DNA from: Desulfobulbaceae bacterium
GTDB taxonomy: Bacteria > Desulfobacterota > Desulfobulbia > Desulfobulbales > Desulfobulbaceae
Direction: 5' to 3'
Length of the DNA stretch: 42,128 nucleotides
Assembly: GCA_024763055.1 (NCBI GenBank)
Contig: JANTGH010000015.1
Coordinates: 1 to 42,128 of the forward strand
In this document: positions 1 to 42,128 of the stretch, in pieces
Position numbering within the stretch: position 1 is the first letter of the stretch
Layout of the letters: each line of letters starts with the position of its first letter
Program-made: the position numbers and the translations under genes
Notes under the pieces: model-generated
What the model was told of the DNA's origin: nothing
Database searches by the model: none
The model's input: only the letters and a program-made list of their open reading frames with translations

Positions 1-147
1 CAAGCCTCGGCAAAGAAAGCTCAACGAAAAAAATGCTGATTTTTCAGCCCTACATCACTGAAAATTGGTTCTGGGGAACACTTTTCAACACCCTTTTGTA
101 GTAACCAGAATAAACCAGCATGGATGGACCAGATAAGCGAAGACTTC

Positions 148-198
148 GGGTTTTCAGGTCACAGCCGCAACAATGACACCGTTATGCTGTTATGAAAA
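148..198 (+). repeat. Dispersed repeat A, copy 1 (partner at 40196-40252)
   Basis: About 51 bases here match 40196-40252 at most positions; the second copy carries six extra bases (a repeated TGACAC unit). Both copies can be read in one frame as a short tail beginning FSGHS and ending in LL before TGA, then GAAAA. Either this is a non-coding repeat that happens to be open, or both are ends of decayed copies of the same gene. The conserved core runs from TTTTCAGG through CACAGCC and CAACA to CTGTTATGAAAA. Confidence 0.6.
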
Positions 199-372
199 TT
201 CTGTATGCAAAGAATTTTCGTTTACCCGCTGAGCGGGTGGACAATCTTGTTTGACCGGCAAACGTTGTTGCGTTATACCGCAGCGATGGAACGAGACTTA
301 GAGTAAAAACAAAAGAATGGCAAACATTCCGAAGTTCTCGCAGCACCACTTGCGGGGTTGCCTAATACCTTC

Positions 373-392
373 CGGCGCTCTGCGCCGATTTT
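373..392. terminator. GC-rich hairpin, possible terminator
   Basis: A perfect 6-bp stem CGGCGC/GCGCCG with a TCT loop is followed by ATTTTC. The stem is strong but the T tract is short, so termination is possible, not certain. No gene end is recognised just upstream. Confidence 0.3.
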
Positions 393-510
393 CGGACAAA
401 CTATCACAAATTTTCTCCGGTCACCGCAAAAAAATCCCTGCTGAAACAACATAAATCTGGTAAATTTTTTTTATCCCTCCATATGATTATCTATAAACTA
501 TAATAGCACA

Positions 511-1641
511 GTGACGATACCTGCCCATTTGCATAAACAATTTCTCATTGACTGTCTCAATCTGAATTTGAGCGGTACCGCATCCACTCACCGACCACCT
601 CAACCAGATGACAACCAGTGGCCCGGTCTTGAGGCGCAGGCTGAATATCATTCCGTGGCACCGCTTGTCTATCACACCATACAACAGCATGGTATCCAAG
701 TTCCCCGACAGCAGCTGCAGAAAATAAAAGCCCTTGTACTCCGGCATCGGCGTGCCAACGCCCTGCGTTTTTCCTGTCTGCAGGAGATCGAAGCCCTGTT
801 TGCTGACAATGACATCGATCTTATCGCCTTAAAAGGAGCGGCTCTTGCCCATATCCTCTATGATGATCCATCCCTGAGGCCGATGAACGATATGGATCTG
901 CTCATTGCGCCGGATAAGGCCCTAACGGCCGCCAATCTGCTTACACAACTCGGCTACACCACGCCCCATGGTTTACACAGGTTTAATCATCAACCCCATC
1001 ACCTGCCCATGCTGCAAAAAAAAGTTCAGGGCCTGACCGTCACCATCGAACTCCACAAAGATACCATGAATCGTGATTCGTCAGGATCCATGACTATCCA
1101 TGATCTGACGAAAAAACCACAAACCTTCACATGCGGTCGGAACGTCTGCATCAAGGCTATGGGCCATACGGACATGCTCCGGCATCTCTGCCGGCATAGC
1201 TTCTCGGCATCAACTGAGCTGCGCCTGATCCACCTCTATGATATCATGGCCTATGCGGCAAAGTTCCAGGACCGGATTGACTGGCAAAAACTCCATGATC
1301 AATATCCCTATGTGATCAATGGAATCAGATGTGTTCATTTTATTTTTCCCTGTCCTGGCGGGCTTTCTGAGAAAGTGCATCCTCCCCGTGGACAGGGGCC
1401 GAAAGGTTGCGGCGAAGCAATAAGACCACTTTCAAAAATTGTGAAAAAAGGACGGCCGTTGTCAACTATCTTCAAGGAGCTTTTTCTACCGTCTCCCTGG
1501 TGGAAACATGCCTATTACTGTATCAGGCCCGAAGATTCTCTTATAAAGTGTGACTGGATCACCCATCCGGCCACAGTCTGCCGATGGTTGACCTTAAGGG
1601 CAGGCTCAGCAATGTACAGTTATTTTCATTCGACTCAATAA
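511..1641 (+). CDS. Nucleotidyltransferase family protein (NTP_transf_5-like)
   Basis: Predicted cytoplasmic protein of 376 residues. The motif LKGAALAHILY near residue 110 followed by RPMNDMDLLI near 130 is the hallmark of the uncharacterised nucleotidyltransferase family PF14907, where the two Asp would bind metal. The C-terminal part, with a KPLS-type segment, then LFLPSPWW and a final HPATVCRWL, also fits that family, so the protein looks full length. The GTG at 511 is the first start after an in-frame stop at 484; no good ribosome binding site precedes it, so the start is uncertain. Next comes a PqqD-like gene 24 bp downstream and then an HprK-like kinase, an arrangement known from HPr-rel-A/PqqD cassettes. 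The substrate is unknown; transfer of a nucleotide to a peptide, sugar or protein partner is inference only. Confidence 0.8.
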   Translation: MTIPAHLHKQFLIDCLNLNLSGTASTHRPPQPDDNQWPGLEAQAEYHSVAPLVYHTIQQHGIQVPRQQLQKIKALVLRHRRANALRFSCLQEIEALFADNDIDLIALKGAALAHILYDDPSLRPMNDMDLLIAPDKALTAANLLTQLGYTTPHGLHRFNHQPHHLPMLQKKVQGLTVTIELHKDTMNRDSSGSMTIHDLTKKPQTFTCGRNVCIKAMGHTDMLRHLCRHSFSASTELRLIHLYDIMAYAAKFQDRIDWQKLHDQYPYVINGIRCVHFIFPCPGGLSEKVHPPRGQGPKGCGEAIRPLSKIVKKGRPLSTIFKELFLPSPWWKHAYYCIRPEDSLIKCDWITHPATVCRWLTLRAGSAMYSYFHSTQ

Positions 1642-1665
1642 TCACCATTAACAACAGGTTGTTCC

Positions 1666-1941
1666 ATGATTAACCAGACTGAATGCCCCCGGCAAAATGA
1701 AGGATATATGCTGGAAGAGCTTGATGGAGAGCTGCTGCTCTATCACCTTGATCAAACGAAAACCGTGTATCTCAACAACTCCGCCGCCATTGTCTGGCAT
1801 CTCTGTAACGGGGAGAACTCTGTTGGCGATATCATTGCCTTTCTTGAGGAAAAGTATCCGGAGGCAGTGAAAGAAATAGCCGGTGACGTACAGGACACCC
1901 TGCTGAAGCTGCTTGATGCCGGAGCTCTTTCCCTTGGATAA
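1666..1941 (+). CDS. PqqD family peptide chaperone-like protein
   Basis: A 91-residue protein with the PqqD fold signature (PF05402): a beta-rich N-terminal half with LLYHLDQTKTVYLNNSAA, then VWHLCNGENSVGDIIAFLEEKY and a helix ending LLDAGALSLG. PqqD-like proteins are RiPP recognition elements that hold a precursor peptide for modifying enzymes. Here no radical SAM gene is adjacent; the partners are a nucleotidyltransferase upstream and an HprK-like kinase downstream, matching the 'HPr-rel-A system PqqD family protein' context. The ATG at 1666 follows AACAGG about 7 nt upstream. The next gene begins within a few bases of its stop, so translation is probably coupled. No precursor peptide gene was recognised in the window. 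Confidence 0.85.
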   Translation: MINQTECPRQNEGYMLEELDGELLLYHLDQTKTVYLNNSAAIVWHLCNGENSVGDIIAFLEEKYPEAVKEIAGDVQDTLLKLLDAGALSLG

Positions 1942-1945
1942 CAGT

Positions 1946-3742
1946 ATGGAAAGTAGATATCTTGGTTTTGCCGATCGAAGGCTGCTGGTGGAATATCCGC
2001 CCGCTTTTGAAAGAATAATAAATTTTTTATTTGTTAATGTCCCATCAGGAATGGACCAGAAGCCGGATCACACGTTCACTGTTGTTCCACAGCAATCAGG
2101 CACCTGCACTTTACTCAAAGACAAGGAAAAAATCGGTGATACAGCTGATGACACAACTATGGCCAACCTGCTCATGGGCGAGATCATTTATGCCATGATC
2201 GATGGGGTCCATTCCGGGTTGACCCTTCACGCCGCAGCGGTTGCCTGGAAGAATAAAGGCATATGGATGCCCGGAACATCGGGTGCCGGCAAGAGCAGCC
2301 TTTCAGCCTGGTTCGTGAGCCATGGATATACCTATCTTACCGACGAACTCATACATTGTCCGTTCGGTGGTCTTTCCTTTGAAACCTTTATTAGGCCGCT
2401 CAACTTCAAAAAACATGGGTTGTCTGCCATCACTGCGTTGCTGCCCGAAAACAAACTGGAGGATAGCATGCTGGCCAGTGAGGCCGTCACCATGGTTCAA
2501 CCCGGTGTCTTTGGCCGAAACGATCCTGCATCTACTCCGAAACTCTCCCTGCTACTTTTTCCGGCTTTTGAGCGGGACGCCGCACTTGCGATCGAACCAC
2601 TGTCTCCGGCCCAGGCAGGTCTGCAACTTATGGGTTGCCACGTCAATGCCAGGAATCTGCCAATGCATGGCTTTCCCAAGGTGGTTTCCCTGTGCAAAAA
2701 AGTTCCTGCCTGTCGCTTGACTTACGGTTCTTTTAACCAGCTTACGGGGACCCTTGACACCTTTCTCGACCTGCTTCTGGAATGCAACCTGACAAAAAAA
2801 CAGCTCAAACAACTGGCCAAACTGGCTTCGTCATCCAGTAAAGACTTGGTCAGGAATGAAGAACAACAGCTGAAAAAAACAATTCCAAAGCCGACACCAA
2901 AGGGAAAGAAGAGGAAATTAACCATCGGTATGGCCACCTATGATGATTACGACGGGGTCTATTTTTCAGCGCAGGCCATTGGTCTCTATCATAGTGAGGT
3001 ACGGGATGACATTGAAATCCTGGTCATCGACAATCATCCGAAAGGAAAAGCAGCCGACAGCCTGAAAAAACTGGAAACTCTTGGCAATTATCGCTATGTC
3101 CCGTTCGGAGAAAAAACAGGACCATTCGTCAAGGACAGGATCTTTGAAGAGGCCGGCAGCGATTATGTGCTCTGCATGGACTCGCACGTACTCATTGTCC
3201 CCGGGGCCTTAGCCCGCCTTATCGCCTATTTCGAAAAGCACCCCCTTTGCAATGATCTTCTCCAGGGGCCTCTTATCAACGATAACTTAAGCTCTATGTA
3301 TACCCATTTTGCCAAAACATGGCGGACGGGTATGTATGGCGTCTGGGAATATGACAACCGGGCCGATAATGAAAACAACGAACCCTTTGACATTCCCATG
3401 CAGGGGTGTGGTTTGTTTGCCTGCCGCAAGGCAGCCTGGCCCGGTTTTCATCCGGATTTTCGCGGATTCGGGGGTGAAGAGGGTTATATCCACGAAAAAT
3501 TCCGCCGGGCCGGCGGCCGCACCCTGTGCCTGCCCTTCCTGCGCTGGCTGCACCGCTTTGATCGCCCGGGCGGAGTACCCTATACGGTTGACTGGCAGGA
3601 CCGAATATGGAATTATATGATCGGATTTCAGGAACTTGGTCTGGATACCGAGCAGGTCATCCACCATTTCAATGAACATCTCGGAAAACAGGTCACAACG
3701 GATATCCTGCGCCGTCTCCAGCTTGCCGGCCAGGATAGATAA
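1946..3742 (+). CDS. HprK-like kinase fused to family 2 glycosyltransferase
   Basis: About 598 residues with two parts. The N-terminal third resembles HPr kinase-related proteins: a Walker A loop GTSGAGKSSL near residue 113 after LTLHAAAVAW, then YLTDEL (Walker B-like) and FIRPLNFKKHG. From about residue 325, after a Lys-rich linker, a GT-A glycosyltransferase follows: TIGMATYDDYDGV, EILVIDNHP, VLCMDSHV in the DxD region, and GCGLFACRKAAWPGFHPDFRGFGGEEGYIHEKFRRAGG, characteristic of GT2 enzymes (quoted here only as landmarks). ATG 1946 is chosen because GGA lies 8 nt upstream and it starts right after the PqqD stop; TTG 1913 and ATG 1916 are in-frame alternatives overlapping pqqD. HprK-like proteins in such cassettes are normally separate, so the fusion is notable. 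Substrates are unknown. Confidence 0.75.
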   Translation: MESRYLGFADRRLLVEYPPAFERIINFLFVNVPSGMDQKPDHTFTVVPQQSGTCTLLKDKEKIGDTADDTTMANLLMGEIIYAMIDGVHSGLTLHAAAVAWKNKGIWMPGTSGAGKSSLSAWFVSHGYTYLTDELIHCPFGGLSFETFIRPLNFKKHGLSAITALLPENKLEDSMLASEAVTMVQPGVFGRNDPASTPKLSLLLFPAFERDAALAIEPLSPAQAGLQLMGCHVNARNLPMHGFPKVVSLCKKVPACRLTYGSFNQLTGTLDTFLDLLLECNLTKKQLKQLAKLASSSSKDLVRNEEQQLKKTIPKPTPKGKKRKLTIGMATYDDYDGVYFSAQAIGLYHSEVRDDIEILVIDNHPKGKAADSLKKLETLGNYRYVPFGEKTGPFVKDRIFEEAGSDYVLCMDSHVLIVPGALARLIAYFEKHPLCNDLLQGPLINDNLSSMYTHFAKTWRTGMYGVWEYDNRADNENNEPFDIPMQGCGLFACRKAAWPGFHPDFRGFGGEEGYIHEKFRRAGGRTLCLPFLRWLHRFDRPGGVPYTVDWQDRIWNYMIGFQELGLDTEQVIHHFNEHLGKQVTTDILRRLQLAGQDR

Positions 3743-3781
3743 AGTCGAAACCAGTATCATTTACTACCAAAACTAAAAAAA

Positions 3782-4260
3782 AGCGTCGAACACCACCCTG
3801 CATCCCTACAAATTCCAGAAGGCCTCGCCTCCCCTGACGTCATTGTCGATAATTTTATCAAAAACAACAAACTGGCGATCTACGGCACAACAACCACCAT
3901 GTCCCGGAAAAATAATTCATTCTTTGTCTCGACGACCGGCCCTGACGGCAAAGAACATACCTACAGGGTAGAGTATGTGAACGGTGGGTTCTGGAAACAA
4001 CTTTATGTAACACAATTTCCCAACGACAAGCGGCATATTCTTCCGCCCATGTGGATAGTCAAGACCCAGGCCTGGAAAAACAGCAAGAACTGGGGCAAGG
4101 GAACAATATATCAAAACACCTGCTCCGGGTGCCATAACACCGGCACGTAGATCAATTATGACAAGGCCACCAATATCTACAAGATAACCTGGTCGGACCT
4201 GGGTGCTGCCTGCGAGGCCTGCCATGGGCCCGGAAGTGTGCATATGGACGCGGACAAGTC
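3782..4260 (+). pseudogene. Multiheme cytochrome c remnant with amber stop
   Basis: One plus frame is open from 3743 to a TAG at 4148-4150 and then continues open. It reads through FFVSTTGPDGKEHTYRVEY, a CSGCH heme motif, the TAG, then NYDKATNIYKITWSDLGAAC and a CEACHGPGSVH heme motif. This order matches the middle of a widespread family of TPR/multiheme c cytochromes. The N-terminal part with signal peptide and first heme motif is absent, and the match stops soon after GPGSVH, so the gene is truncated at both ends and has a nonsense codon. TAG cannot encode selenocysteine, so the stop is best read as decay. No start with a ribosome binding site is seen. Confidence 0.75.
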
Positions 4261-4310
4261 AAGGCATCCAGAAAAGACAGAAAAACATTTAATTAATCAA
4301 ATTTTTCTTC

Positions 4311-4353
4311 TGCCGTGTCGTCTCATGATGGGACGACACGGCACTCCGTTTTT
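4311..4353 (+). terminator. Strong hairpin terminator
   Basis: A perfect 12-bp stem (4311-4322 with 4332-4343, arms TGCCGTGTCGTC and GACGACACGGCA) is followed by CTCCGTTTTTC. A T-rich stretch also precedes the stem, so it might work in both directions. It insulates the ars operon from the decayed cytochrome upstream. Confidence 0.7.
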
Positions 4354-4457
4354 CAATCTTCATCCGCCTGCGCCTCGCCCTGTCGCACAGATCCCCCTTG
4401 CCACCTTTTGTTGGGGTGATTTCAATCGCCCGATTTACAGATAACCAGAGGTTATTT

Positions 4458-4473
4458 GGCGACTGAAGTCGCC
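4458..4473. repeat. Small palindrome, REP-like
   Basis: GGCGAC-TGAA-GTCGCC forms a perfect 6-bp stem with a tetraloop, followed by CCTAC. Short palindromes of this form are scattered in many bacterial genomes. No second copy was found in the window. Confidence 0.35.
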
Positions 4474-4548
4474 CCTACAGAAGATTACCGCCTGCAGGTA
4501 GATAATCCGCAAACAACCAGCTGCAACAGCGCCCGGCAAATAATTCAC

Positions 4549-4577
4549 TTGCATAAATCCGCTTATGCGGATACATA
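4549..4577 (+). promoter_or_regulatory. ars promoter with operator in the spacer
   Basis: TTGCAT (4549-4554) and TACATA (4572-4577) are separated by 17 bases. The spacer and -10 contain the inverted repeat ATCCGC-TTAT-GCGGAT (4557-4572), where an ArsR dimer would block RNA polymerase. If used, the transcript would start at about 4584, practically on the arsR ATG at 4585, and there is no Shine-Dalgarno sequence, so the arsR message may be leaderless. Confidence 0.6.
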
Positions 4578-4584
4578 AGAATGT

Positions 4585-4938
4585 ATGAAAGAAACCGTAC
4601 AGATATTCAAGGCACTTTCCGAAGAAATCAGGTTGCGCATCCTGGCGCTGCTTTTCCACGGCGAGCTCTGTGTATGCGACCTGATGGAGGTCCTGGAAAT
4701 GCCGCAGTCGACCATTTCCCGTCACCTTGCTTATCTTCGCAATGCCGGGTTGGTGAGTGGAGAGCGGCGGGGAAAATGGATGTATTACCGGCTTGCCTCA
4801 GAAACAGGTAGAACGGCCCGCGTCCAGCTCGAACTGCTGGCTGAAAATTTGCCCCAACTCTCTGTCATCAACCAGGATCGCCGCCGCCTTGTCACCTATC
4901 TTGCCGGGAAAGACGAAGCGAGTTGCACTGACAAATAA
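4585..4938 (+). CDS. arsR: ArsR family metalloid-responsive repressor
   Basis: A 117-residue winged-helix repressor of the ArsR/SmtB family. The signature ELCVCDLMEVLEMPQSTISR places Cys29 and Cys31 at the start of the recognition region, as in As(III)-sensing ArsR proteins; Cys114 near the C terminus could be a third ligand. The rest (HLAYLRNAGLV, RRGKWMYYRL) is the usual recognition helix and wing. It would repress its own operon and release DNA on binding arsenite or antimonite. The start at 4585 is fixed by an in-frame stop at 4576. Genes for ACR3 and ArsC follow at once in the same direction. The family assignment is firm; the exact inducer is inferred from context. Confidence 0.93.
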   Translation: MKETVQIFKALSEEIRLRILALLFHGELCVCDLMEVLEMPQSTISRHLAYLRNAGLVSGERRGKWMYYRLASETGRTARVQLELLAENLPQLSVINQDRRRLVTYLAGKDEASCTDK

Positions 4939-4956
4939 CCAGAACGGAACCTGACC

Positions 4957-6042
4957 ATGCCAACCACCAAAAAACTCTCCTTTCTTGACCGCTTCCTGAC
5001 CCTGTGGATTTTTCTGGCCATGTTTACAGGTGTCATGATTGGCTATCTCTATCCGCCGGTGACCGACATCATCAACCATTTTCAGGTGGGAACCACCAAT
5101 ATCCCCATTGCCGTCGGCCTGATCCTGATGATGTATCCGCCGCTGGCCAAGGTGCGCTATGAAAAGCTGCACGAGGTTTTCCGCAACACCAGGGTGCTGA
5201 CGCTCTCCCTGATCCAGAACTGGATCATCGGGCCGGTCCTGATGTTCATTCTGGCCATTGTCTTTCTTTCAGGACACCATGAATACATGGTGGGTCTTAT
5301 CCTCATTGGTCTGGCCCGCTGCATTGCCATGGTCATTGTCTGGAATGATCTGGCAAACGGCGACCGTGAATACTGCGCCGGGCTGGTGGCCTTTAACTCC
5401 ATTTTCCAGGTTCTCTTCTTCTCGGTCTATGCCTGGCTCTTTATTACAGTGCTGCCGAAACTGCTCGGCATTGAGGGCGCGGTGGTGGATATCTCCATCG
5501 CCCAGATAGCAAAGAGTGTCCTCATCTACCTGGGGATTCCATTTTTTTCAGGCATGCTGACCCGGTTCATCGGCCTGAAGACCAAGGGTGAGGTCTGGTA
5601 CCAGAATGTCCTGCTGCCCAAACTCAGCCCCCTGACCCTTGTTTTTCTTCTGTTCACCATCCTGGTCATGTTTTCCCTCAAAGGCGAATACATCGTCGGA
5701 TTGCCCCTGGATGTGGTTCGCATTGCCATTCCGCTTTCCATCTACTTTCTTGTCATGTTCCTTGTTTCCTTTTATATGTCCTATAAGGTCGGCGCCACCT
5801 ACGAGCAGGCAACCACCCTGTCCTTTACCGCCGCTTCAAATAACTTTGAGCTGGCCATTGCCGTTGCCATTGCCGTCTTCGGTATCAACTCCGGCGAGGC
5901 CTTTGCCGCAGTCATCGGCCCCCTGGTTGAGGTGCCGGTTTTAATTTCCCTGGTCAACGTGGCCTTTTGGTTCAAACGAAAGTATTTCCCGATTGCCAGA
6001 GAAACAGCGCAGGGTATCTGCCATATCAGCTGTGAGGAATAA
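4957..6042 (+). CDS. acr3: ACR3 family arsenite efflux permease
   Basis: A 361-residue inner-membrane protein with about ten hydrophobic segments, the usual size for ACR3 (bile/arsenite/riboflavin transporter superfamily). Diagnostic features are [19 protein letters not shown], with the conserved membrane Cys near residue 125, and the [18 protein letters not shown] segment with its conserved Glu near residue 297. It exports As(III), the product of the ArsC encoded next. The ATG lies 18 bp after arsR and is preceded by AGAACGGAACC, a weak ribosome binding site. Its position between arsR and arsC strongly supports the function. Confidence 0.94.
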
Positions 6043-6051
6043 GGAGCGGCC

Positions 6052-6498
6052 ATGCCAGAAAAAAAGAAAACAAAAATACTCTTTCTCTGCACCGGCAATT
6101 CCTGCCGCAGCCAGATGGCCGAGGGATGGGCAAAGCAGTTGAAAGACGATACCATTGAAGCATTGTCGGCCGGAATAGAAAAACATGGCATGAACAAGCA
6201 GGCCATTCAAGTGATGGCCGAGGCCGGAGTAGATATCTCCAGCCACCATTCAAAGTTGATCAGCGAGCTGGATGAACAGGATTTTGACTATGTGATCACG
6301 GTCTGCGACCATGCCCACGAATCCTGCCCGCTCTTTCCCGGTAAGGCTAAAATTATCCACAAAGGGTTTGACGATCCACCCCGGCTGGCTGCCGGGGCCG
6401 CCAGCGAAGAAGAGGCCCTGGAACAGTACCGCCGGGTGCGTGATGAGATCAAATCTTTTGTAGAAACTCTACCGGAAGCACTGCAGAAAACAACATAA
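6052..6498 (+). CDS. arsC: Thioredoxin-coupled arsenate reductase
   Basis: A 148-residue protein of the low-molecular-weight phosphatase fold. The P-loop CTGNSCRSQMAEG (nucleophile Cys near residue 14) and the pair in VCDHAHESCP supply the three cysteines of the S. aureus pI258-type mechanism, in which As(V) is reduced to As(III) and the resulting disulfide is reduced by thioredoxin. The start follows AAGGAG by about 6 nt. It closes the arsR-acr3-arsC operon; the cytoplasmic product is exported by ACR3. The thioredoxin encoded at 7936-8313 has a signal peptide and so is unlikely to be its direct donor. Confidence 0.94.
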   Translation: MPEKKKTKILFLCTGNSCRSQMAEGWAKQLKDDTIEALSAGIEKHGMNKQAIQVMAEAGVDISSHHSKLISELDEQDFDYVITVCDHAHESCPLFPGKAKIIHKGFDDPPRLAAGAASEEEALEQYRRVRDEIKSFVETLPEALQKTT

Positions 6499-6556
6499 AT
6501 GAAGAATCTTTTTTTCATTCAAGGGTGACTGTCTCCACCATATAGGCATCCACCTG

Positions 6557-7159
6557 CTATCTGCTCACCAGTTGCAGCGTCTTTCCCTTTTTACCGTTCA
6601 CAAAGACAAATTTCAACTCGTGAATGCATGTATGATGCTGCGCGGATTCTACCGGCATAACAGGAACCAGCCCGACCGTACCGCCATCTGTCCGTGCGGT
6701 CACAGCAGGCCCGACAACAACAGCAGATGGTGACCCTGCACCGGGAGCAACAACAACAGCGACAGGACCTTTGTGACCCGCATGCGACCCGGTGGCGACC
6801 ACGGCAGCAATTGGCGGCGTAAAATATGGATTATGGCTGCCCTCGGAGGAGACATCATCCGGACAGGTTACATAGACATAGAGTTCGGGTGAGCCGTCAT
6901 TGTCCAGATCATCGGTCACCTCTGCCTTGGTGACTGTTCCATTGACCCTGCTTTCAACCGGGCCAGGGTCGACCCCGGGTCCGGAAAGCGTAATCTTCAC
7001 CCTGCCGACCGGTCCCTCATTAACGCTTGTGACATGAAAGGTAACTCCTCCTGAGGTAAGGTCTTGTTCAAATCCGGCTGCTGCGGGTTCAGACTCGCTG
7101 CCTGCAAGAAAAAAAACAGCCAAGAGGAACAGTATGCGAAAGCATTGAAATTTTTCCAT
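6557..7159 (-). CDS. Exported protein with PliI-like lysozyme inhibitor region
   Basis: About 200 residues. The N terminus MEKFQCFRILFLLAVFFLAG is a signal peptide. The following part, with GVTFHVTSVNEGPVGRVKI and NGTVTKAEVTDDLDNDGSPE-LYVYV, resembles periplasmic I-type lysozyme inhibitors (PliI). From about residue 105 to 165 the sequence turns into an Ala/Val/Gly/Pro-rich stretch not expected of that family, before a C-terminal strand HELKFVFVNGKKGK. Other frames of this part do not restore a family-like sequence, so a frameshift is not supported. ATG at 7159 is chosen because AAGGAA precedes it; an ATG 27 bp further upstream is in frame. It is the last gene of the thioredoxin-ccdA unit and converges with arsC. 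Confidence 0.6.
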   Translation of the reverse strand: MEKFQCFRILFLLAVFFLAGSESEPAAAGFEQDLTSGGVTFHVTSVNEGPVGRVKITLSGPGVDPGPVESRVNGTVTKAEVTDDLDNDGSPELYVYVTCPDDVSSEGSHNPYFTPPIAAVVATGSHAGHKGPVAVVVAPGAGSPSAVVVGPAVTARTDGGTVGLVPVMPVESAQHHTCIHELKFVFVNGKKGKTLQLVSR

Positions 7160-7219
7160 GACAGTTCCTTTTCTCAGAGGGATCACTGGTTCATCATTTT
7201 TAACACCACAGAGGACATT

Positions 7220-7927
7220 TTATGCAAATAACCACGGTCTGGCAATAAAATACATTCCCAGTATTCCTATCACCATCCCGGCGCCTTTGCGAAAAACCGC
7301 CCCTCCGTGCTGAAAAGAGGAGTTGGCGATCATTTTTTTAACGGTGGCCGCAGAACTGCCGGCAATGACAATGGGCGTGCAGTGGCCAAGGGCAAAGAGC
7401 GTCAAAAGCAGCAGGCCGGTGGCAATCTTTTCCTGAACCGTGATGATGGCCAGGATCGGGGCGATAAAGCCGAAGGTGCAGGAACCTGAGAGGATACCGT
7501 AGGCCAGCCCCAGGACAAAGGCCCCGCCAAGACCCTGCAGGTGCAGGCGGCCAAGGGAGTTGGGCATCCTGCACTTGGCAATGCCCAGCATGTCAACGGC
7601 TACCCATATCAGAATACCACCGAGAAGCAGGGTCCAGTAGGGGCCCACATCACCCAGCATCCGGCCCAGGAACATGCAAATCACCCCGACCACCGCAATG
7701 GTGATGAACAACCCCAGGGTAAAAAGCAGGGCATAGGGAACGGCCTTTTTCCCTTCCAGGATAGAATCCTGACCACCGACGTAGCCGATAATCAGAGGGA
7801 TGGAGGCCATGTGGCAGGGGGAAAAGAGCACACTGACCATGCCCCAGGTAAAACAGCCAAATGCTGCCACAAAAAGGCCGCCGTTGCTTATCCAACTGTT
7901 GATGGTGAAAAAAATATGTTCAAGCAT
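7220..7927 (-). CDS. ccdA: CcdA/DsbD-type transmembrane thiol transporter
   Basis: A 235-residue membrane protein with about six helices, the size of CcdA. The two redox cysteines sit in FSPCHMASIPL and SGSCTFGFIAP, the paired motifs of the DsbD/CcdA core. It would carry electrons from cytoplasmic thioredoxin across the membrane to periplasmic thiol proteins. The gene lies 8 bp after a periplasmic thioredoxin gene that is the obvious acceptor. The reducing pathway is typically needed for cytochrome c maturation, which fits the multiheme cytochromes nearby, though a role in detoxification cannot be excluded. Confidence 0.9.
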   Translation of the reverse strand: MLEHIFFTINSWISNGGLFVAAFGCFTWGMVSVLFSPCHMASIPLIIGYVGGQDSILEGKKAVPYALLFTLGLFITIAVVGVICMFLGRMLGDVGPYWTLLLGGILIWVAVDMLGIAKCRMPNSLGRLHLQGLGGAFVLGLAYGILSGSCTFGFIAPILAIITVQEKIATGLLLLTLFALGHCTPIVIAGSSAATVKKMIANSSFQHGGAVFRKGAGMVIGILGMYFIARPWLFA

Positions 7928-7935
7928 GGACGCCT

Positions 7936-8313
7936 CTACTTCCCAAGCAGGGTGTTCAGTTTTCCTTCAATAGTCTTCTGATCCAGAAAACCGGCATGAC
8001 GCCAGACCTCTTTGCCCGATGTATCAAAAAACACCTGGGTCGGAATGGCACGGATGTTAAATTTTCTGGCCATCTCCCGGTCTTTCATAACATCCACAAA
8101 CAGGATGGCCGCCCTGCCCTTGTATTCTTTGGTCAGGTTTTCCAGCACCGGTTCCATCATCTTGCAGGGAATGCAGGAAGTGGAGCCAAGATCCACCATG
8201 GTCACCGTGTCCTTGACCGGAATTTCCGGCTCACCCCAAGCCGTCTGCAGAAAGCAGAAGGAGAGAAGGAAAGTTGCCACGAGGACAAAGGGTTTCAACG
8301 TATTCGTCTTCAT
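7936..8313 (-). CDS. Periplasmic thioredoxin-like protein
   Basis: 125 residues with an N-terminal signal sequence (FVLVATFLLSFCFLQTAWG) and a thioredoxin fold containing the active site STSCIPCKMMEP near residue 45 and the cis-Pro loop IRAIPTQVFF near residue 88. AGGAG lies 5 nt upstream of the ATG. Directly followed by ccdA, it would accept electrons from CcdA and reduce periplasmic disulfides, for example in apocytochromes. It is preceded by its own promoter candidate, so this three-gene unit may be expressed independently of the cytochrome operon upstream. Confidence 0.9.
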   Translation of the reverse strand: MKTNTLKPFVLVATFLLSFCFLQTAWGEPEIPVKDTVTMVDLGSTSCIPCKMMEPVLENLTKEYKGRAAILFVDVMKDREMARKFNIRAIPTQVFFDTSGKEVWRHAGFLDQKTIEGKLNTLLGK

Positions 8314-8333
8314 ACATACTCCTGACAGGATAG

Positions 8334-8356
8334 ATTATACATCGCTTATGTGATGT
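8334..8356 (-). promoter_or_regulatory. Promoter -10 overlapping a palindrome, thioredoxin operon
   Basis: On the minus strand TATAAT (8334-8339) lies about 20 nt before the thioredoxin ATG and is overlapped by the inverted repeat ACATC-N8-GATGT (8339-8343/8352-8356). No good -35 is seen at the correct distance, so activation or an operator function for the palindrome is plausible. Confidence 0.45.
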
Positions 8357-8366
8357 CATAGAATGG

Positions 8367-8400
8367 TTGTTTTTCAACAAAATTTGTTTTTCGACAAAAC
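8367..8400. repeat. Two 17-bp direct repeats upstream of thioredoxin operon
   Basis: TTGTTTTTCAACAAAAT (8367-8383) is followed directly by TTGTTTTTCGACAAAAC (8384-8400); 15 of 17 bases agree. Each unit is itself a small inverted repeat (TTGT/ACAA). The pair lies between the DUF1566 stop and the thioredoxin promoter, where it could bind a regulator or help terminate the upstream transcript. Confidence 0.55.
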
Positions 8401-8408
8401 GAAAAAAT

Positions 8409-8864
8409 CTATTTTTGATCTTTTGTGCTGCGCACCAACCGGACATAGCCCTTGTCCTTGACCACCAGATTGTAATCACCTCGACAAAAGCATTCAAGTT
8501 CAAGCCGGGCCGGCACAAGGCCTTTTTTTTCATCAATAAGCCAGTACTTGCTCTTTAATTTGGGAAAATGACAGTCCTCATTCCCCTGGATGGCAACCAG
8601 GCCGCGGAGCTCGCAGCTCTCCCTGGTGGTGGGCAGACGCCAGTCGTCATAACCGCCGAGTTTAACACCGGCCACATACTTTTTCACCGCAGCCAAATCA
8701 GAAAAACGTTTGCCCTTGTCGATCTGCCACATCAGGCCGGTTGTTTTGTCCAGGCAGATGCCGTTGCCCAGGTTCTGCAATGACCCTGCCAGTGCCTTAC
8801 TGCCGGACAGTCCAAGAATACAGATCGCCAGGATACAGAAAATCTGCCAAAATCGTCCATGCAT
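8409..8864 (-). CDS. Exported DUF1566 (Lcl C-terminal-like) protein
   Basis: 151 residues. A signal peptide (IFCILAICILGLSGSKALAG) is followed by the DUF1566 pattern: NGICLDKTTGLMWQIDKGKRF, GGYDDWRLPTTRESCELRGLV and a C-terminal FCRGDYNLVVKDKGYVRLVR. Proteins of this family are exported and resemble C-type-lectin-like folds found in adhesins and the Legionella Lcl protein; no enzymatic role is established. A strong AAAAGGAGG lies just upstream of the ATG. It follows the octaheme cytochrome by 115 bp on the same strand and so may be an accessory surface or periplasmic partner. Four Cys in the mature part could form disulfides, which would suit the thioredoxin gene downstream. Confidence 0.85.
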   Translation of the reverse strand: MHGRFWQIFCILAICILGLSGSKALAGSLQNLGNGICLDKTTGLMWQIDKGKRFSDLAAVKKYVAGVKLGGYDDWRLPTTRESCELRGLVAIQGNEDCHFPKLKSKYWLIDEKKGLVPARLELECFCRGDYNLVVKDKGYVRLVRSTKDQK

Positions 8865-8902
8865 GCTTCCTCCTTTTCCGCCGGGGCGGGATGATGAACA
8901 AT

Positions 8903-8932
8903 GACCGGCAGCAGGCTTATCCCGCGCCGGTC
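8903..8932 (-). other. Hairpin between cytochrome and DUF1566 genes
   Basis: GACCGGC and GCCGGTC (8903-8909 and 8926-8932) form a perfect 7-bp stem with a 16-base loop. There is no T tract, so a processing or attenuation role is more likely than intrinsic termination. Confidence 0.35.
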
Positions 8933-8979
8933 TATTGAGAATGGCTCTATGACCATCATTTTTTTTCCGAATGCCTTCC

Positions 8980-11490
8980 TTATTTATTTATAGAGCACAG
9001 TAACCGGGTAAGCAACCCGAATACAGCCAGGGCGACCAGCGAAACAGCGCCGATATCATGCAGGGTGAAGACAATCTGTCGCAGATCCATGGACTCTGCA
9101 AAAAGGAGAATACTCCCTGTTGTTGCCATAAAGACAATGCCGATAACACCGAGGACAAAAAGCAGAGATCTACTCCCCTGCCCCCTGATAATCATCAACA
9201 CCACTGCCAATACCATGAGAATGGCCACGGCCTTATGGATATTTCCCAGCACTCCGATCACCTCCGAAGAAAGAAGGTCGCCGCCTAAAAGAATGATTGC
9301 CGGACCAAGAATGGCAACACCGAGAATGGCCAACATATGGCGCATGGCTGGATCGGTCGTCAAGGTAGAGCAGGAACCCGGGACAATGGAAATACCGGGA
9401 ACAAGCAAAATAACGACAAACAGGGTACCGGCGGCAAGAAGGCCGTAGAAGAGAACAGGTTCCAGGACCTGGTGGCGCAAGGCCCCCATGGTAACACCAA
9501 GATTCGACAACCCGAGAAGATGGGCATTGCTTATCCAGGAGCTGTGGGCATCATCGCCGACAAAGGGTTTGGCCATGACCGGGCGGTGCCAGAATGGAGA
9601 GCTGTTGCTGTGGCAGTCGGTACAGCCTCCGGCGCCAAGGGCGCTGTCGGCGGGAGCAATATCGTGGCTCAGTTTAAAGACCGAAGAATACGGAGTATAC
9701 TGCCACGGCTCCGGCCGAAACTTCAGGGGTTGCCAGTTCGTGCCGTCAAGGGTGTAGGTGTCGCCTGATACCAGGGCAATATTTTTTCCGTCCAGAGGTT
9801 CATTCTGTTGTATCAGGTAGGTTGTCACCGTTTGCAGGAGCGCCTGTATTTCCTCCGGCCGGTTGGCCTCGGGAGCGCCGTCTTTATTATCATCCTTGAT
9901 GATATTCAGTTCCGGCCATACCTTACCGGGATTCTTCCGGTGGCCGGCCCACATTTTATACAAATCTTTCATGTAGGGCTGTCCGGTAATGGTACCGGCA
10001 TCATCCATGATGGCAATCCAGATACTGTCGATCCGGTTCAGGGGATATATTTTCCCCTTGTACCAGGCCCTGACGGGACTGAAAAGATGGAGAGGCTGTC
10101 GTTCAACAGTAAAGGTGCTTGCCTCACCATACAGGTTCCATGGTTTCATTTCCGGGCCATAAAAGGTCCAGATGCGTTTTCCCGGCACTGAAATCCTGGG
10201 AACATCATTGAACACGGTACTGTCCTGCATCAACGCGGCTTTCACCTGGCGTTGCGGTACGTGGCAGGTAAGACAGGCGATTTTTTGCAGATGGATCGGC
10301 GGTAATCCTTTATGAGTGGCGATCTTGGTGCGCAGTTCGCCCCGGAAGTGGCAATCCTCACAGGTACGCAGGGAGTTATCAAGATCATTGCGCACCAGGC
10401 CGGTGGGGTCGTCTCCCTTGCCGATTTGATGCATTTCTCTGCCGGCAATACGTTCGTCCAAAGCCTTGCGACCTGCAACATGACAATCCACACACTTGAG
10501 TCCGGCCCGAAAATGGACATCGGTACGAAAATTATACGAGGCTCCTTTTTTCTTCCAGTCCGGTTCCCGATGACAGTGGAGGCAGTTTTCGGTTGGAATT
10601 TCCCGGACCATGGGCAGGGCGACCTTGCCATCGGATCGAAACATGGAGAGATTGTATGTAAGCTTTGGCTTTTCATGGCGGGCAACACTGCCCGTCACGG
10701 TGGCAAAACCCGCCCCGGCGGTGGCCGCCCATCTGAAGTTCAGGGCCTTTACCTGTTTTTTGCGAAGACCATATCCATATTCCGGCATGTGGCACATAAG
10801 ACAGTCGGCCTCAAGCACGCCGCTTTCCGCCCAGCCGGCCTTGTAATAGTCGCCGTCAAAGTTGTTGTCGCCACCGGAGATTATGTTGTTTTTCGGGTCG
10901 GCGGCAAAGAGGTCGTACCGTTTGCCGTTGCGGTCATACTCCGCCGGACCGCCACCGGGATGACAACCGCCACAGGTCTGAACAAAGGTATAGGAGGTCA
11001 GGTCGATGGCCCGACCATTGCTGTTTGCCTTTTTCTCCAACTGGCGATAATTAGGGGCAGCGCTTCAGTATCGTCCTCCATACTGGCCCGGTGTCCGCAT
11101 CCAGGGATAGAGAGCGGCGAGTTCAGGTGAGAGTTTCTCATCCTTTCCCTGCTGAAAATGATAGCCGCTGGTAATCCGCTGATAATCATGGCATAGGCCG
11201 CAGGTTCTCTTCGGGCTGTAGGGTTGTTGTACGTTGACTCCATGCACCGGATCAATCATCCGGCCCTGTTCATCGTGCAGGAAAAAGGGTGGACAGACCG
11301 ACATGAAATCCCGCCGGGCAAGTTCCGCCGCAGAACGCTCGCTCACCTTGGCATGGAACCCCTGGGGAGAAGAGGCGGCCCTTACCGCCCCCGGTATGAT
11401 CGAAATCGAAATCAACAACAGAAGCAGGCCCGGGTGGAGAAAACGGGTGCGGCCTTGCAGAAATCTTCTTTTCTTTCCAAAATTTTTCAT
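8980..11490 (-). CDS. Octaheme membrane cytochrome c, probable selenoprotein (in-frame UGA)
   Basis: Read through one TGA at 11065-11067, this gives 836 residues. ATG 11490 follows GGAGGT by 6 nt and begins a signal anchor (LLLLLISISIIPGAVRA). CXXCH heme motifs start near residues 97, 173, 230, 303, 333, 377, 406 and 623; the UGA is codon 142, between hemes 1 and 2, in the context GQYGGRY-U-SAAPNYRQ. From about residue 675 to 830 several hydrophobic helices anchor the protein. Without the UGA the first heme and the export signal would be separated from the other seven, so one protein is implied. A SECIS-like hairpin follows the UGA. The gene starts 54 bp after the RND pump stop on the same strand. 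A periplasmic electron-transfer role is inferred; the substrate is unknown. A nonsense mutation is the main alternative. Confidence 0.7.
11028..11055 (-). promoter_or_regulatory. Candidate bacterial SECIS element
   Basis: Counting from the base after UGA, bases 10-12 CCU pair with 35-37 AGG, 15-16 UU with 33-34 AA, 18-19 UC with 30-31 GA, and 21-22 CC with 27-28 GG, closing a loop AGUU at 23-26. There are two 1x1 mismatches and one 2-base bulge. The apical loop begins 22 nt after the UGA and has G in its second position. This fits the published consensus for bacterial SECIS elements (G in the first two loop bases, loop about 16-37 nt from UGA). The pairing was done by hand. Confidence 0.55.
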
Positions 11491-11543
11491 ACCATTACCT
11501 CCAGAATAAAAAATAGATCCTTCCATCAACAGGATACAGTCCC

Positions 11544-14500
11544 TTATGATATATTATGATGAAACCAGGAGTTGACGCGTAAGCGGCCGCTTTCCAGAAC
11601 ATGAAAGAGTACCGGAACCACCAGCAGGGTCAGGAAGGTGCCCACCACCAGCCCGCCGATGGCGACCACGGCCATAGGTGAGAGTCGTTCAATCCCGACC
11701 GCCCATTCCAGAGCAATGGGGATCATTCCCACCGCCGAGGCTCCTGCGGTCATCAGGATAGGCCGAACTCTGTGCCTGACCGCATCAAGCAAGGCCTCCC
11801 GCAAATCAAGACCCTGACGCATGCCCACCTTGGTAAAATCGACCAGCAGGATACCGTTATTGACCACGATCCCCATCAGGAGAATAAAGCCCATGAACGA
11901 GGGCATACAACCGTGTTTTCCGGCCAGCATCATAGCCCAGGCCGCGCCGATGACCGCCAGCGGCAGGCTGATCATGATAGCCAGGGGATCAAGAAAGGAT
12001 CTGAAGGTGATGGCCAGCATCAGAAAGAGAAAAGCGAGCCCCAGGGCCAGGGATTTGCCCAGCCGTTTGAACGATTCGTTCATCTGTTTGATCTCACCCT
12101 CATAACTTAAACTGTAGCCCCGGGGTAGTTTGAGATCGGCCAGGGCCTTTTTGACGTTTTCATGGAGGTGGGTGACAGCGATGTCACCGCGGTATCCGAG
12201 CACATCGACGGTTGGCAGCAGCCGCTGATGGGTCTCGGCAGTTGGAACATAGGCGGTTTGCAGGGTAGCCAGCGCGGTCAGGGGGATGGTCTTGCCGTTC
12301 CTGGCTCTGACCGGGATGGCCTGCAGCTGTTCCATCCCCGAGCGCTGCTGCAACTGATATCGGACTCGGACAGGAATGGGGTTTTCACCGTTAATCCGTA
12401 GCACACTTCCAGGTATCCCGCCCACGGCAGCGGCCACCTGACGGGCAACGTCCCCGGCAGTCAGGCCGTACAATCTGGCTCTGGCCGGATCGACATCAAG
12501 ATTAATTCGTGTCGACATGCCCTGCCAGCTCCGTTCCGTACCGGTCAATCCCCGCACCTTCTGCAATCGAACCAGGATTTCATCGGCCAAACTATCTAAG
12601 ACCGAGGTATCCGGGCCGGTAATCATCACATCTACGGTTGAGCGGATTGATGAAAGCGGTGTTGAGCCGAAAACCGTCACATTGGAGGCAATGAGGCCGG
12701 GGATTTTTTTCAGGCGGGTACGAATGCCACGGTTAATGTCATAAATGGTCCGATCACGCTGGTACCTATCCACCATATTGACGGTGACTGTTCCCTGTTG
12801 CAGCAGCCGGGAAGCGCCAAATGATTTCACTCCCGGCTCGGATCCGATCACGGTCGACATGTAGAGCATCCATTTCTCAGGCACCTCGGCCTTGATTGCC
12901 TTCTCCACCTGCTCGGCAACCCGCTTCATTGCATCGTCATCAACATTGGGCTGGGTCTCAAAATCGACCGAAATAACGCCGGTATCCATCAGCGGCATCA
13001 ACTCCTTGCCAAGCATGGGCATCTGACGGGCGGAAAAGACAAACAAGCCGGCCATAACCAGCAGAACAAGCAGCCTATGGGTCAGTCCCCAGTCAACCAT
13101 GGCTATATAGGCCTGGCGCAACGGATTGAGGACAAAACGCTCAAAAGGGCTGAGCAGGCGGGCAATGGGATCGGGTGCGCCCGGCTTGAGCAGCCAGGGA
13201 ACCAGCAGTGGAATGATTGTCACCGAGACGATAAGTGAGGACGCCAGCGATACGGCAAGGACAACGGACAAGGGTCTCAGGGTGTTCTGAACATAACCGC
13301 CGATAAACATAATCGGGATCAGGACAATGATAACACTCAAGGTGCCTGCGGTATCTGCCAGAAGGATTTCCGAAGTGCCCTGGGCCGCAACCTTGAGACC
13401 GCCCTGGCCGGTGGCCCGGATATGACGCTCGATATTTTCAATGACCACAATGGCATCATCAGTCAACAGTCCCACGGCAATGATGATGGCGGTCAGGGTC
13501 ACCATATTGAACTCAAAACCCAGCAGTTTCATGAAGGCAAAGGTGAGTACATAGGTGAAGGGCAGAGACATGGCAGTGATTAAGGATGCACGGGTATTCC
13601 CCAAAAAGAGGAGGATAACACAAAGGGTCATGATGACCGCATCCCGCAGGGAACTGAGCATATTGTCCACGGTCAGGTCAATGAGCCTGCCCTGGGTATC
13701 GGTAACCTCCATGTGAAGCATGGAAAAATCTTTTTTTATCTTAGGGAGTTGTTTCTGGATCTCGGCGATAACCTCGCGGGCATGGCCGTTTTCGCTGCGA
13801 AGCAGGGAAACCGCAACCGCAGGCTTGCCATTGCCCCGGTAGAAAGAAGTCGCGTCCGACCTGCCCCACCCGACCGTGCCGAGATCATCGACCCGAACGT
13901 ATGTGCCATGGGTCACCGGCACCATGATAGCGCCAATTTCGGTAGGCCCAATAGCCAACGCCTCCGCCGTCAACAGGTAACGATTCCCCTGACGATGGAC
14001 AAGGCCGGTGGGAATGGAAACATTGGAACCGACCAGAGCGCCCGCCACCTCGGCAGGGGTCAGGCCATGGGCCTCAAGTTTATTGCGATCAAGATCAACG
14101 GAGACCTCAATGCGATCCCCGCCGAATACTTCGGCCTCTGCCACTCCGGGAATTCCCAACAGTTGATCCCGCAGCTGATTTTCGGCCAATCGGCGAAGCC
14201 GGGCCAAATCAAGATGGACACCGGGTGCCGAGGTCAGCCCTAAAACCATCAGGGGACGGGCCGCATCAGTGATCTTGAAAATAAGAGAGTCCTTGACCCC
14301 GGCCGGAAGCATACTCTGTACCCGGCGCAGTTCGGTGATCACCTTGGTGGCCGCCATATCAATGTCATTGCCGTATTCAAACTCCACCTGGACGGCTGAA
14401 ACCTCATCCTTTGAGGTGGAGGTCACCCGCCGCACCCCGTCAATGGCGGTTAATCGTACCTCGATGGGATGGGTCACATCCGTAGCCACATCATTGGCGA

Positions 14501-14663
14501 CTGCTCCGGGCCAGGGAGTCACCACCGAGACCACCGGCCGGTTGGTGTCCGGAAAAAGATTCATGGGCAGGGTCGCATAGGCCAGCAGGCCCGCCACCAC
14601 CCCGACCAGGACAACAGCGATAATGGCATGGGGATAGCGGAGAAAACGTTCCATCGGGCTCAT
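11544..14663 (-). CDS. RND efflux permease (AcrB/HAE-type)
   Basis: A 1039-residue inner-membrane transporter of standard RND length, with TM1 at residues 10-32 and large periplasmic loops after TM1 and TM7. The TM4 motif GLLTDDAIVVIENIERH carries the paired Asp of the proton relay, as in hydrophobe/amphiphile exporters. The second half repeats the plan (FGSTPLSSIRS, YGLTAGDVARQVAAAVGG, GIVVNNGILLVDFTKVG). Its ATG overlaps the stop of the membrane fusion gene (ATGA), showing translational coupling. With the MFP and TolC-like proteins it forms a tripartite pump across both membranes. The neighbouring thiol-redox and cytochrome genes hint at a metal(loid) or redox-active substrate, but the sequence alone does not identify it. 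Confidence 0.93.
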   Translation of the reverse strand: MSPMERFLRYPHAIIAVVLVGVVAGLLAYATLPMNLFPDTNRPVVSVVTPWPGAVANDVATDVTHPIEVRLTAIDGVRRVTSTSKDEVSAVQVEFEYGNDIDMAATKVITELRRVQSMLPAGVKDSLIFKITDAARPLMVLGLTSAPGVHLDLARLRRLAENQLRDQLLGIPGVAEAEVFGGDRIEVSVDLDRNKLEAHGLTPAEVAGALVGSNVSIPTGLVHRQGNRYLLTAEALAIGPTEIGAIMVPVTHGTYVRVDDLGTVGWGRSDATSFYRGNGKPAVAVSLLRSENGHAREVIAEIQKQLPKIKKDFSMLHMEVTDTQGRLIDLTVDNMLSSLRDAVIMTLCVILLFLGNTRASLITAMSLPFTYVLTFAFMKLLGFEFNMVTLTAIIIAVGLLTDDAIVVIENIERHIRATGQGGLKVAAQGTSEILLADTAGTLSVIIVLIPIMFIGGYVQNTLRPLSVVLAVSLASSLIVSVTIIPLLVPWLLKPGAPDPIARLLSPFERFVLNPLRQAYIAMVDWGLTHRLLVLLVMAGLFVFSARQMPMLGKELMPLMDTGVISVDFETQPNVDDDAMKRVAEQVEKAIKAEVPEKWMLYMSTVIGSEPGVKSFGASRLLQQGTVTVNMVDRYQRDRTIYDINRGIRTRLKKIPGLIASNVTVFGSTPLSSIRSTVDVMITGPDTSVLDSLADEILVRLQKVRGLTGTERSWQGMSTRINLDVDPARARLYGLTAGDVARQVAAAVGGIPGSVLRINGENPIPVRVRYQLQQRSGMEQLQAIPVRARNGKTIPLTALATLQTAYVPTAETHQRLLPTVDVLGYRGDIAVTHLHENVKKALADLKLPRGYSLSYEGEIKQMNESFKRLGKSLALGLAFLFLMLAITFRSFLDPLAIMISLPLAVIGAAWAMMLAGKHGCMPSFMGFILLMGIVVNNGILLVDFTKVGMRQGLDLREALLDAVRHRVRPILMTAGASAVGMIPIALEWAVGIERLSPMAVVAIGGLVVGTFLTLLVVPVLFHVLESGRLRVNSWFHHNIS

Positions 14664-15805
14664 GGCAACTCTCCAGGGGCAACGGTGACGGCATCACCAT
14701 CATGCAGCTGCAGAAGGACGCTTTCATGGGCAATGACAACACGGTCGCCTACCTTGAGTGCGCCGGTTACGGCAATGGCGTCATGACCGCGCAACCGCAC
14801 CTGCACATCGACCATTTTCAGGCTATTTTTTGTCTTTTTCTTATCTTCCTGAACAATGGTAAAAACACGGCACTGTGCATCGCCCTCCCCGCAGAGCAGG
14901 CTGCCGTAAGACACCCGGAACCCGTCCGTGACCCGGCGCAGGATTATTCGCGCATCAATGCGGGAACCACTGGGCAGGTCAAAGGGAATGGCATCGACAT
15001 CGGCTTCCACAAAACCAAACGCCCTGGCGTCAACAGAGGGAAAAATACGGCTGACCTGCACGGTCATCCGCTGGTCACCAAAGGAAAGCACGACAGGGGC
15101 GCCGGGACGAACCTGATGGAGAATGGACTGGGGCAGTTCTACCCGAACCAGAGCGCCACCGGCAGCAGTAATTCTATTTAAGGGATGGCCGGGGACACAC
15201 ATATCGCCGGGTTCGGCCAGACGGGCGGCAATGATACCATTGACCGGACTTTTGATAACACCATACTCTTTTTCCACTTCCAGAGAACCTGTCTGATGCT
15301 CAAGCGAGGCAACCTTCTGTTTGGCAGCCACGGCAGCAGTCCGTCTGGCATCAACAGCGGAAGCGCTGCTGCCGCCATCCTTGAACAGCTTTTCTTCCCG
15401 CACCAGTTCATGACCGGTGCGGGTTGCCTCGGCGCGGGCCGCTATAAGCTGGGCTTGAAGGGAATGAATTTTTTTTTCAATCTCGCTGGTATCAATACGC
15501 ACCAGCAGGTCGCCTTTTTTTACGGCCACACCTTCACGCGGTCCCATTTCAAGTATCCGGCCCGTAATTCTGGCCATGATGGTCACCGGCTGACGACTGG
15601 CAATCTTTGCCAGGGCGGGAAAACCTGAAGTCACCGGTTCATCGGTTACAGTGGCAACATGTAAAGCCCAGGGCGCAAGGGTCTCTTTCGGCACATGGGC
15701 AACCTGCAAGGCTCTTCGCTTATGAAGAATAACTGCCCCGGTAGCCGGAATCAAAACGACGAGAAACAGTATTAGATAGGTTAAAAATTTTTTCCTGGTG
15801 ACCAT
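14660..15805 (-). CDS. RND periplasmic adaptor (membrane fusion protein)
   Basis: 381 residues with an N-terminal membrane anchor (FLTYLILFLVVLIPATGAVIL) and the MFP/HlyD arrangement. A lipoyl half-motif IMARITGRILEMGPREGVAV-KKGDLLVRID is followed by a helical hairpin (residues about 110-170, HSLQAQLIAARAEATRTGHE onward), the second lipoyl half SPVNGIIAARLAEPGD, then beta-barrel and membrane-proximal domains. It links the RND pump to the outer-membrane channel. AAAAAGGAG lies just upstream of the ATG. It is transcribed between the TolC-like gene and the pump. A GEGDAQCRVF insert near residue 305 contains a Cys; its meaning is unknown. Confidence 0.92.
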   Translation of the reverse strand: MVTRKKFLTYLILFLVVLIPATGAVILHKRRALQVAHVPKETLAPWALHVATVTDEPVTSGFPALAKIASRQPVTIMARITGRILEMGPREGVAVKKGDLLVRIDTSEIEKKIHSLQAQLIAARAEATRTGHELVREEKLFKDGGSSASAVDARRTAAVAAKQKVASLEHQTGSLEVEKEYGVIKSPVNGIIAARLAEPGDMCVPGHPLNRITAAGGALVRVELPQSILHQVRPGAPVVLSFGDQRMTVQVSRIFPSVDARAFGFVEADVDAIPFDLPSGSRIDARIILRRVTDGFRVSYGSLLCGEGDAQCRVFTIVQEDKKKTKNSLKMVDVQVRLRGHDAIAVTGALKVGDRVVIAHESVLLQLHDGDAVTVAPGELP

Positions 15806-15850
15806 GAAGGCTCCTTTTTATTTAAAAAAATCTTATTCCGGAAAACAGGC

Positions 15851-17197
15851 TTAAGGGGTTGCGGCAGACTTTTGATAGGCATAAGGTTCCAGTCCGAGCG
15901 CACGTCTGACATGATCTCCGGCCTGCCACCAACTGGTCAGGGCAAGGACCTTATTTGATCTGGCCGAGGCCAGCGCGGCTTCGGCATCCACCAGATCAGC
16001 TGCCGAGAGCCGACCTTCGGTAAAACGGTCGGATTGAATCCGTTCTGTTTCCCGGGCTGCCGTGACAGAGGCAATTGCCGCCTGATAGCCGACCCGGGCC
16101 GCCTGCCAGTCCGCCTGGGCCGCAACAACTTCCGCCCTGGCCTGGTTTTGGAGCGCGGCCAGATCATGCCTGAGCGCCAGACGGTTGGACCGGGCCTCTT
16201 CAACCGCGGCCCTGCGGCCACCGCCATCCCAGAGTGGAACCTGCAGGGTGGCAAACAGGGCCCAGGTATCATCACCTTCGCCATTGAACCCCTGATTTCG
16301 CAGCCAGGAGCCGGAAAGACCCAGAGCCGGCAGACGGTCGGCAAAGGCAGCCTGCACCCTGGCATCGGCGGCTTCGCCCTTTGATTGGACAACCTGAATA
16401 TCCGGCCGATTGTCAATTTTTCCGGCCTGGGCGCTGAAAGCGCCCGGTTTGTCAGCAACAGGAGCAACCGGCTCGGAAAAAGAAGGCACGCCCATAAGCG
16501 ATGCCAGCCGAGCCCTGATACCCTGTTCATTGCCGGTCAGGGCGGCCAGTTTTCCTTTCACTGCCTCCTGATCGGCAACCAGGCGCAATTTTTCCACCGG
16601 CGCCACCCTGCCGGCACCAATGGCAACCGTGACAACCTTGATATGAGCGATCAGTGCCTCAATCTGCTTGTGCAGAGCCTCTTCAAGGCCCTTAAGTCCT
16701 TCAAGGTTATGATAAAGATCGGCTGCCAAGTGCAGCACATGGAGACGGACATTTCCCTCTCCGGCCAGGACCGCGGCAAGTTCCTTATCCGCCGCTTTTA
16801 CCCGGGCCGTAATCCGTCCATTGATATCAAGCGGCAGACGACCGCTGACTCCGTAGCCGATCTGATTATCATCAAAGAGTTCAGCCCGCATATTGACGGG
16901 AAAGGTCATAGGATTGATCAACCGGTCATCATCATAGTTACTGCTCTTTGCCAGGGCGTCAATCTCACCGAAATAGCTGCTTTTTTCTTTCTTCAGAGCT
17001 GACTGCTGCGCCTTTGTCCGCGCATGGGCCGCCTGCAGGGCCGGTGTGTTCTTTTCCACCTGCAGCAGGATATCACTCAGATTCCGTGCCTGAAGCGACG
17101 CGGAAAAACCCAGAAATAACAGGCAAAAAAGCAGCGCCGCTCCAGCTCCTCTCGACACGCTCCGGTATGACGAAGTTTTGTCGATTTTTTTCACGGC
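15851..17197 (-). CDS. TolC family outer membrane efflux protein
   Basis: About 448 residues. After the signal peptide (AALLFCLLFLGFSASLQA) come two related OEP halves with long helices typical of TolC: LSDILLQVEKNTPALQAAHA, then NRPDIQVVQSKGEAADARVQ and a final coiled region RFTEGRLSAADLVDAEAALA. The ATG at 17197 is chosen because it directly precedes the signal peptide; the frame extends upstream without a better start, and no clear Shine-Dalgarno is seen. It lies 20 bp after a small thioredoxin-like gene and 45 bp before the MFP gene, so all three pump components and the thioredoxin appear to be in one transcript. Confidence 0.9.
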   Translation of the reverse strand, partial: AVKKIDKTSSYRSVSRGAGAALLFCLLFLGFSASLQARNLSDILLQVEKNTPALQAAHARTKAQQSALKKEKSSYFGEIDALAKSSNYDDDRLINPMTFPVNMRAELFDDNQIGYGVSGRLPLDINGRITARVKAADKELAAVLAGEGNVRLHVLHLAADLYHNLEGLKGLEEALHKQIEALIAHIKVVTVAIGAGRVAPVEKLRLVADQEAVKGKLAALTGNEQGIRARLASLMGVPSFSEPVAPVADKPGAFSAQAGKIDNRPDIQVVQSKGEAADARVQAAFADRLPALGLSGSWLRNQGFNGEGDDTWALFATLQVPLWDGGGRRAAVEEARSNRLALRHDLAALQNQARAEVVAAQADWQAARVGYQAAIASVTAARETERIQSDRFTEGRLSAADLVDAEAALASARSNKVLALTSWWQAGDHVRRALGLEPYAYQKSAATP

Positions 17198-17217
17198 CAT
17201 GCGACAATTGTATCGAT

Positions 17218-17448
17218 TTACCCGAGCCACTCTTCCACCTCGGCCTGTTTGGGGACCCGGCCGACGCATTTCACCTCGCCGTCAATGACCACAGCCGGGG
17301 TGGAAAAGATGCCCAGCTTGGCCATTTCCGCAAAATCAGTCACCTTACTGATAGAGGCATCACTTCTCTTTGCCGCAACAACATCCTGAACAACCTTTTC
17401 CGCCTGTTTACAGGACGCGCATCCTGGTCCGCATACTTTGATTTCCAT
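17218..17448 (-). CDS. Small thioredoxin-like protein (thioredoxin_3, MTH895 type)
   Basis: A 76-residue cytoplasmic protein with the thioredoxin_3 pattern: MEIKVCGPGCASCKQAEKVV with a CASC active site, the loop FSTPAVVIDGEVKCVGRVP, and a final helix. Such 'redox-active disulfide protein 2' members often accompany PF03773 permeases and ArsR regulators, as here, where the permease gene lies 33 bp upstream. It may bind or reduce a thiol-reactive metal(loid), or serve the permease's cysteines. AGGAGAAGAAGAT precedes the ATG. The role is inferred from co-occurrence, not demonstrated. Confidence 0.88.
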   Translation of the reverse strand: MEIKVCGPGCASCKQAEKVVQDVVAAKRSDASISKVTDFAEMAKLGIFSTPAVVIDGEVKCVGRVPKQAEVEEWLG

Positions 17449-17481
17449 ATCTTCTTCTCCTTACATTTTTCAGAATCCTGG

Positions 17482-18567
17482 TTAGATAATCATATTGAAT
17501 AAGAAACCGGTAAATAAAATTCCGCTGCCAACAACAGCAATAAACACAGTGATCAGTGCTGGTTTCAGCACCTTACGCAGAATAACCATTTCCGGCAGAG
17601 ACAGGGCAATAACGCTCATCATAAAGGCCAGCACCGTTCCAAGAGCCGCGCCTTTTCCCAGCAGTGCTTCGACAATGGGCACAATTCCTGCGGCATTGGA
17701 ATACATGGGTATACCGACCAGAACCGCGGTAGGAACCGACCACCAGGCGTCCTTACCCATAATGGAAGCCATAAAATCCTCCGGTACATAACCATGGATG
17801 GCCGCGCCGACACCAATGCCGGCGACCACATAAATCCAGACCTTACCGACGATATCCCGCACAGCTTCACGGCCGCGCTGCACCCGATCCGCCCAGGTGA
17901 GTTTTTCTTCAACCACAACAGCCTCTGCCGCCCGCAACTCCTGAACCCAGTCTTCAATCCAGTGTTCAAGATGGAAACGGCCGATGATCCAGCCTGAGAC
18001 CATGGCAATCATAAGCCCGGTTCCAAGGTATAAAGCAGCAACTTTCCAGCCGAGCAGCCCATACAGCAGAATCAGGGCGATCTCGTTAACCATTGGCGCG
18101 GCGATAAGAAAGGAAAAAGTCACTCCCAGTGGTACCCCGGCCTGAACAAAGCCAAGGAAAAGCGGCACTGCCGAGCAGGAACAAAACGGTGTGACAATGC
18201 CAAGCAGGGAGGCCATGACATTGCCGGCGGTTTCACGTTTTCCGGCCAGATATCTTCGGGTGCGTTCCTGGGTGAAAAAAGAACGAATCATGCCGACGAT
18301 AAACACGATCAGGGTGAGCAGCATCATGACCTTGGGAACTTCATAGACAAAAAACTGGATCGCACCCCCGAAATGGCCGTCTTTTTCAAGACTGAGCAAG
18401 GAGTAGGTAAAGAATTCTGAAAAAGGCTCTAATTGTCCGTAGATAACATACCAGAGCACAAGCCCTATCATGCCTAAAAAGGCTGCCTTACATTTGCTTT
18501 TGCTTTCCAAGGGCAGGTCTGATTCCGATTTTGTGCACCCGCAACCGGGAGTTTGAATAGGTTCCAT
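17482..18567 (-). CDS. PF03773 (ArsP_1-like) permease
   Basis: About 361 residues with eight or so membrane helices. The family signature GIVTPFCSCSAVPLFLGFVQ carries the CSC motif, followed by GVTFSFLIAAPMVNEIALIL and later YSNAAGIVPIVEALLGKGA. Some family members (ArsP) export trivalent organoarsenicals; others are less defined. The N terminus MEPIQTPGCGCTKSESD has a Cys-rich stretch that could bind metal(loid). ATG 18567 is preferred because AAAGGAAAATAAT precedes it; an upstream in-frame extension of 22 residues has no ribosome binding site. It is the first gene of the thioredoxin/RND/cytochrome series and is preceded by a good promoter. Confidence 0.88.
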   Translation of the reverse strand: MEPIQTPGCGCTKSESDLPLESKSKCKAAFLGMIGLVLWYVIYGQLEPFSEFFTYSLLSLEKDGHFGGAIQFFVYEVPKVMMLLTLIVFIVGMIRSFFTQERTRRYLAGKRETAGNVMASLLGIVTPFCSCSAVPLFLGFVQAGVPLGVTFSFLIAAPMVNEIALILLYGLLGWKVAALYLGTGLMIAMVSGWIIGRFHLEHWIEDWVQELRAAEAVVVEEKLTWADRVQRGREAVRDIVGKVWIYVVAGIGVGAAIHGYVPEDFMASIMGKDAWWSVPTAVLVGIPMYSNAAGIVPIVEALLGKGAALGTVLAFMMSVIALSLPEMVILRKVLKPALITVFIAVVGSGILFTGFLFNMII

Positions 18568-18755
18568 ATTATTTTCCTTTGTTATTACCTCTGCAATCCC
18601 GAAAAAATAACTGCCTCGGGCAGGGCTATGCACTTTCGAATTATTACGGCAACAAAAGCCCTGTTTTTCTCCGCAACAAGGGTAAGGCCCAACACTCTGC
18701 CGAGATCAACCACGGCCTTCGTGACTCGAACAATCCCTTTTACAACAATCTATAT

Positions 18756-18801
18756 ATCGCTATTTAACGATTAAGTATAAAGCAGCCCCTCGCTTTGTCA
18801 A
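18756..18801 (-). promoter_or_regulatory. Sigma-70 promoter with operator-like repeat for permease/efflux operon
   Basis: On the minus strand TTGACA (18796-18801) and TATACT (18774-18779) are 16 bases apart, close to consensus. Immediately downstream, around the expected start, lies ATCG-N8-CGAT (18756-18759/18768-18771) in an A+T-rich context that suits an ArsR/SmtB-type repressor. A leader of about 200 bases separates it from the permease ATG. The leader has a 50-codon open stretch without a recognised start. Confidence 0.65.
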
Positions 18802-19000
18802 TGTTTTTTATTGTCACACGTAACGAAGCGGGCAAAATGTTCCTCAATTTCAAAGCAAGTCGAACAAGTGGGTAAAAAAGAGGACAACAGGAGACTGAAC
18901 CCGACATGACAAACCTATATTTGACTGCGGTTCCCAAAAATAGATGCAATGGGAAAAGTGACAACAAGACAAATTCAATCAAAAAAATAAAGATGGATGG

Positions 19001-19113
19001 TGTGTCAGCGGCGACCTGAAAATGTCTTATTTCTGGCGGGTTAAAATGCTTGAACCATTTTCTGTCAATCAGAATTCAAATTTGCCCCCCTATCAGCGCC
19101 TAAAAATGACCCC
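19001..19113. mobile_element. Insertion-sequence end remnant with iterated motif (IS21-like)
   Basis: The motif TCAGCG...CCTGAAAATG (from 19005) recurs as GGCGGGTTAAAATG (from 19037) and TCAGCGCCTAAAAATGACCCC-like sequence (19093-19113). Iterated sites inside one terminus are typical of IS21-family ends, where the transposase binds. No istA or istB gene follows; an IS66 remnant starts instead. Family assignment is tentative. Confidence 0.4.
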
Positions 19114-19178
19114 AAAAAAAAAATCAAAAAAAGATGCGGTTAACATGGATCTCCAGAAATCATTCAAGGAGAATTCCA

Positions 19179-19690
19179 ATGACGAGACACCTTTCAAGAA
19201 CGGCGCAACCAGGAAATCATCGACAATGGCAGGTTCATGTAAAGGCACAGGAAAGGAGTGGGCTGAGCCGGGCCGAGTATTGTCGCCGGCATGAGCCATC
19301 CTACCATGCCCTTACCTGCTGGCAACAGAAACTATCCGGGAGTCCACACTCTGGAGCGACACTGGTCCCGATACCTCGTAAACAATTGCTCCATGATTCC
19401 GCACAATCAAAAGGATCCTGACTGAGGATTTTCGTGACTGATCAGTTGTCCGTAGAGGTGGGGGATTACTTTTCAGCGACTACCCTGAGCAGAGTGCTAT
19501 CGATGCTGAAGAATCGGTACTGTTTTTTCGACCAACTTTGCTCAGGTGTACATTGCTTCCGGAGTCACGGATATGCATAAATCAATCAACGGCCTGTCCA
19601 TTTTGGTTGCCGAGCAACTTGATCTTGATCTCCTCTCAGGTTTTTTGTTAGCTTTCTATAACCGAAAGCGAATAAAAAAACCTCGGTTTG
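19179..19690 (+). pseudogene. IS66 family remnant (tnpA and tnpB fragments)
   Basis: A frame from ATG 19179 (AAGGAG upstream) encodes HVKAQERSGLSRAEYCRRHE and YHALTCWQQKL, typical of the small IS66 TnpA protein, but stops at 19421. A shifted frame around 19443-19520 resumes with VEVGDYFSATTLSRVLSML, the TnpA C terminus. Another frame from about 19540 encodes FAQVYIASGVTDMHKSINGL then LLSGFLLAFYNRKR, the N-terminal half of IS66 TnpB, and ends in unrelated sequence by about 19690. The large transposase TnpC is absent. Frame shifts and truncation mark it as inactive. It sits beside another IS end in a gap between two operons, suggesting repeated insertion there. Confidence 0.85.
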
Positions 19691-19928
19691 ATGCCTTTAT
19701 AAAAATTAAAGGTAACTATTCTGGTAGATGCAAAAAAACTTGTATTTACTTCGGAATCTAACTGTTCAGGAATTCCACATATTTGATTATTTAGGTCTTT
19801 GAAGCATACTTGTGCTATTCGAGAAAACCAAAATGAGTGAAGAATGGGCGCTAAACAGTTACAGTTAAAGAAATTTTAATTTACTGCCAGGCGCGCTACT
19901 GTTAGCTTTTCAAAAAAAGGATTGCTCT

Positions 19929-20789
19929 ATGGCAAATGTGGATCAATTTGAAAGTATTTTTCGAGCATCGGTTAAGGAGCGGTTGGAATATAGACAAATT
20001 CCCATCGCATCGATATTAATAATTACCGATCTTTCCGCAGATGAAGCAAAGGTTTTTCAGAAGCGCGTTCAATCGTTTCTTTCCGTCCTTGGCTCGTCTG
20101 AGGACCTGAGCTTTTTTCTCGTAACCGGTGATGAATTCCAAACCACAGAGGAATTATTGCAGCTGACAGCTGCATATACTCTTGATTTGATCTGCAGTTA
20201 CCGCAATCTTCACTCCAGGGCATGGCGGTTTCCCCATTCCCTTGGCGAACATCTTGATGTGCTTATCCAGAAAACAACGACTCCTGTTCTGATCCTGCCG
20301 CATCCCCAGGCAGGGTATATGGCTGAGCACGCAATGCAGGATTTAAAAGAAGTCATGGTGGTTTCAGACCTGGTGGCAATCAACCATGACCTTATTAATT
20401 ACGCGGTCCGCCTGACCCAGTCCACCGGGACTTTATTCCTCAGTCATGTGGAAAATCAGTATATTTTTAATCGCTACATGGATGCCATCGGCAAGATTGA
20501 CGTGATAGATACCGAGCTTGCCCGTACCCGTCTTGCAGAGCAACTGCTCAAGGAACCCGAAGATTACTTTTTAAGCTGCACTGAAATACTCAAGGAACAT
20601 GGGATTACCCTTGATATCCGTTCCATGGTTCGTTTCGGGCACGGCCTGCAGGAGTATCACCGGCAGATTGAGGCCCGGAAGCTTGATCTGCTGGTAATGC
20701 ATGCCAAAGATGAACGCCAGCAGGCAATGAATTCGATTGCCTATCCGCTGGCCGTGGAACTGAGGCAGATCCCTTTACTGATGATCTAA
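19929..20789 (+). CDS. Universal stress protein family (UspA-like, two domains)
   Basis: 286 residues forming two Usp-like halves. The first runs from ASILIITDLSADEA to TPVLILPHP near residue 125; the second from EVMVVSDLVAINHDLINYAV through GTLFLSHVENQYIF to LDLLVMHAKDERQQAMNSIA and IPLLMI. The typical G-2X-G-9X-G(S/T) ATP loop is not clearly preserved in the second half, so it may not bind ATP. AAAAAAAGGA precedes the ATG by 7 nt. A transporter gene follows 22 bp after the stop, an association common for Usp domains that regulate transport. Probably cytoplasmic. Stress or ion-status sensing for the transporter is inference. Confidence 0.8.
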   Translation: MANVDQFESIFRASVKERLEYRQIPIASILIITDLSADEAKVFQKRVQSFLSVLGSSEDLSFFLVTGDEFQTTEELLQLTAAYTLDLICSYRNLHSRAWRFPHSLGEHLDVLIQKTTTPVLILPHPQAGYMAEHAMQDLKEVMVVSDLVAINHDLINYAVRLTQSTGTLFLSHVENQYIFNRYMDAIGKIDVIDTELARTRLAEQLLKEPEDYFLSCTEILKEHGITLDIRSMVRFGHGLQEYHRQIEARKLDLLVMHAKDERQQAMNSIAYPLAVELRQIPLLMI

Positions 20790-20811
20790 TCTCTACAAGA
20801 CTATGCAGATA

Positions 20812-22188
20812 ATGGAACATACCGCACACATCAGCCAGGGCACTACTTTATTTTTTGGCGCCTTACTGGCTTCCATGATCCTGGCTCTTGCGCTTGAAGA
20901 AAAAATACACGCCAAGAAATCCATCATTGTCGGCACATTTGCTATCTTTTGCCTGCTGATCGCCTCGGGACTCGGGATCATTCCTTTTGGTGATATTATT
21001 CTACCTGGTGGTCATAAACTGCATATGCCGGTCTATATTGAAGCCGTTGACTGGGAGGTCATTGCCATTATCATCGGCTCAAGTCTGTTTGTTGATGTAA
21101 CCTCCCGTTCCGGCCTGTTCAGTTGGGTTGCCATCAAACTGACTAAAATATCCGGCGGTGATCCACTGAAGCTGCTCTGGGCTTACGGCCTGATGACAGT
21201 GGTGTTTTCTGCAGTGCTTAATAATGTGACAGCCATGATTATCGTCGGTTCGCTGACTGCTGTTTCCCTCAACAAACTTAAGCATACAAACAAGCTCCTG
21301 GGTTTTTTGCTTATTGAAGGACTGCTGACCAATGTAGGCGGTCTGCTCACCTTGATCAGTTCGGTGCCCAATATCATTGTCGGTAACACGGCGGGAATCA
21401 CGTTCACAGAGTTTTTCCTCAAGGCAAGTCCCTATGTCTTTGTGGCCACGGCGGCAACATTACTGTTAGGTGCCCGGCTATTTGATATTCATCCCATACG
21501 GCTTGACCAGGAAAAAAAAGAGGCCGGAGAGCTGGTCAAAAGTTTTGATGAAAAGGATTCTATTGCCAGTCGCGGTTTTTTTATTTTTGCCGCCGTCCTG
21601 CTGGTGGTCTTTATCGGTATGATTGCCGCCACTTCCATCACTCCGGTCATAAAAGACCTGGGCCTCGGCTTTGTGGCCATGAGTTTTGCCATTATTGTTC
21701 TCATTCGTTTTAAACACGAGGTTGATCCTTTTTACCGGGCCATTGACTGGGACCTGATCCTGTTTTTTATCTTTTTATTTGTAATCATCAATGTGATGGA
21801 GCATGCCAGAGTACTGGAGCTCATCGGTAAAGGCGTCGGTCATCTCATAGGAAAAGACGGTCAAGGAAAAAGCGGCCTTGTTTCTTTGCTTCTCGCCTCT
21901 TCAGTGTTCAGTTCGGTAACGGATAACATTCCCCTGTCGGCCATGCTGGCGAAAATTCTTTCCGCCCAGGGTATCTCCGGTGATTCATCCCTCTGGTGGT
22001 CCGTCATTTTCGGCGCAAATCTCGGCGGCAATATCACCCCCATCGGCTCGGCCTCAACTCTGGTTGCGGTCACCATTATCCATAAACACGAACTCAGCCT
22101 TTCCTTTCTCGGCTTCATCAAAAAAGCCCTCCCCTTTGCCCTGATGCAGATAGCTCTTGCCGTATGCTACCTGCTCCTGTTACATTGA
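20812..22188 (+). CDS. ArsB/NhaD-type ion transporter (SLC13-like permease)
   Basis: About 458 residues with eleven or twelve predicted membrane helices, belonging to the ion transporter superfamily (ArsB/NhaD/CitMHS). Signature regions are VFSAVLNNVTAMIIVGSLT and GGLLTLISSVPNIIVGNTAG in the first half and VFSSVTDNIPLSAMLAKIL plus FGANLGGNITPIGSASTLVA in the second, the paired re-entrant loops. NhaD-type sodium/proton exchange is the closest guess; arsenite export by an ArsB-like mechanism is less likely since acr3 is present. ATG 20803 is an alternative start three codons upstream. It is in an operon-like row with the Usp gene before it. Confidence 0.85.
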   Translation: MEHTAHISQGTTLFFGALLASMILALALEEKIHAKKSIIVGTFAIFCLLIASGLGIIPFGDIILPGGHKLHMPVYIEAVDWEVIAIIIGSSLFVDVTSRSGLFSWVAIKLTKISGGDPLKLLWAYGLMTVVFSAVLNNVTAMIIVGSLTAVSLNKLKHTNKLLGFLLIEGLLTNVGGLLTLISSVPNIIVGNTAGITFTEFFLKASPYVFVATAATLLLGARLFDIHPIRLDQEKKEAGELVKSFDEKDSIASRGFFIFAAVLLVVFIGMIAATSITPVIKDLGLGFVAMSFAIIVLIRFKHEVDPFYRAIDWDLILFFIFLFVIINVMEHARVLELIGKGVGHLIGKDGQGKSGLVSLLLASSVFSSVTDNIPLSAMLAKILSAQGISGDSSLWWSVIFGANLGGNITPIGSASTLVAVTIIHKHELSLSFLGFIKKALPFALMQIALAVCYLLLLH

Positions 22189-22255
22189 CACATCTTCTGA
22201 TTGTCCCACCCTGTGGGATACATACGTCGAACTACAGAAATAGAAGGAGATCTTC

Positions 22256-22870
22256 ATGAATATTGATCTTGCCAGACAAAACGCCGCGCAGATATATTCG
22301 GTCATGGCCCAGACAATCATACCCAGGCCCATTGCCTGGGTGTTGTCGGAGAATGCGAATGGAAGCTTCAACCTGGCGCCGTTTTCCTATTTTGCCCCAA
22401 TCTGCAGTAATCCGCCGCTCGTTATGATTTCAATCAGTAAGAAACCCGATGGGACTTTGAAAGATACCCGGGCCAATATAAAGGAACGCAAAGATTTTGT
22501 TCTCCATATTCCCTCCCGGGAACAGTTGGAGCCCATGAACGCGAGCGCTGCAACCATGGCGGCAGGAGTGTCCGAAGTGGAAGAACTGGGACTTGGGTTG
22601 ACCGGTTTTGAAGGGTCGCGTCTACCCAGAATCAAGGACAGTCGGGTGGCCATGGCCTGCAGCCTGTATGAAATCAAAGAAATCGGTAAGGGCCCCTATG
22701 CCATGATCCTTGGCCGGATTCATCATATCTACATTACAGATGCGGCCATACTCGAACAAACAGATGAAAAAACCCGCATCGCACCGGAACAACTCAATCC
22801 AATAGGTCGTCTCGGCGGGCCGCAATACGCGGAACTGGGCAGGATCATAACCCTGGCCCGTCCCGAATAA
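22256..22870 (+). CDS. Flavin reductase-like, FMN-binding protein
   Basis: 204 residues of the flavin reductase-like split-barrel family (PF01613). Diagnostic segments are YSVMAQTIIPRPIAWVLSEN at the N terminus, NLAPFSYFAPICSNPPLVMI, the KDTRANIKERKDFVLHIPS stretch and the final RLGGPQYAELGRI. Such proteins bind FMN and transfer electrons or reduce flavins; physiological partners vary widely. AGAAGGAGATCTTC lies just upstream of the ATG. It follows the transporter gene by 67 bp and precedes a TSUP permease by 38 bp on the same strand. The specific function is not evident. Confidence 0.87.
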   Translation: MNIDLARQNAAQIYSVMAQTIIPRPIAWVLSENANGSFNLAPFSYFAPICSNPPLVMISISKKPDGTLKDTRANIKERKDFVLHIPSREQLEPMNASAATMAAGVSEVEELGLGLTGFEGSRLPRIKDSRVAMACSLYEIKEIGKGPYAMILGRIHHIYITDAAILEQTDEKTRIAPEQLNPIGRLGGPQYAELGRIITLARPE

Positions 22871-22908
22871 CAGGAAGCAGTGCTTATTGAAGATAACAGG
22901 GGAAAGGA

Positions 22909-23667
22909 TTGGCAGACTTAGCGACCCCAACCCTTTTGTTGCTTTTTCTGGCAGGAGGACTGGCCGGTTTTGTGGATTCGATCGCCGGAGGAGGCGGAAT
23001 AATTACCGTGCCCGCGCTGCTGGCAGTCGGCATCCCACCACATCAGGCACTGGCAACCAATAAACTGCAGAGTTCCTGCGGCAGCCTGACCGCGGCCATG
23101 AATTATACAAAAAGGGGACTGATGAATCCGCGTGAACTTTTCACAGGATTTTTTTTCAGTTTCATCGGAGCAATGGTTGGCGCCATTGTGGTGCAGCATT
23201 TCAGTGCCGGCTTTCTGGAAACCATGATCATTGCCCTGTTGATTGTCCTTTTTGTCTACACTGCATTATCACCAAAACTGGGCTTTGAGCAGAAACCGCA
23301 TAAAATAAATCATCTCTGTTTTTACACCTTTTTTGGTCTTTTGCTCGGTTTCTATGACGGTTTTTTCGGACCGGGTACAGGCAATTTCTGGACAATATCA
23401 CTTGTAGTGCTTGTCGGGCTTGATCTCAAGCAGGCCACCGCCCAGACCAAGCTGTTCAATGTTACCAGCAATATTGTCGCCCTCGCGGTTTTCATCTACT
23501 CCGGATTGGTACTCTGGACGGCAGGGATCGCCATGGGCGCGGGACAAATTATCGGCGCTTATTGCGGTTCCACCCTGGTCAGTAAAAGAGAAACTTACTT
23601 TATCAGAATCTTTTTTCTCATCGTCGTGGCCGCGACAATTATCAAACTGATATTTGAAAGGGTGTAA
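22909..23667 (+). CDS. TSUP family (TauE/SafE) sulfite/anion permease
   Basis: 252 residues with about eight membrane helices. The N-terminal GLAGFVDSIAGGGGIITVPA and the repeat GLLLGFYDGFFGPGTGNFW are the two internal signatures of the TauE/SafE/TSUP family. Members export or import sulfite, sulfoacetate or other organosulfur anions, which would fit a sulfur-metabolising organism. TTG at 22909 is taken as start because GGGGAAAGGA lies immediately upstream. It is the last plus-strand gene before the convergent trpS. Substrate is unproven. Confidence 0.88.
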   Translation: MADLATPTLLLLFLAGGLAGFVDSIAGGGGIITVPALLAVGIPPHQALATNKLQSSCGSLTAAMNYTKRGLMNPRELFTGFFFSFIGAMVGAIVVQHFSAGFLETMIIALLIVLFVYTALSPKLGFEQKPHKINHLCFYTFFGLLLGFYDGFFGPGTGNFWTISLVVLVGLDLKQATAQTKLFNVTSNIVALAVFIYSGLVLWTAGIAMGAGQIIGAYCGSTLVSKRETYFIRIFFLIVVAATIIKLIFERV

Positions 23668-23718
23668 TGAGAATGTAATTCAACCGCATCCAACCTGATA
23701 AAGTAATTTTCCAATCCG

Positions 23719-24687
23719 CTAATAGCGCAACCCCACCCGGTCTCTAACCAGATCAAGGGTCCGGCTCGCCCTGGCCCGAGCCTTGCCCGCTCCTTTATGC
23801 AGGACTTCCCGCAGATAATCCTGGTTGGCCAGCAGTTCTTTTTTCTTTTCCCGGGCCCCGGCAAAATAATCCAGGATAAGCTCAAAAAGGTCCTGCTTGA
23901 TATACCCATACGCCGCCCCGCCGTTCACGTACAGATCATGAACCTCGGCAAGTTTTTCCTTTGAAGCAAACAAGGAGAGCAGGGCATAGAGATTACATTT
24001 TTCCGGGTCCTTGGCATCTTCCACCGGCGTGGCATCGGTCTGGATAGCCATCACTTTTTTCCGCAGAGGTTTATCATCAAGAAAAATCGGAATGGTATTT
24101 CCGTAAGACTTTGACATCTTTTGACCGTCCAGACCCGGTACAATAGCCGTGGTTTCGTTGATCGACGGCTCCGGCACTACAAAAGTCTCGCCAAAGGTAT
24201 TGTTGAACTTGATGGCAATATCACGAGCTACCTCAAGATGTTGTTTCTGGTCTTTGCCCACCGGCACAATGTCGGATTGATATAAAAGAATATCCGCGGC
24301 CATCAACACCGGATAGGCAAAAAGACCATGACTGGCGGCAATACCCTTGGCCACCTTGTCCTTGTAGGAATGACAGCGTTCGAGCAATCCCATGGGCGTC
24401 AGGGTGGAAAGTATCCACATCAACTCGCAGACCTCCGGTACATCCGATTGCACCCAGAAAGTGCAACGGTCGGGATCAAGGCCAAGGGCTAAAAAATCGG
24501 CGGCAGCTTCAAGAGTGCCACGACTGAGCTTTTCCCTGTCATGCACCGAAGTCAAGGCATGAAGATCAACGATAAAAACATAGAGATCAGATGTCTCCAT
24601 GTTGGAAATCATGGTTTTCATCATGCCGAAATAGTTGCCTATATGAAGCTGGCCTGAAGGCTGTATGCCTGAAAGAATGCGTTTCAT
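23719..24687 (-). CDS. trpS: Tryptophanyl-tRNA synthetase
   Basis: 322 residues, standard length for a bacterial class I TrpRS. The HIGH-type motif is PSGQLHIGNYFG near residue 10 and the KMSKS loop is GQKMSKSYGNTI near residue 192. Between them are the Trp-binding and dimer regions (YPVLMAADILLYQ, VPVGKDQKQHLEVARDIA). It charges tRNA-Trp in the cytoplasm. It converges with the TSUP gene and follows dnaK on the minus strand after an intrinsic terminator, so it is likely transcribed separately. Confidence 0.96.
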   Translation of the reverse strand: MKRILSGIQPSGQLHIGNYFGMMKTMISNMETSDLYVFIVDLHALTSVHDREKLSRGTLEAAADFLALGLDPDRCTFWVQSDVPEVCELMWILSTLTPMGLLERCHSYKDKVAKGIAASHGLFAYPVLMAADILLYQSDIVPVGKDQKQHLEVARDIAIKFNNTFGETFVVPEPSINETTAIVPGLDGQKMSKSYGNTIPIFLDDKPLRKKVMAIQTDATPVEDAKDPEKCNLYALLSLFASKEKLAEVHDLYVNGGAAYGYIKQDLFELILDYFAGAREKKKELLANQDYLREVLHKGAGKARARASRTLDLVRDRVGLRY

Positions 24688-24747
24688 AATCTATAATTCA
24701 CGGTTGAGGATTCAAGGTTAAATATTCCCGGGAGATGGAAGATAAAC

Positions 24748-24792
24748 CAAAAACACAAAAAAGGGGAGCACGGATTTGCATCCGTACTCCCC
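24748..24792 (-). terminator. dnaK intrinsic terminator
   Basis: On the minus strand GGGGAGTACGGA and TCCGTGCTCCCC (24763-24792) form a stem with one mismatch and a six-base loop, followed by TTTTTTGTGTTTTT. It begins 27 bases after the dnaK stop. Confidence 0.9.
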
Positions 24793-24818
24793 TTTTGCCT
24801 TTCTAACGCTGAAGCGAC

Positions 24819-26789
24819 TTATTTTACTTCTTCAAAGTCGGCGTCTACAACATCATCATCGTCATTACCGCCGCCGGAAGACCCGGCTGCTCCTCCACCA
24901 GCAGCTCCCGCTCCGGCAGCTCCCGCGCCAGCAGCACCACCGGCACCCGCGCCAGGTCCGCCTGCGGCTCCGCCCTGATCCTGAGAAGCCTGGGCATACA
25001 TCAATTCAGCCAGTTTATGAGAGGCCTGGGTCAATTTCTCAGTGGCACCCTTGATGGCCTCCACGTCATCGCCTTCCAGTACCTTTTTCAGGTTTTCGAT
25101 CTCACTTTCCACATTCCCCTTGGTCTCGGCATCCACTTTATCTCCGAGCTCGGTCAGACTTTTCTGAGTCATATGAATCATGGAATCGCCATTATTTTTG
25201 GCCTCAACCAGTTCCTTACGCTTCTTGTCCTCTTCTGCATGCAGCTCGGCATCTTTCTGCATCCGTTCAATTTCCTCCTCTGAGAGACCGGAAGAAGCCG
25301 TGATGCGGATAGACTGTTCCTTGCCGGTGCCCATGTCTTTGGCCGAAACATGCAAAATACCGTTTGCATCAAGATCAAAAGTCACCTCGATCTGAGGTAC
25401 TCCGCGCGGTGCCGGCGGAATATCAGACAATTCAAAACGACCGATGGTCTTATTATCCGAGGCCATCTCCCGCTCACCTTGAAGAACATGAATCGAAACC
25501 GCAGGCTGATTATCTGCCGCTGTTGAGAAAATCTGGCTCTTTTTAGTCGGTACCGTGGTGTTTTTTTCAATCAACTTGGTCATGACACCGCCCAGAGTCT
25601 CAATACCAAGAGAAAGCGGTGTTACATCAAGCAGAAGAACATCTTTAACATCACCTCTAAGCACCCCACCCTGAATGGCGGCGCCAATGGCGACCACCTC
25701 ATCGGGATTCACTCCCTTATGCGGCTCTTTACCGAATATTTCTTGGACCTTCTCCTGAACCTTCGGCATACGGGTCATGCCGCCGACAAGGATTACCTCG
25801 TTAATATCAGAAGCGCTCAAGTTGGAATCCTTCAACGCCGTCATACAGGGACCGGCAGTCCGTTCTATCAAATCGTCCACCAGGCTTTCAAGTTTTGCCC
25901 GGGACAACTTAATATTCAGATGTTTCGGTCCGGTAGCGTCAGCTGTGATAAAGGGAAGATTAATGTCCGTTTCCATGGCGGTGGATAATTCCTTCTTGGC
26001 CTTTTCCGCTTCTTCTTTCAAGCGCTGCAGGGCCATATTATCGTTGCGCAGATCAACACCCTGGTCACGTTTAAACTCATCAGCAAGCCAGTTGACGATA
26101 CGCATGTCAAAATCTTCGCCACCAAGAAAAGTGTCGCCATTGGTTGATTTTACCTCAAAGACGCCGTCTCCAATCTCAAGAATAGAGACATCAAACGTTC
26201 CTCCACCAAGGTCAAATACAGCAATTTTTTCCTCACCTTTTTTGTCAAGACCATAGGCAAGGGAGGCGGCAGTCGGTTCATTGATAATTCGCTGCACATC
26301 CAGGCCGGCAATCTTGCCCGCGTCTTTTGTTGCCTGACGCTGCGCATCGTTAAAATATGCCGGCACCGTGACAACGGCCTCGGTTACTGGTTCACCAAGA
26401 TACTCTTCAGCCGTCTGCTTCATTTTGCCAAGAATCATGGCGGATATTTCCGCGGCGCTGTATTTCTTGCCATCCACTTCGACCATTGCATCGCCGCCGG
26501 GACCCTCGACAATATTAAAGGGACTGATCTCTATGGATTTTTTCACCTCGGCATCGGTGAATTTACGGCCGATAAGCCGTTTAATGGCAAACAAGGTCTT
26601 TGTTGGATTGGTCACAGATTGTCTTTTTGCTACCTGTCCGACCAATCGTTCGCCGTTATCAGTAAAAGCAACCACGGAAGGAGTGGTCCTGTTTCCCTCG
26701 CTATTTTCAATTACCTTGGGTTCCCCACCCTCCATGATTGCTACACATGAGTTGGTCGTTCCCAAATCAATTCCAATTATTTTTCCCAT
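24819..26789 (-). CDS. dnaK: Hsp70 chaperone DnaK
   Basis: 656 residues. The N terminus [21 protein letters not shown], the phosphate loops ([26 protein letters not shown]) and the linker region [14 protein letters not shown] identify DnaK; the substrate-binding domain follows, and a Gly/Ala-rich tail of about 45 residues ends in [14 protein letters not shown]. It is an ATP-driven folding chaperone working with GrpE, whose gene lies upstream on the same strand, and with DnaJ, which is not in the window. AGGAGATATAATC precedes the ATG. The unusually long Gly/Ala tail is low-complexity. The 298-bp gap to grpE contains a palindrome that may control it. Confidence 0.98.
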
Positions 26790-26914
26790 GATTATATCTC
26801 CTGTCTCCTTATGGTATCCATCATCAGCCCGGAAGCTGTTTAGTCCTTATTAAAAAACTTTCTCACCAACAAAAGGTTAATATAAAATTTTTAACAATTT
26901 TTTAATATTAAAAT

Positions 26915-26942
26915 TTAGCGTAGCATACTGAAAAAACGCTAA
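26915..26942 (-). promoter_or_regulatory. CIRCE-like inverted repeat upstream of dnaK
   Basis: TTAGCGT (26915-26921) and ACGCTAA (26936-26942) are a perfect 7-bp inverted repeat with a 14-base spacer, 28 bp in all. The HrcA operator CIRCE (TTAGCACTC-N9-GAGTGCTAA, 27 bp) has the same outer TTAGC/GCTAA, but the inner four bases differ. It lies in the A+T-rich gap between grpE and dnaK, 126 bp from the dnaK start. Probably regulatory, though HrcA binding is uncertain. Confidence 0.4.
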
Positions 26943-27087
26943 TTAATAAAAAATAACAGCTTTAAAAATCAGCTCAAAATTCCCGCCGAAAGAAACACAT
27001 CTGCCGGAAACCTCATCACCCCAATTTACAGTTTCTTCCTGCACTCCTACAATGCGCATGATTGTTCCATTGTCAAGGGCGTATATC

Positions 27088-27636
27088 TTATGAATTTTTG
27101 CCGCTGGAAACTACCACCTGCGCGTGACGCAACACCCGGTCTTTAAAACGATACCCTTTGGCAAATTCCTGTAACACATGATTTACAGGTATGGTTTCAC
27201 TCGCCTCCATAGTCAACGCGTCCATCTCGTCAGGATTAAACTCACGCCCCACGGACTCAATCGGTTGTACATTGAATTTTTCCAGAACGGATAAAAGCCC
27301 CTTATAGGTCAAATCAACTCCTTCAAGCAATGCTTCCAGTTGTTTGCCGGCATCTCCGGTTTCCGTCCTTCCCTGTTCCAGAGCCCGCTCAAGATTATCC
27401 ACAGTGGGCAATAATTCCCGAAGAATATTTTCTCCGGCATACTTGAGCATTTTTTCTTTTTCCCGCTCCATGCGTTTCTTGTAATTTTCAGCATCAGCGG
27501 CAATGCGCAATACACGTTCTTTTGTGTTTTCGAGTTCCTCCCGCAAGGCGGCTATATCCCCTGTCCCCTCTTCATCCTGGTCAGCAATCTCATCAACCGC
27601 ACCCAGATCCTCGGGGATCTCCAGTTCTTCATTCAT
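27088..27636 (-). CDS. grpE: Nucleotide exchange factor GrpE
   Basis: About 182 residues. An acidic N terminus leads to the long helix LREELENTKERVLRIAADAE-NYKKRMEREKEK, then LRELLPTVDNLERAL, and the beta domain with FNPDEMDALTME and GYRFKDRVLRHAQVVVS, all characteristic of GrpE. It releases ADP from DnaK. ATG 27636 is chosen over an in-frame GTG 33 bp upstream because the family starts with a short acidic tail and GGGATATAAG precedes it; this is a judgement. dnaK follows on the same strand after 298 bp. No hrcA gene is adjacent. Confidence 0.95.
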   Translation of the reverse strand: MNEELEIPEDLGAVDEIADQDEEGTGDIAALREELENTKERVLRIAADAENYKKRMEREKEKMLKYAGENILRELLPTVDNLERALEQGRTETGDAGKQLEALLEGVDLTYKGLLSVLEKFNVQPIESVGREFNPDEMDALTMEASETIPVNHVLQEFAKGYRFKDRVLRHAQVVVSSGKNS

Positions 27637-27702
27637 TCTTATATCCCGTTGCCTTCGTTCTTCTCCCACTTGAATACTCCTGTTTGTTTATTCAAAAATA
27701 TG

Positions 27703-27783
27703 TACCCGAAACAGTAATTTTCCGGCCGCTTTTCATGGTTGGTTGTGACTGTGAACTGATTTTTTTTATCCAGACATGCTGCT
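27703..27783 (+). repeat. Dispersed repeat B, copy 1
   Basis: Shares with 31769-31855 and 33375-33471 a left CCGAAA, a core TTTTCATGGTTGGTTGTG and a right ATCCAGACATGCTG. With copy 2 it also shares TTCCGGCC just before the core. Spacing between blocks varies, so it is a degenerate intergenic element. Confidence 0.6.
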
Positions 27784-28122
27784 TTATTTCAAAGAGATAG
27801 CCCCTGTCGCTTAAAAGAAAAGCTCTCCTCTATTTACACAGACTATAAGACTGAGCATTTCATTTATCGACAAGTGAAAAAGACACATTATTAGAATAGG
27901 CTTTCCTGGCAAGTGTCACCGATAAAAAGAACTTTCCGGGAGCCTACGTTTTGCCCCATTTACCCATAATTTAGCAGATAGGCAAATACCTAATCCGCAT
28001 ATATCACAGGCAACGATGAAAACCGCCCAAGTATATAAAACACAAAGAATCAACAAATCTGGTCGGAACATTAAGTATAGGTAAAACCCGTGTCAAGGGA
28101 GGAAAACCGCGAGAAAAGCATG

Positions 28123-28170
28123 AAAAAAACCGCACGTTGCACATCCGGTTTTACTCCGGGATATGCAACG
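28123..28170 (-). terminator. Aminotransferase intrinsic terminator
   Basis: On the minus strand a stem CGTTGCA...TGCAACG extended by CCGG pairs (28135-28170) is followed by TGCGGTTTTTTT. It begins 24 bases after the aminotransferase stop. Confidence 0.8.
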
Positions 28171-28193
28171 AAAAAAATTGCGGGACAGAAGTC

Positions 28194-29501
28194 TTACGAA
28201 GCAAGATACCGGTCAATAGCCTTGGAGATCGTGGTAAAAATCTTAACAAATTCCTTTTCATCACGTTCAAGCAGAGTAATGCGAAATCCCTGCAGGTTGG
28301 TTGCAAAAGAAGACAGCGGGACTACGCAAACACCGGTGGAGGCCAGCAGATAATAGACAAAACGCTTATCAAGGGACACATTCGGACCGGAGACCAGGTC
28401 TTCCACTGTTTCCCTGACCTCGTCATTTTCAATGGGCAGGGTTTGCCTATGAGTAAGTTGCCCGTCAATGAAAGCGGCACTCATATAAAAAGCGCCATTG
28501 GTTCGATTGACAAGGATTCCTTTGGTTTCCTTTAAAATATCGTAAGCCAGCCCGGAATAACGCTCATAGCGTTTGATGCGCTCGTTAAGATACACCTGGT
28601 ACCGGGGATGGCTTTTTATGCGGGGCAATACCACCTGGGGCAGGGTTGTGGAGCAGACTTCCAGCATTTTGGCGTTTAAAATAGACTTGACATAGGTCTC
28701 AAACATGGGATCGCGGTGACCGTTATACACCTCTATCCAACCGCAACGTCCGCCGGGCCAGGGCATCTCCTTGGAAGTACCCCGCATGCAGAGCGCCGGC
28801 ACCTTGTCGCCGATAATCGTACAGAGTGGCGCGGCAGTCGTTCCGTTATAGGTGATATTCTGATAAACCTCATCACAAATAATAAAAAGGTCATTTTTTT
28901 CGCAAATATCGACAATGGCTCGAATGACCTCGGCCGGATACACTGCCCCGGTCGGATTATCAGGGTTAATCACTAATATTCCGGCCACAGCAGGATTAAA
29001 TTTGATGTGGTTTTCAATATCCTCAAGATCCGGATACCAGAGATGGTTAGGATCCAGGATGTAGGTCACCGGTTGATCGCCCGCATGGGCGGCCTCGGCG
29101 GAAGAATGGGTTGTATAACTTGGTGTTGGCACAATCACCCGGGCCGTGCGCTTAAGGAATCCAAACACCTTGGATATGGCGTCACCCAGCCCGTTAAAAA
29201 AAATAATATCTTCCGCATCAATCTGCGCCCCCCCCCTGGCGTTGGTTTCACGAGCTATAAATTCCCGGGTCGAGAGCACGCCCTTTGTCGGGCTGTAACC
29301 GTAAGTCGAACTCTGCTGGACGGCATCGGCAACAATATCCTTCATCCAACCTGGGATTTTTTCTCCCTTTGCAACGGGATCACCAATATTTTCCCAGTTA
29401 ACCAGCACGCCAAGCTCCTGCAACTTGCTGCCCACATTAACAATATTTCTAATCTCATAGGTCAGCTCTCCAGCGCCTATATGAAGTATATCCGTCCGCA
29501 T
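28194..29501 (-). CDS. PLP-dependent class I/II aminotransferase
   Basis: About 435 residues of the fold-type I aminotransferase family. Recognisable are YGYSPTKGVLSTREFIARET, VIVPTPSYTTHSS, the cofactor segment INPDNPTGAVYP with the Asn/Pro pair, and LFIICDEVYQNITYNG whose Asp and Tyr contact PLP. The catalytic Lys is expected in RGTSKEMPWPGGRCGWIE, where SKE-PGxRxGW is the usual signature. ATG 29501 follows GGAG by about 9 nt; an in-frame TTG 15 bp upstream overlaps that site and is unlikely. Substrate specificity (aspartate/alanine-like) cannot be told. It is followed by a terminator and preceded by a MITE-like insertion. Confidence 0.92.
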   Translation of the reverse strand: MRTDILHIGAGELTYEIRNIVNVGSKLQELGVLVNWENIGDPVAKGEKIPGWMKDIVADAVQQSSTYGYSPTKGVLSTREFIARETNARGGAQIDAEDIIFFNGLGDAISKVFGFLKRTARVIVPTPSYTTHSSAEAAHAGDQPVTYILDPNHLWYPDLEDIENHIKFNPAVAGILVINPDNPTGAVYPAEVIRAIVDICEKNDLFIICDEVYQNITYNGTTAAPLCTIIGDKVPALCMRGTSKEMPWPGGRCGWIEVYNGHRDPMFETYVKSILNAKMLEVCSTTLPQVVLPRIKSHPRYQVYLNERIKRYERYSGLAYDILKETKGILVNRTNGAFYMSAAFIDGQLTHRQTLPIENDEVRETVEDLVSGPNVSLDKRFVYYLLASTGVCVVPLSSFATNLQGFRITLLERDEKEFVKIFTTISKAIDRYLAS

Positions 29502-29627
29502 AAATCCATTCTCCAACTATCATTTTTCTCTAAATCAGATACCTGCCCGCATTTTCTCTTCCCGCCTCGACACCTGCAACAAGAAAGCGGAAACTCGCCC
29601 ATACCACAGACAACATGTGCCGTCAAC

Positions 29628-29811
29628 TAAGGGTTCGGTCAAAAATAACTTCGTAGAGATGAGTGGACAATGTGATATAGATTTAGTCGATCTGATTGAA
29701 TGAAACCGTAGGCGTAGCAGGGCTACATCGAGGATATCATGATTGAGGATCGGCTGAAGATATGTTGCAGTGTCAACTCAGAATGCGAAGTTATTTTTGA
29801 CCGAACCCTAA
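29628..29811. mobile_element. MITE-like element with 24-bp perfect inverted ends and TAA duplication
   Basis: Perfect inverted repeats of 24 bases lie at 29630-29653 and 29786-29809 (outer part GGGTTCGGTCAAAAATAAC). Taking GGG...CCC (29631-29808) as the element, it is 178 bp and flanked by TAA on both sides (29628-29630, 29809-29811). A three-base TNA duplication and GGG ends are reminiscent of the IS5 superfamily. No transposase is encoded. It sits 11 bases downstream of the stop of the GGDEF gene. Confidence 0.85.
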
Positions 29812-29822
29812 GCATACAGCCC

Positions 29823-31757
29823 TCAGATCTCTCTTGTTCCAAGAGAGCGGGAAGAATCGACCACCTGCTCCATATCGGGACTATACAATCTGTATGTGTT
29901 GCGGCCATCTTCTTTGGCCTGATACAGGGCAATATCCGCGTATTTGATCACGCCCTCAATATCATCGGAATCATCAGGATACACGGCAATCCCGATACTG
30001 GTGGAAACCTGTAACTCATGCTCGTTGACAAGGATCGGTCGAGCCAGAGCGGATAAAATTTTCCCGGCAACCACCTCTGCGCCGCTGCGATCACGTAGAT
30101 TATCAAGAATGAAAACAAATTCATCACCGCCAAGCCTTGCCATTGTATCTGATTGACGGCACTGGTTCTGCAGGCGCTTGGCAACAGCAATAAGCAGGCC
30201 GTCCCCCACATCATGACCAAGGGTATCATTGATATGTTTAAACCGGTCAAGATCAAGAAAAAGAATTCCCAATTTGGCCCCGGTTCGTCGGGCCTTCAGA
30301 ATGGCCTGTTCAAGACGGTCTTCAAAGAGCAACCGATTGGGCAGGCCGGTCAGGGAGTCGTGATGTGCCAGATGATACAGCCTGGATTGGCTCTCCCTCA
30401 ACTTTTTTTCCGTCCGCAACCGATCGGTTATGTTCCGGGCAACTTCAATGACCCCGTAAATATTTCCCTCCTTGTCTCGCAGGGGCGAAGCCTCAAGCTC
30501 AAAAATATTACTCACGCCATTGCCATGGTAGGACTCATGGATCAGGGTAACAGGGCGATTGGTTTTTCGTACCTCCCGTACCGGACAGGGATAAAAGCTA
30601 TTCGTACAGGGCTGGTCTCTGTCGAAAAAAAACTGATAACATTTTTCTCCCGCCAGGGAAACAAGTTCAGGGTCCACCTGAAGCAGCTTTGCCGCCACCC
30701 TGTTCATAAGCAGGATATTATAATCAATATCAATTGCCATCACCGGATCGGCAGCACCGTCAATAACGGTCTGAAGGAAATTCCGTTCATGATTTACAGC
30801 CTCATGCAGCTGTTTCTGAACCGCGGCCAGGGTCTCATCCTGGTTTTTCTGACGGGTTATATCCTGGTGGGTACCGGTCATCCTGACCGGCATGTTTTTT
30901 TCGTCTCTCTCTACAACTCTGCCGCGATCAAGAAACCATTTCCAGTTTCCCTGCCGGTCCTTGATCCGGTATTCAATCCGATACTCATCCGTCTTTCCGG
31001 CAAGGTGATCATTGAGCACATCCATAACTCTCTTCTGGTCATCAGGATGGATGAGTCCCTGCAGTGGAGAAACTCCAGGATCATCGTCACCATCCATATA
31101 GTTCAGAAATTCCCTGCGGTCCGGGCTGGTATACATCTCTCCGGTTTTAATATTCCAGTCCCACAATCCGGCCCTTGAAGCATAAAGGGCCAGTTCAAAC
31201 CGTTCCTCCACCCGCTTCAACTCAAGTTCCCTTTGCCGCGCCTCCTCAACGGCAAACAACCGTCCCAAGGCCTGGCTGATGGAATGAGCCATTTCCTGGT
31301 AGAGATCCAATTCCGCCTGACCAATGTCCGGAGAGAGAGGAAGCTCAATAACCAGGAAGCCGACAAGTCCGGGTCGGCACCGAATGGCAACGGCAACGGC
31401 TTTGCTTTTTTCTTTCCGACCATTGCCGCATACGCCACAATTACAGCGGTCACAAAAAATGGCTGCTCCGTCCTCCCGTGCCAGGCATCGTCTTCCACAA
31501 TCCGGTAACTCGGAATTACGCAACTGGTCCATAATTCGATTAAAACGTGTCCCAAGACCGGCTTCAGCAGTAATTACACTTCCCACTTCGTTGTCAAGCA
31601 GCACAAGCATGGCAGCCTGGTTCAATGCATTCTTGACAAGTTGGTCGCAGGCTCCCTGTAAAAGCGTGGGCAGATCCTGCTCACTGAGCAGCAGGCGGTG
31701 AACGGCAAGAGAGGCGGCAAGCAAGGCGTGGTTATAGGGGGAAACAGGTTGCTGCAT
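29823..31757 (-). CDS. GAF-PAS-PAS-GGDEF diguanylate cyclase
   Basis: 644 residues. A GAF-like domain (about 10-165) contains a Cys-rich insert around residues 86-112 with spacing CX3C-X10-CX2CXCX2C. Two PAS domains follow (about 180-305, ending QDITRQ, and 325-440, with MNRVAAKLLQVDP and CYQFFFDRDQPC). The GGDEF domain (about 455-620) has LTGLPNRLLFEDRLEQAI, FLDLDRFKHINDTLGHDVGD and an intact GGDEF preceded by RQSD five residues upstream, the inhibitory I-site. It should make cyclic di-GMP from GTP in the cytoplasm. No EAL domain is present. The NtrC-type regulator gene is upstream on the same strand. The Cys cluster suggests metal, Fe-S or redox sensing. Confidence 0.92.
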   Translation of the reverse strand: MQQPVSPYNHALLAASLAVHRLLLSEQDLPTLLQGACDQLVKNALNQAAMLVLLDNEVGSVITAEAGLGTRFNRIMDQLRNSELPDCGRRCLAREDGAAIFCDRCNCGVCGNGRKEKSKAVAVAIRCRPGLVGFLVIELPLSPDIGQAELDLYQEMAHSISQALGRLFAVEEARQRELELKRVEERFELALYASRAGLWDWNIKTGEMYTSPDRREFLNYMDGDDDPGVSPLQGLIHPDDQKRVMDVLNDHLAGKTDEYRIEYRIKDRQGNWKWFLDRGRVVERDEKNMPVRMTGTHQDITRQKNQDETLAAVQKQLHEAVNHERNFLQTVIDGAADPVMAIDIDYNILLMNRVAAKLLQVDPELVSLAGEKCYQFFFDRDQPCTNSFYPCPVREVRKTNRPVTLIHESYHGNGVSNIFELEASPLRDKEGNIYGVIEVARNITDRLRTEKKLRESQSRLYHLAHHDSLTGLPNRLLFEDRLEQAILKARRTGAKLGILFLDLDRFKHINDTLGHDVGDGLLIAVAKRLQNQCRQSDTMARLGGDEFVFILDNLRDRSGAEVVAGKILSALARPILVNEHELQVSTSIGIAVYPDDSDDIEGVIKYADIALYQAKEDGRNTYRLYSPDMEQVVDSSRSLGTREI

Positions 31758-31768
31758 GGTTAATATCT

Positions 31769-31855
31769 TGTCCGAAAATTAGCCACAAATCCATACAATT
31801 CCGGCCTGTTTTCGTGGATGGTTATGGTTTGTCTCTTTGACTCAGTCATGTCGGT
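31769..31855 (+). repeat. Dispersed repeat B, copy 2
   Basis: Contains TCCGAAAA at the left, TTCCGGCCTGTTTTCGTGG and GGTTATGG in the core, and TGACTCAGTCATGTCGG on the right, aligning with copies at 27703 and 33375. It occupies almost all of the gap between the GGDEF gene and the NtrC-type regulator. Confidence 0.6.
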
Positions 31856-31878
31856 ACAAATCTTTCGGCACCAGGGAA

Positions 31879-33240
31879 TCACCGTCCCTGTTCTTCATAA
31901 CTTTTCAACTTATTGAGTAATGTCTTCCGGGTAATTTGCAAACGCCTTGCCGCTTCGCTCCGGTTGCCACCGGTCTCGTCGAGTGTTTTTAAAATTAACG
32001 CCTTTTCCGCCTCTTTAAGAGTTGCCGGTTCGGCCGTTTCTTCAGGCGCGTTCTTGTCGGCCCAGCGTTGGATGGTCAATGGTAGGCCGCTGATATCGAG
32101 ATATTCCCCGCGCATCAGGATTACTCCGCGCTCAATAGCATTTTCCAGCTCACGGACATTACCAGGCCAGGGATAGCGGCCCAGCACATCCATGCACTCC
32201 GGGGTAATTCCTGCCACCTGGCGGTTATTTTTTTCGGCAAACGATTTAAAAAAATATTCGGAAAGGAGCGGAATATCGCCCTTTCTCTCCCGCAGGGCCG
32301 GTACATCAAGAACGACTACATTCAACCGGTAAAAAAGATCCTCTCTGAAATTCCCCTGCTCGACTTCCTTTTCGAGATCGCGGTTAGTGGCTGTCAAAAT
32401 ACGTACATCAACGGACAGCGTTTCCTGCCCACCCACCCGCTGCAATTCATGTTCCTGCAGCACCCGTAACAGTTTGGCCTGCATGGCCGGGCTCGTTTCT
32501 CCAATTTCATCGAGAAACAGGGTGCCTCCCTCGGCCTGAACAAATCGTCCCTCCCGCCTTCGATCTGCACCGGTAAAGGCGCCTTTTTCATGACCAAACA
32601 ACTCGGATTCCAGCAGGCTTTCCGTAAGGGCCGCACAATTTACCTTGATAAACGGTCCCTCGGCCCGATGACTTTTATAGTGCAGGGCAGAGGCAATCAA
32701 TTCTTTGCCGGTCCCTGACTCGCCGGTAATGAGCACGGTCGCCTCGGTCGGCGCAACATGCAGAATCATGTCCCAGAGATTCTGCATGGATTCCGATGCC
32801 CCGATAATCCGATCGTCCTCACCAAAGGGTTCTCCGGACACGGATGGAGCCTCCGACTGCCTGCGATGTCCCATGGCCACTTCCAGGGTCTCACGCAAAC
32901 GGTCAAAATCAAGCGGTTTGGTCAGATAATCATGGGCGCCCTGTTTAATAGCCGCAACCGCCGAGTCAACCGAAGAATACGCCGTCATAATGATCACCGG
33001 AATGGCAGGGTTGATGGCGTGAATTTCCCGTAAAGCTTCCATACCATCCATAGTCGTCATGCGTACATCCATCAACACTGCGTCATAGGGACCTTCTTCA
33101 ACAGCCGCAACCGCTGTTCGGCCATCATCGGCCTCGGCGGAATCCCAATCCCATTCGGAAAAAAGGGTGGTTAACATATATCGATGAACCTGTTCGTCAT
33201 CGACAACCAGTATTTTAGGTTTTTTTGTTTCCTGCGGCAT
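31879..33240 (-). CDS. Sigma-54-dependent response regulator (NtrC family)
   Basis: 453 residues with three domains in order. A receiver (1-120) has DDE at 14-16, phospho-Asp58 in VLMDVRM and Lys108 in LTKPLD. The AAA+ domain has Walker A GESGTGKE (173-180) and the sigma-54 contact loop GAFTGA (220-225). The Fis-type HTH (about 415-450) includes GGNRSEAARRLQITRKTLL. It would activate sigma-54 promoters after phosphorylation. No cognate histidine kinase gene is adjacent; the next gene downstream is a diguanylate cyclase. Targets are unknown, as no clear sigma-54 promoter was recognised. Confidence 0.96.
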   Translation of the reverse strand: MPQETKKPKILVVDDEQVHRYMLTTLFSEWDWDSAEADDGRTAVAAVEEGPYDAVLMDVRMTTMDGMEALREIHAINPAIPVIIMTAYSSVDSAVAAIKQGAHDYLTKPLDFDRLRETLEVAMGHRRQSEAPSVSGEPFGEDDRIIGASESMQNLWDMILHVAPTEATVLITGESGTGKELIASALHYKSHRAEGPFIKVNCAALTESLLESELFGHEKGAFTGADRRREGRFVQAEGGTLFLDEIGETSPAMQAKLLRVLQEHELQRVGGQETLSVDVRILTATNRDLEKEVEQGNFREDLFYRLNVVVLDVPALRERKGDIPLLSEYFFKSFAEKNNRQVAGITPECMDVLGRYPWPGNVRELENAIERGVILMRGEYLDISGLPLTIQRWADKNAPEETAEPATLKEAEKALILKTLDETGGNRSEAARRLQITRKTLLNKLKSYEEQGR

Positions 33241-33374
33241 AATCGATAGAGTTCAATACTGAAAAAAAGATCCTTCAAAAACACTCTTTCACGGATGCGG
33301 GAGCAAAAAAACAGATTGCTTTCCGGCCTCAACCCCGATGAAAAACTGTTTATTGTGTTTTAACGTGTTATATT

Positions 33375-33471
33375 TATCCGAAAATCCCTTGAGGCAGAGC
33401 CTGCCCATGCCGAAGCAAGGGGTTTTCATCGTTTGTTGTGGCCGGCCAATTTGATCCAGCCATGCTGGTTA
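33375..33471 (+). repeat. Dispersed repeat B, copy 3
   Basis: Left TCCGAAAATCCC, core GGTTTTCATCGTTTGTTGTG, then GGCCGGCC and right TTGATCCAGCCATGCTGG. It aligns with copies 1 and 2 block by block, with a longer insertion between left and core. It lies in the divergent gap before the RNA methyltransferase. Confidence 0.6.
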
Positions 33472-33506
33472 CCTAAACTGTAACTGTACCATTAAATGAG
33501 GTTTCT

Positions 33507-34796
33507 GTGCAAACGGAACATACCCTTGAAATAAAAAAGATTATAGCCGGCGGCAATGGCCTGGGCCATCTTGATGACGGTATGGTGGTCATGACGCCAT
33601 TTGTTTTACCGGGAGAAAGAGTCAACGTAGCGAAACTTAAACAATTTTCCGGGCATATCCAGGCAACAACTCTCTCTATTAAGCAGCCAAGCCCGCAACG
33701 CTGCCCCCCGTTGTGTCCACAGTTCGGCACCTGTGGAGGCTGCAGCCTCCAACACACGCCCTATAGTAACCAGCTAGCAATTAAACAAGAAATTCTTTTT
33801 GAAACACTGATTAGAGGGCATGTGCTGCCCGAAAAAAAAATTCCCCTGCCTTTGCCGTCGCCTCATTCCGAGGAATATCGATATAAAATACGATTGCATC
33901 TCGCAAAAAACGGCCGGATAGGTTTTCATAAGATGCAGAGCCATGCGCTCGTCAGCATCACGCACTGTCCACTGGCTGCTCCTGCCCTTAACAGAGTTCT
34001 GCTCAATCTGAGCGCCTCCGGTCTGTTGCCGGAAATCGCCTCATCCTGCAACCAGATCGAGCTGATATGTTCTCCAAAGGATACGACTGTTGCCGCCACT
34101 TTATTCCTGTCGGAGACCAGGCAACCGTCTCGAACACTTTTAGAGACAATGCTCAGTATAATTAATCTCAAGGGACTGATGCTTCAACACAAAAGACAGA
34201 CAATGTTCATCCCGAAACCGATTTTGCTTCGGCAATCATTTTCCACTGCAACACATCACTATACCCTGCAATGGGACAATCGCAGCTTTTTCCAGATTAA
34301 CCCGCAACAGAACCAACAGCTCATAGACATTGTCCTTACGGCGGCAGGTACTGTTGCAGGGAAAAAAATTCTCGATCTTTTCTGCGGCATGGGAAATTTT
34401 TCCATTCCGCTGGCGCTCCGGGGAGCCAGGGTTACCGGAGTTGAGCTCAATAAAAACGCTGTTGCCGCCGCCCGGACTAATGCCCGCAATGCGGAAATAC
34501 ATGAAAGCAAATTCATTACCGCCGATGTAAGCCGTTATCTCCGACAACTCGCTAACATGCAGTCCCGTTTCGATATTGTCCTGCTTGATCCCCCAAGGAA
34601 GGGGCTTGGCCATGCGACCGAAGTACTGGCACAAATCCCAGCCGAAATGATTGTGTATATCTCCTGTGACCTTGCCACACTGACCCGGGATCTGAAAACA
34701 CTTGTCAAAAAATACAGGCTGATGTCCGTGACTCCGATTGATATGTTTCCCCACACCCATCATATTGAATGCGTGGCAGTCCTGGAAAAAAATTGA
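33507..34796 (+). CDS. Class I SAM-dependent RNA uracil methyltransferase (TrmA/RlmD-like)
   Basis: 429 residues. The N-terminal TRAM-like domain (GGNGLGHLDDGMVVMTPFVL) is followed by CPPLCPQFGTCGGCSLQHTP, the [4Fe-4S]-cluster region of RlmD-type enzymes. The C-terminal methyltransferase has the SAM motif ILDLFCGMGNFSIPLA, the motif LLDPPRKGLG, and catalytic VYISCDLATLTRDL with the nucleophilic Cys. It methylates uracil C5 in rRNA or tRNA; which target cannot be read from sequence alone. The GTG at 33507 has GAGG 5 nt upstream. It starts a plus-strand run with the core-MetE-like and lysS genes, but the 136-bp gap after it makes co-transcription uncertain. Confidence 0.92.
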   Translation: MQTEHTLEIKKIIAGGNGLGHLDDGMVVMTPFVLPGERVNVAKLKQFSGHIQATTLSIKQPSPQRCPPLCPQFGTCGGCSLQHTPYSNQLAIKQEILFETLIRGHVLPEKKIPLPLPSPHSEEYRYKIRLHLAKNGRIGFHKMQSHALVSITHCPLAAPALNRVLLNLSASGLLPEIASSCNQIELICSPKDTTVAATLFLSETRQPSRTLLETMLSIINLKGLMLQHKRQTMFIPKPILLRQSFSTATHHYTLQWDNRSFFQINPQQNQQLIDIVLTAAGTVAGKKILDLFCGMGNFSIPLALRGARVTGVELNKNAVAAARTNARNAEIHESKFITADVSRYLRQLANMQSRFDIVLLDPPRKGLGHATEVLAQIPAEMIVYISCDLATLTRDLKTLVKKYRLMSVTPIDMFPHTHHIECVAVLEKN

Positions 34797-34932
34797 CATC
34801 ACTTACTGTTCGCACTACTTATATTACTTTTCCTGTCTGTTTAAATTTTTCGGCATACATGCCGCCTGAAAAATAGAAAGAAGCGCAGGTCGACCTGTCA
34901 TACCGTCGGCCGGCGATAATTGAGGTTGAACA

Positions 34933-36039
34933 ATGACGACCGAAACTACAGGTCGATTCTCCGCAAACGGGCTGCCGGTCCTGATCGGCAGTGTACCGCT
35001 GACCAATCATGCCAAGGCTTTGAAATGGATATTTGACGCCACTCCGGAAATTCCGCTCTGGCCGCAGCTGCCCCACAATCCGCTTGAGCAGATGATGCCG
35101 CAGTTTGCCGAGGGGATCCCCTGTATTGTTGAAGAGGACATTGCCGGGCCGGAAGGGCGCATCCTTTTTGATATCAACCGACCCGATTTTGAGGCGGAGA
35201 TGCTTGCCTTTTATGAAGATTATCTTGCCGCGCTTGAAAATCCCTCCTTGCTTGCCGGCTCCCGATTCCAGGTCAGTAAAGAACGGGCGGCAGGGTTGTA
35301 TCTTTTCCTTGATTCTCTGCCCGGTCGAGGTGGACTCACCGCTGTCAAAGGTCAGATTACCGGACCTTTTACCATGTTGACCGGCATCAAGGACAGGGAG
35401 GGTAAGGCTGGATATTTTGATGACACCATCCGTGACATGGTCACCAAAGGAATCAGTATGAAAAGTGCCTGGCAGACCCGTCTTCTTGCCGGTGCCACCG
35501 ACAAACCGATCCTCTTGTTTATTGACGAGCCGGCCCTGGCCGGACTGGGTTCTTCAGCCTTTATCGGAGTCACTGCCGAGGAAATCCGAACAATGATAGA
35601 CGAGGTTGCCGAGGCCGTCCATCAAGCGGGGGGCCTTGCCGGTATCCATGTCTGCGCAAATACTGACTGGTCGATTCTGCTGAAAAGCAGTATTGATATA
35701 CTCAGCTTTGATGCCCATGGCTTTTTTGACAAAATGGCCGCACTGAAGAGTGAGGTTGCCGGTTTCCTTGACCGGGGTTCTATTATTGCCTGGGGCGGAG
35801 TTCCGACTTCAAGAGAAGAAGAAATCAACACCGAATCCACGGAATCGCTGAGCGATCTGTTTACCCGGCAAATGCAGGCTTTTGTTACACCTGGTCGTGA
35901 CATGAGGAGACTGCTCAAGCAAACCCTTATTACCCCAAGTTGCGGCACTGGCTCGCTCTCCCCGGAAGCGGCGGAAAGAGTCCTTTTCCTGACCCGCTCC
36001 ACCTCGAACAGGCTGCGCAGGCAATACTTCCCGAGTTGA
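34933..36039 (+). CDS. Core-MetE-like protein (methionine synthase II catalytic-domain homolog)
   Basis: 368 residues resembling the C-terminal zinc domain of cobalamin-independent methionine synthase, without its N-terminal domain. Zinc ligands expected of that fold are visible: His239 and Cys241 in GIHVCANTDW and Cys337 in TPSCGTGS, with LLFIDEPAL near residue 195. The shorter 'core-MetE' group is thought to accept a methyl group from a corrinoid protein rather than from folate; whether this one does so is unknown. GAGG lies 8 nt before the ATG. The upstream gap contains small palindromes but no recognised riboswitch. lysS follows 75 bp downstream. Confidence 0.82.
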   Translation: MTTETTGRFSANGLPVLIGSVPLTNHAKALKWIFDATPEIPLWPQLPHNPLEQMMPQFAEGIPCIVEEDIAGPEGRILFDINRPDFEAEMLAFYEDYLAALENPSLLAGSRFQVSKERAAGLYLFLDSLPGRGGLTAVKGQITGPFTMLTGIKDREGKAGYFDDTIRDMVTKGISMKSAWQTRLLAGATDKPILLFIDEPALAGLGSSAFIGVTAEEIRTMIDEVAEAVHQAGGLAGIHVCANTDWSILLKSSIDILSFDAHGFFDKMAALKSEVAGFLDRGSIIAWGGVPTSREEEINTESTESLSDLFTRQMQAFVTPGRDMRRLLKQTLITPSCGTGSLSPEAAERVLFLTRSTSNRLRRQYFPS

Positions 36040-36114
36040 ATGTCGATATAACAGTTCCAGACATAAACAGGAAGGCACACTGCTCCACTTATTGAACCCT
36101 AAGAAAAAAAATCC

Positions 36115-37656
36115 ATGGATAATCAAAACAATCTTCTTAAGGCCCGCCGGGAAAAGGCAAAAATCCTTGCGGAATCCGGTGTTAAACTGTTCAGCAATAC
36201 CTTTAAAATGCCCCAACCTATCAAGGAAATACTTCCGCGGGGTGAAACACTGGCTCCGGAATCCCATGAACAGGAAGGTGGAAACTATCGCGTAGCCGGT
36301 AGAATTATGTCCATGCGCAAATTCGGCAAAGCCGCCTTTTTTCATATCCAGGACGAAAGTGGACGGATTCAAATCTATGCCAAACGAGACCTGCTTGGGG
36401 ACGAGACCTTTAAACAGTTTAAAAAATGGGATGTGGGTGACATCGTTGGAATTGTTGGCAAACTGTTTAAAACAAAAACCGGCGAACTCTCCATAGAGGC
36501 CGCTGGCCTGCAGATGATCACCAAATCTCTGCGTCCGCTGCCGGAAAAATTTCACGGCCTCACAGATGTGGAGACCCGCTATCGCCAACGTTATGTCGAC
36601 TTGATCGTCAATCCCGAGGTTCGGGATACCTTTCGCAAACGGGTGGAGATCATTCGCCTGATCCGTGAATTTTTCAGTAACCGCAGTTTTCTTGAAGTGG
36701 AAACGCCCATGATGCAGCCGGTGCCTGGTGGAGCCACGGCCAAGCCATTTAAAACACACCACAACGCTTTAGGCCTGGACCTGTTTCTGCGCATTGCTCC
36801 GGAACTGTACCTGAAGCGTCTGCTTGTAGGCGGATTTGAACGGGTATTTGAAATTAATCGCAACTTTCGCAACGAAGGGCTCTCCACCCGGCATAACCCG
36901 GAATTTACCATGCTGGAATTCTACCAGGCTTATGCCACTTATCATGACCTGATGGACCTCACGGAAGAGCTGATCTCCTGGATTGCCTCCGAAGTTACCG
37001 GTTCCATGGAAATCAGCTACCAGGGAAGCACGGTTAACCTGTCCCCGCCCTGGCAGCGCTATACCATGGAGGAGGCCCTTATTGAAGTGGCCGGTATTGA
37101 CCCGGAAATCCTGGCCGACGATACAAAGATTATGGCAATAACAAAAGAAAAGGGTATTGAATTGCAGCCCGAGGCCGGTCCCGGTAAGGCAAAGACCGAA
37201 TTATTCGAAATGCTTGTTGAAGAAAAACTGATCAATCCCACCTTTATCACCTCCTATCCAACCGAGGTGTCCCCTCTGGCCAGACGAAATGAAGAAGACC
37301 CGAACGTCACCGACAGGTTTGAGCTTTTCATCACCGGCAGGGAAATCGCAAATGCCTTTTCCGAGCTCAACGATCCTGCGGACCAATACGAACGTTTTAT
37401 CAAACAGATTAATGAACGCGGTGATGATGAAGAAATCCACCCGGAACTGGATTATGATTATGTCCGGGCTCTGGAGTATGGCATGCCCTCAGCAGCGGGA
37501 GAAGGAATCGGCATTGATCGACTGGTCATGTTGCTTACCGATTCTCCCTCCATTCGTGACGTCATCCTGTTTCCGCATCTAAAGCCCGAAACTGTCGAAC
37601 CAGTACGGAAAAATAAGAAGAAAAAAAGCAATAAAAAACCGGAGATTCGACCATGA
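36115..37656 (+). CDS. lysS: Class II lysyl-tRNA synthetase
   Basis: 513 residues. The N-terminal OB fold (about 60-165) includes [20 protein letters not shown]; motif 1 is near [12 protein letters not shown], motif 2 is [20 protein letters not shown], and motif 3 is [20 protein letters not shown] near the C terminus. These fix it as class II LysRS. It charges tRNA-Lys in the cytoplasm. The last dozen residues are an unusually basic tail ([16 protein letters not shown]). Its stop overlaps the start of the small cytochrome gene downstream by ATGA. The start has no strong ribosome binding site. Confidence 0.97.
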
Positions 37657-37952
37657 AAGATTTTTTCCTGCTTCTCGTCATCCTGTTCTTTTTATGCGGA
37701 ACCGCTTCTGCAAAAGAGGTGAACAGGGAAAAGTGCGCCTCCTATATAAATATGTATTGCACTCGTTGTCACACATCCGGGCGCATTTGTGACGGACTGA
37801 AAAAAAACGATGAAGACGGGTGGCGGAAAATCATCAGTGAGATGGCGGAAAATGACAGTGACATTGATCAGGACGTACAGGTCACGGTCCACGCCTGCCT
37901 GACATCAATGCCGGCCGACGACCCCGTCGTCTGCGCAAAAAAAAGCGACTGA
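37653..37952 (+). CDS. Small exported monoheme c-type cytochrome
   Basis: 99 residues. The signal peptide [17 protein letters not shown] is followed by a single heme motif in [16 protein letters not shown] near residue 39. No Met ligand typical of cytochrome c is obvious near the C terminus besides SMPADDP, where Met could serve. Other cysteines (near 29, 47, 84, 94) may form disulfides. Translation is probably coupled to lysS through the ATGA overlap, an odd pairing of a tRNA synthetase and a periplasmic cytochrome. Electron-transfer partners are unknown. Confidence 0.85.
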
Positions 37953-38036
37953 CGTTCACATGCCGTTCAGATTTTTTCCTGCTGACTTTATTTTTTTGCT
38001 GATTATTCTTTTGGATGCTTTGAAAAAGTAAATATT

Positions 38037-38050
38037 TTGTCCAAGGACAA
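38037..38050. other. Short inverted repeat upstream of lolC
   Basis: TTGTCC-AA-GGACAA lies in the 227-bp A+T-rich gap between the small cytochrome gene and lolC. It could be an operator. Nothing else recognisable is in this gap. Confidence 0.3.
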
Positions 38051-38179
38051 GGAACAGAAAAATAAGAAGAACAGCATATTAGTCACATGTAGGTATTTTT
38101 CTTTTCATTGTGACGCAGTAATCGGGAAAAATAACATTTTTTCAAGGTAGCTTTTTGTTTTTCTTACCGAGCCAGAATT

Positions 38180-39403
38180 ATGACCTTTGAATGGTTTGTC
38201 AGTCTCCGGTATCTCCGGGCCAAACGAAAACAAAAATTCATTTCGCTGATCTCGATCATTTCCGTGTTAGGGGTGGCGGTCGGAGTCATGGCGCTCATTG
38301 TCGTACTCTCTGTGTACACCGGTTTCACCGAAGGACTGCGCGACCAGATCATCGGTATCAATGCCCATATTCTGATCCAGCGTTTTTCCGGTTCAATTCC
38401 GAAGGCAGAGGCAGTCATCAAACAAATCAAGTCGGTTCCGGGAGTAAAAGATGCAACCCCTCTTATTTATTCTCAGGCCCTGATCAGCTCAGGCCGCAAT
38501 TCCACCGGGGTTGCCCTGCGCGGGATAGATCCTGAAAGCGCCGGCAAGGTTATTGCCATTGAACGGAAGATGAAGGGTGGCAGTCTGCAGACGCTGACAA
38601 ACACTGACACATTACCGGCAATTATTGTAGGTATTGAACTGGCCCGGCAGTTACGGGTTGCAATGAACGACAAAATCAGACTTATCTCGCCCAACGGACC
38701 GCTCTCGCCCATGGGCATTTTGCCCAAGGTTCTGACCTGCAGGGTTGTCGGCCTGTTTGAAACCGGAATGTTTGAATACGATTCCACTATGGCCTTCATC
38801 AGTCTCAAAACAGCCCGTGCCCTGGCCGGGCTTTCCCGTGGTGTTCATGGTATTGAGGTCCGGGTTGACAGCGTGGACGAAGCAAACACGGTTGCAGAGA
38901 CGATTCAGGAACGGCTTGGGCAGGGCTATTCCGTCCGTGACTGGATGCAGATCAATAAAAATCTTTTTGCCGCGCTCAAGCTTGAAAAGTTAGGCATCTT
39001 TATTGCCCTTGATCTTATTATCCTGGTTGCGGCCTTAAACATCATCAGCGCTCTTGTAATGGTGGTTATGGAGAAAAAACGTGATATTGCCATCCTCAAA
39101 TCCATGGGAGCTTCAACACGATCCATTATTCGCATTTTTTTCTACCAGGGCATGGTTATCGGCATAGGCGGCACCCTGCTCGGTGTTCTAAGCGGACTTG
39201 GCCTCTGTGCCCTTTTGCAACATTACCCGATCATCGAACTGCCGAGAAATGTCTACCCCATGTCGACCATGCCCATCAAGGTGGTACCGTTTGATGTCAC
39301 GGTCATCGCTGTTTCCGCCATCCTCATCACCCTGGCAGCTACCCTTTATCCTTCCTGGCAGGCATCCAGAGTGCGGCCGGCAGAGGCCCTGAGTTATGAG
39401 TAA
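38180..39403 (+). CDS. lolC: Lipoprotein-releasing ABC transporter permease LolC/LolE
   Basis: 407 residues of the MacB/FtsX-like permease family. An N-terminal helix after WFVSLRYLRAKRKQKFISLI precedes a periplasmic domain (about 45-255), then three helices in the C-terminal third, including ALVMVVMEKKRDIAILKSMG, the coupling helix, and a final [13 protein letters not shown]. With LolD, encoded next with an 8-bp overlap, it extracts lipoproteins from the inner membrane for LolA. Only one permease gene is present, so it may act as a homodimer (LolF-like). The start ATG has no strong ribosome binding site. Confidence 0.94.
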   Translation: MTFEWFVSLRYLRAKRKQKFISLISIISVLGVAVGVMALIVVLSVYTGFTEGLRDQIIGINAHILIQRFSGSIPKAEAVIKQIKSVPGVKDATPLIYSQALISSGRNSTGVALRGIDPESAGKVIAIERKMKGGSLQTLTNTDTLPAIIVGIELARQLRVAMNDKIRLISPNGPLSPMGILPKVLTCRVVGLFETGMFEYDSTMAFISLKTARALAGLSRGVHGIEVRVDSVDEANTVAETIQERLGQGYSVRDWMQINKNLFAALKLEKLGIFIALDLIILVAALNIISALVMVVMEKKRDIAILKSMGASTRSIIRIFFYQGMVIGIGGTLLGVLSGLGLCALLQHYPIIELPRNVYPMSTMPIKVVPFDVTVIAVSAILITLAATLYPSWQASRVRPAEALSYE

Positions 39404-40103
39404 TATGCTTTTGCAGGCGAAGGAACTGCGGAAAAATTTCGGTAAGGGAGAAAACCGGGTTGAAGTACTGCATGGTGTTGACCTCAAAGCCGAGCGCGGA
39501 ACAATGACAGCCATTGTCGGGGCCTCCGGTTCCGGCAAAACCACGTTGCTGCAGATCCTGGGCACCCTTGATTCTCCCGATGAAGGAGAACTCATCTTTG
39601 CGGGTCGGCAATTGACGAAATTAAGCGAAAAAGAACTCAGCAGACACCGTAATACCAATATCGGCTTTATTTTTCAGTTTCATCACCTGCTGCCGGAATT
39701 TTCCGCCCTGGAAAATGTCATGATGCCGGGCCGAATAGGCAGACAACCGGAAAAAGAACTGGGTAGAAAAGCAAAAGATCTCCTGACAAGGGTTGGCCTT
39801 GCCCATCGATTAAATCATCGACCAGGTGAACTCTCCGGCGGAGAACAACAGCGGGTCGCATTGGCACGGGCATTAATTCTGAAACCCGCCCTGCTTCTGG
39901 CTGATGAACCCACAGGTAACCTGGATACGGAAAGTGGAAATTCTGTTTTTTCCCTGCTTCAGGAACTCTGCAGGTCTCTTGATCTCTGCGTCATCATGGT
40001 GACCCATAATCTAAATCTGGCAGCGTCCATGGATAAAAAATTCACATTGATAGACGGTAAACTCTCCCAAACCCTTTGCCGCGCAGTCCATACAGCACAA
40101 TAA
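39396..40103 (+). CDS. lolD: Lipoprotein-releasing ABC transporter ATPase LolD
   Basis: 235 residues with all ABC motifs: Walker [17 protein letters not shown] near residue 41, Q-loop region [20 protein letters not shown], signature [15 protein letters not shown] near 146, Walker [12 protein letters not shown] and the switch His in MVTHNL. The [10 protein letters not shown] segment is typical of LolD. It powers the LolC-type permease at the cytoplasmic face. Its start lies inside the end of lolC, so the two are translationally coupled. Confidence 0.96.
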
Positions 40104-40195
40104 TCTATAGAGCTCAAGCATTTGACAGTGATGCTTTATTCGTGATAGCATAAATCTATCAGGTAGTTATCCAATGGAATCGGCAGAGTAGAGCC

Positions 40196-40252
40196 GGATT
40201 CTCAGGCCACAGCCACAACACTGACACTGACACTGCTACGCTGCTATGAAAA
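40196..40252 (+). repeat. Dispersed repeat A, copy 2
   Basis: Matches 148-198 over its whole length except for a six-base expansion of TGACAC. It lies in the 250-bp gap between lolD and the GGDEF gene. The rest of the gap holds no recognised gene. Confidence 0.6.
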
Positions 40253-40353
40253 CATCCCGAAACGGCACCATTTCTCGGACGTTTTTTGGATACAATCATG
40301 CCTGTCGTCAGTAATGGTCCAACATTTTTCCCCACCCTTTGAGCTGGTACGCC

Positions 40354-42030
40354 ATGGAACTCTTTAATCATCTTCCCTGCCCCGCCTTGATACTGCATGA
40401 GGATTTTACAATATATAGAGCCAACACCGCAGCCTGCACACTTTTTGACAACCCTGAAATGGAAGAAAAAAATATCGACCTTGCCGCCCATTGTAATCAG
40501 GCCGTGATCAAAGAACTCCATGAGGCCCTCTCCACTTTAAAAAACGGCACTCCCCTGAAAAAGACAATAAAAATGCACAGCAGCGACGGCAAACCAATAA
40601 CAGTTGGCTCCTCCCTGACCATCCTACCCGACAGCAAGGCGCTGCTTCTGCTGACCGAACATGATAGAGAGCAGAGCTGCACCCCGGGTTGCCATAAACT
40701 CCGTATCCTCGAGGAACAGTATCAGAACAATCCCGCCGGCATACTGCTCGTCAACGACAAAATGGAAATGATCTCCTATAACAGGAAATTTTTACAGATG
40801 TGGAATATTCCCGAATCTATTCAACAAAACCGGGATGAGAACAAAAGTCTGCAGACTGTACTGGAGCAGATCAGAAAACCGGAAAAATTCTTAGCCAAGG
40901 TTTATGAGTTGTACAAGAATCCCGAGCAGAAAAGCAGGGATGAGGTCGAGCTTAAAGACGGCCGCATTTTCTACCGTCATTCCTTTCCTGTGTACACGGA
41001 GCATATCTATCACGGCAGAGTCTGGTATTTTCTTGATATCACATCCTTAAAAGCCGCTCAGCGAAAAATTGTCCGCCAGCAGAAATTCCAGCGGGCCATA
41101 TTGGAACATATACAGGATGGTATTGTCGCCTGTAATTCCAGAGGACAACTTTCCATGTTCAACCGGGCCAGCAGGGAAATTCACGGTTGTGACCTTGTTC
41201 AGGTTCCCCAGGAAGAATGGAGCCAATATTACCATCTCTTTACTGCCGATGGGGTGACGCCCCTGAAAAGTGATAGAAATCCGCTTGTCAGAGCATTGCG
41301 GGGCGAGGAGATACACAACCAGGAAATGGTCATTAAATCCAGAAATGGGGACGCAAGAGAATTGCGCACCAATGGCCAGGCCATGTATGACAACGAAGGC
41401 AACAAATTAGGGGCGGTTATCAGTCTTCACGATATTACAGACTTGAATAAAGCCAAAAAGAAGCTGCACCATCTCGCTTACCATGATGAGCTGACCGGTC
41501 TTGCCAATCGACGACTGTTTCACGACCTGCTGAAACAGAATATTCGGCGGGCCAGACGAAATATGGAAAAAACAGCAGTGCTGTTTCTCGATCTTGACAA
41601 CTTCAAACAGATTAACGACCAACACGGACATGAGGCCGGAGACCAGTTACTCGTGCAATTAGCCGCAATATTGCGACTGCACCTGCGTGATTCCGATATC
41701 CTCTGCCGTTGGGGAGGAGATGAATTTCTCATTGCCCTCCAGGAAATCAGCTCTAATCAGATGGCCTGTAAGGTGGCAAAAAAAATTTGCCGGGCGGTGG
41801 AAAATGAACTCGCCGGGTTGTGCGGCGAAAGCGGCTTAAGCGCAAGTATCGGCATAGCCCTGTATCCCGAACACGGACAAAGCCCGGACATGCTTATTCG
41901 CCGGGCGGACATGGCCATGTATATGGCCAAAGACCAAGGTAAGAATCAGTTCTCTCTCTTTCTCAAAAACACCTTTGCGCCCGAGCAGGAAAACAAGGTG
42001 TCAGAACAGAACAACAACCTGTCGCGATAA
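40354..42030 (+). CDS. Multi-PAS GGDEF diguanylate cyclase
   Basis: About 558 residues. Three PAS-like domains lie at about 1-110, 120-245 (ILLVNDKMEMISYNRKFLQM) and 255-375 (GIVACNSRGQLSMFNRASRE, ending HDITDLNKAKK). The GGDEF domain (about 385-545) has LTGLANRRLFHDLL, FLDLDNFKQINDQHGHEAGD and GGDEF with RDSD five residues before it, an I-site. No transmembrane segment is present, so it should be a cytoplasmic sensor that makes cyclic di-GMP. ATG 40354 is used; an in-frame TTG 15 bp upstream is an alternative. It resembles the GGDEF half of the protein at 29823 but has no Cys-rich GAF domain. Confidence 0.92.
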   Translation: MELFNHLPCPALILHEDFTIYRANTAACTLFDNPEMEEKNIDLAAHCNQAVIKELHEALSTLKNGTPLKKTIKMHSSDGKPITVGSSLTILPDSKALLLLTEHDREQSCTPGCHKLRILEEQYQNNPAGILLVNDKMEMISYNRKFLQMWNIPESIQQNRDENKSLQTVLEQIRKPEKFLAKVYELYKNPEQKSRDEVELKDGRIFYRHSFPVYTEHIYHGRVWYFLDITSLKAAQRKIVRQQKFQRAILEHIQDGIVACNSRGQLSMFNRASREIHGCDLVQVPQEEWSQYYHLFTADGVTPLKSDRNPLVRALRGEEIHNQEMVIKSRNGDARELRTNGQAMYDNEGNKLGAVISLHDITDLNKAKKKLHHLAYHDELTGLANRRLFHDLLKQNIRRARRNMEKTAVLFLDLDNFKQINDQHGHEAGDQLLVQLAAILRLHLRDSDILCRWGGDEFLIALQEISSNQMACKVAKKICRAVENELAGLCGESGLSASIGIALYPEHGQSPDMLIRRADMAMYMAKDQGKNQFSLFLKNTFAPEQENKVSEQNNNLSR

Positions 42031-42128
42031 AAATAAGCGGGGTAGAGTGAAGACATTAGGGACTGTAAGGAAATACGTGTAACAATATTGCACTGATTTT
42101 TTGTTCATTTTCAAGGCGCGTAGCAAGT
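42031..42128. other. Window end, nothing assigned
   Basis: The last 98 bases hold no gene. GGGACTGTAAGGAAATACGT from 42059 is vaguely like the end of an IS256-family element, but the element, if any, lies beyond the window. Confidence 0.3.

Follow-up and report, generated by a model that had tools for sequence, protein, structure and literature searches.

Multiheme c-type cytochromes that contain selenocysteine (Sec) are represented by two families, ExtKL (NF040886) and the octaheme tetrathionate reductase (OTR) family (TIGR04315), in the accessible part of a 2026 inventory of 119 prokaryotic selenoprotein families, where the OTR entry of Table 1 is listed as known only from GenBank annotation (PMC13188914). 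The original prediction, made from the letters of the DNA, knew of no described family of this kind, a point that these two entries correct. In the OTR structure credited to Mowat in 2004, Lys153 is reportedly a ligand of the active-site heme, with Cys64 next to it; to our knowledge, the physiological substrate of this enzyme is unsettled. The arsenic oxidoreductases of energy metabolism known to us are all molybdenum enzymes, and we know of no description of heme or quinone-linked electron transfer for the Sec-assisted organometallic (SAO) systems or for the Sec-containing arsenite methyltransferase. As covered in the accessible part of the same inventory, these latter systems resemble the locus described here in being selenoproteins that deal with toxic metals or metalloids and have ArsP-like transporters nearby, but differ from the protein encoded here in not being cytochromes (PMC13188914). 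In the literature searched, no paper linked a selenocysteine-containing cytochrome to arsenic, though the family may already have been named in selenoprotein papers by Haft and colleagues; the 2026 inventory takes these in and, in its accessible part, has only ExtKL and OTR under multiheme c-type cytochromes.

The gene examined here lies in a stretch of 42,128 nucleotides from a Desulfobulbaceae bacterium (assembly GCA_024763055.1, contig JANTGH010000015.1), hereafter called the window. With read-through, one TGA is all that interrupts the minus-strand frame between 11529 and 8980, and the gene itself runs from ATG to TAA over 836 codons plus the stop. The ATG start at 11490 is located a few bases 3' of a GGAGG sequence (Table 1). 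Translation places the TGA exactly at codon 142, as predicted, with the same frame continuing on both sides. The 836-residue product carries CXXCH motifs at residues 97, 173, 230, 303, 333, 377, 406 and 623, together with the signal sequence and the hydrophobic helices of a C-terminal membrane anchor that had been read from the DNA. It is an exported octaheme cytochrome c with a C-terminal anchor of the FdnI-type cytochrome b kind.

Table 1. Positions of the Sec-containing octaheme cytochrome c gene, its elements and neighbouring genes in the window
Feature	Coordinates	Strand	Basis or remark
ArsR-type regulator	4585..4938	+	clusters with L071 protein, NF033788
ACR3 arsenite efflux transporter	4957..6042	+	TIGR00832, 455 bits
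ArsC-like arsenate reductase	6052..6498	+	TIGR02691, 153 bits, below cut-off of 174.3
CcdA/ArsG-like membrane protein	7220..7927	-	cluster c5; homolog with sub-cut-off ArsG match
Exported thioredoxin	7936..8313	-	cluster c6; homolog matches PF00085
Small exported protein	8409..8864	-	cluster c16; adjacent to the cytochrome at its four closest loci
Sec-containing octaheme cytochrome c gene	8980..11490	-	read-through translation
C-terminal membrane domain, FdnI-type cytochrome b-like, about residues 660-836	8983..9513	-	profile match to 1kqf_C
Heme motif 8, CTDCH	9610..9624	-	sequence and alignment
Heme motif 7, CLTCH	10261..10275	-	sequence and alignment, OTR alignment
Heme motif 6, CEDCH	10348..10362	-	sequence and alignment, OTR alignment
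Heme motif 5, CVDCH	10480..10494	-	sequence and alignment, OTR alignment
D311-W-K-K314	10549..10560	-	aligns with OTR Asp150..Lys153
Heme motif 4, CLHCH	10570..10584	-	sequence and alignment, OTR alignment
Heme motif 3, CLMCH	10789..10803	-	sequence and alignment, OTR alignment
Heme motif 2, CGGCH	10960..10974	-	sequence and alignment
SECIS-type hairpin, UCGCC-AGUU-GGAGA	11034..11047	-	family comparison; one G.A mismatch
In-frame UGA, Sec142 (codon 142)	11065..11067	-	between heme motif 1 and motifs 2-8
Heme motif 1, CGLCH	11188..11202	-	sequence and alignment
Cys66, possible resolving partner of Sec	11293..11295	-	shared by 33 of the 34 homologs aligned
N-terminal signal sequence, about residues 1-42	11365..11490	-	sequence; inferred
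Shine-Dalgarno GGAGG	11498..11502	-	sequence
RND pump, membrane-fusion protein and outer-membrane channel genes	11544..17269	-	directly upstream; clusters c8-c10
ArsP_1 family permease	17482..18633	-	PF03773, 250 bits

General searches placed the product only broadly. No curated NCBIfam family scored over its cut-off with the window protein, and the Pfam matches over cut-off were general multiheme domains only. A sequence search of solved structures with this single protein gave no useful match. AlphaFold2 models were poor (pLDDT 66 for the window protein and 56 for a Cys-containing homolog without the C-terminal membrane domain), with low confidence in the heme and Sec region, and Foldseek with the window-protein model returned nothing at E < 0.001.

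Homologs were found in 64 of the 395 genomes of the phylum that were searched. In two further assemblies of the same genus, a gene of 90% identity has this TGA as well. More widely, TGA occupies the position of codon 142 in 30 tabulated homologs, down to approximately 30% identity, and Cys in 11, so that the earlier impression of Cys-containing relatives was sound. Among homologs whose site was readable, TGA is seen in those with GGRYU or GGRWU (44-70% identity with the window protein), with M-GKFU or GKHU (about 30%) and, more distantly, with GAWU or GKWU, these last two mostly 1150-1480 aa long; the Cys-containing groups are GGRYC, GGNWC and GGRWC or GGKWC. Two long relatives of about 1480 aa (L083 and L090), with some 16 hemes, have a TGA at the same N-terminal site. 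Ser is found at this site in two distant relatives, encoded by TCA in L049 and by TCT in L084. In an alignment of 34 sequences, column 142 shows no variation when Sec is treated as Cys. Three Sec/Cys changes are needed on the tree, in which the Cys group composed of L014, L015 and L019 is nested inside Sec genes.

Comparison of the Sec genes at the nucleotide level revealed a hairpin sequence 20-26 nt after the UGA, with a loop beginning AGUU, in all 30 tabulated cases. The codons that form it are nearly fixed: CGC or CCG is followed by CAG for Gln and TTG for Leu in 30 of 30 genes and by GCG for Ala in 29, the window gene being the exception. By comparison, TTG makes up 11% of the Leu codons elsewhere in these same genes, and conserved glycine-rich codons outside the hairpin vary freely. 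The stem occurs as UCGCC/GGCGA, CCGCC/GGCGG, CGGCC/GGCCG, CAGCC/GGCUG and a register-shifted CCGC/GCGG, and these variants include compensatory changes from U-A to C-G, from C-G to G-C and from C-G to A-U. The hairpin is gone in the old Cys lineages (L063-L071). On the other hand, the recent Cys genes L014, L015 (SeepSRB2) and L019 have TGT at the Sec codon and an intact hairpin, which is a fossil SECIS of a recent Sec-to-Cys change. A hairpin remnant is also visible in the Ser-encoding L049, whose genome has no SelB over cut-off and has apparently lost Sec decoding.

In the window gene, GAG replaces GCG (RQLE instead of RQLA) and produces a mid-stem G.A mismatch that is absent from the 29 other Sec genes. 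Such a mismatch could be tolerated or reduce read-through, or it could stem from an error in the assembly of this metagenome-assembled genome. The case for a SECIS rests on the family comparison, because the 61 nt that follow the UGA in the window gene, folded alone, were not better than shuffles; no Rfam model matched the hairpin. Taken across the family, this conserved and covarying hairpin downstream of the UGA is a probable SECIS, and an unusually clean one, with conservation at the nucleotide level across proteins that are only 30% identical.

The genome also encodes the machinery that selenocysteine would require. SelA (614 bits), SelB (374 bits), SelD (364 bits, with an in-frame TGA of its own) and the selC product, tRNA-Sec (72 bits, anticodon TCA), were all detected, as the original prediction had proposed to check. 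SelB alone does not tell Sec genomes from Cys genomes, since it scored over cut-off in 55 of 56 genomes.

These data allow the other ways of reading the UGA to be weighed. If it were a true stop, the locus would be a pseudogene, a product of sequencing error or two separate genes. Stop codons do normally terminate, and the window hairpin has its one mismatch, but the same TGA is present in independent assemblies and in deep relatives, and it is followed by the conserved hairpin. The frame contains no other stop, and the part 3' of the TGA has a dN/dS of 0.06-0.08, indicating strong purifying selection, in line with the earlier view that the gene is not a pseudogene. As was also anticipated, this downstream half lacks a signal sequence and a good start, having only a TTG 8 codons in, without a Shine-Dalgarno sequence, and no ATG for 81 codons. 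Since the same codon is found in genes of 90% identity and in families of 30-70% identity, and dN/dS is low, the TGA is not there by chance. Given its conservation, the purifying selection and the hairpin, pseudogene, sequencing error and two genes were all rejected, and a genuine stop is very improbable. Reading of the UGA as another amino acid, such as Trp, or general suppression found no support at all: the homologs have Cys, or Ser in the two distant cases, and never Trp or Arg, and the genome has the full Sec machinery. Trp was rejected on these grounds, and this kind of decoding is the least probable of all those considered. Collectively, the homolog column and the decoding machinery, the computational checks named by the original prediction, and the covarying SECIS-type hairpin as a further one support its selenocysteine reading, and UGA codon 142 almost certainly encodes selenocysteine, making this a selenoprotein gene. 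Because ordinary gene callers cut this octaheme gene in two, mis-annotation of the family is probable wherever it is present.

We then compared the family with the described cytochromes. The window protein alone scores 28.6 bits against the OTR model TIGR04315, well below the cut-off of 375. When the family profile was aligned with OTR by hhalign, the match reached 99.2% probability (E 1.3e-19), with hemes 3-7 co-linear, the invariant K314 opposite OTR K153 and the nearly invariant D311 opposite D150. Masking of the CXXCH letters left the same register with a weak match (P 0.0013), compared with P 0.48 for an ExtKL control. The family is thus likely, on profile evidence, to be a distant relative of OTR. 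In both, the eight hemes follow the same order and heme 8 comes after a long gap, an Asp..Lys pair follows heme 4, and a Cys or Sec lies between hemes 1 and 2.

The position of Sec142 finds a parallel in OTR. Counted from the alignment, Cys64 of OTR (PDB 1sp3) is the Cys of an NNFC sequence between hemes 1 and 2. Like the window family, OTR has Sec forms in Desulfobacterota, where NNF-TGA stands at the Cys64 position in many genomes, including the source genome, and most of these Sec genes have a hairpin of their own (CTGGTGC-AGGT-GCACCAG). The occurrence of selenocysteine in place of Cys64 in many relatives speaks for a catalytic role of this residue. Sec142 lies 45 residues after the first heme Cys and OTR Cys64 lies 42, and an aromatic residue precedes both. 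For the N-terminal part, where hemes 1-2 and Sec are located, there is no confident alignment with OTR, and the two positions are taken as equivalent by their order and spacing in a shared architecture. The comparison favours Sec142 as an active-site residue beside a Lys-ligated heme. The window protein nonetheless differs from OTR in the sequence around Sec, in its SECIS, in its additional C-terminal cytochrome b domain and in its ars gene context. The source genome itself contains a second Sec octaheme gene, of the OTR family (L140:1339-2970; G000:C2:23313-24662), with TGA at the Cys64 position and a SECIS-type hairpin.

The resemblance to ExtKL is more general. ExtKL is likewise a multiheme c-type cytochrome of Desulfobacterota with one Sec, but it has five hemes, and its Sec is located in an IPDG-U-PTPNR sequence about 50-70 residues past the last heme. 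No match of the window protein to NF040886 was found at E up to 1, and the IPDG-U-P motif is not at its Sec. Thus, while Sec-containing multiheme cytochromes are already known, the window family is outside the ExtKL and OTR models as these are scored.

At the C-terminus, the family profile matches FdnI (1kqf_C) with E 3e-4. The window protein is not over cut-off for TIGR01583, its domain being too diverged, whereas the homologs L055 and L075 are. The domain shares with FdnI-type cytochrome b a membrane location and conserved His, but is fused to an octaheme cytochrome, unlike FdnI. This likeness suggests exchange of electrons with the quinone pool.

The gene neighbourhood links the clade to arsenic. 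ACR3, ArsC, ArsM or ArsP genes were found within 9 kb in 16 of the 27 loci of the clade and in none of the 19 loci of two sister clades (Fisher p 1.7e-5, with no correction for relatedness). The linkage holds for Sec members (7 of 14) as well as Cys members (7 of 11), and the ars genes recur over many taxonomic families. All ten transporters are ACR3, and 11 of the 27 clade loci have no ars gene in the stretch available. Genes for thioredoxin and a CcdA-like protein are near the cytochrome in 9 of the 27 clade loci, and TauE/SafE and rhodanese genes in several loci. At one locus (L056:7928-12041, genome G273), the Sec octaheme gene is followed directly by a Sec cytochrome of the ExtKL family (NF040886) inside an arsenic cluster.

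With Sec coding, the export signal, eight hemes, the cytochrome b-like anchor and the arsenic linkage computed, we infer the placement of Sec at the active site, the direction of electrons, the substrate and the chemistry as follows. We lean, somewhat beyond even chances, towards a quinone-linked periplasmic octaheme enzyme in which a catalytic Sec142 acts on arsenic, or on sulfur or selenium, species. UGA 142 would be read as Sec with the help of the downstream hairpin. Electron flow would most likely connect the menaquinone pool, by way of the b-type domain and the heme chain, with an active-site heme that carries a Lys-type ligand. There Sec142 would stand where OTR has Cys64, as a selenolate that binds and attacks the substrate, perhaps with Cys66 as its partner at an OTR-like active heme. 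In the clade, the likely substrate would be an arsenic species (arsenate, thioarsenate or an organoarsenical) that is dealt with outside the cytoplasm, in company with ACR3, ArsC and ArsP; alternatively, it would be polysulfide or an oxyanion of sulfur or selenium. The periplasmic thioredoxin and CcdA-like proteins would fit a need to reduce oxidised Sec.

Two other views of the function accept the selenocysteine. The enzyme could be an OTR- or ExtKL-like reductase of tetrathionate, polysulfide, sulfite or selenite, with the ars genes as mere neighbours in a general metalloid island. The distant OTR relationship points in this direction, as do the Sec-containing sister clades without ars genes, the ExtKL gene, named for selenite/tellurite operons, directly downstream in L056, and the nearby TauE/SafE and rhodanese genes. 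The recurrence of ars genes across many taxonomic families, in both Sec and Cys members of the clade, argues against this view, and we regard sulfur or selenium chemistry as possible, at a good deal less than even chances. Conceivably, too, Sec/Cys142 serves as an unusual axial ligand of a heme or as a redox relay, and the protein is only an electron carrier. Indeed, no more than five or six His outside the motifs are conserved, too few for eight hemes, so that other ligands are needed, and K314, K358 and Sec/Cys142 are invariant. However, the pattern of Lys with Cys or Sec parallels that of the catalytic octaheme OTR, and we know of no precedent for Sec in electron-carrier hemes; a carrier role therefore seems unlikely to us. 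Compared with both, the catalytic Sec142 enzyme remains our preferred reading.

A bolder extension would make this family a new class of arsenic oxidoreductase, quinone-linked and independent of molybdenum, an octaheme with catalytic Sec or Cys that is dedicated to arsenic in anaerobes, where OTR-type octahemes in general would have Cys or Sec as their chalcogen nucleophile next to a heme ligated by Lys. We put this forward tentatively and would sooner doubt it than assert it. If true, a heme-plus-selenium enzyme in the arsenic islands of Desulfobacterota would mean that a toxic element of global importance is handled by a different chemistry. The arsenic gene setting, for its part, hints at an undescribed selenium- and heme-based handling of arsenic or of a related toxic element.
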